Source: Cyanobacteria bacterium M_surface_10_m2_119
GTDB lineage: Bacteria > Cyanobacteriota > Cyanobacteriia > PCC-6307 > Cyanobiaceae
DNA length: 51,522 nucleotides
Direction of reading: 5' to 3'
Assembly (NCBI GenBank): GCA_016882525.1
Contig: VGPU01000011.1
Span: 1-51,522, forward strand
Shown here: piece after piece, positions 1 through 51,522 of the stretch
How positions within the stretch are numbered: the first letter of the stretch is position 1
Layout of the letters: every line of letters begins with the position of its first letter
Translations under genes and position numbers: made by a program
Notes under the pieces: generated by a model
Database searches by the model: none
Told to the model about the DNA's origin: nothing
Seen by the model: the letters and a program-made list of their open reading frames with translations, nothing else

Positions 1-183
1 GCTCCCCCCCCCCGCACTCACCGCCCCGAGGATCACGAAGATGCTGCAGAGCAGGGCCGCCGTGGAGAAGCGGAGCATCCGGCTGCCCACCGCCGATCCG
101 AACACGTTGGCGGCGTCGTTCGCGCCGAGCGACCACCCCAGGAACAGGCCGCTGGAGAGAAACAGCAGACCGGAAGCGAGCAC
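1..183 (-). CDS. Inorganic phosphate permease, PiT family (5' part only)
   Basis: Only the first 61 codons are inside the window; the gene continues past the left edge. Reading from a GTG at 183, the product has a hydrophobic first helix followed by GWSLGANDAANVFG, the GANDxAN signature of the PiT/PNaS phosphate transporter family, then a second hydrophobic segment. PiT proteins are inner-membrane cation-coupled phosphate symporters. The GTG follows the TAG stop of the DUF47 gene directly and in the same frame, so the two genes are almost certainly co-transcribed and translationally coupled. DUF47 next to a PiT permease is a common pairing and supports the call. No strong ribosome binding site is visible before this GTG. 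Confidence 0.85.
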   Translation of the reverse strand, partial: MLASGLLFLSSGLFLGWSLGANDAANVFGSAVGSRMLRFSTAALLCSIFVILGAVSAGGGS

Positions 184-846
184 CTAGAGCACCCGCTTGA
201 TCGCCAGGATCGAGAGCTCGTCGCTGATCTCCTCCGCCAGGTCGGCAAGACCATCGATGGCGGCGAGGGCCTCTCGCCCGAGCAGTTTCTGCTCCAGGCT
301 GCGCTCGGAGGCGAACAGGGCGGTCTTGAGACGCAGCGTGATGCCGTCTGCCTCCGATTCGTAGACGCGGATCTGATTGATGTGATCACGCACGGCTTCC
401 GGATTGCGGAAGAAGGCACGGGCTCCCAACACGGCAGCCTGCACGCTCTGCACCACCACGGTCACCAGGTCCTCCACCTGATTGATCCCTTCCTGGCCGT
501 TGAACACCTCGGCGTACTCGATCAGCAAGTCCTGGAAGGCATTTTTGAGCGAATCCAGCAGGCCGTAGAGATGGGTGAGCAGCCTCAGCACATCCCCGCG
601 GAATTCGGGGATCAGCATCTCGCTATAGAGGGTGTCGACCACCCGCCGGCGCAGCTGGTTGCAGCGCTCCTTGAGCTGGATCAACTGCTGGAGCTTTTCC
701 TCCGTTTCCGGCACCAGGCCCCGCTCCAGCAGCAGCACCATGGCGCGCTCGAACAGGATCCCCCCCTCCGCCACCTTGTCGAGCAGCTCGTCAATGCGCA
801 GCTCCAGGGAGCGGGTCTTGCCGAACAGGGCCGGGGAATGGTTCAT
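184..846 (-). CDS. DUF47 / TIGR00153 family PhoU-like protein, partner of phosphate permease
   Basis: A 220-residue, mostly helical, charged protein without membrane segments. Its length and patterns such as ELRIDELLDKVAEGG near the N-terminus and heptad-like leucines through the middle match the DUF47 (TIGR00153) family. These are PhoU-like helical-bundle proteins usually encoded beside PiT phosphate permeases and thought to modulate them at the cytoplasmic face. The gene lies directly upstream of the permease (adjacent TAG-GTG) and starts 9 bases after the yajQ stop, so yajQ, this gene and the permease may form one minus-strand transcript. Start at ATG 846. The family call is firm; regulation of phosphate uptake is inferred from family and context. 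Confidence 0.85.
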   Translation of the reverse strand: MNHSPALFGKTRSLELRIDELLDKVAEGGILFERAMVLLLERGLVPETEEKLQQLIQLKERCNQLRRRVVDTLYSEMLIPEFRGDVLRLLTHLYGLLDSLKNAFQDLLIEYAEVFNGQEGINQVEDLVTVVVQSVQAAVLGARAFFRNPEAVRDHINQIRVYESEADGITLRLKTALFASERSLEQKLLGREALAAIDGLADLAEEISDELSILAIKRVL

Positions 847-855
847 GGGCGCCGC

Positions 856-1353
856 TCAGCGGTAGTTCTCGAACTGGAGCGGCACCTCCAGATCCTTCTC
901 CTGCTCGCGCAGCAGGGCAATCACCTGCTGCAGGTCGTCCTTGCTCTTGCTGGTCACGCGCAGGCTCTCCCCCTGGATGGCCACGGTCACCTTCTTGATG
1001 CTGTCGCGCACGGCCTTGCTCAGCTTCTTGGCCAGCTCTTGGCTCAGCCCCTTGCGCAGCTTCACCACCTGCTTCACCTTGTTGCCGCCCACGGCCTCCG
1101 GGTCCTGGAAGTCGAAGATCTTCAGCGAGAGGTTGCGCTTGGTGGCCTTCTGCAGCAGCACGTCGCTCACCGCCTGCAGAGTCATGTCGCTGGCGGTGGT
1201 GATCGTGAGGCTGGTGTCCTCCAGCTCGATCTCGGTGCCGGAGTCCTTGAGGTCGTAGCGCTGCACCACTTCGCGCCGCACCTGATCAACGGTGTTCACC
1301 AGTTCCTGCCGGTCGAAATCGGAGACCACGTCGAAGGAGAAACTGTCAGCCAT
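856..1353 (-). CDS. yajQ: YajQ family nucleotide-binding protein (DUF520)
   Basis: A 165-residue protein, the usual YajQ length, starting MADSFSFDVVSDFDRQEL. The family-typical core features are visible: an acidic DLKDSGTEIELED segment after the first helix, the K-rich QKATKRNLSLKIFDF region, and VTVAIQGESLRVTSKSKDDLQ before the C-terminal FENYR. YajQ proteins have two ferredoxin-like domains; some bind cyclic di-GMP or RNA/tRNA. They are soluble and cytoplasmic. Nothing in the sequence shows which ligand this one uses. It is the first gene of a likely minus-strand run into the DUF47/phosphate permease pair. Confidence 0.92.
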   Translation of the reverse strand: MADSFSFDVVSDFDRQELVNTVDQVRREVVQRYDLKDSGTEIELEDTSLTITTASDMTLQAVSDVLLQKATKRNLSLKIFDFQDPEAVGGNKVKQVVKLRKGLSQELAKKLSKAVRDSIKKVTVAIQGESLRVTSKSKDDLQQVIALLREQEKDLEVPLQFENYR

Positions 1354-1436
1354 CGGGTCGAGTGCGGCCTGGAGCGCGGCAGAGGGGTATCCGGAGCCTA
1401 GAAAAGCGCTGCCGCCCCGGCACGGGGCCCGCCGGC

Positions 1437-2405
1437 TCAGCGGCGCGCCACCAGCACCCGGTGGCGCGGGTCGCAGGCCTCGGCGCGCACCGCCTGGAAG
1501 CCGGCCTGCTCCAGGGCGGCGGGCAGATCCAGGCGGAAATACTCCTCCAGGTAGGGCTCGGTGCTCTTGAGCAGGGTGGCGATCGGCGCCGGCAGCCGCC
1601 GGATCACGGCGGAGCCGGGGTCCTGATCCACCAGGGCGATCACACCGCCGGGCCGCAGCAGGCGCGCCGCCTCCGCCAGCACCGCCCGGGTGGCCGACTG
1701 GGGCAGTTCGTGGCAGACGAACTGCAGCGTGACCAGATCAACGCTGGCGGCGGGCAGCCCCGTCGCCTCGGCCGGGGCGTGATGCCAGGCCTGGATGCGG
1801 CGCTCGCCGTCGCGCACCCGGGCCACCGCCAGCATCTCCGGCGAGAGATCCAGGCCGCTCACCGCCGCGGGTTCCGGCTGGCGACGTGCCAGCCAGTCCG
1901 CCAGGGCCAGGGTGCCCACCCCCACCGAACACCCCAGATCCAGGGCATGGTGCACCGGGCCGTCGAGGCTGGGCTCAATCGCGGCAACGATGGCCTCGCG
2001 CAGGCGCTGCTGGGCTGCAGCGGGGCTGAGGACCTCCCCCGGCCAAACCCGCAACGCCATCGCGTCGGTGGCCTGCTCGGCCTCACAGGCGGCGGCCCAG
2101 CAGAGGTTGCCCTCTTGGTAGGCGTGGAAACGGGCCCGGTAGTAGGCGGGGGGCTGCGTCGCCGGGTTCACCACCGACGCCAGCAGGGGTTCCGCCTGCC
2201 GGCGCAACGCCTCCCGGCGCGCCCGCCAGGCGATGCCCCGCTTCTCCGCGGTGCGGATGATCACCTGGCGCGCCTGGAGAAACAGCAGGCGGCGCAGGGG
2301 CTCCACCGCCAGCAGGACGTCGATCAGCCGGCCGAGGGGATGGCCGTGATCCACCCAGTTGGGCGGTGGGGAGCTGAGGGGAGCGCTGGAGGCGGAGCTG
2401 GTCAC
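1437..2405 (-). CDS. Class I SAM-dependent methyltransferase, substrate unknown
   Basis: About 322 residues from a GTG at 2405. The frame stays open further upstream, but the extra sequence is low-complexity and would run into the divergent MAPEG gene region. A class I methyltransferase domain sits in the C-terminal two thirds: motif I HALDLGCSVGVGTLAL, an acidic strand-2 end (SGLDLSPEMLAVAR), and a motif IV-like region VDLVTLQFVCHELP followed by LLRPGGVIALVDQDPGSA. The N-terminal ~110 residues carry RARFHAYQEGNLCWAAA, which I cannot assign. The substrate could be a small molecule, lipid or pigment precursor; nothing in the neighbourhood decides this. The start codon is uncertain. Confidence 0.75.
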   Translation of the reverse strand: MTSSASSAPLSSPPPNWVDHGHPLGRLIDVLLAVEPLRRLLFLQARQVIIRTAEKRGIAWRARREALRRQAEPLLASVVNPATQPPAYYRARFHAYQEGNLCWAAACEAEQATDAMALRVWPGEVLSPAAAQQRLREAIVAAIEPSLDGPVHHALDLGCSVGVGTLALADWLARRQPEPAAVSGLDLSPEMLAVARVRDGERRIQAWHHAPAEATGLPAASVDLVTLQFVCHELPQSATRAVLAEAARLLRPGGVIALVDQDPGSAVIRRLPAPIATLLKSTEPYLEEYFRLDLPAALEQAGFQAVRAEACDPRHRVLVARR

Positions 2406-2513
2406 GGGGGGCGAGGCATCCAGGGGATGGGGCCGCCATCGTGGCGTGAATCGTCGCGCGAAGGGCCGGGATGACCGCCCAGACTCACGCCAGATTGCAG
2501 TCCCGTCTCCGCC

Positions 2514-2936
2514 ATGGCCCCCACCGCCGCCCTCGCCCCCTTCGCCTGGTCGCTGCTGCTGGCCGCGGGGGTGGTGGTCTTCAGCACCGTGCCCCTGGGA
2601 GCCGCCCGCTCCCAAGCCAATTTCCAGATGGCCGATCTGGCTGCTCCCCGGGCGATGTTCGATCGCCTGCCAGCCTGGGGGAAGCGCGCCGCGTGGGCGC
2701 ACCAAAACTGCTTTGAAGCCTTCACCCTGCACGCCCCGGCCGCCCTGCTGTGTCTGGTGGCCGGCGTCACCAACCCGGTGGCGATCGCAGCCGCCTGGAT
2801 CCACCCCGTCCTGCGCCTGGCCTACATCGGCGCGTACGTGGGCAACGTGCCACCCCTGCGGGGTCTCTGCTGGGCCGGCGGCCTCACCTGCAGCGGCATC
2901 CTCTATGTGGAGGGTCTGCGGGCGCTGCTCGGATGA
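2514..2936 (+). CDS. MAPEG family membrane protein
   Basis: A 140-residue protein with four likely transmembrane helices: residues ~8-25, ~65-85, ~88-108 and ~115-135. Features of the MAPEG (eicosanoid/glutathione metabolism) family are visible: the AARSQANFQ region after helix 1 and a conserved RAAWAHQNCFEAF motif before helix 2, matching the glutathione-contact region of the family. Members are small membrane enzymes, some with glutathione transferase or peroxidase activity; the substrate here is unknown. The stop overlaps an ATG of the next reading frame (ATGA at 2933-2936), so the histidine-rich gene downstream may be translationally coupled. Confidence 0.82.
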   Translation: MAPTAALAPFAWSLLLAAGVVVFSTVPLGAARSQANFQMADLAAPRAMFDRLPAWGKRAAWAHQNCFEAFTLHAPAALLCLVAGVTNPVAIAAAWIHPVLRLAYIGAYVGNVPPLRGLCWAGGLTCSGILYVEGLRALLG

Positions 2937-2986
2937 CAAAGGCCGACCGCCGGCCTAGACCAAGAGCTGCATTGCAGGCGGTGCCG

Positions 2987-3736
2987 ATGGGCCGCGGGGT
3001 GAGGGCGAACACAACTGAGGCGAAGACAACTGAGCCGAGCGCAGCCCCACCTAACCGACGATCCTTCATCCGCCCCGGCACCACGAGCGGCAGCGCCCTG
3101 CTCGCGGCTCTGCTGGCACTGGCGACTCCCGCCCTGCTCGCCCCGACCGCGGCTGCCAACCCCCACCACGGAGCCCACCACGGAGGCAGCCACGACTACC
3201 GCGGCCATCACGGGGCACATCACCCGGATCACTGGAAACGGGATCCCAACCGCTGGCACAGCAGCCGCTGGAACCACAGCGAGCGCTACAACCACTGGAA
3301 TCGCCCGGTCGACTACCGCCGTCACCATCCGGGCTGGGCTCGCCATGACTGGCAGCGCCACCGGCCGTGGCAGCACGGGTGGTATGGGCGTGGCTGGTAT
3401 GGGGGCGCTCCCTCCTGGGGATGGTGGGCTCCCCAGGCCGCTGCCTGGGGCATCACCGGTCTGGCCACCGCCGCCACGATCAATGCCGCTGTGACCTCCG
3501 CCATTGATGCGAAGCAGACCACCTTCGTGGTGCCGGAGAGCACCTACCGGCTGGATTACGGCTCGATTGAGACCCCCAACGACCACGTGGTGACCTTCGT
3601 GGTCGACCGCGATGGCCGCAGCTTCCGCATGGATGCCGACTGCGCCGATGGCGAGCTCAACGGCCATGCCCCCACCAACGCCAGCGAGGCCCAGCTGCAC
3701 AATGCGGCTTGCCAGGTGGCCTTTGGCGGCAGCTGA
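2987..3736 (+). CDS. Histidine/tryptophan-rich exported protein, function unknown
   Basis: About 249 residues if translation starts at ATG 2987; an in-frame ATG at 2933 overlaps the MAPEG stop and would add 18 residues. An Arg-containing stretch is followed by a hydrophobic core (GSALLAALLALATPALLA) ending in PTAAANP, which reads as a signal peptide. The mature N-terminal half is very rich in His, Trp, Tyr and Arg (HHGAHHGGSHDYRGHHGAHH, then repeated W-N/R-H clusters), suggesting a disordered metal-binding or polyanion-binding region. A short hydrophobic Ala/Thr segment follows (AAAWGITGLATAATINAAV). The C-terminal ~90 residues look like a compact domain with one cysteine near each end. I do not recognise the family. 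Confidence 0.7.
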   Translation: MGRGVRANTTEAKTTEPSAAPPNRRSFIRPGTTSGSALLAALLALATPALLAPTAAANPHHGAHHGGSHDYRGHHGAHHPDHWKRDPNRWHSSRWNHSERYNHWNRPVDYRRHHPGWARHDWQRHRPWQHGWYGRGWYGGAPSWGWWAPQAAAWGITGLATAATINAAVTSAIDAKQTTFVVPESTYRLDYGSIETPNDHVVTFVVDRDGRSFRMDADCADGELNGHAPTNASEAQLHNAACQVAFGGS

Positions 3737-3779
3737 ACCGTGATCACCACCCCCCCAGCCCCCGCAGGAAGACAGCCTT

Positions 3780-5072
3780 CTAGGCGAGATCCCTCAGAGC
3801 CTGGCGAAGCGCCCCGTAGCAGCGCTGCAGCTGGGAGGGGCTGATGCCCAGGGGCGGAAGCAGGTACACCACGTTGCCCAGGGGCCGCAGGTAGACCCCC
3901 TGCTCCAGACACTGGCGCTGCAGCTGCTTGCCGATGGGGTTGAGATAGCTCGCCTCGCCGGCGTCCAGATCAAAAGCCGCCACCGTGCCCAGGCAGCGGG
4001 GTCGCCGCACCAGGGGATGCTCCGCCAGCTCCTCAAGCAGAGGGGTATGGCGCACCTCGAATTGCTGATAGCGCTCCGGATTGGCCTGCAACAGATCCAG
4101 GGAGGCCAGCGCCGCGGCACAGCCCAGGGGATTGGCGGTGAAGCTGTGGCCGTGGAAGAAGGTGGCCAGGGGCTCTTCACTGATGAAGCCCTGATAGAGC
4201 CGTTCACTGGCCAGCGTCACCCCCATCGGCAGGAAGCCACCCGTGAGGCCCTTGGAGAGGGCCATCAGATCGGGCTGGATGCCAGCCCGGCGGCAGGCGA
4301 ACAGATCACCCGTGCGGCCAAAGCCGGTCATCACCTCATCGGCAATCAGCAGTGCCCCGGCGGCCTTCACCCGCTCCGCCACGGCCCGAAGGAATACCGG
4401 CCGCACAATGCGCATGCCGCTGGCCCCCTGAATGAGGGGCTCGAGAATCACGGCTGCAGTGGGCGTCTGCAGGGCCAACTCCAACGCACGCAGTGCCTCC
4501 TGCTCCCGTTGCGCAACGGCCTGAGGATCCTCCTGCCAGTGGGTGTGGGGCCAGGGCAACCGGGCCACCGCAAACAACAGCGGCTCGTAGGGGGCGCTGA
4601 AGAGCGAGCGCTCCCCAAGGGCCATCGCCCCGAAGGTGTCGCCGTGATAGGCACCGTCAAAGGCAATCAGCTGGCGGCGCTGGCCCGCCTGGCCGCTGCC
4701 ACCCTCCTGGTTGCGCCACCACTGCCAGGCGATCTTGAGGGCCACCTCCACAGCGGTGGAGCCGTTGTCGGAAAAGAAGAGCCGCTCCAGCCCCGCCAGG
4801 GCGCTTAGCCGGGTGGCGAGCTGTTCGGCGGGAACATGGCTGAAGTTGGCAAAGATCACCTGCTCCAGCTGCAGGGCCTGGCGGGCGATGGCTGCCGCAA
4901 TCGCCGGCTCACTGTGGCCGTGCAGGGTCACCCACCAGCTGCTGATCGCATCGAGGAGGCGCCGCCCATCCGCCAGCTCCAATTCGCACCCCCGGGCCGC
5001 GCGCACCTGCAGGGGCTCGGGACTGGTGCGCACCTGGGTGGTGGGATGCCAGAGGTGGGGATGCCAGCTCAT
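3780..5072 (-). CDS. bioA: Adenosylmethionine-8-amino-7-oxononanoate aminotransferase
   Basis: A 430-residue class III aminotransferase. BioA makes 7,8-diaminopelargonic acid from KAPA in biotin synthesis, using SAM as amino donor and PLP as cofactor. BioA hallmarks are visible: WHPTTQ near the N-terminus, the paired aromatic stretch DAISSWWVTLHGHS, FFSDNGSTAVEVALK, AYHGDTFGAMALG, LIADEVMTGFGRTG, and the PLP lysine in DLMALSKGLTGG. The C-terminal YLRPLGNVVYLLPPLGIS is also typical. Full length, start ATG at 5072. No other biotin gene is adjacent in the window. Confidence 0.96.
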   Translation of the reverse strand: MSWHPHLWHPTTQVRTSPEPLQVRAARGCELELADGRRLLDAISSWWVTLHGHSEPAIAAAIARQALQLEQVIFANFSHVPAEQLATRLSALAGLERLFFSDNGSTAVEVALKIAWQWWRNQEGGSGQAGQRRQLIAFDGAYHGDTFGAMALGERSLFSAPYEPLLFAVARLPWPHTHWQEDPQAVAQREQEALRALELALQTPTAAVILEPLIQGASGMRIVRPVFLRAVAERVKAAGALLIADEVMTGFGRTGDLFACRRAGIQPDLMALSKGLTGGFLPMGVTLASERLYQGFISEEPLATFFHGHSFTANPLGCAAALASLDLLQANPERYQQFEVRHTPLLEELAEHPLVRRPRCLGTVAAFDLDAGEASYLNPIGKQLQRQCLEQGVYLRPLGNVVYLLPPLGISPSQLQRCYGALRQALRDLA

Positions 5073-5137
5073 CGATGGGGCAGGGCAAGGGGGCAGGGGA
5101 ACGAGGACGGTGGGGAGACGGGCTCCAACAACGACCC

Positions 5138-5596
5138 TCAGTCGCTGGAGGAAGCCGGGGAGCTGGACCGTCGGGCCATCAGCACCAGCCAGTAGGCCGC
5201 TGCAATACCAATCACGATCACACCGAAACCAGCCATCAAGGCCGGCTTGTTTTCAGCACCGGGAGGCAGCACGATCACTTTCCGGGCCACGGCCGTCAGG
5301 GCCGTGAGCAGCACGAGCTCAATCTGCACCACGTGGTCACGCAGGTAGGCCGTGATGTTCTGAAGCACTTCGAGGGCAATGAAGATCAGCAGCAACCGAT
5401 CCAGAAGCTTGATCAGGCTGCCATCAAACCAGTTGGTCTGCAGGTTGACCATTTTGAGAACGGCATCGCTGAACAATTCCAGCGTGCCCATCCCCACCAC
5501 GATGGCCAGCAAGACGGCAAGCAGCTTGGCCAGGAGCCTCTCATAGCTATGAATGCCGGAGAGAAAACGGTTGTCGTTGAGAAACTGCATCAGCAT
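5138..5596 (-). CDS. PsiE-like (phosphate-starvation-inducible E family) membrane protein
   Basis: About 152 residues from ATG 5596 (another in-frame ATG at 5590; the open frame extends to 5632). Four hydrophobic helices are visible: KLLAVLLAIVVGMGTLELF, LIKLLDRLLLIFIALEVLQ, IELVLLTALTAVARKVIVL and AGFGVIVIGIAAAYWLVLM. The central ALEVLQNITAYLRDHVVQIE segment with conserved polar residues matches PsiE-family proteins. These are small inner-membrane proteins of unknown activity, in E. coli induced by phosphate starvation. The gene lies downstream of sbtB on the same strand with a 125-base gap, so it could be a distal member of that transcript, but it may be independent. Confidence 0.7.
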   Translation of the reverse strand: MLMQFLNDNRFLSGIHSYERLLAKLLAVLLAIVVGMGTLELFSDAVLKMVNLQTNWFDGSLIKLLDRLLLIFIALEVLQNITAYLRDHVVQIELVLLTALTAVARKVIVLPPGAENKPALMAGFGVIVIGIAAAYWLVLMARRSSSPASSSD

Positions 5597-5721
5597 TGCA
5601 AGGGTGGAGGGGACAGAGCGAAAGGCTCGCACGCGTCGACGAAAAACAACCCCGTCTGCGCAGGCGAACGCAAACGGGGCGAAATCAGCCTAAGAAGATA
5701 AGCCAGAAACTGTGGCTTCGG

Positions 5722-6036
5722 CTAGAACTTGTGATCCCTTAGGGCCTCAACAGGGTAGATGTAGGTGATGATCGAAAAGTCCGCGTAGTACTTGGCCTCG
5801 ATTTCCTTGGTAATCTTATCGGCCAACTCACGAGCGCCCGTCAGAACCTCGATTTTTACATTTGAAAGCGTGTGCGAGACGCTGGGCTCACCCGTTGAAC
5901 GCACATTGCGACTTCCCTCGCCTCCGGCGGCATTAACCGTATAGCCAGTCGCACCCGATGCCTTGATGAGCTTGGTGAGCTTCTTGGAGAGAATCTCCTC
6001 GGCGACAATCACCAGCTTCCAAACCTGTTGACTCAT
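5722..6036 (-). CDS. sbtB: SbtB, PII-like regulator of the SbtA bicarbonate transporter
   Basis: A 104-residue PII-like protein: [20 protein letters not shown], then [20 protein letters not shown] (the strand plus nucleotide-binding turn), [20 protein letters not shown], and a C-terminal [21 protein letters not shown]. SbtB trimers bind adenine nucleotides including cAMP and dock on the cytoplasmic face of SbtA to gate HCO3- uptake. The protein ends at ALRDHKF and has no Cys-containing C-terminal loop, unlike the SbtB of some beta-cyanobacteria. It lies 35 bases downstream of sbtA in the usual sbtA-sbtB order. Base composition is unusual for the window: 58 of 120 bases at 5701-5820 are G/C, far below neighbouring genes. 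Confidence 0.93.
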
Positions 6037-6071
6037 GATTTCATACCGTAGTGAATTAGAATAGTTAAACG

Positions 6072-7066
6072 TTAACGGCCAACCATCATCTCAGCAATCC
6101 CGATGAACAGGGGAATGCAGATCGCGATGGCCACCGGCGTACCGATAGCGGTGGAAGCTCCGATGTAGGCCGAAGGGTTCGCCGAGGGAATGCCAGCCCG
6201 CAGCGTAGGGGGGCCAGAGATATCAGAACTCGAGGCTGCGATCACAGCAAGCACCACAGCTCCGCCGATGCTGAAGCCGGTGAGCTTGTGAATGATCAAA
6301 CCCAGACCGAATGCCAGGAAACCATGGATGATTGGAACGAAGAAGGCGTAAATAGCAAACCACTGGGCCACCTTACGGAGCTCGTTCATCCGCTGCGCTG
6401 CCTCCATACCCATGATGATCATCAGAACCGCCAGGAAGCCGCGGAACAAGGGGTTGAAGAAGCTCTCGTACACCGGCTCAGGTTTCGTGAGAATACCGAG
6501 GGCGACACCCAAAAGCAGGGCCGTAACAGCGGAGCTCTGGAGGCTCTCCTTGATGATCGGCCAAATCTCCACTTTCTCCGAGGCCTGCCCTTGCTTCGTG
6601 AGATACACACTGGCCACCACGATCGCCGTCACCAGCGCCGGGATATCCATGAAGGGATAGAGGGCAGCCGTCCAGGCCTCATAGGGAATCTTGGCGGCAT
6701 CCAGGCCGGGCAGCGCCGCTGCCAGGGTGGAACCACTCACGGCACCGAACAGACCGCCTGTGGCCACGGCATCCGGCACCTTGATGCCAGGCATTTTGCC
6801 GAGCGTCCAGCGGCTGAGAAAAACAATCCCGATGCCCAGCAGAACAGCCGCCACTGCCGGAAGAAAGATCTCGGAGGGATTGGAATTGCGGATGGCAATA
6901 CCACCCGTGAGACCAGTCTTCATCAACAGAAAAAGCTGATGAACTTGTAAATCGAATCGGGGATAGCCAGCTGACTTCCCAAGGCGGCGACCACAATACC
7001 GCCAAGAAGAAAACCAAGGGTTGGCGATTGAAGCTGCTCAAGAAATAGCGTTAGAAATTCAGACAC
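6072..7066 (-). pseudogene. sbtA: SbtA sodium-dependent bicarbonate permease, frameshifted near the N-terminus
   Basis: From residue LMKTGLTGGIAIRNSN (codons from 6926 down to the stop at 6072) this is clearly SbtA, ending with the family block SGPPTLRAGIPSANPSAYIG and STAIGTPVAIAICIP. The expected N-terminus is present upstream in another frame: GTG at 7066 reads SEFLTLFLEQLQSPTLGFLL, then AIPDSIYKFISFFC and stops. The two frames would join if the T5 run at 6930-6934 (A5 on the plus strand) had six Ts, giving KFISFFLLMKTGLTGG. So one base is missing relative to an intact gene of about 331 codons. The large variable cytoplasmic loop is short, ending QASEKVEIWPIIKE. Either a sequencing error, a real inactivating mutation or a slippage site. 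SbtA is a Na+-coupled high-affinity HCO3- importer. Confidence 0.9.
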
Positions 7067-7161
7067 AAGAGTGCTTTGGAGATTGAAAGACGAACAAGAG
7101 AAAGAAGCAATCCGAGGATGGTGGCAGATCCCGGCTCTTCAGGGGGATAGAGACCATGGGC

Positions 7162-7737
7162 TCAGCGCATGCCCTGAAACAGAGTGATCGCGGTCTTCGT
7201 GAGCACCTCGAGCTCATCGACCCGCTGCAACCAGCCCTGCTGGCGAAAATGCCCCAGTGATTTGGTGACGGTGACCCGCGACACACTGGCCATTTCCGCC
7301 AGCTGGCGATGGGTGAGATTCATCGCCTCCAGGGGGACGGAGCGCCCTTGATCCGTGGCGGATCCAAACCGCTCCCCCAGCCAGATGAGCAGGTTGAACA
7401 GGCGGGCTTCTGCAGGCCGGATGCGGGTGAGCCGAAGCAGCATCCCCATCTGCTGCATGTGGGTGGCAGAGCAGCAGAGGTGCTCAGCGGGATCAGGATT
7501 CCACTCCAGAACCCGGGCAGGTGCGAGGGCCCGCAACTCCACAGGCTGGTGCGTGAGCAGCTCAGGCATCACGATCTCTCCAGGCCCCCAGATCCCCAGG
7601 GTGAAGACCTCGGCCTGATCGGTCCATCCAGTGGCTCTCAGATAGCCATCTTTCACGCACCAACTGAGATGAACTGGCAGGGATTGGTCCGCCTCTAGCG
7701 CCAGCTGCAAGCCTCGTTCCGACATGATTGAGCGCAT
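7162..7737 (-). CDS. Crp/Fnr family transcriptional regulator
   Basis: About 191 residues from ATG 7737 (a second ATG at 7725 is equally possible; the longer open frame to 8160 looks non-coding). The N-terminal part resembles a reduced cyclic-nucleotide-binding beta-barrel (YLRATGWTDQAEVFTLGIWG then GPGEIVMPELL). A helical dimerisation stretch follows (MQQMGMLLRLTRIRPAEARL), then a winged helix-turn-helix with the Crp/Fnr recognition region LTHRQLAEMASVSRVTVTKS. No Fnr-type cysteine cluster is visible. It sits 95 bases upstream of sbtA on the same strand, so it may head a transcript with sbtAB or regulate it. The effector is unknown. Confidence 0.85.
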   Translation of the reverse strand: MRSIMSERGLQLALEADQSLPVHLSWCVKDGYLRATGWTDQAEVFTLGIWGPGEIVMPELLTHQPVELRALAPARVLEWNPDPAEHLCCSATHMQQMGMLLRLTRIRPAEARLFNLLIWLGERFGSATDQGRSVPLEAMNLTHRQLAEMASVSRVTVTKSLGHFRQQGWLQRVDELEVLTKTAITLFQGMR

Positions 7738-7962
7738 TGCAAGCGAATGCAAACGATGGGATGCCAACGGTGCCGGTGAGCACCTTGAACTGTTGCCGAG
7801 GAAACGCAGGCAACAGCGATTTCGCACTGGGGCGACGATCGGGCAGCAACTCCGATTGCATTGATAAGACTTTCTGACTGGATTTTCAACGCCGAAGTTC
7901 TCAAACAACAAGCCAATGTTCTGGCAATACATTCCTGGCCATTCATCCATGCCCATGCCATG

Positions 7963-7988
7963 AAAAAAGCGGCCCTGATGGGCCGCTG
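7963..7988 (-). terminator. Rho-independent terminator after the sigma factor gene
   Basis: On the minus strand, GCGGCCC and GGGCCGC form a perfect stem around a short ATCA loop and are followed by a run of six Ts. It lies about 35 bases after the stop of the sigma factor gene (8021) and separates it from the Crp-like regulator. Confidence 0.85.
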
Positions 7989-8020
7989 CTCCTCCTCTGT
8001 TGTCGTGGCCCCCGGCCGGC

Positions 8021-8992
8021 TCAGGCCTCGAGGTAATCCAGATATTCGGTGGAGAGCTGGCGAATCGAGGCCGTCGCCCGCCGCTCCAGCCCTCGGGCCG
8101 TATCCCGGGTGATACCCATCTGCCGGGCCGCCGCACTGAGGCTGAGGGGCTCGGTTTCACCGATGCCGTAACGCAACCGCAGCAGTTCCGCCTGCTGCTC
8201 CGGCAGTTGGCGCAGCAGGCGCTGGATGTCCTGGCGCATCAGGGTGGAGGCCACCTGCTCCTGCGGGCGGCTGAGCTGGCAGGCCAGGCTGTCGAGCAGG
8301 CGGAGCTCCTGGTCGTGGGGGTGAAGGCCGTCGAGGCTCAGGGGCTCCTGGGCCCTGAACAGGGCCTCGCGGATATCCAGCGGCTTGAGGCCGGTGGCGG
8401 CGGCCAGCTCCTCCAGGCTTGGGTCGCGGCCCAGCTGGTGGCTCAGGGCCTGCTGGGCCTGGCGCAGCCGGTGCAACTGGTCGACCATCGTGGAGGGCAG
8501 GCGGATGGTGCGGCTCTTGGCCATCAGGGCGCTGCCGATGCCGTCGCGGATCCACCAGGAGGCGTAGGTGGAGAAGCGGTAACCGCGGCTGGGGTCGAAG
8601 CGCTCCACCGCCCGGATCAGGCCGATCGTGCCCTCCTGCACAAGATCCTCCAGATCACCGGGACGGTGCTGGTAGCGGCGGGCCATGCTCACCACCAGGC
8701 GCAGGTTCGCCAGCACCATCCGGCTGCGGGCCTGGCTGGCCCGGCGCAGGCAGCGCTGCAGCTGGGCCACCGCCATGCCGGCTTCCACCGCCCAGGCATC
8801 GAGGCTGGGCTCCAGGCCACCGGCACGGAGCTTCATTTCTTCGGCCACCTCGAGCAGGCGGCGGCCAGCCTGCACCTGGCGGGCCAGGCTGATTTCTTCG
8901 TCAGGGGTGAGCAGCGGCGTGCGGCCGATGGCGCGCATGTGATGGCTGAATGCGTCGCAGCCGCCCGTGAGGCGCTTCTGTGGCGCAGGCAT
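8021..8992 (-). CDS. RNA polymerase sigma factor, sigma-70 group 2 (RpoD/SigA-like)
   Basis: About 323 residues from ATG 8992; ATG 8938 ([15 protein letters not shown]) is also possible. Regions in order: 1.2 ([20 protein letters not shown]), 2.1-2.2 ([20 protein letters not shown] then [20 protein letters not shown]), 2.3-2.4 ([20 protein letters not shown]), region 3 ([20 protein letters not shown]), and 4.1-4.2 ([20 protein letters not shown] then [20 protein letters not shown]). The N-terminus is short, as in cyanobacterial group 2 (alternative, non-essential) sigma factors rather than the housekeeping SigA. It directs RNA polymerase to promoter subsets under stress or light and nutrient change; the regulon is not visible. 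It has its own terminator and lies between bicA and the sbt region. Confidence 0.93.
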
Positions 8993-9134
8993 CGGAGGAT
9001 GTCTGACGTTGGGTCGGCAAACGTTACTGAGGAGATGTGGGGCTTGGGTGCCTGGAGAGCCCGAGATCAACCAGACCATCCAATCCCCGTGATCAGGTTT
9101 GCTGATCGCCACGGAATCGCAGGCTCGCGACCAT

Positions 9135-9162
9135 GAAAAAAGCCCCGAAAACGCTCGGGGCT
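9135..9162 (-). terminator. Rho-independent terminator after bicA
   Basis: Read on the minus strand, AAGCCCCGA and TCGGGGCTT form a strong stem with a short GCGTTT loop, followed by a T run. It starts about 30 bases after the bicA stop, so bicA ends its transcript here. Confidence 0.88.
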
Positions 9163-9192
9163 TGGGCTGCAATCGCTGAGAGGCGATCCGGT

Positions 9193-10887
9193 TCAGGCGA
9201 TGCCGGAAACCGCCTGGCGCAGGGCCTCAAAGCGACTCAGGCTGGTGCGCTCGCTGGGAAGCTTCTGGAACAGTCCTAGCTTCTCGAGGCGGCGCCGGGT
9301 GGTGTCGGTAGCACCAACCACAAACACCTGCCGACCCTTCTCGATCGCCTCTTCCACCGCATTCTCAACGGCCAGAGCAGCCGTCACACCGAGGTGCGAC
9401 ACCTCACTGAGGTCGAAGATCACGGCCTTGCAATCGCGGATGGCGTTGTGCTCACGGGCGATGGCTTTGGCCACCCCAAAAATCATGGCGCCGTTGAGTT
9501 GGAACAGCAGCACCTGCCCCTTGCCCTGATCGAGCAGAGCTTTCTCCTCGTCGGGAATCATCAGGCCACCGTCGCCGGTGCTCACCGACTTCACCGATTT
9601 GCTCTGGAGAGCGCTCATCTTATCGATCGTGAGGATGTTGGCGATGAACACGCCCACGCCCACGGCCACGATCAGATCCACCAACACGGTGAGGGCGATC
9701 ACCAGATACATGATCACGGCACCGCTGATCGAAATGCGGTGTGCCCGTTTGATGAAGCCCCAGTCGACGATGTCGACACCCACCTTGAGGGCAATACCGG
9801 CCAGCACGGCCTGGGGAATCTGGGCCGCCAGCCGGCCGCCGGCCAAAATCACCACCATCAGGATCAGGGCCCGGCTGATGCCGGAGAGGGCGCTGCGCCC
9901 CCCGGCCTGGATGTTCACCACCGTGCCCATGGTGGCGCCGGCGCCGGCGATGCCGCCGAACAGGCCGGACACCAGGTTGCCCAGGCCCTGGCCGATCAGT
10001 TCCTTGTTGGAGTCGTGCTCGGTGCGGGTGACGCTGTCGGCGATCACGGCCGTGAGCAGGGCATCGATGCAGCCGAGCATGCCCAGCACGGCCGCACTCA
10101 CCACCATGGTCTGCAGCTGGGCAGGCGCGAAGGTGGGGAGCTGCAACTTGGGAAAGCCCGAGGCGATCTCGCCGATCCGGCGGATGCCCTCGCCCCCTTC
10201 ACCGCCACCGCTCAGCAGGGTGAGCGAGAGCAGGGTGCCGATCACCAGGGCGATCAGCTGGGGCGGCGCCACCTTCTTCACCCTGGAGGGGGTGAGCCAG
10301 AGGATCGCCAGGGTGATCACCGCCAGCAGCACCTCGGTGGGCCTGGCGTTCTGCAGCAGCTGGGGCAGGGCGGTGAGCGTGCCCATCACCCCGCCCTTGG
10401 GAATCGCCTGGCCGAGGAAGGGGCCGAGCTGGAGGATGATCAGGATGAAGCCGATCCCGCTCATGAAGCCCGAGATCACCGTGTAGGGCATCTGGGTGAT
10501 GTAGCGGCCCAGCTTCAGCACGCCGAACACCATCTGGAAGATGCCGGCCAGCATCACCACGGTGAAGGCCATGGCCAGGCCGTTCTCCGGATCCTGGGCC
10601 GTGAGGTTGGCAATCACTGCGGTCATCACCACCGTCATCGGGCCGGTGGGCTCCGAGATCAGGGTGGGGGTGCCGCCGAACAGGGCGGCGAACAGACCCA
10701 CGAGCACGGCGCCCCAGAGGCCGGCGGCGGCACCGGCACCCGAGGCCACACCGAAGGCCAGGGCCAGGGGCAGGGCCACGATCGCGGCCGTGACGCCGCC
10801 GAACAGATCTCCCTTGATGTTGGTGGTGCTGATGTGATTCAGCACCCGCAGGCCCGGGGGCCGGGGCGGTGCCGTGGAGGTGGTCAT
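9193..10887 (-). CDS. bicA: BicA, SulP family sodium-dependent bicarbonate transporter
   Basis: 564 residues from ATG 10887, close to the 566 residues of characterised BicA. The N-terminal ~410 residues form the SulP membrane domain, with substrate-region motifs GGVTAAIVALPLALAFGVAS and PTLISEPTGPMTVVMTAVIA, plus later helices LGMLGCIDALLTAVIADSVT and VNIQAGGRSALSGISRALIL. The C-terminal ~130 residues form a cytoplasmic STAS domain (LLFQLNGAMIFGVAKAIARE, AVIFDLSEVSHLGVTAALAV). BicA is a low-affinity, high-flux Na+-dependent HCO3- importer of the plasma membrane. The divergent neighbour at 11274 is a Na+/H+ antiporter, a pairing that fits maintenance of the Na+ gradient. SulP proteins can also carry sulfate, but overall similarity and context favour BicA. 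Confidence 0.9.
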   Translation of the reverse strand: MTTSTAPPRPPGLRVLNHISTTNIKGDLFGGVTAAIVALPLALAFGVASGAGAAAGLWGAVLVGLFAALFGGTPTLISEPTGPMTVVMTAVIANLTAQDPENGLAMAFTVVMLAGIFQMVFGVLKLGRYITQMPYTVISGFMSGIGFILIILQLGPFLGQAIPKGGVMGTLTALPQLLQNARPTEVLLAVITLAILWLTPSRVKKVAPPQLIALVIGTLLSLTLLSGGGEGGEGIRRIGEIASGFPKLQLPTFAPAQLQTMVVSAAVLGMLGCIDALLTAVIADSVTRTEHDSNKELIGQGLGNLVSGLFGGIAGAGATMGTVVNIQAGGRSALSGISRALILMVVILAGGRLAAQIPQAVLAGIALKVGVDIVDWGFIKRAHRISISGAVIMYLVIALTVLVDLIVAVGVGVFIANILTIDKMSALQSKSVKSVSTGDGGLMIPDEEKALLDQGKGQVLLFQLNGAMIFGVAKAIAREHNAIRDCKAVIFDLSEVSHLGVTAALAVENAVEEAIEKGRQVFVVGATDTTRRRLEKLGLFQKLPSERTSLSRFEALRQAVSGIA

Positions 10888-11033
10888 CGCGACAGGCGAA
10901 GGTTGGCGCGGAACGATAGGCCGGTTGCCTGGGAACTGGGGCAGGTGTGCGCCGATCGATCGCCCCAGGTCTGCTCCGGGATGCCCAGGATGGATCAGCG
11001 GCCAGCGACTGCCGCCCCAGCCCACCCCCCGCC

Positions 11034-11204
11034 ATGACCCTGCTGATCCTGGTGGCCCTCGCTTGGCTGGGCCTGCGCACGCTGCTGCTGCTGGGGCAGG
11101 TGGCGCGCCACACCCCGGAAGCTCGGCTGGCCCGCAGTTTTGAGCAGGAGCTGGCGCAGCGCAGGCTGCGCCCAGAGCTGATGGCCGGCCGCGGGGATCC
11201 CTGA
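11034..11204 (+). CDS. Small membrane protein of 56 residues, hypothetical
   Basis: A short reading frame from ATG 11034 encoding one N-terminal hydrophobic helix (MTLLILVALAWLGLRTLLLL) followed by a charged tail rich in Arg, Glu and Gln (ARSFEQELAQRRLRPELMAG). The layout looks like a small single-span membrane protein. It lies in the divergent space between bicA and the Na+/H+ antiporter, 69 bases before the antiporter start and on the same strand. I do not recognise a family. It could be a small accessory of the antiporter or a chance open frame; the strong amphipathic pattern favours a real gene. Confidence 0.5.
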   Translation: MTLLILVALAWLGLRTLLLLGQVARHTPEARLARSFEQELAQRRLRPELMAGRGDP

Positions 11205-11273
11205 CCTGGCCGCCCTCCGCCCCAGCGGGGGGGCAGTTCTGCCTATACCCCTGCCAACCCAACCCGCAGGTTC

Positions 11274-12620
11274 ATGCTTTTCCCTGCTCCAGTGCTCCTG
11301 GAGGTCAACTCCCACCAGCTTGAGGTGGCCGAAACCCTGATCCAGGTCGGCCGCTTCGTGGTGATCTTTGTGGTGGCCCGCGCCATCGCTGAACTGATGG
11401 TGCGGCTGCAGCTGCCGACCATCCTCGGTGAACTGGTGGCGGGGGTGCTGATCGGCGCTTCCGGCCTCCACCTGATCGTGCCCCCTGAGGTGCAGGCCCA
11501 GCTGAGCGCCGGCGTCACCGGTCTGGTGGGTTCCCTGGCTGGCCTCAGTCCTGAGAGCGTGCAGGAGGTCTACGACGAGACGTTCCCCAGCCTCCAGGCC
11601 GTGTCGCAGCTCGGCCTCTTCGCCCTGCTCTTTCTCACCGGCCTCGAGAGCGAGCTCGACGAGCTGGTGGCCGTGGGCGTGCAGGCCACCACGGTGGCCG
11701 TGGCCGGGGTGGTGCTGCCCTTCGCCCTCGGCACCGCCGGCCTGGTCTATCTCTTCCATGTGCCGCTGATCCCGGCCGTGTTTGCCGGGGCGGCAATGAC
11801 CGCCACCTCGATCGGCATCACCGCCAGCGTGTTCGGCGAGCTGAAGTGGCTGAAGAAGCGCGAGGGCCAGATCGTGATCGGCGCCGCCGTGCTCGACGAC
11901 ATCCTCGGCATCGTGATCCTGGCGGTGGTGGTGGCCGTGGTGGGCGGCGGCGCCTTCAGCTTCGGCCCTCTGATCAAGCTGTGCCTGGCGGCCTTGGCCT
12001 TCGTGGCGGTGGCCCTGGTGCTCAGCCGCACCGCAGCCCCGGCCTTCGACTGGGTGGTGGATCGCCTGCAGGCCCCGGGCGATGTGGCCGTGGCCAGCTT
12101 CGTGGTGCTCACCCTCTGCTGCTTCGCCGCCCAGGCCATCGGCCTGGAGGCGGCCCTGGGGGCCTTTGCCGGGGGCCTGATCCTCAGTGCGTCCAAGCAC
12201 ACCCACGACATCGAGAACGCCGTCAAACCCCTGGTGGCCCTGTTCGCCACGGTGTTCTTCGTGCTGATCGGCACCGGCATGGATCTCTCGGTGCTCAACC
12301 CCTTCGATCCCGCCAACCGGGCCGGCCTGCTGGTGGCAGCCTTCCTGCTCACGGTGGCCATCGCCGGCAAGGTGGCCGCCGGCTGGAGCTACCTGAGCAA
12401 GGAGCCCACCAACCGCCTGGTGGTGGGCCTGGGGATGATGCCCCGCGGCGAGGTGGGTCTGATCTTCCTGGGGCTGGGCAGCCAGGCCGGCATCCTCACC
12501 CCCGCCCTGGAGGCCGCCATCCTGCTGATGGTGATCGGCACCACCTTCCTGGCACCCGTGCTGCTGCGTCTGGTGATCGGTGGCGGCAGCGAGGACCCTG
12601 CCGCGGCCCCGGCCGGCTGA
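11274..12620 (+). CDS. Na+/H+ antiporter of the CPA2 family (NhaS3/KefB-like)
   Basis: 448 residues, about 12 membrane helices and no C-terminal RCK/TrkA-N domain. CPA2 features: RAIAELMVRLQLPTILGELV then AGVLIGASGLHLI; LGLFALLFLTGLESELDEL; the double-psi core GAAMTATSIGITASVF followed by VIGAAVLDDILGIVILAVVV (ion-binding aspartates); and the late GMMPRGEVGLIFLGLGSQAG with the conserved Arg-Gly-Glu. Such proteins exchange cytoplasmic Na+ or K+ for H+. Divergent placement next to bicA suggests it exports the Na+ that BicA brings in; this is inference from context. The ATG at 11274 follows a Pro-rich leader with no strong ribosome binding site. Confidence 0.88.
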   Translation: MLFPAPVLLEVNSHQLEVAETLIQVGRFVVIFVVARAIAELMVRLQLPTILGELVAGVLIGASGLHLIVPPEVQAQLSAGVTGLVGSLAGLSPESVQEVYDETFPSLQAVSQLGLFALLFLTGLESELDELVAVGVQATTVAVAGVVLPFALGTAGLVYLFHVPLIPAVFAGAAMTATSIGITASVFGELKWLKKREGQIVIGAAVLDDILGIVILAVVVAVVGGGAFSFGPLIKLCLAALAFVAVALVLSRTAAPAFDWVVDRLQAPGDVAVASFVVLTLCCFAAQAIGLEAALGAFAGGLILSASKHTHDIENAVKPLVALFATVFFVLIGTGMDLSVLNPFDPANRAGLLVAAFLLTVAIAGKVAAGWSYLSKEPTNRLVVGLGMMPRGEVGLIFLGLGSQAGILTPALEAAILLMVIGTTFLAPVLLRLVIGGGSEDPAAAPAG

Positions 12621-12663
12621 GGCCGATACCTCTCCTGGAGCGCTCTGGCTGGATGGCCTGAAG

Positions 12664-13576
12664 GTGACGCACCCCCTCCCGGACACCCCCCTGAACGCCC
12701 CGGGCGGTCGCTATGCCGGCCGGCAGATCTGGCTCACCACGATGCACGGCAAGGAGCGGGCTGGGGGCCGAGCTCAGGCTCCACCGCACCGACACCGATC
12801 AGCTGGGCACCTTCAGCGGGGAGGTGGAACGCCCTGGCGATGCCATCACGACCTGCCGAGCAAAGGCGGAACTGGGCCTGGAGGCCACCGGCCAGACGCT
12901 CGGCCTGGCCAGCGAGGGCAGCTTCGGCCCCCACCCCGCCATCCCCTTCCTGGCCGTGGGCCAGGAAGTGCTCGTGCTCATCGACCGGGAACGTCGGCTC
13001 ACCGTGGTGGAACAGCGGCTGGAGCCACGCACCACGTTCGCCAGCCGCAGCCTGCGGCTGACAGAGCTGGACTCCGAGCCCATGCAACGGTGGCTGGCTC
13101 TGGTGCGCTTCCCCAGCCATGGCCTGATCGTGAGGCCTGAGCCAGGCAGCGCAGCCGGCCCCAGCCAGGGACAGTGCATGCCGCAGAGAGTGTTCAGGGG
13201 CCCTGTTTCAAGGGAATCCACGAGCCCCGCCAGCTCGAGCAGGCCATGCGCCGCTGTGCAGGCCGGCGAGGTGATGGGCTGGTGCGCCTGGAGAGCGACA
13301 TGCGTGCCCATTGCAACCCCACCCGCATGGCCAGCATTCGTCGGCTTGGATTTCAGCTGGTACGCGGCCTGCGACAGCCCTGCCCGGCCTGTGGGTCGCC
13401 CGAATGGGGTCCGCATGAGGGCATGGAGGGGCTGCCCTGCCGCAGTTGCGGCACCCCCACCCCCCTGATCGCCGCCGAGCGCTGGGCCTGCCCGGCCTGC
13501 GACCACAGCGAGCAGCGGCCCCGGCGCGATGGACGGCAACTGGCCGATCCAATGCACTGCCCCTGGTGCAATCCCG
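12664..13576 (+). pseudogene. Degraded DUF6671 family gene, split over three frame segments
   Basis: Pieces of one DUF6671-type protein appear in successive frames. Segment 1 (GTG 12664) reads GRYAGRQIWLTTMHGKERA. Segment 2, another frame from about 12760, reads GLGAELRLHRTDTDQLGTFS, then GLASEGSFGPHPAIPFLAVG and FPSHGLIVRPE. Segment 3, back in the first frame from about 13195, reads CFKGIHEP, LESDMRAHCNPTRMASIRRL, then zinc-ribbon-like CPACGSPEWG, CRSCGTPTPL, CPACDHSEQRPR and CPWCNP. The junction between 1 and 2 lacks several residues relative to the family pattern, so it is a real deletion rather than a single-base error. The last frame has no stop after CPWCNP and would run into the opposite-strand TMEM165 gene. 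The parent family is of unknown function. Confidence 0.75.
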
Positions 13577-13582
13577 GAACGG

Positions 13583-14236
13583 TCAGAGCAGGGCCTGACG
13601 CAGGGAAAAGAAGCCAAACACCAGAAAAAGACCTCCACTCAGGCGATACAGGAGGCGCTCGTTCACCCGCCCCCCGATCCACTTGCCCGCCCCCACGGCG
13701 AGCCAGGTCACCAGGGCATGGCCCAGGAGCGTGCCAGCCAGCAGACCCACAAAGGTGAAGGCGGGAGCAGTGGCCAGAAAGATGGTGGCGAACTGGGTGC
13801 GATCGCCGAGCTCCGCCAGGAACACCAGCACAAACGACTCCCAGATCACCCCCCAGGCGCCGGAAATCCGCTGCCGTCCTTCGGCGGCGTCGATCGCCGC
13901 TTCAGCCTCCTTTTCCTCCTCATCGGCGGCATCGGCCACCAGGCCCTGGGCATCGATCAGCAGCTTCACGCCAAACCCCAGGAACAGGACCGCAGCAAGC
14001 CAGGGCACCACCGCCGCCGGCAGCAGTTCCTTGAGGCCGTAACCGAGGGCCAGCGACAGCAGGGTGACGGCCGTCAGGGCAACGAACGCCCCGAGAAAGA
14101 CCCAGCGGCGCGGGTGGCGCACCGCCAGGATCAGCGCCATGAAGAAGGTCTTGTCACCCAGCTCGGCCAGGGTGATGGCCGTGAGGCTGGAGCCGAAGGC
14201 CGCGAGGGTGGGATCGCCGTTGAATGAACTGAACAT
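13583..14236 (-). CDS. TMEM165/GDT1 (UPF0016) family cation exporter, Mnx-like
   Basis: 217 residues with about six membrane helices in two repeats. Each repeat carries the family motif E-x-G-D-[KR]-T: ELGDKT at residues 25-30 and ELGDRT at 142-147. A charged cytoplasmic loop (ADEEEKEAEAAIDAAEGRQR) separates the halves. UPF0016 proteins export Mn2+ or Ca2+ in exchange for H+; in cyanobacteria and chloroplasts the Mnx/PAM71 members move Mn2+ into the thylakoid lumen, supporting photosystem II. Mn is the probable substrate but the sequence alone cannot separate Mn from Ca. A GGGGAG ribosome binding site lies just before ATG 14236. Confidence 0.88.
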   Translation of the reverse strand: MFSSFNGDPTLAAFGSSLTAITLAELGDKTFFMALILAVRHPRRWVFLGAFVALTAVTLLSLALGYGLKELLPAAVVPWLAAVLFLGFGVKLLIDAQGLVADAADEEEKEAEAAIDAAEGRQRISGAWGVIWESFVLVFLAELGDRTQFATIFLATAPAFTFVGLLAGTLLGHALVTWLAVGAGKWIGGRVNERLLYRLSGGLFLVFGFFSLRQALL

Positions 14237-14254
14237 CTCCCCAGAATCTCCTTG

Positions 14255-14274
14255 CGGGCGTTGACACGCCCGCG
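14255..14274. other. Perfect hairpin between DprA-like and TMEM165 genes
   Basis: GCGGGCGT and ACGCCCGC form an 8-base-pair perfect stem with a TGAC loop. It lies in the 44-base gap upstream of the TMEM165 start on the minus strand, after the start codon side of the exporter leader. There is no T run, so it is a poor terminator. It could be a leader structure controlling the exporter or an mRNA end-stabilising element. Confidence 0.4.
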
Positions 14275-14280
14275 ATCAGC

Positions 14281-14793
14281 TCAGTCAAAGAACATCAGGC
14301 TCACCACCTTGCCCATGTCCTCCGCCACCCGCACGCTGGCCAGCAGGGTCTCGCTGTCGTGGAAGGCGTAGCAGATCAACTGGTCGCAGCGGCTGATGAT
14401 GTCCTGATTGCAGAGGCTGCTGGCCATCGGCAGGGGCAGCTCATCGTGCTCGGGCTTTTCCACCAGATGCAGCACCTGCTCCAGTTGCTCCCGCGACTCC
14501 CCCGGCTGCCGGTCGAGGCTCTGGGGAAGCAGCACCGTGAGCCGACCGGGATCTACAGCAAGCACGCTGCGGATCACCGCCGAGTTCACACCCTGGGCAC
14601 CTGAGGTGATCAGGCTGTGGCCCTCCTGGGCCAGGGAGCGGGCCACCAGTTCCACTAGGTGAATGGACACCACAGGCACGTGGCGGCTGCCGAGAATGGC
14701 AATCCGGCGTTTGCTGCGGTCCTGGAGCATGGCCAACTCCTGGGCCAGCGTGTCGATCCGATCAAGAGACGGAAGATCCAGAGACCGGGTCAC
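14281..14793 (-). CDS. DprA/LOG-like Rossmann protein (annotated in relatives as DNA recombination-mediator protein A)
   Basis: 170 residues with a single Rossmann-like fold. The strand-turn RRIAILGSRHVPVVSIHLVE and the segment HSLITSGAQGVNSAVIRSVL recall the nucleotide-binding core of DprA (SMF), and the later LTVLLPQSLDRQPGESREQL matches the central region. It lacks the extra N- and C-terminal domains of full DprA, so it is a short relative. DprA proper loads RecA on incoming single-stranded DNA during transformation; whether this short form does so is not known. It is followed on the same strand by the TMEM165 gene and preceded by the Pta-like gene (57-base gap). Confidence 0.7.
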   Translation of the reverse strand: MTRSLDLPSLDRIDTLAQELAMLQDRSKRRIAILGSRHVPVVSIHLVELVARSLAQEGHSLITSGAQGVNSAVIRSVLAVDPGRLTVLLPQSLDRQPGESREQLEQVLHLVEKPEHDELPLPMASSLCNQDIISRCDQLICYAFHDSETLLASVRVAEDMGKVVSLMFFD

Positions 14794-14849
14794 CAGTAGC
14801 CCGCAGCCGGCCCCCTGAAGCTAGCAGCGTCAAGGGATGCGGAGCGCCA

Positions 14850-15953
14850 TCAGCGGGTCGGCGCCGCATCCGCGACGCCCAGGCGCTGAAAGAGCGAACT
14901 GAAATCACAGTGATCCTCCACCAGGCGCATGGCATAGGTGGCCTTCACCGCCTCATGCAACCGCACATGGCCGAAGGCCTGCTCGATCACTTCCACCGTG
15001 GTGAGGGTGTCATGGTCGACCTTCAGCAGGGGCACCTCCAGTTCCTCGGCCCGGGTGACGAGCTGGGGAAGAGGCTCACCGGCACCGGTGAGAATCAGGC
15101 ACTGGGTGGACGCCTCCAGTGCGGCCAGTTGGATGTCGGTGCGATCGGCGCCCGTGACAACGGCCATGTTGCGACGACGCCGGAAGAATTCCATCGCCGA
15201 ATTCACATTCATCGCACCGATCGAAAGGGTCTCGACCAACAGGTCCAGCCGATCGCGGCAGCACAGCACCTGGGCCTGGAGACGCCGGGCCAGCTCTTCG
15301 ACCGTGACACTGCGCAGCAGGGGACTGCGGGGCATCACACCCGCCACGGGAATGCCCAGCCGCTCGAGGGCGGGGGCCACCTGGCGGCGCAGAGGCTCCA
15401 CCCCATCGGGGTCAACGGCGTTCAGCACCACCCCGGCCAGCCGGTCCCCCAGGGCCTCGCGCGCTGCCAGGAGGGGATCGATGCTGCAGCTGTCGATCCA
15501 CAGGTGCACCAACAGAACCGTTGCCTGGAGGCCGGTGGCCAGCTCGGGCAGACTCAGCCCATAAAGAAGACCCTCATGGAGGCTGCCGGCCGCCTCCAGC
15601 AGGGTCAGCCCCTCACCTCCGTGCAGGGCCAGATGCTGGCGGAGGTCCGCGAGGGCCTCCGCCGACTCCCGCCCAGCGGTCAGCAGACGCTGCTCCACCA
15701 GGCCGGGATCCTGCAGATGGAGCGATGGAATCAGTTGGGTGTCGGCCAGGCCCAGGGTGCTGCCCACAAAGCGGACATCGGCATCCAGCAGGGGTTCGCC
15801 AGTCGGCAGCGGTTCTCCGGGGACCAGGGTGGCCAGTGGCTTGCCGAAGCGGAGATGCACCCCGCGACGCAGCATCTGGCGGCCGAGGCCAAGAACCACG
15901 GCAGACTTGCCGCTGAAGGGTTCACAGGAGCCGATCAGCAGGGTGGGGGCCAT
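14850..15953 (-). CDS. Phosphotransacetylase-family protein (P-loop BioD-like domain plus DRTGG domain)
   Basis: 367 residues. The N-terminal ~200 residues are a P-loop dethiobiotin-synthetase-like domain: LLIGSCEPFSGKSAVVLGLG contains the GxxxxGKS nucleotide-binding loop, and LEAAGSLHEGLLYGLSLPEL and LAGVVLNAVDP are typical. The C-terminal part is a DRTGG domain (VETLSIGAMNVNSAMEFFRR, then NMAVVTGADRTDIQLAALEA). This is the N-terminal half of long Pta enzymes without the catalytic PTA_PTB domain, so it probably senses or regulates rather than makes acetyl phosphate. Start ATG 15953. The same arrangement is common in cyanobacteria; the function is unproven. Confidence 0.82.
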   Translation of the reverse strand: MAPTLLIGSCEPFSGKSAVVLGLGRQMLRRGVHLRFGKPLATLVPGEPLPTGEPLLDADVRFVGSTLGLADTQLIPSLHLQDPGLVEQRLLTAGRESAEALADLRQHLALHGGEGLTLLEAAGSLHEGLLYGLSLPELATGLQATVLLVHLWIDSCSIDPLLAAREALGDRLAGVVLNAVDPDGVEPLRRQVAPALERLGIPVAGVMPRSPLLRSVTVEELARRLQAQVLCCRDRLDLLVETLSIGAMNVNSAMEFFRRRRNMAVVTGADRTDIQLAALEASTQCLILTGAGEPLPQLVTRAEELEVPLLKVDHDTLTTVEVIEQAFGHVRLHEAVKATYAMRLVEDHCDFSSLFQRLGVADAAPTR

Positions 15954-15986
15954 CGATCTCCTGCGGCGCGGCTCAGGCTAGGCCAC

Positions 15987-16406
15987 TCAAGTGCTGGGAT
16001 CCTCGGCCGTTCCGGGCTGCTCACCGGTGAACAACCAGCTCCAGAACGCCACCGGGAACTCATCACCCTGGCGCTGCATGAGCCAGCTCACCAGTTGGTA
16101 CGCAGGCAGGGAAAAGGTGTAGTTGACCTGCGGGAAGGCCGGGAAGCGGAGCTGACAGCTGAGGGCCTCCAGCGGGGCCGGCTCTCCCTCCCACTGCAGG
16201 GTGAAGCGATGATCCCGGCCCTCGGCGATGCGCCGCCGACCGTCCCAGGAGCCACTGAGGAGCTGGGAGACCGCCTGCTCCAGCAGGCTCTGGTAGGCCA
16301 CGCCGCCGCAGTACGGCGCGAACAGCGGAAAGAGCGGCTCAAGCACGCTGGCCGCATCGCCGCCCGAAGCCCCGACCGGAAAGCTTTCCGGGGAGCCGAA
16401 GGGCAC
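15987..16406 (-). CDS. EbsA-like small protein (possible type IV pilus assembly factor)
   Basis: 139 residues, soluble, from GTG 16406. The pattern FAPYCGG near residue 30, LLSGSWDGRRRIAEGRDHRF in the centre, FPQVNYTFSLPAYQLVSWLM and the FPVAFWSWLF ending resemble cyanobacterial EbsA, a protein linked in Synechococcus elongatus to type IV pilus assembly and biofilm self-suppression. I recognise the overall pattern but cannot run a profile search, so the assignment is tentative. The gene lies 33 bases before the Pta-like gene on the same strand and is probably co-transcribed with it. Confidence 0.5.
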   Translation of the reverse strand: MPFGSPESFPVGASGGDAASVLEPLFPLFAPYCGGVAYQSLLEQAVSQLLSGSWDGRRRIAEGRDHRFTLQWEGEPAPLEALSCQLRFPAFPQVNYTFSLPAYQLVSWLMQRQGDEFPVAFWSWLFTGEQPGTAEDPST

Positions 16407-16495
16407 TGGATTTGGGGCGAATGGAGCGTCCGTGGGAGGAAGGGAGCGAGAAAGGAACCGGGGCGGTCAGGTCGACTGCGAGGAGTGCCGTCGAA

Positions 16496-16560
16496 CTGAG
16501 ACCGGGAACTCAAGAAAGCTGAGACCGGGACAGTTGAACTGGCAAATATTACGACCGGGA
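16496..16560. repeat. Three spaced copies of a GACCGGGA motif in an intergenic region
   Basis: In the 310-base divergent gap between the EbsA-like and SDR genes, CTGAGACCGGGA occurs at 16496-16507 and 16519-16530, and GACCGGGA again at 16553-16560, on one strand with spacers of about 11 and 22 bases. The spacer AACTGGCAAATATTA is locally AT-rich. No coding support is visible in the rest of 16407-16716. The layout could be a regulator-binding array or the relic of an insertion-sequence end with multiple transposase sites; neither is shown. Confidence 0.6.
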
Positions 16561-16716
16561 GAACAACTCAGGGCCGCCGGTTTACGGGTGGGAGATGTCT
16601 GGCGACCTGTCATTGCAGCTCTGGCACAAAGCCGGGCGATGCCTGAGGTCCCTTCACCTTAGTCGGGCTGGCCAGGGCTGAAAATCACCGGAGCAATCGC
16701 GCGCGAGGCCAGCCGG

Positions 16717-17472
16717 ATGGGGGAGACGAGCAGCGTCGGGGGCCGCCCACCCTGCGTGGCCATCACCGGAGCCAGCGGCAGCCTTGGCCAGGCCCTGCTG
16801 CGGGGCTGGCACAGCCGCGGTGCCCGCCTGATTGGTCTCAGCTGCGGCCCCCGTCAGCTCGACCTGCGGGACGCCGCCGGTCAGCTGCTCCCCCTGCGGG
16901 ATGAGACCTGGTGCGTGGGCGAGGAGGACCGACTCGCGCCCCTGCTCGAGGAGGTGGATGTGCTGGTCCTCAACCATGGGGTGAACGTGCACGGGGACCG
17001 CAGTGCGGCGGCAACCGAGCAATCCCTGGAGGTGAACGCCCTGAGCAGCTGGCGGTTGCTGGAATTGTTCGCCCGGGTGGTGGCCGAGCGACCGGAAGAG
17101 CCCGGACGCCCCAGACCTGAGGTGTGGTTGAACACCTCGGAAGCCGAGATCCAACCGGCCCTGAGTCCCCTGTACGAAATCAGCAAGCGGCTGGCCGGCC
17201 AGCTGCTCAGCCTCAGGGCGCTGGATCTGGCCGATGACCCGAACGGGCCGCGGTTGCGGATCCGCCGCCTCGTGCTGGGCCCCTTCCGCTCGGCCCTCAA
17301 CCCCATCGGGTTGATGGGGGCTGACTTCGTCGCCACTCAGGTGCTGGCCCAGGCCGGGCTGGGGTTCAACCTGATCATCGTCACGCCGAACCCCGTCACC
17401 TATCTGCTCATGCCCCTGGCGAGCTTCGGCCGCTGGCTCTATTTCCGGGCGCTCACGCGAAGCAGCCGTTAA
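16717..17472 (+). CDS. Short-chain dehydrogenase/reductase (SDR) family protein
   Basis: 251 residues from ATG 16717. The N-terminal cofactor motif CVAITGASGSLGQALLRGWH is the TGxxxGxG turn of SDR enzymes, NHGVNVHG takes the place of NNAG, and YEISK is the catalytic Tyr-x-x-x-Lys. The C-terminal part is hydrophobic (LIIVTPNPVTYLLMPLASFG), suggesting membrane association. In some cyanobacteria a similar SDR module is fused to a sterol desaturase-like domain; here it stands alone. Substrate unknown. Confidence 0.75.
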   Translation: MGETSSVGGRPPCVAITGASGSLGQALLRGWHSRGARLIGLSCGPRQLDLRDAAGQLLPLRDETWCVGEEDRLAPLLEEVDVLVLNHGVNVHGDRSAAATEQSLEVNALSSWRLLELFARVVAERPEEPGRPRPEVWLNTSEAEIQPALSPLYEISKRLAGQLLSLRALDLADDPNGPRLRIRRLVLGPFRSALNPIGLMGADFVATQVLAQAGLGFNLIIVTPNPVTYLLMPLASFGRWLYFRALTRSSR

Positions 17473-17510
17473 CCCCTGCCGCCGAGACGAACCGCAACCG
17501 CGACAGACCC

Positions 17511-18422
17511 TCAGAAGTCGCGATCCGTGAGGATTTCGCAGCCATCGCTGGTGACCACGATGGTGTGCTCCCACTGGGCCGAGAGGCTGCCATCCACGGT
17601 CACCACGGTCCAGCGATCCTTCAGGGTGCGGCAGGCCTTGCTGCCTGCATTGAGAATCGGCTCCACCGCCAGGGTCATGCCGGCCCGGAGCTTCATGTTG
17701 GGCAGCTCGCGGGTGCGGTAGTTGAAGACCGAGGGCTCCTCATGCAGGTTGCGGCCGACGCCGTGGCCGGTGTAGTCCTCCACCACCGCATAGCCATGGG
17801 CCTCGACGTGGTCCTGCACGGCGGCGGCGATATCGAACAGGGTGTTGCCGGCCTTGATCTGGGCGAGGCCCTGCATCAGCGATTCCTGGGCGACCCGAGC
17901 CAGCTGCCGGGCCTCCTCAGGGGTCTCCTCACCCACGCAGACGGTGATGCAACTGTCGCCGTGATAGCCGTCGAAATAGGCCCCGGTGTCGATCTTCACC
18001 AGATCACCGGCCTGGATCACGCGCTTGTTGCTCGGAATGCCGTGCACCACCTCGTTGTTGATCGAGGCGCAGATGCTGGCAGGGAAACCGTGATAGCCCT
18101 TGAAACTCGGGGTGGCACCCATCTCGCGGATCCGCTTCTCCGCATGGGCATCGAGATCGCCCGTGGTGAGCCCGGGGGCCACCATGGCCTGGATCTCCCG
18201 CAGCACGGTCGCCACAATGCGGCTGGAGCGGCGCATCACCTCGATCTCGCGCGCACTCTTCACCTCCACGCCCCGGCGGCTCTTCTGAATGCTCGGGCCG
18301 GTCTGCACCAGGGGCCTGGCCCGGTTGCCCCCCTCGCCCATCAACCCTGCCGCCTTCTCCCTGGCGGGAGCACCGGCAAGGTTGCCCTTGGTGCTGGCCA
18401 GCAGATCGGCGAAGAGATTCAT
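17511..18422 (-). CDS. map: Methionine aminopeptidase, type I
   Basis: 303 residues from ATG 18422. MetAP removes the N-terminal Met from new proteins using a dinuclear metal site. The ligands are all visible: the two aspartates in [16 protein letters not shown], the histidine in [15 protein letters not shown], and glutamates in LAVEPI and AQWEHTIVV. The substrate-side [19 protein letters not shown] is also typical. About 50 residues precede the catalytic domain ([20 protein letters not shown] and on); they lack zinc-finger cysteines. This is one of several map copies usual in cyanobacteria. Confidence 0.95.
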
Positions 18423-18522
18423 GGGGAGGGCAGAAAGGAGGTGGTGGGAGGCGTGTGGGCGCTCCAACGGCGCTGGAAACAAGCTATCAACGACTCCAGG
18501 ATCACCGTGCTGCCCCGCTGCC

Positions 18523-18816
18523 GTGAAAACCCTGTTCCTGCGCCGCTGGCATGCGGGCCTGGCTCCAGTGGTGCTGCTGCCCCTGGCGGTGACCGTGAGC
18601 ACAGGCATGGCCTACCGGCTGCTGCGTGACTGGGGCGGCCTGGGCCGCGACCAGGCCCACGTGCTGATGGTGCTGCACGAGGGAGAGTGGCTGAATCGCT
18701 GGTTCGGCAGCTCGGGCGAAACGGTCTACGTGCTGCTCAACGGCCTGGGGCCTCTGTGGATGCTGGTGAGCGGAGGAGCGATGGCCCTGAACCGGCTGCG
18801 CCGGGGAGGGGGGTGA
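18523..18816 (+). CDS. PepSY-type small membrane protein
   Basis: 97 residues from GTG 18523. An N-terminal Arg/His stretch precedes a membrane helix ([20 protein letters not shown]), then a soluble loop with [20 protein letters not shown], and a second helix ([20 protein letters not shown]). This two-helix arrangement with a central HEGEW motif is the small PepSY-domain membrane protein seen in picocyanobacteria. Function unknown; related PepSY membrane proteins are linked to metal or redox processes at the membrane. It is divergent from map (about 100 bases between starts) and precedes rplS by 110 bases. Confidence 0.7.
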
Positions 18817-18926
18817 CCCCCCAGCCGGTACAGTGGCGGTTTGGTCGGACATGGCGACGTCGCCCAACGCGAGCGGCACGCCGACCCGATCCGACCCTGA
18901 CCGACCCGAGCCAGCCAGAGACGTCG

Positions 18927-19403
18927 ATGACCACTGAAGAAACCGTAGAGGCAACCGCAGCGGAGACACCCGTGGCCGAGGCAGCTGAGGCTCAGGACGC
19001 TGCGGCCGTAGCCGCCCCTGCGACGTCGGCGCCCACCACCGGCAAGCTCTGTGCTGCCGACCTGATTCGGGCATTTGAGGCTGAACAGCTCAAGAGCGAT
19101 CTTCCGGAGATCTATGTGGGCGACACCGTCAAGGTGGGCGTTCGCATCCGTGAAGGCAACAAGGAGCGGGTGCAGCCCTACGAGGGCGTGGTGATCGCCA
19201 AGCGCCACGGCGGCCTGAACGAGACCATCACCGTTCGCCGGATTTTCCAGGGTGTCGGCGTGGAGCGGGTCTTCATGCTGCACAGCCCTCAGGTTGCTTC
19301 CGTGAAGGTGGAGCGACGCGGTAAGGTGCGTCGAGCGAAGCTTTTCTATCTGCGCGATCGGGTGGGTAAAGCCACTCGCGTCAAGCAGCGCTTCGACCGC
19401 TGA
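18927..19403 (+). CDS. rplS: 50S ribosomal protein L19
   Basis: 158 residues from ATG 18927. The conserved L19 domain starts at about residue 38: [80 protein letters not shown], and the basic end [20 protein letters not shown]. It sits at the interface of the ribosomal subunits. A 37-residue acidic Ala/Glu/Thr-rich extension precedes the domain; bacterial L19 is normally about 115-125 residues. Just after the stop, GGAT-ATTCCC and GGGAAT-ATCC (19404-19428) can form a hairpin without a T run. Confidence 0.96.
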
Positions 19404-19459
19404 GGATCATTCCCACCGGGAATCCATCCTCACCACCTCCAATCGGGGACATCGGCCCT

Positions 19460-19532
19460 GCGCCGTTAGTTCAGTTGGTAGAACGCAGGTCTCCAAAACC
19501 TGATGTCGGGGGTTCAAGTCCTCCACGGCGCG
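19460..19532 (+). tRNA. trnW: tRNA-Trp (anticodon CCA)
   Basis: A complete cloverleaf can be drawn: acceptor GCGCCGT with ACGGCGC, D arm GTTC..GAAC, anticodon stem CAGGT with ACCTG around loop CTCCAAA (anticodon CCA), and T arm with GGTTCAAGTCC. The discriminator base is G, as expected for Trp. The 3' CCA is not encoded. Confidence 0.96.
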
Positions 19533-19639
19533 TTCGATGTCCCCACCAACCAGTGGCTCACCAGTTGTATGCCGGTGATTTTCACGTCAGTTGAAAGGCC
19601 ATTGGTTTTTGTCTGCCCCGCAGTTTCCTTTTCCCAAAC

Positions 19640-19828
19640 ATGGAGTTGGATCTTCAGCCCGGAGATGTGGTCAAGGTGCTCGAATCAGCAGCCCTCGGCT
19701 GGGTTCGTGCCCGGGTGATTCGGGTCAAATCAGGTGGCCGCGTGGTTGTTCAGAGCGATCAGGGCCGTGAATTCACAGCCCGTGGCAACCAGGTTCGCCT
19801 GATCGAGCCTGCCGGGTTCCGTCCCTGA
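19640..19828 (+). CDS. Hyperconserved 62-residue protein of picocyanobacteria (Hcp)
   Basis: A 62-residue basic protein starting MELDLQPGDVVKVLESAALG and containing RVVVQSDQGREFTARGNQVR near the end. Length and sequence match my memory of the hyperconserved protein reported in Prochlorococcus and marine Synechococcus, whose amino acid sequence is nearly invariant between species. The predicted fold is a small beta-barrel (alternating hydrophobic residues, Gly turns), SH3- or KOW-like, which would suit RNA or ribosome binding. Context supports a translation role: it is flanked by tRNA-Trp and tRNA-Asp, with rplS and gltX beyond. Function is unknown. Start ATG 19640; terminator after it. Confidence 0.85.
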   Translation: MELDLQPGDVVKVLESAALGWVRARVIRVKSGGRVVVQSDQGREFTARGNQVRLIEPAGFRP

Positions 19829-19895
19829 CGTTCGATCCCCCTTTCGGAAGAGCAGAACGCAGGCTTGCGGCCTGCCTTGGCTGCCGATTCTTGAG

Positions 19896-19921
19896 GCTCA
19901 CCCCAATGGGTGGGCTTTTTT
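19896..19921 (+). terminator. Rho-independent terminator after hcp
   Basis: GCTCACCC and GGGTGGGC pair around a CAAT loop (8 pairs with one T-G wobble), followed by six Ts. It lies 67 bases after the hcp stop. The rest of 19829-20131 shows no gene or other clear element. Confidence 0.88.
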
Positions 19922-20131
19922 GATGGGCGCTGCCCCCCGTGAGCCATGGGGAGACCCGCGTCGGAGGGCGGCAGTTGACGAAGGGGGGGGCCAGCACGGA
20001 TACTTTCTTGGTCGCGCTCGCGACAAATGGCTGCCGCCCGAGGGCAGGAGCCAAGAATTCAAAGCTCTGCAGGTTTGCCGTCTCCGACTGGCAATCTTCA
20101 CCAGTTGTTTTGAATCATCAGGCACAAGCCT

Positions 20132-20205
20132 GGGACTGTAGTTCAATCGGTTAGAGCACCGCCCTGTCACGGCGGAAGTTGCGGGTTCGAGCCCCGTCAG
20201 TCCCG
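20132..20205 (+). tRNA. trnD: tRNA-Asp (anticodon GTC)
   Basis: The cloverleaf is complete: acceptor GGGACTG with CAGTCCC, D arm GTTC..GAGC, anticodon stem CCGCC with GGCGG around loop CTGTCAC (anticodon GTC), T arm GCGGG-TTCGAGC-CCCGT, discriminator G. The 3' CCA is not encoded. It ends 24 bases before the gltX start, so the two may share a transcript. Confidence 0.96.
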
Positions 20206-20229
20206 TTTTCAACTTCAGGAGATCCTGCA

Positions 20230-21729
20230 GTGGTTGCTGAGGTCAGTGGCGCACGTCCAGTTCGTGTGCGCCTGGCCCCCAGCCCGACGGGGACACTCCA
20301 CATCGGCACCGCCCGCACGGCGGTGTTCAACTGGCTGTTCGCCCGGCACAACAACGGCCAATTCCTGCTGCGCGTCGAAGACACCGACAAGGAGCGCAGC
20401 AAGCCCGAATACACCGCCAACATTCTCGAAGGGCTCCAGTGGCTCGGTCTGGAATGGGACGGCGTCCCCGTGATCCAGAGCGAGCGGGTGGCCCTGCACC
20501 GCGCGGCCATCCAGCAACTGCTCGATTCCGGCCACGCCTACCGCTGCTATGCCAGCGAGGCCGAGCTCACCGCCATGCGCGAGCAGCAGGCCGCCAGCAA
20601 ACGAGCTCCGCGCTACGACAACCGCCACCGCGACCTCAGCCCCGATCGGGAGCAGGCATTCATCGCCGAGGGCCGCGAAGCGGTGATCCGCTTCCGCATC
20701 GACGACGGCCGCACCATCACCTGGACCGACCTGGTGCGCGGCACGATGCGCTGGAGCGGCGGCGATCTGGGCGGCGACATGGTGATCGCGCGACGCGCCC
20801 CGGCCGATCAGATCGGCGATCCCCTCTACAACCTGGTGGTCGTGGTCGACGACGCGGCCATGGCGATCAGCCACGTGATCCGCGGTGAAGACCACATCGC
20901 CAACACCGCCAAGCAGCTGTTGCTCTACGAGGCCCTCGGCGCCGAACCGCCGGTCTTCGCCCATACGCCGCTCATCCTCAACAAGGACGGCAAGAAACTC
21001 TCCAAGCGCGACGGCGTCACGTCGATCAGCGACTTCCGGGCGATGGGCTACACAGCCCCGGCCCTGGCCAACTACATGACCCTGCTGGGCTGGTCGCCCC
21101 CGGAGGGCATGGGCGAGCGTTTTTCCCTGGATGAGGCGGCCGCCGTCTTCGGGTTTGAGCGGGTGAACAAGGCCGGTGCCCGCTTCGACTGGGACAAGCT
21201 CAACTGGCTCAATGGCCAGGTGCTGCGCGAGCAGGGGGCCGAGAGCCTGCGCGAGCAGCTGCTGCCCCTGTGGGCCGCGCAGGGCTGGGCGGTGACCGCC
21301 CAGCCGGCCGGGACAACCGTGAGCAATCCGGTGCATGCCGATCCGGCCTGGCAGCTGGAGCTGATCGCGCTGCTGGCCCCCTCGCTCACCCTGCTGGCTG
21401 AAGGCGTGGAGCAGGCCACCCCCTTCTTCACCACACCGGCCCTCAATGAGGCGGCCCAGACCCAGCTGGCGGCCGAGGGCGCCAGGCCTGCCCTGGCGGC
21501 CCTGGCGGCGGCCCTGGAGGCCCGCGATCCGGACACTCCCCTCGATGGCGATCAGGCCCAGGCCCTGTTGGGAGAGGTCGCCAGCGGTGCCGGCGTGAAG
21601 AAGGGCGTGATCATGAAGAGCCTGCGCGCCGCCCTGCTGGGCAGCCTGCAGGGCCCGGACCTACTCAGCACCTGGCTGCTGCTGATGCGCAGCGGCGAGG
21701 CTCTGCCGCGCATCCAGGCCTGCCTCTGA
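20230..21729 (+). CDS. gltX: Glutamyl-tRNA synthetase
   Basis: 499 residues from GTG 20230, with AGGAG about 10 bases upstream deciding the start. A class I synthetase: the HIGH motif is in [20 protein letters not shown], and the KMSKS equivalent is [10 protein letters not shown]. Other GluRS features are [17 protein letters not shown] and [20 protein letters not shown]. It charges tRNA-Glu for translation and, in cyanobacteria, for tetrapyrrole (chlorophyll) synthesis, and charges tRNA-Gln with Glu for later amidation. Its 3' end overlaps the convergent antiporter gene by 69 bases. Confidence 0.97.
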
Positions 21730-22947
21730 GGATGATGTCGCCGGGGCGTCGGACTCCGGCTCCACCAGGCCAAGCCCGCGCGCGAGCGGTCCGGCACTGA
21801 GACCCTGCAGGCCCACGGTGAGCAGGATCGTGAGAAAGACCAGGCCCTGCAGTCGACCGGCCCCCAGCACACCGGCCTGCTCAAGGCGGATGGCGAACAG
21901 GCTGGCCACGGCGGCGGTGACCACGCCGCGAGGGGCCACCCAGGCCAGCACGACCCGCTGAGGCAGGCTGAACCCCATGCCCCAGGTCGCCAGGCCCACC
22001 TCCAGCGGCCGCTGCAGCAGCATCATCGCCAGCACGCAGGCCACGCCGCCCCAGCCCAGGGGACTGAGCTGGGCAAAGCTCACGTCCGCCGCGAGCAGGG
22101 GGAACAGCATCGTGATGGCCAGCTGGGCCAACTGACGGATCAACGCATCGAGTTCAGCCGCATCGGTGTCCGGGCGGCGGCCGACCACGACCCCGGCCGC
22201 CACCGCCGCCGGCAGGGCGGATTCGGGGAGCAACTGCTCCGCACTGGTGGTCATGAGGAACAGGCTGCCCAGGGTGAGCTGGAGCCTTAGGGCAGAGTTC
22301 GGCGCAGCCGGAATCCGCCGCAGGGCTTCCGCGAGGAGCCAGCCGCAGCCGGCACCGATCGCCACCCCACCCCCCAGCCGCACCAAGAGCCCCGTGGCCA
22401 GCTCCCGCCAGCCCTGCAGATCCCCGAGGGCCAGCTCCAGCAGCAACAGGGCCAGCACCGCGCCGATCGGCTCCAGCACCAACCCTTCCCCCTCCAGCAC
22501 CTGGCCCAGGGGGGGCGCCAGACGGATCTGACGCACCAGGGGGTTGACCACCGTGGGGCCGGTGGCCAGCACGATGGCGCTGAAGACCGTGGCCAGGGGC
22601 CACTTGAGGCCTGCCAGGCCGTGGGCCAGCACCATCCCTCCGAGCAGTGCGAGCACCAGCCGCACGGCAGCGATCCGCAGCACCGCCTGGCGGGTGCCAT
22701 CGGCCGGGAGGCGCAGGTTGAGGCCGCCATCGAAGAGCACCAGGCTCACCAGCAGGCCGGTGATCGTGCCCAGGCCATTGCCCAGATCAAGAGGTTCCAC
22801 CAGGCCGAAGCCGGCACGGCCGATCAGCAGGCCGGCGCTCAGCAGCAGCACCACTCCTGGCAGGCCCGTGAGCCAGGCCAGGGCCTGGGCCACGGCCCCC
22901 GAAAACACCGTGATGCCCCAGAGCAGCCCCAGCCGCTCAGCGGTCAT
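21661..22947 (-). CDS. Monovalent cation:proton antiporter (CPA1-type)
   Basis: 428 residues with about 12 membrane helices. Patterns: an N-terminal helix ending [38 protein letters not shown], the CPA1 ion-binding region [20 protein letters not shown], then [20 protein letters not shown] and [20 protein letters not shown]. The ATGPT and APRG motifs match bacterial NhaP-type Na+ or K+/H+ antiporters. The C-terminal ~30 residues are a short hydrophilic tail overlapping gltX. Its start overlaps the 81-residue upstream gene by 4 bases (ATGA), indicating translational coupling. Ion specificity is not readable. Confidence 0.85.
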
Positions 22948-23189
22948 TCATCGTCGATGGCGTTGAACTTGGGCTCCACGCGGATGGCGATCAGGGCACT
23001 GGGGCGCAGCACCAGGTATTCCCCCTCCAGGTCGCTGATCGGCACATTCACCAGAGAATCCGGCGCGGAGCTGGTGAGCACACCGCCGTACCACTGCTGG
23101 AAGGCATCCAGGGTGGGGAACATCACGGTTTCGGTCTGCCCGCCGCTCATGTGCAGGTGAACGGCGTAGCGCCGTGGAACGCGTGACAT
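22944..23189 (-). CDS. Conserved hypothetical protein, 81 residues
   Basis: A small soluble protein beginning MSRVPRRYAVHLHMSGGQTE, with FPTLDAFQQWYGGVL in the middle and YLVLRPSALIAIRVEPKFNA near an acidic C-terminus. It reads as an alpha/beta mini-fold; no motif identifies an activity. The 4-base overlap with the antiporter and a 32-base gap from the DUF1643 gene place it inside one minus-strand operon. It has the look of a picocyanobacterial core hypothetical, but I cannot name a family. Confidence 0.72.
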   Translation of the reverse strand: MSRVPRRYAVHLHMSGGQTETVMFPTLDAFQQWYGGVLTSSAPDSLVNVPISDLEGEYLVLRPSALIAIRVEPKFNAIDDE

Positions 23190-23221
23190 GGCGGAACGAC
23201 GACAGCGGAGCGGGTGCGCCC

Positions 23222-23755
23222 TCAGGATGCCCCAGAGGGACCGGATTGTGCCAGCACTGGTTGGAGCTGGAGCGTGCCAGGCAAATAGAGGGGATGGCGG
23301 GGCTGGCCGCTGGCGGTGGTGCCGAGCTGCAGGCAGATCCGACCGGCCAGCAGGGCCCGCAGCTCCTGATCGCGCCCCTGCCGGGCACCCTGGTTGCCCC
23401 AGCCGAGCCAGAGGGGTGCCTCGGGCTGGGCCGCCAGCCGCCGGAGGATCCAGGCGTCGGTCTCGGCCCCCACCGGATCAACCGCCCGGGAGAGCAGGGC
23501 AGGGCTGGGGCTGATGCGGGCAAACAGGTTGAGCACCTCCAGGCCGCCATAGCCCCAGCAGCGGGCAAAGCCCACCAGTCGCCGCAGGGTGGCGTCGTCG
23601 CGGCCGCCATCCGCCCGCGAGGGGTTGAGGCCGATGAACAGCAGCCGGGGCCCCTCGGGCGCCCAGACCCGCTCCAGCCACCAGCGGTAGTGGCCGCAGG
23701 CGCTGAAGGCGGCAGCGCCCTGCGGCTCCATCGCCCCGACCCACTGCTCCATCAC
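23222..23755 (-). CDS. DUF1643 domain protein
   Basis: 177 residues, soluble. The DUF1643 signature is visible: SACGHYRWWLERVWAPEGPR, LLFIGLNPSRADGGRDDATL, RRLVGFARCWGYGGLEVLNL, and PLWLGWGNQG further on. The GLNPSxAD...DDxTxRR pattern is the core of the family, whose function is unknown and which often appears in phage and accessory regions as well as chromosomes. An internal ATG (MEPQGAAAF) is an alternative start. First gene of the operon leading to the 81-residue protein and the antiporter. The 281 bases up to polA show no supported gene. Confidence 0.85.
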   Translation of the reverse strand: MMEQWVGAMEPQGAAAFSACGHYRWWLERVWAPEGPRLLFIGLNPSRADGGRDDATLRRLVGFARCWGYGGLEVLNLFARISPSPALLSRAVDPVGAETDAWILRRLAAQPEAPLWLGWGNQGARQGRDQELRALLAGRICLQLGTTASGQPRHPLYLPGTLQLQPVLAQSGPSGAS

Positions 23756-24036
23756 GCCCAGCCTGGCCGCGACCAGCCTGGCCGTAATCCGTGAGCAGCG
23801 CCGCAGCCCTGGTCGCCAGCCACCCCGGCGGTGACGTGTGGCCGTTTGGATCAGCGGTTTGGATCAGCGGTTTGGCTCCCTGGCCCGGGGCAGCCGGGAT
23901 GCCTGTTCCGCCGTGGACCTGCCGGCCCTCAGCCAGGAGCGCTGGCGGCAGCTGTGGGCGGGCCATCGGCCGCGACGCCCTGCACCTGGATCAACCCTGA
24001 GCTCTGGCAGGCTGAGCGCCACGCCCCCTGAGCGCC

Positions 24037-27000
24037 GTGGCCCCCAGCTCCAAGCCCCTGCTGCTGCTGATCGACGGCCACTCGCTGGCGTTCCGCAGCT
24101 ACTACGCCTTCACGAAGGGGAGCGAAGGGGGGCTCAGCACCCAGGCGGGCATCCCCACCAGCGTTACCTACGGCTTCCTCAAGGCCCTGCTCGACAACTG
24201 CAAGGGGCTCCAGCCCGAGGGCCTGGTGGTGGCCTTCGACACGGCCGAACCCACCTTCCGCCACGAGGCCGACGCGGCCTACAAGGCCCACCGCGACGAG
24301 GCGCCGGAGGAGTTTTTCCAGGATCTGACCAACCTGCAGCGGATCCTGGCCGAGGGGCTCGACATCCCCCTGGCGATGGCACCGGGCTACGAGGCCGACG
24401 ACGTGCTCGGCACCCTGGCCAACCGGGCCGCGGACCAGGGCTGGCGGGTGCGCATCCTCTCCGGCGACCGCGACCTCTTCCAGCTGGTGGACGACGAGCG
24501 CGACATCGCCGTGCTCTACATGGGCGGCGGACCCTACGCCAAGAACAGCGGCCCCACCGAGATGCGCCGCGAGGGGGTGCTCGCCAAGCTGGGCGTCACG
24601 CCCGAGGAGGTGGTCGACCTCAAGGCCCTCACCGGCGACAGCTCCGACAACATCCCGGGCGTGCGCGGCGTGGGCCCGAAGACCGCCATCAACCTGCTGG
24701 CCGCCTACGCGCACGTGGATGGCATCTATGCCGCCCTGGAGCAGCTGGAGCAGGCCGGCCCCAAGGCCAAGGACCCCAAGGGGGTGCTCAAGGGCGCGCT
24801 GCTGGAGAAACTGCGCGAGGGCCGGGACAACGCCTACCGCTCGCGCATGCTCGCCGAGATCCTGGTGGACATCCCCCTGCCCGAGGAGCCCCGCCTGGCG
24901 CTGGGCACGGTGAACAGCGGGGTCCTGGCGAGCAGCCTCGAGGAGCTGGAGCTCCATTCGCTGGCGAAACAGGTGGGCAAGTTCGCCCAGCTGTTCTCTG
25001 CCACGCCGCCCGAGCCCAGCGAGGAGCCCAGCCCGGCGGCGACAGCACGCACCACTGACGACGGATCCAGCGATCGTTCAACAAGCCCTGCCACAACCGC
25101 CAACGCAGCAACAGACGGCGCCCCCGCCCCCAGCAGCCTGTCCCCAGCGGCCACCGGTTCCGCCCCGCCCCCCCAGCTCCGGCCGGAGCTGATCACCACC
25201 CCCTCGGCCCTGGAGGCCCTCACAGCCCGGCTGCTGGCCGCCACCGATCCAGCCGCGCCCGTCGCCCTCGACACCGAGACCACAGCCCTGAACCCCTTCC
25301 GCGCCGAGCTGGTGGGCATCGGCCTGGCCTGGGGCGAGGGGCCGACCGAGCTGGCCTACATCCCCATCGGCCACCAGCCCCCAGCCGCAGAGGATCTGCT
25401 GAGCGCCCCCCCGCCAGCCCCCCAGCAACTGCCCCTGGATGCCGTGCTCACCGCCCTGGCCCCCTGGCTGGCCAGTGCCGCCCACCCCAAAACCCTGCAG
25501 AACGCCAAATACGACCGCCTGATCCTGCTGCGCCATGGCCTGGGGCTGGACGGGGTGGTGATGGACACGCTGCTGGCCGACTACCTGCGTGACGCCAACG
25601 CCAGGCACGGCCTTGAGGAGCTGGCCGAGCGCAACTTCGGCTTCCGGCCCAAGAGCTACAGCGAGCTGGTCGCCAAGGGGGCCGACTTCTCCTCGGTGCC
25701 CATCGAAGAGGCCGCCCTCTACTGCGGCATGGACGTGCACCTCACCTGGCGGCTCACCCCCCTGCTGCGCGCCCAGCTGGCGGCGCTGGGCCCCAAGCTC
25801 ACCGCGGTGCTGGAGCAGCTGGAGCTGCCGCTGGAGCCGGTGCTGGCGGCGATGGAGGCCACCGGCATCCGCATCGACACCGCCTACCTGGCCGAGCTCA
25901 GCACGGAGATGGCCGCCAGCCTGGAGCGCCTGGAAACAGGGGCCAGGCAGGCCGCCGGCGTCGACTTCAACCTCGCCTCCCCCAAGCAGCTGGGCGAGCT
26001 GCTGTTCGACACCCTGGGCCTCGACCGCAAGAAGAGCCGCCGCACCAAGACCGGCTGGAGCACTGATGCCACCGTGCTCGAAAAACTGGAGGCCGATCAC
26101 CCGGTGGTGGCGCTGGTGCTGGAGCACCGCACCCTCAGCAAGCTCAAGAGCACCTACGTGGATGCCCTGCCGGCGCTGGTGGAGCCGGAAACAGGCCGGG
26201 TGCACACCGATTTCAACCAGGCGGTGACCGCCACCGGCCGCCTCTCCAGCAGCAACCCCAACCTGCAGAACATCCCGGTGCGCACGGAGTTTTCGCGGCG
26301 CATCCGCCAGGCCTTCCTGCCCCAGGAGGGCTGGTCGCTGATCAGCGCCGACTACTCCCAGATCGAGCTGCGCATCCTGGCCCACCTCTCCGGGGAAGAG
26401 GCCCTGGTGGAGGCCTACCGCACGGGCGACGACGTGCACGCCCTCACGGCTCGGCTGCTGATGGAAAAAGACAGCGTGACGCCAGATGAGCGGCGCCTGG
26501 GCAAGACGATCAACTTCGGCGTGGTGTACGGCATGGGTGCCCAGCGTTTCGCGCGCGAGACGGGCGTCAGCCAGGCCGAGGCCAAGGACTTCCTGAGCAA
26601 GTACAAGCAGCGCTACCCCAGGGTGTTCGCCTTCCTGGAGCTGCAGGAGCGGCTGGCCCTGAGCCAGGGCTATGTCGAGACGATCCTGGGGCGCCGACGT
26701 CCCTTCGCCTTCGACCCGGGCGGCCTGGGCCGGCTGCTGGGCAAGGATCCCCTGGAGATCGATATCGACACCGCCCGCCGCGGCGGCATGGAGGCCCAGC
26801 AGCTGCGCGCCGCCGCCAACGCCCCCATCCAGGGCTCCAGCGCCGACATCATCAAGCTGGCCATGGTGCAGCTGCACCGGCGCCTGGGCGAGAGCGGCCT
26901 GCCGGCGCGGCTGCTGCTGCAGGTGCACGACGAACTGGTGCTGGAGGCTGCCCCCGAGGCCCTCGAGGCGGTGCTCCACCTCACCCGCGACACCATGGAG

Positions 27001-27072
27001 CAGGCCGTGGCGCTGAGCGTGCCCCTGGTGGTGGAGACCGGCGTCGGCGCCAACTGGAAGGACGCCAAATAG
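24037..27072 (+). CDS. polA: DNA polymerase I
   Basis: 1011 residues from GTG 24037. N-terminal 5'-3' exonuclease (residues 1-~310): [55 protein letters not shown] low-complexity Ala/Pro/Ser/Thr linker spans about 323-385. The 3'-5' proofreading domain keeps its motifs: ALDTETTAL (about 410), [11 protein letters not shown] and YCGMDV, so proofreading is probably active. The polymerase domain has [16 protein letters not shown] (about 770), the O-helix [16 protein letters not shown], and [10 protein letters not shown] (about 962). It works in lagging-strand maturation and repair gap filling. The long linker makes it larger than the 928 residues of E. coli Pol I. Confidence 0.98.
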
Positions 27073-27179
27073 GGACCCCGGCTGGCAGCCCAACAGAGAT
27101 CACAACCCCAGATCACGACCCGGGATCGAAACCAGAAATCGAAACGGGAGATAGCCCCCTCCTCCAGTGGCCCTCGCCC

Positions 27180-27977
27180 TCAGCGCACGCCGTAGAGCAG
27201 CCGGCCGATCCACTCCCTCAGGGCCCGGCTGCTGCTGTCGAGCCCCGCGGCAGACGGCACATAGCGCAGGGGATCGGCCAGCGGCTGGCCCGCCCAGGTG
27301 CCGGTGGCCTGGAAGTCCACCGGCAGGGGAATCACCCGCAGTCCCTGGCGCTCGAACAGCTTCTGGGCCCGGGCCATGTGGAAGGCGGAGGTCACCAGCA
27401 CCAGGCGACTGCCCCTGGGCAACAGGGCGGCGATGGCCCGGGCTTCCTCGGCCGTGTTGCGCACGCGAGGGGTGCTGCGCAGATCCTGCGCCGGCAGGCC
27501 GAGGGCGAGCGCCTGCCGGCGCAGCACATCCCCTTCCGGAGGCAGGGCCGGCATCGTGGGCCACCAGCCGCCGGTGAAGACCAGCAGGGGCGGGTGGTCC
27601 CGGGCGCTGAGGTGGCGGTAGGCCTCGATCCCGGCGAAGAAGCGATCGGCGTCCTCCCACTCACTCAGCCGGGCCGGGCCCGGCGCCGGATGGCGTCCGC
27701 CACCCAGCACCACCACCGCCGCCACCGGCCCCCGCGGCGACGCCCTCCGCCCGGTCCCTGCAGCCTGCAGCACGGCTGCCGTCGTCTGGCGCCGATGGGG
27801 CCATTCCAGGCTGCGCCAGAGCAGCTCGGCCGTGAGGGGGGTGGAAGAAACCCAGAGAATCAGCAGGGCAACCCAGGCGGGCCAGCGGCTGGGGCGGAGC
27901 ACAGCAACGACGAGCAAGAGCAAGGCCAGCCCGAGGGGCAGCACCAGCAGCGGCAGCAACTTGCTCAACAGAAACAT
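27180..27977 (-). CDS. YdcF-like (DUF218/ElyC) envelope protein
   Basis: About 265 residues from ATG 27977 (the frame opens further to 28013). Two N-terminal membrane helices ([20 protein letters not shown] and [20 protein letters not shown]) precede a periplasmic or outer-face DUF218 domain: [65 protein letters not shown] and VIPLPVDFQ. In E. coli this family includes ElyC and SanA, which affect envelope and peptidoglycan precursor handling. Exact role unknown. Confidence 0.85.
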
Positions 27978-28091
27978 CGCCGTCCCCGGGGAGTCCCTCG
28001 GCAGTCGGTCCAATCCTCACCACCAGCCGGGTGTGCAGCGGCAGCGCCTCGGCCCGCTGTGGCACGATGCAGATCCAGCCAGCCGGCACCC

Positions 28092-29597
28092 GTGACCCTC
28101 CAGCTCAGCAACACCCTCACCAGGAGCGTGGAGGAGTTCCGGCCCCTCGAGCCCGGCAAGGTGAGCATCTACTGCTGCGGCGTCACGGTCTACGACCTCT
28201 GTCACCTGGGCCATGCCCGCAGTTACATCAACTGGGACGTGCTGCGCCGCTACCTGATCTGGAGCGGCTACGCGGTGACGTTCGTGCAGAACTACACCGA
28301 CATCGACGACAAGATCCTGGGCCGCGCCGCCGAGGAGGGCACCTCGATGGAGGCGGTGAGCGAGCGCAACATCGAGGCCTTCGTGGCCGACATGGCCCGG
28401 CTGAACATACTGCCGGCCGACCGGATGCCACGGGCCACCCAGAGTCTGGGGGCGATCCGCGCCCTGATTCAGGTGCTGGAGGCCAAAGGGGCCGCCTACT
28501 TAGCGGATGGCGATGTGTATTTCGCCGTGATGAAGCACGCCGGCTACGGCAAGCTCTCCGGCCGCGATCTGGCCGAACAGCACGACAACGCCTCCGGCCG
28601 CGTGGCCAGCGAGGAAGAGGCCCGCAAGCAGCACCCCTTCGACTTCGCGCTCTGGAAGGGCGCCAAGCCCGGAGAGCCCAGTTTTGAATCCCCCTGGGGC
28701 CCCGGCCGGCCGGGCTGGCACATCGAGTGTTCGGCGATGGTGCGCGAGGAGCTGGGGGACACCATCGACATCCACCTCGGCGGCGCCGACCTGGTGTTCC
28801 CCCACCACGAAAACGAGATCGCCCAGTCAGAAGCGGCCACCGGCAAGGAGCTGGCCCATTACTGGCTGCACAACGGCATGGTGAATGTGGGCGGCGAGAA
28901 GATGAGCAAGTCGCTCGGCAACTTCACCACCATCCGTGCCCTGCTCGATTCGGGCGTCTCGCCGATGACCCTGCGCCTGTTCGTGCTGCAGGCCCACTAC
29001 CGCAAGCCCCTGGATTTCACCGCCGAGGCCCTGGAGGCCGCGGCCACCGGCTGGAAGGGCCTGAATGCGGCCCTGGGCCTGGCCTCCCCTGCCGCGCCCG
29101 GCACGACAGGGGCCAGCACGGAAGGTGCCAGCATCACCCCGGCCCTGGTGGCCGGGGATCCGAGCGACCTGCCTAAGGAGCTGGCAGAAGCCCGGGCACG
29201 GTTCGTGGCCGCCATGGATGACGACCTGAACACCTCGGCGGCCCTGGCCGTGCTGTTTGAGCTGGCGAAGCCCCTGCGCGGGCTGGCCAACCGCTTGGAA
29301 CGGGGCGATGCAGCGGCGGCGGTGGAAGCGACCAGTGCCGCCTTGCGGGGCCAGGGCGCCCTGCTGCTGGAGCTGGCGGGCGTGCTCGGCCTCAAGCAGG
29401 AGGCGCTCGCCGGCGCCCCCCCGCAGGAGGCCCAGGGCGGGCTGAGCGATGCCGCCATCGACGCCCTGGTGGAGGAACGGCGGGCCGCCAAGGCGTCCCG
29501 CGACTTCGCCCGGGCTGACCAGATCCGCGCAGACCTCAAAGCCCAGGGAATCGAGCTGGTCGACAAGCCCGGCGGCGTCACCGAGTGGTTGCGCTGA
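28092..29597 (+). CDS. cysS: Cysteinyl-tRNA synthetase
   Basis: 501 residues from GTG 28092; the open frame extends upstream but homology begins here ([15 protein letters not shown]). Class I motifs: [20 protein letters not shown] with the HIGH-like HLGH, the Zn-ligand region [15 protein letters not shown] with [20 protein letters not shown], and KMSKSLGN. The C-terminal tRNA-binding part ends [20 protein letters not shown] and [13 protein letters not shown], as in the family. It is immediately convergent with the 77-residue gene: stop codons are adjacent at 29597/29598. Confidence 0.97.
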
Positions 29598-29831
29598 TCA
29601 GCCCGGCGGCCGCTGCTGGTCGCGCATCATCCGCTCGATCCGGCGGATGCGCGCCAGGGTGAAGGTCCACACCTCCAGCTGGAAGGCTCGGCCGGCATCA
29701 CCAGCCGCCACCGCAGCGCGGCACTCTTCAACGAGGGCCTCCAGGTCGTCCCCCCGCTCGAAGGCCTCCCAGAGCTGGCGCTCGAACCGGGCGCGCTCAA
29801 TGAAGTTCCAGCGCTGAAGGAAGGAAATCAC
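29598..29831 (-). CDS. Small helical protein, 77 residues, hypothetical
   Basis: From GTG 29831 the frame encodes ISFLQRWNFIERARFERQLW then EAFERGDDLEALVEECRAAV and a basic helical end (FTLARIRRIERMMRDQQRPP). The sequence is strongly helical and charged, likely a two-helix soluble protein. The neat fit against the cysS stop and the codon-like periodicity support a real gene. It follows the NSS transporter on the same strand after a 62-base gap and may end that operon. No family recognised. Confidence 0.6.
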   Translation of the reverse strand: MISFLQRWNFIERARFERQLWEAFERGDDLEALVEECRAAVAAGDAGRAFQLEVWTFTLARIRRIERMMRDQQRPPG

Positions 29832-29893
29832 AAGCCGGAACTCGGGCAGAACGCTGAGCCTAAGGGGCTGCTCCCGGCCCGGCCCGCCTGGGC

Positions 29894-31252
29894 TCACCCC
29901 CCCCAGTTGCGCACCAGATCGGTGATCGACACCACCAGGCCCAGGCTGATCGCCACCGGTGAAACCCAGCGCAGGGCCCAAAGCAGGGCAGCCACCAGAG
30001 ACCCGGAGGTACCGGAGTGCTCGAGGTCGCTCCGGAAACGCTGGGAGCTGCCCCAACCGAGCAGCACCGCCAGGAGCAGCCCGCCGAGGATCAGCAGCAC
30101 GCCTCCAAAGATCGCGTCCATCCGCTCCAGCACCGCCACATCCAGGGCGGACGGCAACCCGAGCAGGGCGATCAGGGTCACGCAGAGCCACACGGCCCGG
30201 CCCCGGCTCCAGCCAAGCCGGTCCATCAGCGAGCTCACCGGCACCTCCAGCAGCGACACCGAGGAGGTGATCGCGGCGATGTAGGCCAGGGTGAAAAAGA
30301 GCACGGCCACCAGCCGGCCGGTCGCACCCAGGGAGGCCAGACCGGTGGGCAGGGCGATGAACAGGGTGCCCACGGTGCTGCTGCCGACCACATCCGCCAG
30401 GCCGAAACTGGCCACCACCGGAAAGGTGATGCAGCCGGCCATCAGCCCCACGGCGGTGTCCATGCCCACCACGCTCGCCGCCTCCCGGGGAATGGGGCTG
30501 CGGCGATCGAGATAGGCGGCGTAGGCCAGGATCGCGCCGATGCCGGTGCCGATCGAGAAGAAGGCCTGGGTGAAGGCATTGCGGATCGTGGCCGGATCGG
30601 CGAGCTTGCTGGCGTCCCAGCGCAGCAGGAAGGTGGCGTAGCCCTCCCGGGCCTGGGGCAGAAAGGCCGCCCAGATGGCGAGTCCCGCCAGCAGCAGGAA
30701 GAGCAGGGGCATCCCCCAGCGGCTGAGCCGCTCGATCCCCCCGCGCACGCCGGCGGCCACCACCACACCGGTGAGGGCCAGGCTGAGCAGGTGACCGAGC
30801 ACGGCATCGCCACCGCTGCTGATCGCCGTGAAGTAATCCTTCGCCGCGGCCATGTCGGCGGGCAGGGGCTCGAGCAGGGCATGCAGCAGGCTGCGGCCGG
30901 TCCAGCCCATCAGCACCGCGTAGTACGACAGGATCCCCACGGCCGCGGCCAGAAACAGCCAGCCCAGGGGTGCCCATCGGCGACCGGCGGCGGTGACCGG
31001 CGCCAGCAGGGGGGCATGACCGGTGCTGCGCCCCAGCACCATCTCGGCCACCAGCACCGGCAGGCACACCGCCAGCACGATCACCACGTAGAGCACGACA
31101 AACGCCGCACCCCCGCCCTGGGACGCCCGGTAGGCGAACCCCCAGAGATTGCCCAGCCCCACGGCGCTGCCGGCGGCGGCCAGCACGAAGCCGAGGCCCG
31201 AACCCCAGCGCTCAGGGGGCTGGCCGCGCTCAGCGGGTCGCGATGGGGCCAT
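29894..31252 (-). CDS. Sodium-dependent transporter of the NSS (SNF) family
   Basis: 452 residues, about 11-12 helices. The NSS hallmark is at the start: GLGFVLAAAGSAVGLGNLWG, the unwound TM1 Na+/substrate site, followed by FAYRASQGGGAAFVVLYVVI and LPVLVAEMVLGRST. TM6-TM8 features are QAFFSIGTGIGAILAYAAYL and YIAAITSSVSLLEVPVSSLM. Bacterial NSS proteins import amino acids with Na+. Start is ATG 31252 (GTG 31258 also in frame), overlapping the RluA-type gene by 23 bases, so both are probably co-translated. The substrate is not readable. Confidence 0.9.
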   Translation of the reverse strand: MAPSRPAERGQPPERWGSGLGFVLAAAGSAVGLGNLWGFAYRASQGGGAAFVVLYVVIVLAVCLPVLVAEMVLGRSTGHAPLLAPVTAAGRRWAPLGWLFLAAAVGILSYYAVLMGWTGRSLLHALLEPLPADMAAAKDYFTAISSGGDAVLGHLLSLALTGVVVAAGVRGGIERLSRWGMPLLFLLLAGLAIWAAFLPQAREGYATFLLRWDASKLADPATIRNAFTQAFFSIGTGIGAILAYAAYLDRRSPIPREAASVVGMDTAVGLMAGCITFPVVASFGLADVVGSSTVGTLFIALPTGLASLGATGRLVAVLFFTLAYIAAITSSVSLLEVPVSSLMDRLGWSRGRAVWLCVTLIALLGLPSALDVAVLERMDAIFGGVLLILGGLLLAVLLGWGSSQRFRSDLEHSGTSGSLVAALLWALRWVSPVAISLGLVVSITDLVRNWGG

Positions 31253-31925
31253 GGGCACTCCAGGGAACGTCGTCCCAGTTTCCGGCAGATCGCAAGCGCA
31301 GGGATTGACCTGTGATGGGGTGCCGCAGGCGCAGCCCAGCGGCGTGCAGCATCAGGCGCCCAGGAGGGGCCAGCGGAGGCCCCGGCCCCTCCGCCCCCCG
31401 CCCACCCCCGGGGAGCCGGCCATAGAGCGGGTCCCCCGACACCGGGTGCCCGAGCCAGGCCAGATGCACCCGCAGCTGGTGGGAGCGACCGGTAAGGGGC
31501 TGCAGGAGCAGGGTGCCCCCCGGGAGCCGTCGCCAGCGGGTGAGTGCCGGCTTTCCCCCCTGCTCCACTGGCACGACCCCGTAACGGGGCGGCCGGGTGG
31601 CCACCCGGGCCAGGGGCTGGTTGATCAGCCCGCCCCGGGCCGCCGGCACCCCCTCCACCCGAGCCAGGTAGGTCTTGCGCACCCGCCTCTGCGCGAAGGC
31701 GGCGCTCAGCAGCCGGTGGGTGGTGGCATCACGGGCGAGCAGGATCAGCCCGGAGGTGTCCCGATCGAGGCGATGCACCAGCCGCACGTCCGGCCAGTGG
31801 CGCTGGGCCCGGCTGATCAGGGAATCGGCCAAGGCAGGGCCCAGGCCCGGCTGGCTGAGCAGACCAGAGGGTTTAACCAGGACCAGCAGCCAGGGATCGC
31901 GATGCAGAAGCCGGGGCTCAACCAC
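31230..31925 (-). CDS. RluA family pseudouridine synthase
   Basis: 231 residues from GTG 31925. The catalytic motif VRLVHRLDRDTSGLILLARD carries the conserved Asp (about residue 54); RRVRKTYLARVEG, PLTGRSHQLRVHLAWLGHPV and GDPLYGR complete the RluA pattern. It has no S4 domain. It isomerises uridines in rRNA or tRNA; the target is not visible. It is shorter than most RluA members (usually 220-320). The start overlaps the end of the DUF368 gene by 8 bases. Confidence 0.9.
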   Translation of the reverse strand: MVEPRLLHRDPWLLVLVKPSGLLSQPGLGPALADSLISRAQRHWPDVRLVHRLDRDTSGLILLARDATTHRLLSAAFAQRRVRKTYLARVEGVPAARGGLINQPLARVATRPPRYGVVPVEQGGKPALTRWRRLPGGTLLLQPLTGRSHQLRVHLAWLGHPVSGDPLYGRLPGGGRGAEGPGPPLAPPGRLMLHAAGLRLRHPITGQSLRLRSAGNWDDVPWSAHGPIATR

Positions 31926-32871
31926 CCATCTCGGCCATCCCCCGGCGCTCCTGCAGGCGCTCCAGGCCCACCACCAGCAGCACCCCGAAGGCGCCCAGCA
32001 GCAGGGCCGCCGCCAGGGTGCCCCCATCGGCCGGTGCCGCGAGCGCGTCGCGCAGCACGATCAGCTTGCCCTTGGCGTTGGTGGTGCTCTCCAGCACGGT
32101 GCGAAAGGGCCAGATCTTCCAGAGGGAACCCGCCATCACCCCCACCAGCAGGGCCACCGTCTGGCCATGCCAGCGCGCCAACAGCCAACGCAGCACGCGC
32201 ACGAAAGCCAGCAAACCGGTGGCGCAGCCCAGGGCGAATGGCACCAGGGTGGCCAGATCCAGGCCCTTCACGGCCTCCATCACGTGCTGGTACTGGCCGA
32301 GCACCAACAGGAGAAAGGAGCCGGAGATGCCCGGCAGGATCATGGCCATGATGGCCACCGCACCACTCCAGAAGAGGGTGAAGGGGTCGTGGGGCATGGT
32401 CACCGGCACCCGGGTGACGAACACCAGGGCCCCCGCTGCGCCCAGCGCCATCGCCACCAGGCCACTGGTCCCCCAGTGGGCATGGCGCGCAATCAACACG
32501 ATCGACCCCACGATCAGCCCGAAGAAGAACGCGAAGAGGAACTCCGGATGGGCCTCATACAGCCAGGTGATCGGCCGCACCAGCAGCAGGATCGAGCTGG
32601 CGAGGCCCGCCAGCAGCGGCAGCAGGAAACCCAAGTGCACCCGCGCCGCCGCCGCCGCCCACTGGCCCCGGCGCAGGAGGGCGAGCAGCTGCAGATCAAA
32701 ACCGGCGATCGCCTCCAGCAGCTGCCCGTAGATGCCCATGATGAAAGCCATCGAGCCACCGCTCACCCCGGGCACCACGTCAGCCGAGCCCATCGCCAGG
32801 CCACAGCCGATCAGGTAAGGCCACCGGGGAGGCGTCGGGGTGGCGGGTGCAGAGGGCAGCGGTTCAGCCAT
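31918..32871 (-). CDS. DUF368 family membrane protein (PopT-like polyprenyl-phosphate translocase)
   Basis: 317 residues from ATG 32871, with about eight to ten membrane helices. The DUF368 signature is [20 protein letters not shown] near the N-terminus, mirrored by [20 protein letters not shown] in the second half, where both PG(V/I)SG motifs stand in inverted repeats. Recent work assigns DUF368 (PopT) and DedA (UptA) proteins to recycling of undecaprenyl phosphate across the membrane for cell-wall synthesis. Assignment here rests on family membership. First gene of the DUF368-RluA-NSS overlapping operon, divergent from dxr. Confidence 0.88.
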
Positions 32872-33059
32872 GGAGCGGCGATCACTGCCGCGCATCCTGC
32901 CGCTCCAGGGCAACCTGCCAAGCCACCAGGGGGCCATCGGCGGGATCGGCAGGTTGCCCTTCGGCCTGGAGGCCGGGGCAGACCCCGGGGGAAGGCCCGC
33001 GGGACAACCCCAGGGCCGCAGGTGGGAAACTGAGATCCGATCACCCCAGGAGCCCTGCC

Positions 33060-34310
33060 GTGAAAGCCCTCTCCGTGCTCGGCTCCACCGGCTCGATCGG
33101 CACGCAGACGCTCGAGCTGGCCAAGGAGTTTCCCGATCGCTTCCGCGTGGTGGCCCTCACCGCCGGCAACAACCTCGACCTGCTGATCGAGCAGATCCGC
33201 CGCCACGCCCCCGAGGTGGTGGCCCTGGCCGATGCCGAGAAGGTGGCCACGCTGCGCGAGCGCCTCAACGCCCTGGAACCCGCCGCCCGGCCGGCCCGCC
33301 TGCCGGAGCTCCTGGGCGGCAACGAGGGCCTTGAGGCCGCCGCCGCCTGGCCCAGCGCCGACCTGGTGGTCACCGGCATCGTGGGCTGCGCCGGCCTGCT
33401 GCCCACGCTCGCCGCGATTCGCGCCGGCAAGGATCTGGCGCTGGCCAACAAGGAAACCCTGATCGCCGCCGGCCCCGTGGTGCTGCCGGAGCTTGAGAAA
33501 TCGGGCAGCCGCCTGCTGCCGGCCGATTCCGAGCACTCCGCCATCTTCCAGTGCCTGCAGGGCACCCCCTACGCCGAAACGGCGCGCCTCAGCACCGGCA
33601 CCCCCACGCCGGGCCTGCGCCGCATCCAGCTCACCGCCAGCGGCGGCGCCTTCCGCGACTGGGACCCCGCCGATCTGCACAAGGCCACCGTGGCCGACGC
33701 CACCAGCCACCCCAACTGGAGCATGGGCCGCAAGATCACGGTGGATTCCGCCAGCCTGATGAACAAGGGGCTCGAGGTGATCGAAGCCCACTACCTGTTC
33801 GGCCTCGATTACGACGCCATCGAGATCGTGATCCACCCGCAATCGATCATCCATTCGATGGTGGAGCTGGCCGATTCCTCGGTGCTGGCCCAGCTCGGCT
33901 GGCCCGACATGAAGCTGCCGATCCTCTACTGCCTCAGCTGGCCCGAGCGCCTCGAAACCCCCTGGCGCCGGCTCGACCTCACCGAGGTGGGCTCGCTCAC
34001 CTTCCGCAAGCCCGACCCGGCCCGCTACCCCTGCATGGAGCTGGCCTACGCCGCAGGCCGCGCCGGCGGCACCATGCCCGCCGCCATGAACGCCGCCAAC
34101 GAGCAGGCCGTGGCCCTCTTCCTCGAGGAGCAGGTGCATTTCCTGGATATCCCGCGCCTGATCGACGGGGTGTGCGAACGCCACAAGGCCGACCTCACGG
34201 CCCACCCCTCCCTGTCCGACGTGCTGGCCGTGGACGCCTGGGCCCGGCAGGCGGTGCGGGAAGCTGCAGCCCGGCTGCAGGCAAAGGCCCCGGCGGCGCT
34301 GCCGGCGTGA
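33060..34310 (+). CDS. dxr: 1-deoxy-D-xylulose 5-phosphate reductoisomerase
   Basis: 416 residues from GTG 33060 with AGGAG about 8 bases upstream. DXR turns DXP into MEP with NADPH, the committed step of the MEP isoprenoid pathway that feeds carotenoids, phytol and quinones. Visible motifs: NADPH loop [26 protein letters not shown], the metal/substrate site [43 protein letters not shown] with [15 protein letters not shown], and [11 protein letters not shown]. Full length. Its stop overlaps the start of the ferredoxin-like gene by one base, suggesting coupling. Confidence 0.97.
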
Positions 34311-34660
34311 TGGCCCAGCCGGCAACGCGGGTCTCCCACCACCTCCTGCTGTGCGCCACCCCCAGCAAGGCGCTCTGCTGCCCTGATCCGGCCGTCGGCG
34401 CCGCCAGCTGGGACTCCCTCAAGCGCCTCGTGCGCGAGCTGGGACTGGAGGAACCCTCTCGCCCCGAGGGCATCGTGCTGCGCACCAAGGCCGACTGCCT
34501 GCGCATCTGCGCCCGGGGACCGGTGCTGCTGCTGTGGCCCGATGGAATCGTGTATGGCGGTGTGACGCCGGAGCGGATCGAAGCGATCCTGCGCCAACAC
34601 GTGATCGGTGGCCGACCGATCAGCGATTGGCAGCTGCAGCACTACACCCGTATGGCCTGA
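34310..34660 (+). CDS. Thioredoxin-like [2Fe-2S] ferredoxin
   Basis: 116 residues. Cysteines at LLCATPSKALCC and DCLRICARGP give the spaced set expected for the thioredoxin-like 2Fe-2S ferredoxin family (C-x~11-C ... C-x3-C); VLLLWPDGIVYGGVTPERIE matches the family's strand-turn after the cluster. In cyanobacteria such small proteins are often encoded after dxr; IspG and IspH of the MEP pathway need electrons from ferredoxins, so a link is attractive but unproven. Start ATG overlaps the dxr stop (TGATG). Confidence 0.83.
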   Translation: MAQPATRVSHHLLLCATPSKALCCPDPAVGAASWDSLKRLVRELGLEEPSRPEGIVLRTKADCLRICARGPVLLLWPDGIVYGGVTPERIEAILRQHVIGGRPISDWQLQHYTRMA

Positions 34661-34751
34661 GGGCCATTCACCGACGGGACGGAACCAGATGGCAACAGCT
34701 GGTCACGTCATGGGAAGATCGCCCCAGAACCCCACCTGAGCGCCGGCTCCC

Positions 34752-35861
34752 ATGCTGCAATCGCTGGCACAGATTCACGGTGATCATCCCTCTCTGTTCG
34801 GCGAATCGGAGATCGTTGCTCCAGCCCCCCTGGTCATCGAAGAAGAACCCACTGTCATTGCGCGACACTTCAATGTGCGCGAGAGCAAAGACTGGGCAAT
34901 CCGCTTCAGCCAAGGAATCTTCAATGCCAACGGCGACCACATTGAAGCCCTCAGCGACATGCGCGGGAACCGGCGCCTGTTCTATCCCTCCCCACGCATT
35001 GAGGATGCCGTTGGCTACGACCCGGGCAAGGTGAAACGCCTGAAGTTCATGCTCTATGGCGGCACGCTCTATGAGCATTTCGGCGACATGCTTGTCGGTA
35101 CCTGCCGGGCCTATCAACTCCTTCGGCTCTTTCGCCACAGCAAAGAGCCGATCTGGTTTCACTATGCAGCACCGCGATCGGTGCGCAGTCTGAGAGCTGC
35201 CTACATCGAAGACTGGCTGCAATGCCTGGGCCTGGGCGAGCGCTTCAAGCTGATCCGGCGAACCATGCGCCCGAAACGGCTGGTGTCCTGTGCTCAGATC
35301 TACCGGGATCTGAAGTTCATCAACCCCGACTACGCACCAGCCGCCAGAGCCACCCTGCACCCAAAACTGAGACGCAGGCTGGCCGCGATCCAGCCCAATG
35401 GCAAAAGGATCGCCTACCTGTCTCGCCATAAGCTAAACCATGGCACCAGCAAGTTCATCCAGGAAGGGGAACTCGTCGAGCAACTGCAGCAGATCAGCAA
35501 CATCGACATCATCTGCCCCGAGGCACTGAATTTCGAGGAGAAGCTCTCCCTCTGGCGCAGCCACGCCTACATCGTGGGCTTCCCCCAGGGCTGTCTGATG
35601 CTCAAGCCCTTTGTTCCCAGCGCAGGCCCCGACGACATCGCCCGCATGGTTTTTCTGGTGGCCGGCCCCAAATGCCTGCCCAGCAACTGGCTGAGCGTGG
35701 AGAAGGTCTGCCGGTTCGGAGACGTCTATCTCGACTGCCACGGAGGCCTGGAGACGGCCGAAGCCGCCAACCCGGACACCTCAGGCTTCACCCGTGCCAA
35801 CGCGATTGATGTTCCGCGGATTGTGGCAGCGATGCGGGAGCTTTCAGCCTCCCTTCGCTGA
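34752..35861 (+). CDS. GT61-like (DUF563) glycosyltransferase
   Basis: 369 residues. The C-terminal half has GT61 features: RIAYLSRHKLNHGTSKFIQE (the 'YLSR' strand followed by the arginine/lysine loop), EGELVEQLQQISNIDIICPE, then EEKLSLWRSHAYIVGFPQGC, which takes the place of the usual 'hGaxlxN' acceptor-side region. No signal peptide or membrane helix. GT61 enzymes transfer sugars in capsule, LPS or O-glycan synthesis. Base use differs from neighbours: 34 of 60 bases at 34801-34860 are G/C. It stands alone among housekeeping genes, suggesting horizontal acquisition. It overlaps the convergent hydrolase by 74 bases. Confidence 0.65.
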   Translation: MLQSLAQIHGDHPSLFGESEIVAPAPLVIEEEPTVIARHFNVRESKDWAIRFSQGIFNANGDHIEALSDMRGNRRLFYPSPRIEDAVGYDPGKVKRLKFMLYGGTLYEHFGDMLVGTCRAYQLLRLFRHSKEPIWFHYAAPRSVRSLRAAYIEDWLQCLGLGERFKLIRRTMRPKRLVSCAQIYRDLKFINPDYAPAARATLHPKLRRRLAAIQPNGKRIAYLSRHKLNHGTSKFIQEGELVEQLQQISNIDIICPEALNFEEKLSLWRSHAYIVGFPQGCLMLKPFVPSAGPDDIARMVFLVAGPKCLPSNWLSVEKVCRFGDVYLDCHGGLETAEAANPDTSGFTRANAIDVPRIVAAMRELSASLR

Positions 35862-36879
35862 GCAGGCGCTGCAACCACCCCGCAACCTGGCGATCGGCCC
35901 AGCTGGGCGCTGGCTGCAGAGATGGCCGTGCTGCAGCGCCTTCGGCTGCAGCATGAAAGCCGTTGTGGCCGCCCCTGGGGCTCAGGAGCACGTCCCACCC
36001 CGGGGGCGGGGCCTCCGCCAGGGCCTGGGCCTGAGCTGCCGGCACCCAGGGGTCGTCGAGGGCATGCACCAGCAAGGTGGGGGGCCAGGGCCCCAAAGAG
36101 GCCTGGCCCCGGCCGGCCGCCTGCAGCTGCGGACCGGGGCTGGCCGCTGCGTAGTAGTGATCCACGCCGTCAAAACCCCAGCGGGGTGCGGTGACCGCTG
36201 CATCGAAGGCCCGGATGCTGCGCGGCCGCTGGGGGCCCTCCAACAGCAGGCGCTCTCGGGGCTGCAGCCCGAAGGGATCGGCCAGGGTCTGGGCCACCAG
36301 ACGGCGCAACAACCAGCGGGCATAGAGACGGTTGCGGGGCCGCTCGATCTGGAGGGAACTCGCCGCCAGCTCGAGCGGACTGCTGACGCAGGCCAGGGCA
36401 TCGAGCCCATCCGGCTGCTCGCGCAGCGCATTGAGCAGCACCGTGCCGCCCAGGGACAGCCCGACCCCGAGCAGCGGCAGGCCCGCCGCCGCCTCGCGGG
36501 CCCGCTCCAGCACCGGCAACAGGTCGGCCGTACAGACGGCCGCGTAGGTGCCCCGGGCCAGGGGTCGGCCAGGGCCGGCCCCGCGCAGGTTGAGCCGCCA
36601 CACGCGGAATCCCACCTGCTGCAGGTGCAGGGCAAGACGCCGCACCCCCAGGCGCCCGCTGTCGCCCCCCAGCCCATGCACGAGCACCACCAGGCCCAGG
36701 GCTCCACCGGGAGAGCTCGCCGGATCCACCAAGGCCAGCAGCTGATCCCCTGCAGTCACGGGCACCTGCAGGGGGAACGCCCGCTCAGGGGGCAAGCACT
36801 CGGGTCGGAGCGTGTCGCGCAGGGTCTGGAGATCGGGGCCGATCCAGGGCCACCGCTGGCGGAAGGCCGGAGTGGTCAA
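35788..36879 (-). CDS. Alpha/beta fold hydrolase, YheT (ABHD1/3) type
   Basis: 363 residues. YheT-like features: LVVLVHGLGGDSGRLGVRRL (oxyanion HG), GFRVWRLNLRGAGPGRPLAR, nucleophile elbow LLGVGLSLGGTVLLNALRE (GxSxG), LLVHALDDPWVP (acid), and LSPRGGHNGF (His). The GIPL-like family opening is WPWIGPDLQTLRDTL. Substrate unknown; relatives act on small esters or lipids. It starts 13 bases after pntB and is probably the last gene of the pnt operon. Confidence 0.87.
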   Translation of the reverse strand: MTTPAFRQRWPWIGPDLQTLRDTLRPECLPPERAFPLQVPVTAGDQLLALVDPASSPGGALGLVVLVHGLGGDSGRLGVRRLALHLQQVGFRVWRLNLRGAGPGRPLARGTYAAVCTADLLPVLERAREAAAGLPLLGVGLSLGGTVLLNALREQPDGLDALACVSSPLELAASSLQIERPRNRLYARWLLRRLVAQTLADPFGLQPRERLLLEGPQRPRSIRAFDAAVTAPRWGFDGVDHYYAAASPGPQLQAAGRGQASLGPWPPTLLVHALDDPWVPAAQAQALAEAPPPGWDVLLSPRGGHNGFHAAAEGAAARPSLQPAPSWADRQVAGWLQRLLSEGRLKAPASLPQSAEHQSRWHG

Positions 36880-36892
36880 GGGATCCGGGCAC

Positions 36893-38299
36893 TCAAGCGG
36901 CGCTGCGCAACTCCGTCACCAGGGATTGGAGCACGGCCTTGGCATCCCCGAACACCATGGCGGTCTGCGGGAGTTCAAAGAGGCCGTTGCGGATGCCGGC
37001 ATAGCCGGCGCCGAGGCTGCGCTTCACCACGAACACCTGGCGGGAGCGGTCGACCTCGAGCACCGGCATGCCATAGAGGGGGCTGCTGGGATCGGTCTTG
37101 GCATCGGGGTTCACCACATCGTTCGCACCCAGCACGATCACCACGTCGGTGCGGGGGAAGTCGGGGTTGATGGCATCCATCTCCACCAGCTGCTCGTAGG
37201 GCACGTCGGCCTCGGCCAGCAGCACATTCATGTGGCCGGGCATCCGCCCGGCCACCGGATGGATGGCATAGCTCACCTCGGTGCCCTGGGCCTCCAGCAA
37301 CTTTGCCAGCTCACGCAGGGTGTGCTGGGCCTGGGCGACTGCCAGGCCGTAGCCCGGCACGAACACCACCCGCTCGGCGCCCTCGAGGGCAAGGGCGCAT
37401 TCTTCGGCGCTGCAGCTGGTGATCCGGCTGTAGCCCGCCTCGTCGCCGCCACCACCCACGTGGCCCGTGCCCCCACCGCCGAGGGCCCCACCGAAGAGCA
37501 CGCTCAACAGGGAACGGTTCATGGCCGTGCACATCACCTGGGTGAGAATCAGGCCAGCGGCCCCCACCATCGCGCCGGCGACGATCAACAGGGGGCTGCC
37601 CACCACGAATCCAGCCGCCGCCGCCGCCACCCCCGAGTAGCTGTTCAGCAGGGAGATCACCACCGGCATGTCGGCACCACCGATCGGCAGGGTGACGCCG
37701 ATCCCCAGCAGGGTGGAGGCGACCACCAGCAAGGGGAGGGCCGGGCCTGCGGGACCGGCCGGCAGGGCGATCGCCGCCACCAGAGCCACCAGAGCCAGGG
37801 CGATGTTCACGCCATGACGCACCTGGCCCTGGGTCCAGCCCGGGGTCGCGATCCAGCCCTGGAGCTTGCCCATGGCCACCAGGGAGCCACTGAAGGTGAT
37901 CGCACCGACGATCACCGAGACGACGATCGAGACGATCTCCACCAGACCGGCCTCACTGCTCTGGAACAGCGCGACGGCAAGAGCCACCAGCAGGGAGGCC
38001 ATGCCGCCGCAGCCGTTGAAGAGGGCCACCACTTCGGGCATGGCGGTCATCGGCACCCGTTGGGCCGTGAGCAGTCCGGCCAGGCCGCCGATGGCGGTGC
38101 CGGCGGCGATCCAGAGCCAAGCCTGGGGGCCGGGCAACTCCTGGATGAGCAGGCCCACCACCGCCAATCCCATGGCCAGGGCCGCCAAGCCGTTGGCGGA
38201 GCGTGCGGAACGCACCTTGGAGAGGCCCTTGAGGCCCAGGGCCAGCAGCAGCACCGCCAGCAGATCGATCGCCCAGGAGAGGGTCGTGGAAAGCGCCAT
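36893..38299 (-). CDS. pntB: NAD(P) transhydrogenase subunit beta
   Basis: 468 residues. The N-terminal ~270 residues are membrane helices (domain II); the C-terminal ~180 form the NADP-binding domain III: GYGLAVAQAQHTLRELAKLL, SYAIHPVAGRMPGHMNVLLA, FPRTDVVIVLGANDVVNPDA and VFVVKRSLGAGYAGIRNGLF, all classic PntB motifs. With the alpha subunits it couples hydride transfer NADH to NADP+ to proton flow, supplying NADPH. In cyanobacteria it sits in the thylakoid or plasma membrane and matters under mixotrophic or low light. The start overlaps pntA2 by one base. Confidence 0.97.
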   Translation of the reverse strand: MALSTTLSWAIDLLAVLLLALGLKGLSKVRSARSANGLAALAMGLAVVGLLIQELPGPQAWLWIAAGTAIGGLAGLLTAQRVPMTAMPEVVALFNGCGGMASLLVALAVALFQSSEAGLVEIVSIVVSVIVGAITFSGSLVAMGKLQGWIATPGWTQGQVRHGVNIALALVALVAAIALPAGPAGPALPLLVVASTLLGIGVTLPIGGADMPVVISLLNSYSGVAAAAAGFVVGSPLLIVAGAMVGAAGLILTQVMCTAMNRSLLSVLFGGALGGGGTGHVGGGGDEAGYSRITSCSAEECALALEGAERVVFVPGYGLAVAQAQHTLRELAKLLEAQGTEVSYAIHPVAGRMPGHMNVLLAEADVPYEQLVEMDAINPDFPRTDVVIVLGANDVVNPDAKTDPSSPLYGMPVLEVDRSRQVFVVKRSLGAGYAGIRNGLFELPQTAMVFGDAKAVLQSLVTELRSAA

Positions 38300-38610
38300 C
38301 AGTTGCTCCTCCCCCCACGCTCGGCGGGCGCACGGCGGGAGAACATCGCCAGCATCCGGTCGGTGACGACGAAACCGCCCACCACGTTGAACAGGGCGAA
38401 GGCCAGGGAGGCGGCCCCGAGCAGCAGCAGCACCGGATTGTCACCGGCCCGCACGATCAGGGTGAGCGAGGCCAGCATGGTGATGCCGCTGATGGCGTTG
38501 GCCCCGCTCATCAGAGGGGTGTGCAGGGTGGGAGGCACCTTGCCGATCAATTCCAGCCCCAGAAGGCTGCCCAACAGCAGCACCCAGAGCGCTTCGCGCA
38601 GGCCGTTCAT
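38299..38610 (-). CDS. NAD(P) transhydrogenase subunit alpha, membrane part
   Basis: 103 residues with three or four helices: LWVLLLGSLLGLELIGKVPP, then PLMSGANAISGITMLASLTL and LLLGAASLAFALFNVVGGFV, and the TDRMLAMF end. This is the membrane half of PntA (PntA2/PntAB), separate from the soluble domain as in other cyanobacteria and in Rhodospirillum. The TPLMSGxNAISGI motif is diagnostic. It overlaps pntA1 by 4 bases and pntB by 1. Confidence 0.95.
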   Translation of the reverse strand: MNGLREALWVLLLGSLLGLELIGKVPPTLHTPLMSGANAISGITMLASLTLIVRAGDNPVLLLLGAASLAFALFNVVGGFVVTDRMLAMFSRRAPAERGGRSN

Positions 38611-39842
38611 GCCGCCACCTCCAGGGCCGGACGGGGAGCCGCATCGGTGACGCCCAGCACGTCGTTTCGGCGGCAGACCCCGCCATGGGTGAACAGACAG
38701 CCCGCCACGATGGGATCGTCGAGATTCAGGGCAAGGGCCGGTCGCCCTGCCTCGCCACCTCCTCCTCCATCGCCTCCCGGCTCGGGATGGTCAAGCAGGT
38801 GCTCCAGCAGGGCCGCCAGGTTGCGGGCGTAAAGGGCGCTGGCGTGGTGGGCAACGCTGCAGGGCAGGGCATCGGCACCGATGAGGGTGACACCGTTGCG
38901 CACCACCGTCTCCCCGGCGACGGTGCCGGCGCAGTTGCCCCCCTGGGCCACAGCCAGGTCGACCACCACCGATCCCGGACGCAGATGGTCGAGCATGGCC
39001 TCACTGATGAGCCGGGGGGCCGGCCGTCCCGGCACCTGGGCCGTACAGATCACCATGTCGGCCAGGGCGAGCTGCTCCTCGAGCTGGCGGCGCTGGGCCG
39101 CGAGGAAGTCTTCCGTGGCTGCCTGGGCATAGCCACCCTGCTCGCCGGGGGCTGCCGCCTGCTCCGGCGGGGCCAGGAAGCGGCCCCCCAGCGATTCCAC
39201 CTGCTCCCGGGCAGCCGGACGCACATCGCTCACCACCACCACGGCACCCAGGCGGCGGGCGGTGGCCAGGGCCTGGAGACCGGCGACACCGGCACCGAGG
39301 ATCAGGGCCCGCGCCGGCTGGATCGTGCCAGCGGCCGTCATCAACATCGGCACGTAGCGATCCAGGGCTGCCGCCGCCAGCAACACCGCCTTGTACCCGG
39401 CGATGTTGGCCTGGGACGACAGCACGTCCATGGTCTGGGCCCGGCTGATGCGGGGCAGCAGTTCCAGGGAGAACGCCGAGACCTGCCTGCTGTTCAGGCA
39501 GGCGGCACGGGCCTCGGCGCCATAGGGGGCCAGCAGGCCGATCAGCAGGGAGCCGGCCCGCAGCTGCTCGAGCTGCTCCACCGGAGGGGCCTGCACGCAG
39601 AGCACCCCATTGGCTTCGCCCCAGTGGCCATGACCTTCGGGCAGCAGTGTGGCCCCGACCTCCGCATAGGCCCCGTCAGCGAAGCCGGCAGCCAGGCCGG
39701 CCCCACTCTCCACGGCCACCTGCAGACCACGGCCCACGAGCCGACTCACGGTTTCCGGTGTGGCCGCCACGCGGGTTTCACCGGGATGGCGCTCCCTGGG
39801 AATGAGCAGCTGGATCACACCGGCCTTGCGCACTTCCACCAT
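38607..39842 (-). CDS. pntA: NAD(P) transhydrogenase subunit alpha, soluble NAD-binding part
   Basis: 411 residues from ATG 39842. Domain I with the alanine-dehydrogenase-like fold: LLIPRERHPGETRVAATPET at the start, YKAVLLAAAALDRYVPMLMT then AAGTIQPARALILGAGVAGL (Rossmann turn), VVVSDVRPAAREQVESLGGR, and GSVVVDLAVAQGGNCAGTVA. A Gly/Glu-rich stretch (GGDGGGGGEAG) is inserted near the C-terminus. First gene of the three-gene pnt operon, divergent from the helicase with 84 bases between. Confidence 0.96.
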   Translation of the reverse strand: MVEVRKAGVIQLLIPRERHPGETRVAATPETVSRLVGRGLQVAVESGAGLAAGFADGAYAEVGATLLPEGHGHWGEANGVLCVQAPPVEQLEQLRAGSLLIGLLAPYGAEARAACLNSRQVSAFSLELLPRISRAQTMDVLSSQANIAGYKAVLLAAAALDRYVPMLMTAAGTIQPARALILGAGVAGLQALATARRLGAVVVVSDVRPAAREQVESLGGRFLAPPEQAAAPGEQGGYAQAATEDFLAAQRRQLEEQLALADMVICTAQVPGRPAPRLISEAMLDHLRPGSVVVDLAVAQGGNCAGTVAGETVVRNGVTLIGADALPCSVAHHASALYARNLAALLEHLLDHPEPGGDGGGGGEAGRPALALNLDDPIVAGCLFTHGGVCRRNDVLGVTDAAPRPALEVAA

Positions 39843-39926
39843 TTGGGGGCCGCTCCAGCCGCGAGGGCAACCCTTTGGCCGTCTATGTGGGCGCAGGAGC
39901 ACAAATCAGCTGCCCCCAGAGCGCCC

Positions 39927-41498
39927 ATGGCACGCACAATGGGCCCCATGGGCACGGTTTCCTTTTCGCTGGCCAGCGCAGCGCAAGCCGGCGGGGCTTC
40001 TTCTGACAAGGAGCAGCGTGCGAACGGCAGCTCCCCCGCCGTTCCCCTGGAGCCCAGGCAGTGGCAACGCCGGCTCATCCAGTTGCTGCGCGCCCGACTG
40101 GTGCAGGATCGTGCTGGTGGCCAGGACGTGCTGATCCATGCGGGCCCGGGCGCAGGCAAGACCTTCGGAGCCCTGCTCAGCTTCCAGAAACTGCATCAGG
40201 AAGGTCGCCTGGAGCGTTTCGTGGTGCTGTGCCACCGCACCTCGATCGCAGGGCAGTGGCGCCAGTCGGCCGAGCGCCTCGGCCTGGTGCTGCGCACCTG
40301 GGAACCGGACGAGGAATCCGACCTCACGCACGATCCCCACTGGCATGGGGTGCTGCTCAGCTACCAGAGCGCAGCCCGCCACCGGCAACGGCTGGAGGCG
40401 GAGGGCCCCTGGGCCGCCCTGGGCCCCTGGCTGGCCATCGCCGACGAGGTGCACCATCTGGGTCTCGACCCGGAGGAACCGGAGGCCGCGGCCTGGGGCC
40501 ATGCCTTCAGCCGCCTCACCAGGCAGGCCGCCCTGCGTCTTGGCCTCACCGGCACCCCATTCCGCGCCGACAACCTGGCGTTCTGCGCCGCCCGCCGCCA
40601 GGCGGTGCGCGACGGCGACCAGGTGGTGGAGCAGATCCTGCCGGACCTGTGCGTGGAGCCACGCCAACTGATCGCCGCCGGCGATGTGCGCCCCCTGGAA
40701 TTCCGCTTTCAGGATGGCTGGGTCGATCACGGCCGCCCTGGAGCCGATGGGGAAGGCAGCGGTGAGAGCGAGACCTCCCCGCTGTCAGCCGAGAGCCGCG
40801 AGAGCTGGCGCGCCCGCAACCTGCGCCGGGCGATCAAGCTGGGCGACAGCAGCAGCATCGCCCTGCGGTTGCTCCTGGGGTCACGACGACGGCTGGAGCG
40901 CCTGCGGGAGTCCCACCCGCACGCCGGTGGACTGGTGATCGCCCGCGACATTGCCCATGCCCAGACCATCAGCCGGCTGCTGGAGGAGCAGGGCGACCGG
41001 GTGCACCTGGTGCACTCGCAGGATTCCGAAGCCGCCAACCGGCTGGCGGCCTTTCGCCAGGGGGAAGCCGACTGGCTGGTGAGCATTGACATGTGCGCCG
41101 AGGGCTTCGACGCGCCACGGGTGAGGGTCGTGGCCTACCTCACCACTGTTGTCACCCGCAGCCGCTTCCTGCAGGCGATCACCCGAGCTGTGCGCATGGA
41201 TGGGGAGCGGGCGGCCCTGGAGCCTGTGCCTCGCCGGCCCTCCTACGTGTACGCGCCAGCGGATCCCCTGCTGATCAGCTATGCGCGCAGCTGGTCGCTG
41301 AGTGAGCCCTATCTGCTGCGCAGCCAGCCCGTGCAGGCCCTGGAGACACCATCAGCCTCCGCAGCGGGCCGCGCCCAGCTGCCCTTGCAGGCGATCGACG
41401 AGCGGGCGGGCACGCTGCTGCGGGTGCGCGGTCCGGAACTTCCGGCATTTCTCAAGCCCAACCCCTCCCTCGGGCAAACGGCCGCAAGGGGGGCCTGA
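39927..41498 (+). CDS. DEAD/DEAH-box SF2 helicase, function unknown
   Basis: 523 residues if ATG 39927 is used (ATGs at 39939 and 39948 are alternatives). SF2 motifs in order: Walker A HAGPGAGKTFG (about 72-79), FVVLCHRTSIAGQWRQSAER (Ia), Walker B variant IADEVHHLG (DEVH box), LGLTGTPFRADN (III), ASP-free RecA2 with GGLVIARDIAHAQTISRLLE (IV), WLVSIDMCAEGFDAPRVRVV (V) and FLQAITRAVRMDG (VI). No extra DNA-modification or nuclease domain is visible. The closest general type is the RadD/restriction-helicase group. It is a single gene, not an obvious defence operon. The last ~50 residues are low-complexity. Confidence 0.85.
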   Translation: MARTMGPMGTVSFSLASAAQAGGASSDKEQRANGSSPAVPLEPRQWQRRLIQLLRARLVQDRAGGQDVLIHAGPGAGKTFGALLSFQKLHQEGRLERFVVLCHRTSIAGQWRQSAERLGLVLRTWEPDEESDLTHDPHWHGVLLSYQSAARHRQRLEAEGPWAALGPWLAIADEVHHLGLDPEEPEAAAWGHAFSRLTRQAALRLGLTGTPFRADNLAFCAARRQAVRDGDQVVEQILPDLCVEPRQLIAAGDVRPLEFRFQDGWVDHGRPGADGEGSGESETSPLSAESRESWRARNLRRAIKLGDSSSIALRLLLGSRRRLERLRESHPHAGGLVIARDIAHAQTISRLLEEQGDRVHLVHSQDSEAANRLAAFRQGEADWLVSIDMCAEGFDAPRVRVVAYLTTVVTRSRFLQAITRAVRMDGERAALEPVPRRPSYVYAPADPLLISYARSWSLSEPYLLRSQPVQALETPSASAAGRAQLPLQAIDERAGTLLRVRGPELPAFLKPNPSLGQTAARGA

Positions 41499-41627
41499 GA
41501 ACAGCACAAGGCGGAAATACATGCGGTTTTTGCTTGTTGAGCCGCGTCAATGTGCGACGTTGTGTCAACCGACACCTCAAGCCCAGCCGCGGCCCGGCAG
41601 CGTGGTGCGAACGACGGGGGGCGGACC

Positions 41628-41900
41628 ATGGATGCCGCAGTGAATCGCAGACTCACCGTTGCCGTGAGCTGGGCCCTGGCCCGCCGCGCAACCCTCGACG
41701 CCCTTGAGCACTTCGAGGAGAGCTACGCCCTCACCGAAGAATTTCGTGAATGGCTCCTCTGCCTGGAGGAGCACCCGGAATTGCTCGAACCCAGCGTGCT
41801 GATGGTTCCCCGCGACCTGCGGGGCAAGCACACCGGTCTGAGCGGAGGGCCTGGCAGCGGCGGCCCCCACCCGGAAAGCGACGGACTCCTGGAAATCTGA
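41628..41900 (+). CDS. Small conserved-looking acidic protein, 90 residues
   Basis: From ATG 41628 the frame encodes MDAAVNRRLTVAVSWALARR, then ATLDALEHFEESYALTEEFR and EWLLCLEEHPELLEP, ending in a Gly/Ser/His-rich tail. The first 60 residues look like two amphipathic helices with an acidic face. It lies 129 bases after the helicase on the same strand. I cannot assign a family; the helical regularity argues for a real gene. The 158 bases after it show no supported feature. Confidence 0.62.
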   Translation: MDAAVNRRLTVAVSWALARRATLDALEHFEESYALTEEFREWLLCLEEHPELLEPSVLMVPRDLRGKHTGLSGGPGSGGPHPESDGLLEI

Positions 41901-42059
41901 ACCAAATCTAAAGGCCCCAGGCCTCGTCGGCGTTTCGCCAGCCCCCAGCAGCAGAAATAGGGTCAAAAGTTCACGCTTCATGGAGGCGGGGATGCCGAAT
42001 GAGCCCACCGTTGCCAGAGAGATCCCCTAAGCTCAACTCATAGTCGGTCCGCTTAAGCA

Positions 42060-43472
42060 GTGCCTCCAGCTCCCGCCGCCGGCGTCCCCGGTGCCCAGAC
42101 CGGGCGTCCTGAGGTTGAAAACCTGGTGATCGTGGGCTCGGGCCCCGCCGGCTACACCGCCGCCATCTACGCAGCCCGCGCGAACCTCAACCCGCTGCTG
42201 ATCACCGGCTTCCAGGACGGCGGCATCCCCGGAGGCCAGCTGATGACCACCACCCACGTGGAGAACTTCCCGGGCTTCCCCGACGGCATCCTGGGTCCGG
42301 AGCTGATGGACCGGATGAAGGCCCAGGCCGAGCGCTGGGGAACCACCCTGGTGCTGGCGGATGCCACCGAGATCGATCTGTCGCAGCGGCCCTTCCGGAT
42401 CACCGCCGACGGCACCACCTACCAGGCCCAGAGTGTGATCCTGGCCACCGGCGCCAGCGCCAACCGCCTCGGGCTGCCCCAGGAAGAACGCTTCTGGAGC
42501 AGTGGCATCAGCGCCTGCGCCATCTGCGATGGCGCCACCCCCCAGTTCCGCAACCAGGCCGTGGCCGTGGTGGGCGGCGGCGACTCGGCCTGCGAAGAGG
42601 CCGTGTACCTCACCAAATACGGCGACCACGTGCACCTGATCGTGCGCTCCGGCCAGCTGCGCGCCAGCAAGGCGATGGCCGACCGGGTGCTGGCGAATCC
42701 GGCCATCACCGTGCACTGGCACCGCCAGGTGGCCGATTGCAGCGGCAGCGACTGGCTGGAGGCGATCACCCTGCGCGACGTCGTCAGCGGCGCCACCGAG
42801 GAACTGCCGGTGAAGGGCCTGTTCTATGCCATCGGCCACACCCCCAACACCCGCCTGGTGCGCGGCCAGCTGGAGGTGGACAGCCACGGCTATCTGGTGA
42901 CCCAGCCCGGCCGGCCGGAAACCAGCATCGAGGGCGTGTTCGCCGCCGGCGATGTGGCCGATGCCGAGTGGCGCCAGGGCATCACCGCCGCCGGCAGCGG
43001 CTGCCAGGCCGCCCTGGCGGCCGAGCGCTGGCTGAGCCACCACAACCTGGCGGTGGAGGTGAAGCGCGAGGCGGTGGAGCCGGAGGCGGTGGGGGAGCCC
43101 AGGCACACCGCCGAGAGCGACGAGGCCAACTACAGCCCGGATGCCCTCTGGCAGAAGGGCAGCTACGCCCTGCGCAAGCTTTATCACGACAGCAGCAAGC
43201 CCCTGCTGGTGGTGTACACCTCCCCCACCTGCGGCCCCTGTCACGTGCTCAAGCCCCAGCTCAAGCGCGTGTTGGAGGAGCTCGGTGGCGCGGCCCAGGG
43301 CGTGGAGATCGACATCGAGGCCGATCAGGACATCGCCCAGCAGGCTGGTGTCACCGGCACCCCCACCGTGCAGCTGTTCTTCCAGAAGGAGCTCAAGCAG
43401 CAGTTCAAGGGCGTGAAACAGCGCAGCGAATTCAAGGCCGCGATCGAAAGCCTGCTGGGTGTGCACGCCTGA
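42060..43472 (+). CDS. NADPH-thioredoxin reductase C (thioredoxin reductase fused to thioredoxin)
   Basis: 470 residues from GTG 42060. Thioredoxin reductase part: FAD loop [20 protein letters not shown], redox centre ACAICDGA (Cys 153 and 156), NADPH loop [20 protein letters not shown], and [20 protein letters not shown]. After a linker of ~35 residues ([20 protein letters not shown]), a thioredoxin domain carries [20 protein letters not shown] with Cys 391 and 394. This is the NTRC arrangement of cyanobacteria and chloroplasts, which uses NADPH to reduce 2-Cys peroxiredoxins and regulate metabolism in the dark or low light. Full length. Confidence 0.96.
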
Positions 43473-43522
43473 GGAGGGCAGGCCCGCCCCAAGCCGCTGC
43501 ACAGCAAACCCGCCCACAGCGA

Positions 43523-43547
43523 AGCCCGGGAGCAGAACTCCCGGGCT
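43523..43547. other. Strong inverted repeat between NTRC and infA
   Basis: AGCCCGGGAG and CTCCCGGGCT form a perfect 10-base-pair stem around a CAGAA loop in the convergent gap between NTRC and infA. No T run follows on either strand. Its place between convergent genes suggests a factor-dependent or bidirectional 3' end structure. The rest of 43473-43657 shows no gene. Confidence 0.6.
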
Positions 43548-43657
43548 GGCTTCCAAATGGGAGACAGAGCCAGGGCCGCCGGATGGGCGAGGCCAAGCCA
43601 ATGCCCAGACGTCGGTGCTGGCAACCAGCCAGACCAACCCCCCGAGCTGAGCCTGGG

Positions 43658-43927
43658 TCAGCGACGCCGGGGGCCACCGGGACGATTGCCACCCGGGCGG
43701 GGACCGGTGGCGCCGGCATTGCGCTCCCGGTAGGTGATGCGACCGCGGGTGAGGTCGTAGGGGCTGATTTCCACCAGCACCTTGTCGCCGGCGAGCAGCT
43801 TGATGCGGAACTTGGTGAGCTTGCCGGCTGCACGGCAGAGGCACTGGTGACCGGCAGGCTGCTCCAGGGTCACTAGGTAAAACCCGTTGCCCTGTTCCTT
43901 CTCGATCACACCAGAAGTCTCAATCAT
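43658..43927 (-). CDS. infA: Translation initiation factor IF-1, divergent form
   Basis: 89 residues from ATG 43927. The S1/OB fold of IF-1 is clear: MIETSGVIEKEQGNGFYLVT, KLTKFRIKLLAGDKVLVEIS, PYDLTRGRITYRER. IF-1 blocks the ribosomal A site during initiation. Two things differ from typical IF-1: the PAGHQCLCRAAGKL segment with two cysteines in place of the usual AHISGK loop, and a 15-residue Gly/Pro/Arg tail (GPRPGGNRPGGPRRR). It is not next to ribosomal-protein genes, so it may be a second, specialised copy rather than the housekeeping infA. Confidence 0.88.
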   Translation of the reverse strand: MIETSGVIEKEQGNGFYLVTLEQPAGHQCLCRAAGKLTKFRIKLLAGDKVLVEISPYDLTRGRITYRERNAGATGPRPGGNRPGGPRRR

Positions 43928-44025
43928 GCAGAGCGCTCGATCCAAATCTCAGCGAATCTCCAGCTTAAGCGCCGCACCACCCCACCTACCCAGGGGATAG
44001 GGTCAGCCCCTTCCGCCCACCTTCC

Positions 44026-44112
44026 GTGATCCTGCCCCCTGTCTCCATAGATCTGGGCCTGCTGCTGATTTCGATCGGCGTGGTGAACCTCTGGAAAGCC
44101 CGTCAGTCCTGA
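44026..44112 (+). CDS. Possible 28-residue membrane peptide
   Basis: A very short frame from GTG 44026 to TGA 44112 whose product is a single hydrophobic span (SIDLGLLLISIGVVNLWKAR) with a basic end, the layout of small membrane subunits of cyanobacteria. It does not match the PsbI, PsbM, PsbT, PetG, PetL or PetN sequences I recall. Its stop lies 13 bases before the first codon of the pseudouridine synthase homology. It may be a real micro-protein, a leader peptide or chance. Confidence 0.3.
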   Translation: MILPPVSIDLGLLLISIGVVNLWKARQS

Positions 44113-44125
44113 GCTCCGCCCCCTC

Positions 44126-44836
44126 CTGACCACACTGCTCTTCCACAAGCCCTACGGGGTGCTCAGCCAGTTCACCCCGGAGCCGGACAGTCGCTGGGGT
44201 TGCCTGGCCGACTACATCAGCTCCCCCGGGGTCTATGCGGCCGGCCGCCTGGACGCCGACAGCGAGGGCCTGCTGCTGCTCACCGACCAGGGACGCCTGC
44301 AGCACCGCCTCACGGATCCCGACTTCGGCCACTGGCGCCGGTACTGGGTTCAGGTTGAAGGCGACCTGACGGCATCCCACCCGCACAGCGAGACGGCCAT
44401 GGCCCAGCTGCGTTCCGGCGTGCTGGTCCAGGGGGCACCCACCCGACCGGCGCGGGCGCGGGCTCTGCCGCCCGCCGAGGTGGCAGCTGCCTCACTCGCC
44501 GAGCGGACCCCCCCGATCCGCCACCGCCTGCAGGTCCCCACCAGCTGGCTGGAGCTGGAGCTGCAGGAAGGCCGCAACCGCCAGGTGCGGCGGATGACTG
44601 CAGCTGTGGGCTATCCGACCCTGCGGCTGATCCGCATGGCCATCGACCTGATGGACCAGCAATCACCGCTCACCCTGGAGGGACTGGCCCCGGGCACCTG
44701 GCGGAAGGTGACACTGCAGGAGGAGACGCGCCTGCAACAGCTGCTGCGGCGTGACCACCGCAGGAAGACTCATTCTCCCGGGCGAGGGGGACGGGCCGGC
44801 GGTGGGAAATCGGGCCGGGCAGGGGGCGGTGGGTAA
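44126..44836 (+). CDS. RsuA/RluE-type pseudouridine synthase
   Basis: Homology starts at codon 44126 (TTLLFHKPYGVLSQF), where relatives have their initiator, but this codon is CTG and no ATG, GTG or TTG lies between the upstream in-frame stop (44084-44086) and GTG 44159, which is too late because it cuts off the KPYG strand. Motifs: VYAAGRLDADSEGLLLLTDQ with the catalytic Asp, and LELELQEGRNRQVRRMTAAV then GYPTLRLIRMAI. No S4 domain, as in RluE. It modifies a uridine in 23S rRNA, probably. The C-terminus is a Gly/Arg-rich tail (PGRGGRAGGGKSGRAGGGG). The start is odd: true CTG start or sequence error. Confidence 0.82.
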   Translation: MTTLLFHKPYGVLSQFTPEPDSRWGCLADYISSPGVYAAGRLDADSEGLLLLTDQGRLQHRLTDPDFGHWRRYWVQVEGDLTASHPHSETAMAQLRSGVLVQGAPTRPARARALPPAEVAAASLAERTPPIRHRLQVPTSWLELELQEGRNRQVRRMTAAVGYPTLRLIRMAIDLMDQQSPLTLEGLAPGTWRKVTLQEETRLQQLLRRDHRRKTHSPGRGGRAGGGKSGRAGGGG

Positions 44837-44860
44837 GGGGGCCGGGCAGCTGGCCAGGCC

Positions 44861-45076
44861 TCAGCCGAGCACATCGCGCAACTCGCGCACCGTCTGCAGC
44901 TGGCCGTAGTAGTAGTTAGCCCGAGCGCGGCGATCGGGGTCCTCAAGGCCGTCAAACGCGTCAAAGCCCAGCCCCTGCCAGAGCTCATGACCACAGGCCC
45001 GGGTGAGCTCCTCACAGGCCTCGCTCTCCAGATTGGCCAGGCGACGCTGCAGGTTCTTGATCTGGGCCACCGACAT
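44861..45076 (-). CDS. Small helical hypothetical protein, 71 residues
   Basis: From ATG 45076 the product is MSVAQIKNLQRRLANLESEA followed by CEELTRACGHELWQGLGFDA and RARANYYYGQLQTVRELRDV. It begins with a coiled-coil-like helix and ends with another; the middle has a Gly/Asp turn. An upstream in-frame start at 45094 adds six residues. The gene lies about 90 bases after ycf39 on the same strand. Family not recognised. Confidence 0.65.
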   Translation of the reverse strand: MSVAQIKNLQRRLANLESEACEELTRACGHELWQGLGFDAFDGLEDPDRRARANYYYGQLQTVRELRDVLG

Positions 45077-45166
45077 CAGCGACGCTCCGCGCAACGAAAC
45101 CGAAGAATCAATAGTACAGATGTGCCAGGAAGCAGATGGTCCCAGTGCGGGAGCTGGGGCCCCGGC

Positions 45167-46129
45167 TCAGAACGGGAGCTTCTTCTTGGCGTCCTTGTCG
45201 AGGTCGGCCTCCATCTCCCGCAGGCGCTTGAGGATCGTGTCGTAGTACTCCTTGAGGTACGACTCCAGGGTGGTGGTGTCGGCCGGATCAAGGCCGAAGG
45301 CGGCATAGCTCTCCTCCATCGGCGCATCCAGCCGGGCACCGCCGCTGATCACCCGGTCGAACGCCAGCCGTTCGGCCACGTTGAGGCTGGCCTCGAAGAA
45401 CCCAGTCACGCTGCGCATGAGCTGCAGCAGAGCGGGCGGCACCCGAAACACGCGGGCATCCTTGCCGGTGTAGCGCTCGCAGAGCTGGGTGATCTCCCCA
45501 GTCGTCCAGGCGCGGGGGCCCACCACCGGGAAGGCACGACGGATGGTCTCGGGGTGCCCGAGGGCAGCCACCGCAAAGCGCGCCATGTCCTGGGTGTTCA
45601 TGTACGCAATCGGTGTGGGCGTCCCGCTCACCCACACCGTCTGTCCCTCCAGCACCGGGATGGCGAACTGACTGATCAGGCCCTGCATGAAGGCCACGCC
45701 CCGCAGGATCGTGTAGTCGAGGTCGGAAGCCTCCAGCCACTGCTCAGTGCAGGCCTTGATGTCCATCAGCGGCACATCCCGATGACGGGAGGCCTCCAGT
45801 AGAGAGACGAACACCACGCGCTTCACGCCGGCACGCTGGCAGGCGGCATAGAGATTCTGCTTGCCGGTCCAGTCGATGTCGTAGGCGCTGCCCGGATCGG
45901 TGGCCCTGGCGGTCGCCGCATCAATCACCGCCTCCTGGCCTTCGAGGGCGTAATCGAGGCTGTCCGGCTCCAGCAGATCGCCGCGGGTGAGTTCGCAGCC
46001 CCACTCCTGCAGGAAGGCGGCCTTGCGGGGAGAGCGCACCATGCAGCGCACCTGATGACCGGCATCGAGCGCCTGACGGGCAATCTGCCGACCGAGGGTG
46101 CCCGTGGCGCCGACAACCAGAACCTGCAT
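45167..46129 (-). CDS. ycf39: Ycf39 (HCF244 homologue), photosystem II assembly factor
   Basis: 320 residues from ATG 46129. An atypical SDR/NmrA-like protein: Rossmann start MQVLVVGATGTLGRQIARQA, CMVRSPRKAAFLQEWGCELT, GDLLEPDSLDYALEGQEAVI, DAATARATDP, then LDYTILRGVAFMQGLISQFA and IPVLEGQTVWVSGTPTPIAY. These are diagnostic of Ycf39. With small Hlip proteins and chlorophyll synthase, Ycf39 helps deliver chlorophyll to newly made D1 in the PSII reaction-centre assembly complex. It has no enzymatic tyrosine-lysine pair in the usual place. It follows petM on the same strand, an order also seen in other picocyanobacteria. Confidence 0.93.
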   Translation of the reverse strand: MQVLVVGATGTLGRQIARQALDAGHQVRCMVRSPRKAAFLQEWGCELTRGDLLEPDSLDYALEGQEAVIDAATARATDPGSAYDIDWTGKQNLYAACQRAGVKRVVFVSLLEASRHRDVPLMDIKACTEQWLEASDLDYTILRGVAFMQGLISQFAIPVLEGQTVWVSGTPTPIAYMNTQDMARFAVAALGHPETIRRAFPVVGPRAWTTGEITQLCERYTGKDARVFRVPPALLQLMRSVTGFFEASLNVAERLAFDRVISGGARLDAPMEESYAAFGLDPADTTTLESYLKEYYDTILKRLREMEADLDKDAKKKLPF

Positions 46130-46236
46130 CACGTCTCCCCGAGCGGGGGTGAGCCTAGGGACCCGTTCGCCACTCGCGAGAGCAGGGCCGAGGCCCTGGG
46201 CCAGCCACGGCGATCAAGTCCAGGCCCCATCCGGCT

Positions 46237-46338
46237 TCAGTCCTGATCGGCGAACTTGAGCAGCAGGGCGCCGCCCAGCAGGCCGACGGGGATCAGCACC
46301 CAGAACAGCGCTGCGGTGCCGAAGATTTCGGAGGCCAT
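46237..46338 (-). CDS. petM: Cytochrome b6f complex subunit VII (PetM)
   Basis: A 33-codon gene from ATG 46338. The product starts [20 protein letters not shown] and continues with [13 protein letters not shown], matching PetM (single membrane span, conserved N-terminal EIF and PVGL motif). PetM is a small peripheral-helix subunit of the cytochrome b6f complex that carries electrons between the photosystems and in respiration. It is too short for most automatic gene length cut-offs. Upstream ycf39 partner: 107-base gap, same strand. The end of trm1 lies 41 bases upstream. Confidence 0.95.
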
Positions 46339-46379
46339 GGCCACGGGGGAAGGGTCCTCCTATCTAGCAGGGTTGGGGT

Positions 46380-47642
46380 TCAGCAGGGTTGGGGACGCAC
46401 AGGCGCCGTCGGCTCCGTCGGCTCCGTCGGTTGGCGATGGGCAGCCAGGCGACCGGCAACGGCCAGCACCTCTCGCCAGGGGGCGTCGGTGCGCAGCTGG
46501 CCCGCCATCACCCCACTGGCGGCAGCGACATGGCCTGCCTCCTGCAGGGCCGCCACCAGCACAGCGAGTCGCGGGGCCCCGGATGGCAAACGCCGGGCCA
46601 GGGCGTCGAGGGGCCAGCAGCGTGCCGGCAGCCCCGCATCGGCCTCCAGCCGCGCAAGCAGTCGCAGCGTGGCCGGGGCCATCTGGCAGGTTCGCGTGGC
46701 GGCGTCCTGAGCCAGCTCCCGCAGGGTGGGCCCATGCTGGAGAGGACCGATCCAGAGCGGGCCACTCACCGCCAGGGGCACCTCCTCCCCCAGCCGGCAA
46801 CCACAGGGAGCCCAACGCCGGAGCTGGAGCAGGCTCTGCACCTGCTGGTCACCGCAACCGTGGCAGTGGGCCAGCAGGCCCAGCTGGCGCTCCTCACCGG
46901 CGACGGCCCGGCGGCGCAGGCGCACGGCGGTGCGGAAGGTGCGTCCCTCACTGAAGCTCACCAGCGGTTGCACCCCCCGGCCCTGGGCCCAGGCGGCCCG
47001 GGCGATCGCCCCCAGCTGCAGGCGCAGGGCCAGCTCCCAGCTGGCGGGATGGGCGCGGGCGGCCGCCCCCAGGCGGCGGATGGCGGCCGTCCGGTCATGC
47101 CCCGTGGGCGACCGACCATCGGTGCAGGCCAGATAGAGCACCCCATCAAGGGCAACCGCCTCCAGCGCCAGGGGCAGGAGGGCGGTCGGGCAGCCGAAGG
47201 CGTCGAGATCCACCAGGGCGAAGCGCTCCTCGCGCAACAGGCAGTCGGCGAGCAGCTGCTGGGCCGTGCGGGCCGTGCAGCGCAGGCTGCAGCCCCACGA
47301 CTCCAGGGCGCTGAGGTTGGCCTCCAGCAGGGGCAGTCGGTCGGGGTCAGCGTCGTTGGCCCAGACCGCTCCGGCCCCGGCCTCCAGGCCATAGCGAAGG
47401 GCACGGATGCCGCAGCCCGCCATGGCATCGAGCACCTGCAACGGGCCCTGGCGCGCCAGGTCGGCCGCCAGCAGCACGCCGAGATCCCGCGATGGCCGGG
47501 ATTCAGGACGAAAAAAGCCACCACCCGGCTGCAGTCGGGCAGCACCTTCGCAATAGTGAACGCCAGCGCTGGGATCGGGAGAAATCGGGTGAGAGGCAAC
47601 CAGCCCCAGCCTGCCAACGGGGATGCCGGCTGGGGGCGCCAC
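46380..47642 (-). CDS. tRNA (guanine-N2)-dimethyltransferase, Trm1 family
   Basis: 420 residues if GTG 47642 is used; no other in-frame ATG, GTG or TTG lies before the homology (HYCEGAARLQPGGGFFRPES). Motifs: FFRPESRPSRDLGVLLAADL, VLDAMAGCGIRALRYGLEAG (SAM motif I), VWANDADPDRLPLLEANLSA, and FALVDLDAFGCPTALLPLAL with the DxDxFG catalytic region. A zinc-like cluster follows (CHGCGDQQ and CGCRLG). Trm1 dimethylates G26 of tRNAs; bacterial members are rarer than archaeal or eukaryal but present in cyanobacteria. The 5' end overlaps the divergent hydrolase start by at least 54 bases. The tail ends in repeats of PTEPTEPTAPVRPQPC. Confidence 0.85.
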   Translation of the reverse strand: MAPPAGIPVGRLGLVASHPISPDPSAGVHYCEGAARLQPGGGFFRPESRPSRDLGVLLAADLARQGPLQVLDAMAGCGIRALRYGLEAGAGAVWANDADPDRLPLLEANLSALESWGCSLRCTARTAQQLLADCLLREERFALVDLDAFGCPTALLPLALEAVALDGVLYLACTDGRSPTGHDRTAAIRRLGAAARAHPASWELALRLQLGAIARAAWAQGRGVQPLVSFSEGRTFRTAVRLRRRAVAGEERQLGLLAHCHGCGDQQVQSLLQLRRWAPCGCRLGEEVPLAVSGPLWIGPLQHGPTLRELAQDAATRTCQMAPATLRLLARLEADAGLPARCWPLDALARRLPSGAPRLAVLVAALQEAGHVAAASGVMAGQLRTDAPWREVLAVAGRLAAHRQPTEPTEPTAPVRPQPC

Positions 47643-48560
47643 AGCTCCTGGATCTGGCAGGGCCAGATCTGCCACTGGCGCAGCCTGGGAGATCCCAGCC
47701 ATCCGCCCCTGCTGCTGGTGCACGGCTTCGGCGCTGCCTGCGGCCACTGGCGCCGCAACGCCGCGTCTCTGGCGGCGGCCGGCTGGTGCGTCTACGGCAT
47801 CGACCTGGTGGGATTCGGCGCCTCCAGCCAGCCGGCCCTGCGCCTGGACAATCGCCTTTGGGCGCGCCAGCTGCAGGCCTTCCTGAGGGAGGTGGTGGGG
47901 CAACCGGCCGTGCTGGTGGGCCATTCCCTCGGTGGCCTGGTGGCGCTCAGCTGCGCGGTCTTCTTCCCCCAGTTTGTGCGGGCTGTGGTTGCCACGCCCC
48001 TGCCGGACCCGGCCCTGCTCAGCGCCCCAGCCCCGGCGGCCGGGGGCCACAGCCAGCCCCCCCGGCGGCGGCCGTGGCGAAGGCGCCTCAAGCGCTGGCT
48101 GGTGCGGCTGCTCTGCCGCCTCCTGCCCCTGGAGCTGCTGGTACCGCTGCTGGCCCACTCCCCCCTGCTCGCCCTGGGCATTCAGAGCGCCTACGCCTCG
48201 CCGGTGATCGGTGACCAGGAACTGCACCGGCTGATCGCCCGACCGGCACGCCGCCCCGGAGCCGTGCGGGCCCTGCGGGCCATGAGCATCGCCATGGCCC
48301 TGCGCCCCCATGCGGCCACCGCTCCGGCCCTGCTGCAGCGCCTCAGGCGCCCCCTGCTGCTGATCTGGGGCCAGCGCGATCAGCTGGTGCCCCTGCGGGT
48401 GGCCGAGCAGGCCCGGCGCCAGCGGCCGGACCTGCCGCTCGCCGTGCTGGAGCACTGCGGCCACTGCCCGCACGACGAGGATCCAGACCAGTTCAACGCC
48501 ACTCTCCTGGGCTGGCTGGAGCCCTGGCGGCAGCGATCCGCTCCGGCCTCGGATCCCTGA
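47589..48560 (+). CDS. Alpha/beta hydrolase
   Basis: About 323 residues from GTG 47589 (GTG 47556 is another option; both lie inside the divergent trm1 5' end). Hydrolase fold: LLLVHGFGAACGHWRRNAAS (oxyanion HG), VYGIDLVGFGASSQPA, GQPAVLVGHSLGGLVALSCA with the GxSxG nucleophile, LLLIWGQRDQLVPLRVAEQA (acid) and LEHCGHCPHDEDPDQFNATL (His). An Arg-rich insert (PPRRRPWRRRLKRWLVRLLC) before the lid suggests membrane-surface binding. Similar to chlorophyllase-like or lipid hydrolases of cyanobacteria; substrate unknown. Confidence 0.87.
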   Translation: MRGNQPQPANGDAGWGRHSSWIWQGQICHWRSLGDPSHPPLLLVHGFGAACGHWRRNAASLAAAGWCVYGIDLVGFGASSQPALRLDNRLWARQLQAFLREVVGQPAVLVGHSLGGLVALSCAVFFPQFVRAVVATPLPDPALLSAPAPAAGGHSQPPRRRPWRRRLKRWLVRLLCRLLPLELLVPLLAHSPLLALGIQSAYASPVIGDQELHRLIARPARRPGAVRALRAMSIAMALRPHAATAPALLQRLRRPLLLIWGQRDQLVPLRVAEQARRQRPDLPLAVLEHCGHCPHDEDPDQFNATLLGWLEPWRQRSAPASDP

Positions 48561-48629
48561 GCGGGCATGGATCAGCGAACCTGGCCCGGTAACTTGGCGG
48601 AGACGCTTGTCCCGGCACCGCCCACAGCC

Positions 48630-49160
48630 ATGAAGCACACCCTCTCGGTGCTGGTGGAAGACGAATCGGGGGCGCTCAGTCGCATCTCGGGCCTGTTTGC
48701 CCGCCGGGGTTTCAACATCGAGAGCCTGGCGGTGGGGCCCGCCGAGAAGTCGGGCGTTTCGAGGCTCACGATGGTGGTGGAGGGCGACGACCGCACCCTC
48801 GAGCAGATGACCAAGCAGCTCGACAAACTGGTGAATGTGCTTGGGGTGATCGACCTCTCGACCATCCCTGCGGTGGAGCGCGAACTGATGCTCCTGAAGG
48901 TGGCCGCGCCCGCCCGCCAGCGCAGCGAGATCCTCGAGCTGGTCCAGGTCTTCCGGGCCAAGGTGGTGGACGTGGCCGATGACGCCCTGACCCTGGAGGT
49001 GGTGGGCGACCCCGGCAAACTGGTGGCCCTTGAGCAGGTGATGGAGCCCTACGGCATCCTCGAGATCGCCCGCACGGGCCGGGTGGCCCTGGAGCGGGCC
49101 TCCGGGGTGAACACCGCGTGGCTGAAGGTGACGGCGTCAGAAAAACGCGTGCCGGCCTGA
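48630..49160 (+). CDS. ilvH: Acetolactate synthase small (regulatory) subunit
   Basis: 176 residues from ATG 48630; a longer in-frame start at 48567 lacks homology. The N-terminal ACT domain reads [35 protein letters not shown], then [20 protein letters not shown] and [10 protein letters not shown]-type strand ([10 protein letters not shown]). The C-terminal domain has [12 protein letters not shown] and [20 protein letters not shown]. It binds valine and gives feedback control of acetolactate synthase in branched-chain amino acid synthesis. The large subunit is not in the window. Confidence 0.96.
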
Positions 49161-49248
49161 GCAGGCAGCACGATTAGCCTGCGCCGCTGCCTTCAGGCCG
49201 CCGGCACAGAGAGGGCTGACCCCATGAGGCGAACGGACAAGGAGGTGC

Positions 49249-49989
49249 CTAGGGCTGGGCTGCGTCTTCAGCTCCCTCTCCCCTGGTCAGGGTCCCCCCC
49301 TCCACAACCGTGGCCTTGAGGATGCGGTCGCCCTGCTCGATCCGGTCGATCACGGCCATCCCACTGCTCACCCGGCCGAAGACGGCGTAGCGACCATCCA
49401 GCTCCGGCAGGGCCTGCAGGGCCACGTAGAACTGGGCACTGGCCGAATTGGGATCGGCGGAGCGAGCCATCGCCAGGGCCCCGCGCTGATGGGCGAGGGC
49501 GAGCTGGCGGGTGATGCCGGGGGTGGTGAGTTCCTGGCCGTAGCGGGGGGTGTCCTCGTTCTGGAGGCGGAGTTCCAGGGGAATCTGGCGAGATTCATTG
49601 GTGGCCGGATCCACGAAGTTGCCCATGCCGTACTGGTTCGGCGGGGTCATGGGATTGGCGCTGAGAGGATCTCCGCCCTGCACCACAAAGGGCGTCGGCT
49701 GGCGCACCACCCGGTGGAAGGCGGTGCCGTTGTAGACGCCACGCTTCACCAGATCCACGAAATTACCTGCCGTGAGCGGAGCGGCAGCTCCGTCCAGCTG
49801 GAAGCGCACCTCGCCCTTGCTGGTCTGCATCGCCACCGTGGCACCGCCTCGGAGGCAGGGGGTGGCTGCGGCATCGCAGCCCAGAGGGCGTCCGGAGCGG
49901 CCCTCGGCAGCGCAGGACGTGAGCAGGGTGACCAGGATCAGGCTGAGGCCGCTGCCGAGCAGGAACCGCCGCCATGCGGGAGTGCTCAT
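49249..49989 (-). CDS. Cyclophilin-type peptidyl-prolyl isomerase, lipoprotein
   Basis: 246 residues. An N-terminal signal sequence with a lipobox ([14 protein letters not shown]) predicts a lipid-anchored protein on the outside of the plasma or thylakoid membrane. The cyclophilin domain follows: [69 protein letters not shown] and [17 protein letters not shown]. The catalytic Arg of FHRV and the QGGD motif are present. It assists folding of exported proteins. Its start overlaps the ycf4 stop by 4 bases. Confidence 0.93.
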
Positions 49990-50528
49990 ACGCCCTCCAG
50001 GGGCACACCGAGAAAACGGGCGAGCTGGGCACCGGAGAGCTCAAGGTCGGCCAGGGGCATCGGTTCACCCACGCGGGTGAGCGGCATGTCGCGCCGGCCC
50101 TGAACCCTGAGGGCAAGCCTGCGGCGGGGATTGAGGCCATCGCGCACCTCCACCTTCACCGCCTGGATATCCCGCAGGGGGATCTCCACGTCGATGCGCT
50201 GGCGGAAACCCCGGCGGCTGATCGTTGCCTGACCGGCACTGCGGTCAAACCGGTTGCTGCCACTGCCCACATCGATGCCGATCACGGCCCAGAGATAGGA
50301 AGCCAGCAGCACGGCAGCAACGCCATAGAGGCCCATCACCAGCCCCTGGGGCACCCACTCCAAATCAGCGGGATGGCCCACGGGCAGCAGATCCCGGTGC
50401 AGGTAGCTGGAGAGGCTGGTGAGGAGAAACCCCACCCCCCCCAGGCTCACCATCAGGGCGACCAGCAGGTTGGAGGGACGGCGTGAGCCGAGCACGGGCT
50501 GCTCGAGCACGTCGGCGGAGGGGGGCAT
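49986..50528 (-). CDS. ycf4: Photosystem I assembly protein Ycf4
   Basis: 180 residues with two membrane helices ([20 protein letters not shown] and [20 protein letters not shown]) separated by a short loop containing [14 protein letters not shown], and a soluble C-terminal half ([40 protein letters not shown]). These are diagnostic Ycf4 features. Ycf4 is a thylakoid scaffold for PSI assembly. It is divergent from psbD, with 180 bases between; the shared gap has an A/T-rich stretch near 50605-50620 but no promoter I can define surely. It forms an operon with the cyclophilin gene. Confidence 0.93.
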
Positions 50529-50708
50529 GCAGCAGGCACGGAGCTGGGGGCCATCTTGGCGTGGAGGGGGCGGCGCCGGATCGATCGGCGCGGGGACGCG
50601 AGGAGCAAATACCTAAAAGCCAGCGCCGGCAAGGGATTTCAGCCCGTGTCAGAGCGCCTCGCGATGCCGGAGAACGTTGTTACCATCTCCCGGTATCCCG
50701 CTCTCTCC

Positions 50709-51522
50709 ATGACGATCGCTGTAGGGCGCGCCCCAGCCGGTCGGGGATGGTTCGACGTCCTCGATGACTGGCTCAAGCGCGACCGCTTCGTTTTTGTGGG
50801 GTGGTCTGGTCTGCTGCTCTTCCCCACCGCCTATCTGGCGCTGGGTGGCTGGCTGACCGGCACCACCTTCGCCACCTCCTGGTACACCCACGGCATTGCC
50901 AGCTCCTACCTGGAGGGCTGCAATTTCCTCACCGCCGCGGTGAGCACCCCGGCCGATGCCATGGGGCACTCCTTGCTGCTGCTCTGGGGCCCGGAAGCCC
51001 AGGGTGACTTCGTGCGCTGGGTGCAACTCGGCGGTCTCTGGCCGTTCGTCGCCCTCCACGGCGCCTTCGCCCTGATCGGCTTCATGCTGCGCCAGTTCGA
51101 GATCGCCCGTCTCGTCGGCATCCGCCCCTACAACGCCATCGCCTTTTCCGGCCCGATTGCGGTGTTCGTCAGTGTTTTCCTGATGTACCCCCTCGGCCAG
51201 AGCAGCTGGTTCTTCGCTCCGTCCTTCGGGGTGGCGGCGATCTTCCGCTTCCTGCTCTTCCTGCAGGGCTTCCACAACTGGACGCTGAACCCCTTCCACA
51301 TGATGGGAGTGGCGGGCATCCTCGGCGGTGCCCTGCTCTGCGCCATCCACGGCGCCACGGTGGAGAACACCCTGTTCGAAGACTCCGAGCAGGCGAACAC
51401 CTTCAAGGCGTTTGAGCCCACCCAGGAAGAGGAGACCTATTCGATGGTCACCGCCAACCGCTTCTGGAGCCAGATCTTCGGGATCGCCTTCTCCAACAAG
51501 CGCTGGCTGCACTTCTTCATGC
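50709..51522 (+). CDS. psbD: Photosystem II D2 protein (5' part)
   Basis: Starts at ATG 50709 with [20 protein letters not shown] and runs off the right edge after about 271 of the usual ~351 codons. D2 landmarks: [60 protein letters not shown], and [20 protein letters not shown] with the helix D His for chlorophyll P680 ligation, then [21 protein letters not shown]2 binds QA, part of P680 and the nonheme iron. Ile and Phe codon use is typical of highly expressed genes. Confidence 0.98.

Follow-up and report, generated by a model that had tools for sequence, protein, structure and literature searches.

PSHCP in a cyanobacterial genome: a near-invariant Tudor/SH3-like barrel at a fixed locus, and a putative tRNA-binding translation accessory

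The window, which is the whole 51,522-nucleotide stretch of DNA analyzed here, contains a 62-residue reading frame between two tRNA genes, and this locus raises the questions of what the small protein is, what has kept it so constant, and what it does. The features of the locus are as follows.

18927-19403, plus strand: rplS, ribosomal protein L19 (Pfam PF01245 Ribosomal_L19, E 8.1e-47; start codon read from the sequence)
19459-19533, plus strand: tRNA-Trp (cca), predicted by ARAGORN; Rfam RF00005 at 19460-19532, 68.9 bits
19534-19639, plus strand: hcp leader, 106 nt from tRNA-Trp to hcp, containing an imperfect hairpin; the leader's 3' end is a GCAGTTTCC stretch resembling many short leaders
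19640-19828, plus strand: hcp, ATG start, coding for PSHCP (62 aa, Tudor/SH3-like barrel)
19640-19666, plus strand: hcp start region, codons 1-9, with strong synonymous constraint at codons 3-9
19893-19921, plus strand: probable intrinsic terminator of hcp, a GC-rich hairpin followed by T6, read from the sequence
20131-20206, plus strand: tRNA-Asp (gtc), predicted by ARAGORN; Rfam RF00005 at 20132-20205, 67.2 bits
20230-21729, plus strand: gltX, glutamyl-tRNA synthetase (Pfam PF00749 tRNA-synt_1c, E 3.1e-91 on 20194-21726), with an inferred GTG start chosen by eye

The reading frame at 19640-19828 is PSHCP, a previously described protein. A phmmer search against the PDB finds residues 1-56 identical to 6nnb_A (E 2.4e-31), whose PDB name is 'Prochlorococcus/Synechococcus Hyper Conserved Protein', and at E <= 0.001 the window's own genome has a single match to the protein. 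The initial annotation, which had recognized the 62-residue product as this hyperconserved protein and had placed it among rplS, tRNA-Trp, tRNA-Asp, and gltX, was right on both counts, with ARAGORN, Rfam, and Pfam agreeing on the setting. The probable terminator hairpin folds at -17.1 kcal/mol (z -3.64), and a consensus scan reported no terminator-like site.

The identification is correct and is not new. Whidden et al. 2014 (PMC4215834) had already described PSHCP and its length, together with an identical order of flanking genes, and reported hcp from freshwater Synechococcus, Cyanobium, and the Paulinella chromatophore, with a nucleotide composition that tracks that of the host genome; a 2016 photosystem II review (PMC4823308) also mentions the protein. 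The photosynthetic cells that carry PSHCP are very abundant, and the identification of the protein here amounts to one more genome. What is added concerns mostly the gene and its possible origin, namely outgroup loci that lack hcp, the ancestral position of nusG, the constraint on codons 3-9, and the 106-nt leader of the window; the side results, which are those outgroup loci, a list of natural substitutions, and a testable idea of origin, leave the identity of PSHCP unchanged.

Within the sampled cyanobacteria, PSHCP is confined to the Prochlorococcus/Synechococcus/Cyanobium family. At E <= 0.001 it matches 58 of 386 genomes of the phylum, all 58 in the window's family and 56 of them at 100% identity over residues 1-62, and a search of 400 genomes of that family finds it in 363, including 247 of the 251 with completeness of ≥90% and contamination of ≤5%. 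The remaining 37 family genomes gave no match, and two of the four well-complete ones among them (by the same thresholds), G511 and G521, were followed up. Nothing in G511 matches any part of window positions 19250-20400; in G521, one contig stops just past rplS and another starts near tRNA-Asp (L125 and L126), and the absence of hcp is probably an assembly break. True loss was rejected for both genomes, which look like cases of assembly gaps. At the start of the second G521 contig, next to tRNA-Asp, the rplS end appears in reverse complement.

Beyond the phylum, the best 80 of 415 relatives comprise 79 whose titles are cyanobacterial and one recorded as a Bifidobacterium breve metagenome-assembled genome (MAG); the contig concerned (CALPNT020000095.1) carries a perfect hcp and is probably mislabelled or from a mixed bin. 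Phage-borne copies were sought and rejected, a tblastn search of 50,697 phage records giving three weak partial mycobacteriophage matches (E 7 to 8), and none of 34 pattern-matching stretches in IMG/VR encodes a relative. A profile search of 68 genomes of the class for distant homologues has its best out-of-family match at E 0.004, and ten outgroup places from its list were inspected and set aside: two are antisense to another frame (L235 and L239; that frame is presumably hydrolase-like), two have stop codons inside the matched stretch (L234 and L236), two, in the pair of outgroup genomes that have the locus but lack hcp, run antisense to frames 271 and 277 aa long (L237 and L252), one lies within an unrelated 308-aa frame (L238), and three showed nothing convincing (L245, L246, and L247).

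It is the protein, not the DNA, that is kept. Among 129 full-length loci, a set enriched for variants because variant genomes were fetched deliberately, 98 are identical over residues 1-62 and 112 over residues 4-60, and those 112 represent 110 distinct DNA sequences. Relative to the window's genes, median pS values are similar for hcp (0.70, n=128), rplS (0.65, n=125), and gltX (0.71, n=122), whereas median pN values are 0.008, 0.074, and 0.209, respectively; the hcp value of 0.008 includes six-fold codon paths of Ser, Arg, and Leu scored as non-synonymous, as well as the variant loci. Synonymous sites are near saturation, and selection therefore acts on the PSHCP protein. As a yardstick, ribosomal proteins L14, L16, L5, S8, S17, L24, and L29 are 39 to 89% identical between the window's genome and the AT-rich family member G107, in which PSHCP matches the window at 62 of 62 residues. 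The statement of the initial annotation that the sequence is kept despite differing base composition holds for loci ranging in GC from 0.33 to 0.70. Its claim of hyperconservation stands as near-invariance (363/400 genomes, pN 0.008) but not as absolute invariance; one genus of ten genomes, g147, has V10L, L19M, and a start at Met3.

The variants come from 34 of the 363 matching family genomes, which were chosen by eye because their E-values fell short of what a full-length perfect match would give at their genome size, and which were searched again. At 98% identity, twelve align over residues 1-62, nine over 1-61, and one (G422, L081) from residue 3; the ten g147 genomes (L085-L091 and L117-L119) align at 93 to 95%, and the remaining two are truncated by contig ends. 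In one of the twelve (G443, L071), the translation gives an unchanged PSHCP, and ambiguous bases perhaps explain the mismatch. Both g147 and G422 code for a 60-residue protein beginning at Met3. Residues 4-60 are altered in 17 of the 34, and the resulting list of natural substitutions is a useful by-product: V10L together with L19M in ten genomes, V13A in two, and K12R, R25S, R43S, L54M, and I55N in one each, to which the two ends add E2D, L3S, changes at positions 61-62, and a QK extension.

Of 121 family loci, 113 have the complete order rplS, tRNA-Trp, hcp, tRNA-Asp, gltX, and with that many complete loci the order is not a matter of chance. The 121 are a non-random set composed of the top-ranked loci of the phylum and family searches, further places from the phylum search, and the re-searched variant genomes. 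Six of the eight incomplete loci are truncated by contig ends, and in two (L081 and L116) tRNA-Asp and gltX were not detected in the ∼1.5 kb downstream of hcp. The distance from hcp to tRNA-Asp varies from 112 to 1179 nt across the family loci. Outside the family, tRNA-Trp adjoins rplS in 27 of 30 outgroup genomes scanned, and in two of the 30 (G036 and G739, of 2.7-2.8 Mb) rplS is followed by tRNA-Trp and tRNA-Asp with no hcp, the two tRNA genes being separated by a 204-nt spacer; the spacer contains no frame comparable to hcp, and these loci are the site without the gene. The outgroup loci of this 204-nt form (L163 and L164) have, by eye, a terminator-like hairpin 3' of tRNA-Trp.

The hcp leader is also of fairly fixed length, with a gap of 33 to 38 nt from tRNA-Trp to hcp in 104 of 120 family loci, among which the window's 106 nt is the longest. 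Leaders in the window's genus (eleven genomes, with L110 and L287-L295 among the loci) range from ∼36 to 113 nt, three being of the short form, and among the loci examined only this genus has leaders longer than 60 nt. The window's leader folds at -26.7 kcal/mol with a z of -1.71, and the hairpins of the long leaders are not strongly supported because six of them in this genus reach a z of only -0.2 to -1.7. A conserved leader RNA structure was rejected, RNAalifold giving -0.2 kcal/mol for 93 distinct short leaders plus 30 nt. By eye, the window's leader has no Shine-Dalgarno sequence and neither have most hcp leaders, with L071 a possible exception; many share a T-rich stretch, often TGCAGTTTC, a motif missing in the AT-richest group.

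Constraint on the DNA itself is evident at the start of the gene. Codons 3-9 of hcp have a mean excess codon identity of 0.31 over the codon-usage expectation, compared with maxima of 0.09 for gltX (61 windows) and 0.26 for rplS (83 windows); Leu5, for example, is CTT in 99 of 121 sequences. Because the sequences are related, no formal significance attaches to the excess. Folding is weaker in the start region (-30 to +33) than at positions +61 to +123 inside hcp in all 119 of 119 loci. The simplest reading is an ordinary one, selection for an open translation start, although in the one short leader that was folded singly, together with six coding bases, the start codon is paired (z -1.81). Upstream of tRNA-Trp, the end of rplS (window positions 19371-19400, codons 102-111 of the compared part) has a synonymous excess of ∼0.25, possibly reflecting a promoter or other signal.

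A single-sequence AlphaFold model of PSHCP has a mean pLDDT of 85.7 and five strands (residues 10-15, 20-29, 34-39, 44-48, and 52-56). The top Foldseek match to the model is 6nnb (E 1.2e-6), a structure titled as a Tudor domain, and those that come next, from E 0.004 upward, include Tudor domains, a designed barrel, an Spt5 KOW, and the SH3-like domain of myosin. In Pfam, the protein matches SH3_1 best, at an E of 1.2e-4 just under the cut-off of that family. Pfam KOW (PF00467) at E <= 1 has two matches in the window's genome (contigs C8 and C32) and none at hcp on C11, and it is missing from the Pfam scan of the protein as well. The KOW/SH3 fold named in the initial annotation is broadly right: the fold is an SH3-like barrel, but Pfam KOW is unmatched and 6nnb is titled Tudor. 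PSHCP seems to belong to the broad group of SH3/KOW/Tudor barrels, within which no parent family stands out.

What such a protein does is best approached from published work together with the fold, and on that basis PSHCP is probably an RNA-binding translation accessory, most likely a tRNA binder, a reading in which we place reasonable though not high confidence. PSHCP would be a free-standing, abundant, non-catalytic Tudor/SH3-like barrel whose basic surface may contact tRNA and possibly rRNA; tRNA handling would be the function under selection, and many simultaneous contacts would leave almost no residue free to change. From the present analysis, this reading draws on the identity, the fold assignment, the near-invariance, the restriction to one family, and the fixed locus. 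In the study by Bauer and colleagues, PSHCP reportedly binds DNA weakly and tRNA more strongly, with a basic patch around Lys-30. The title of that study (Bauer et al. 2019, cited in PMC7585439) states an RNA-binding function. Earlier work contributes expression, abundance, and pull-downs: under N and P limitation, hcp transcripts change together with those of translation genes, PSHCP is present at 8-26 fmol per µg protein, and L2, PsaD, and a Ycf48-like protein were each pulled down in three strains (PMC4215834). The gene neighborhood is weak evidence for the role because in two of three strains the bulk of hcp transcripts is attributed to a promoter predicted inside the tRNA-Trp gene, and transcripts covering all of rpl19 and hcp are <2% (PMC4215834).

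The same pull-downs feed two other readings. The 2014 hypothesis is that PSHCP is a lineage-specific ribosomal protein located near L2 and stabilizing 23S rRNA; it draws on the recovery of L2 in all three strains and on non-compensatory 23S changes near helices 75-76 (PMC4215834), and the protein is small, basic, and adjoins rplS. However, 8-26 fmol per µg seems sub-stoichiometric relative to ∼120 fmol of ribosomes per µg, assuming that ribosomes make up ∼10% of protein mass, and an abundance probably below that of ribosomes leans against a fixed subunit; we regard this reading as rather unlikely. Recovery of PsaD and the Ycf48-like protein in all three strains is not explained by tRNA binding and counts against the favored reading, raising the alternative that PSHCP couples translation with photosystem assembly. 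The unique peptides are few, however: in each strain PsaD yielded one to four and the Ycf48-like protein one (PMC4215834), and the genes beside hcp contain no pointer to photosynthesis; such a coupling is very improbable.

A further possibility concerns both role and origin, and is one on which the main text of Whidden et al. 2014 (PMC4215834) does not touch, the words NusG, KOW, MutS2, and Tudor being absent from it. PSHCP could be an adaptor of the ribosome or of RNA polymerase, one that derives from, or acts like, the NusG (or MutS2) KOW domain and docks on uS10, to which the KOW domains of both MutS2 and NusG bind (PMC10897456). PSHCP was compared by profile with nine cyanobacterial families, with 40 shuffles each in local mode, and the local excess over shuffles is greatest for NusG-KOW (z 5.35), followed by L24 (3.77), MutS2-KOW (3.55), S17 (3.41), L19 (2.79), and L14 (2.38), with S8, L5, and L29 at noise; in global mode, NusG-KOW is 29% identical over 55 columns. 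The global z values, however, are topped by S17 (5.70), which is not a KOW protein and which also exceeds its shuffles locally, ahead of NusG (4.80), L24 (4.28), MutS2 (3.33), L14 (2.08), and L19 (1.29). The HHalign probability for PSHCP and NusG is 17.6%, against 88% for the true KOW pair L24 and NusG (10-12% for PSHCP and L24, and 6.5% for the control MutS2 and NusG), the position of NusG Phe165 is, by eye, non-hydrophobic in PSHCP, and Pfam KOW is unmatched at hcp in the window's genome. MutS2-KOW has a higher HHalign probability, 38.9%, yet its profile alignment is out of register, and it was dropped as a parent for that reason; its KOW region (G000:C55, L204) is the best non-self match to PSHCP in the window's own genome (E 0.043, not significant), the runner-up in G522, and the sole match in G511. 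Replacement of MutS2 or NusG by PSHCP was rejected, both being present in all family genomes searched (6/6 and 4/4, respectively). Taken as a whole, we hold the adaptor reading to be highly unlikely.

The place now taken by hcp nevertheless invites a guess as to origin. Of 41 other cyanobacteria, 26 carry nusG on the rplS strand, 453 to 981 nt downstream of that gene, with secE presumably between tRNA-Trp and nusG; in the other 15, nusG is elsewhere on the rplS contig (10 genomes) or on a different contig (5 genomes). PSHCP might conceivably descend from a detached NusG KOW at the ancestral nusG place, in the block rplS, tRNA-Trp, nusG, that was left behind or returned when the block moved away in the picocyanobacterial lineage and that would still dock on the translation machinery. 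This is a long shot, made attractive by the ancestral position, and its sequence support is weak; the putative tRNA-binding accessory remains the preferred reading of the present-day protein.

Among known systems, the eukaryotic Tudor domains of TDRD3, PHF1, PHF20, and SMN share the barrel, with VIA-align Z scores of ∼8 to 9.5 over 50-60 residues, but are only 12 to 26% identical to PSHCP in the VIA rows; these four read methylated residues. The KOW domains of NusG/Spt5, L24, and MutS2 share the SH3-like barrel and, by eye, a GD-x-V-x-V first strand. Archaeal Spt5 KOW domains (Z 8.1-8.4, 22-32% identity) supply the top identities (32% and 29%) among the 50 VIA rows, PSHCP itself apart, which counts for the NusG-like reading, and the MutS2 KOW of a collided disome reaches Z 8.2; bacterial NusG is not among the 50 rows shown, an absence that excludes nothing. 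The VIA ranks cannot separate these families because 6nnb itself reaches Z 8.1. In contrast to the KOW domains, PSHCP is free-standing at 62 aa, is unmatched by Pfam KOW, and matches their profiles weakly. Closest of all is PSHCP as already described (PDB 6nnb; Whidden et al. 2014), with which the window's protein shares residues 1-56, its length, and the five-gene neighborhood; no difference is seen in the protein, and the window's locus is set apart by its longer leader.
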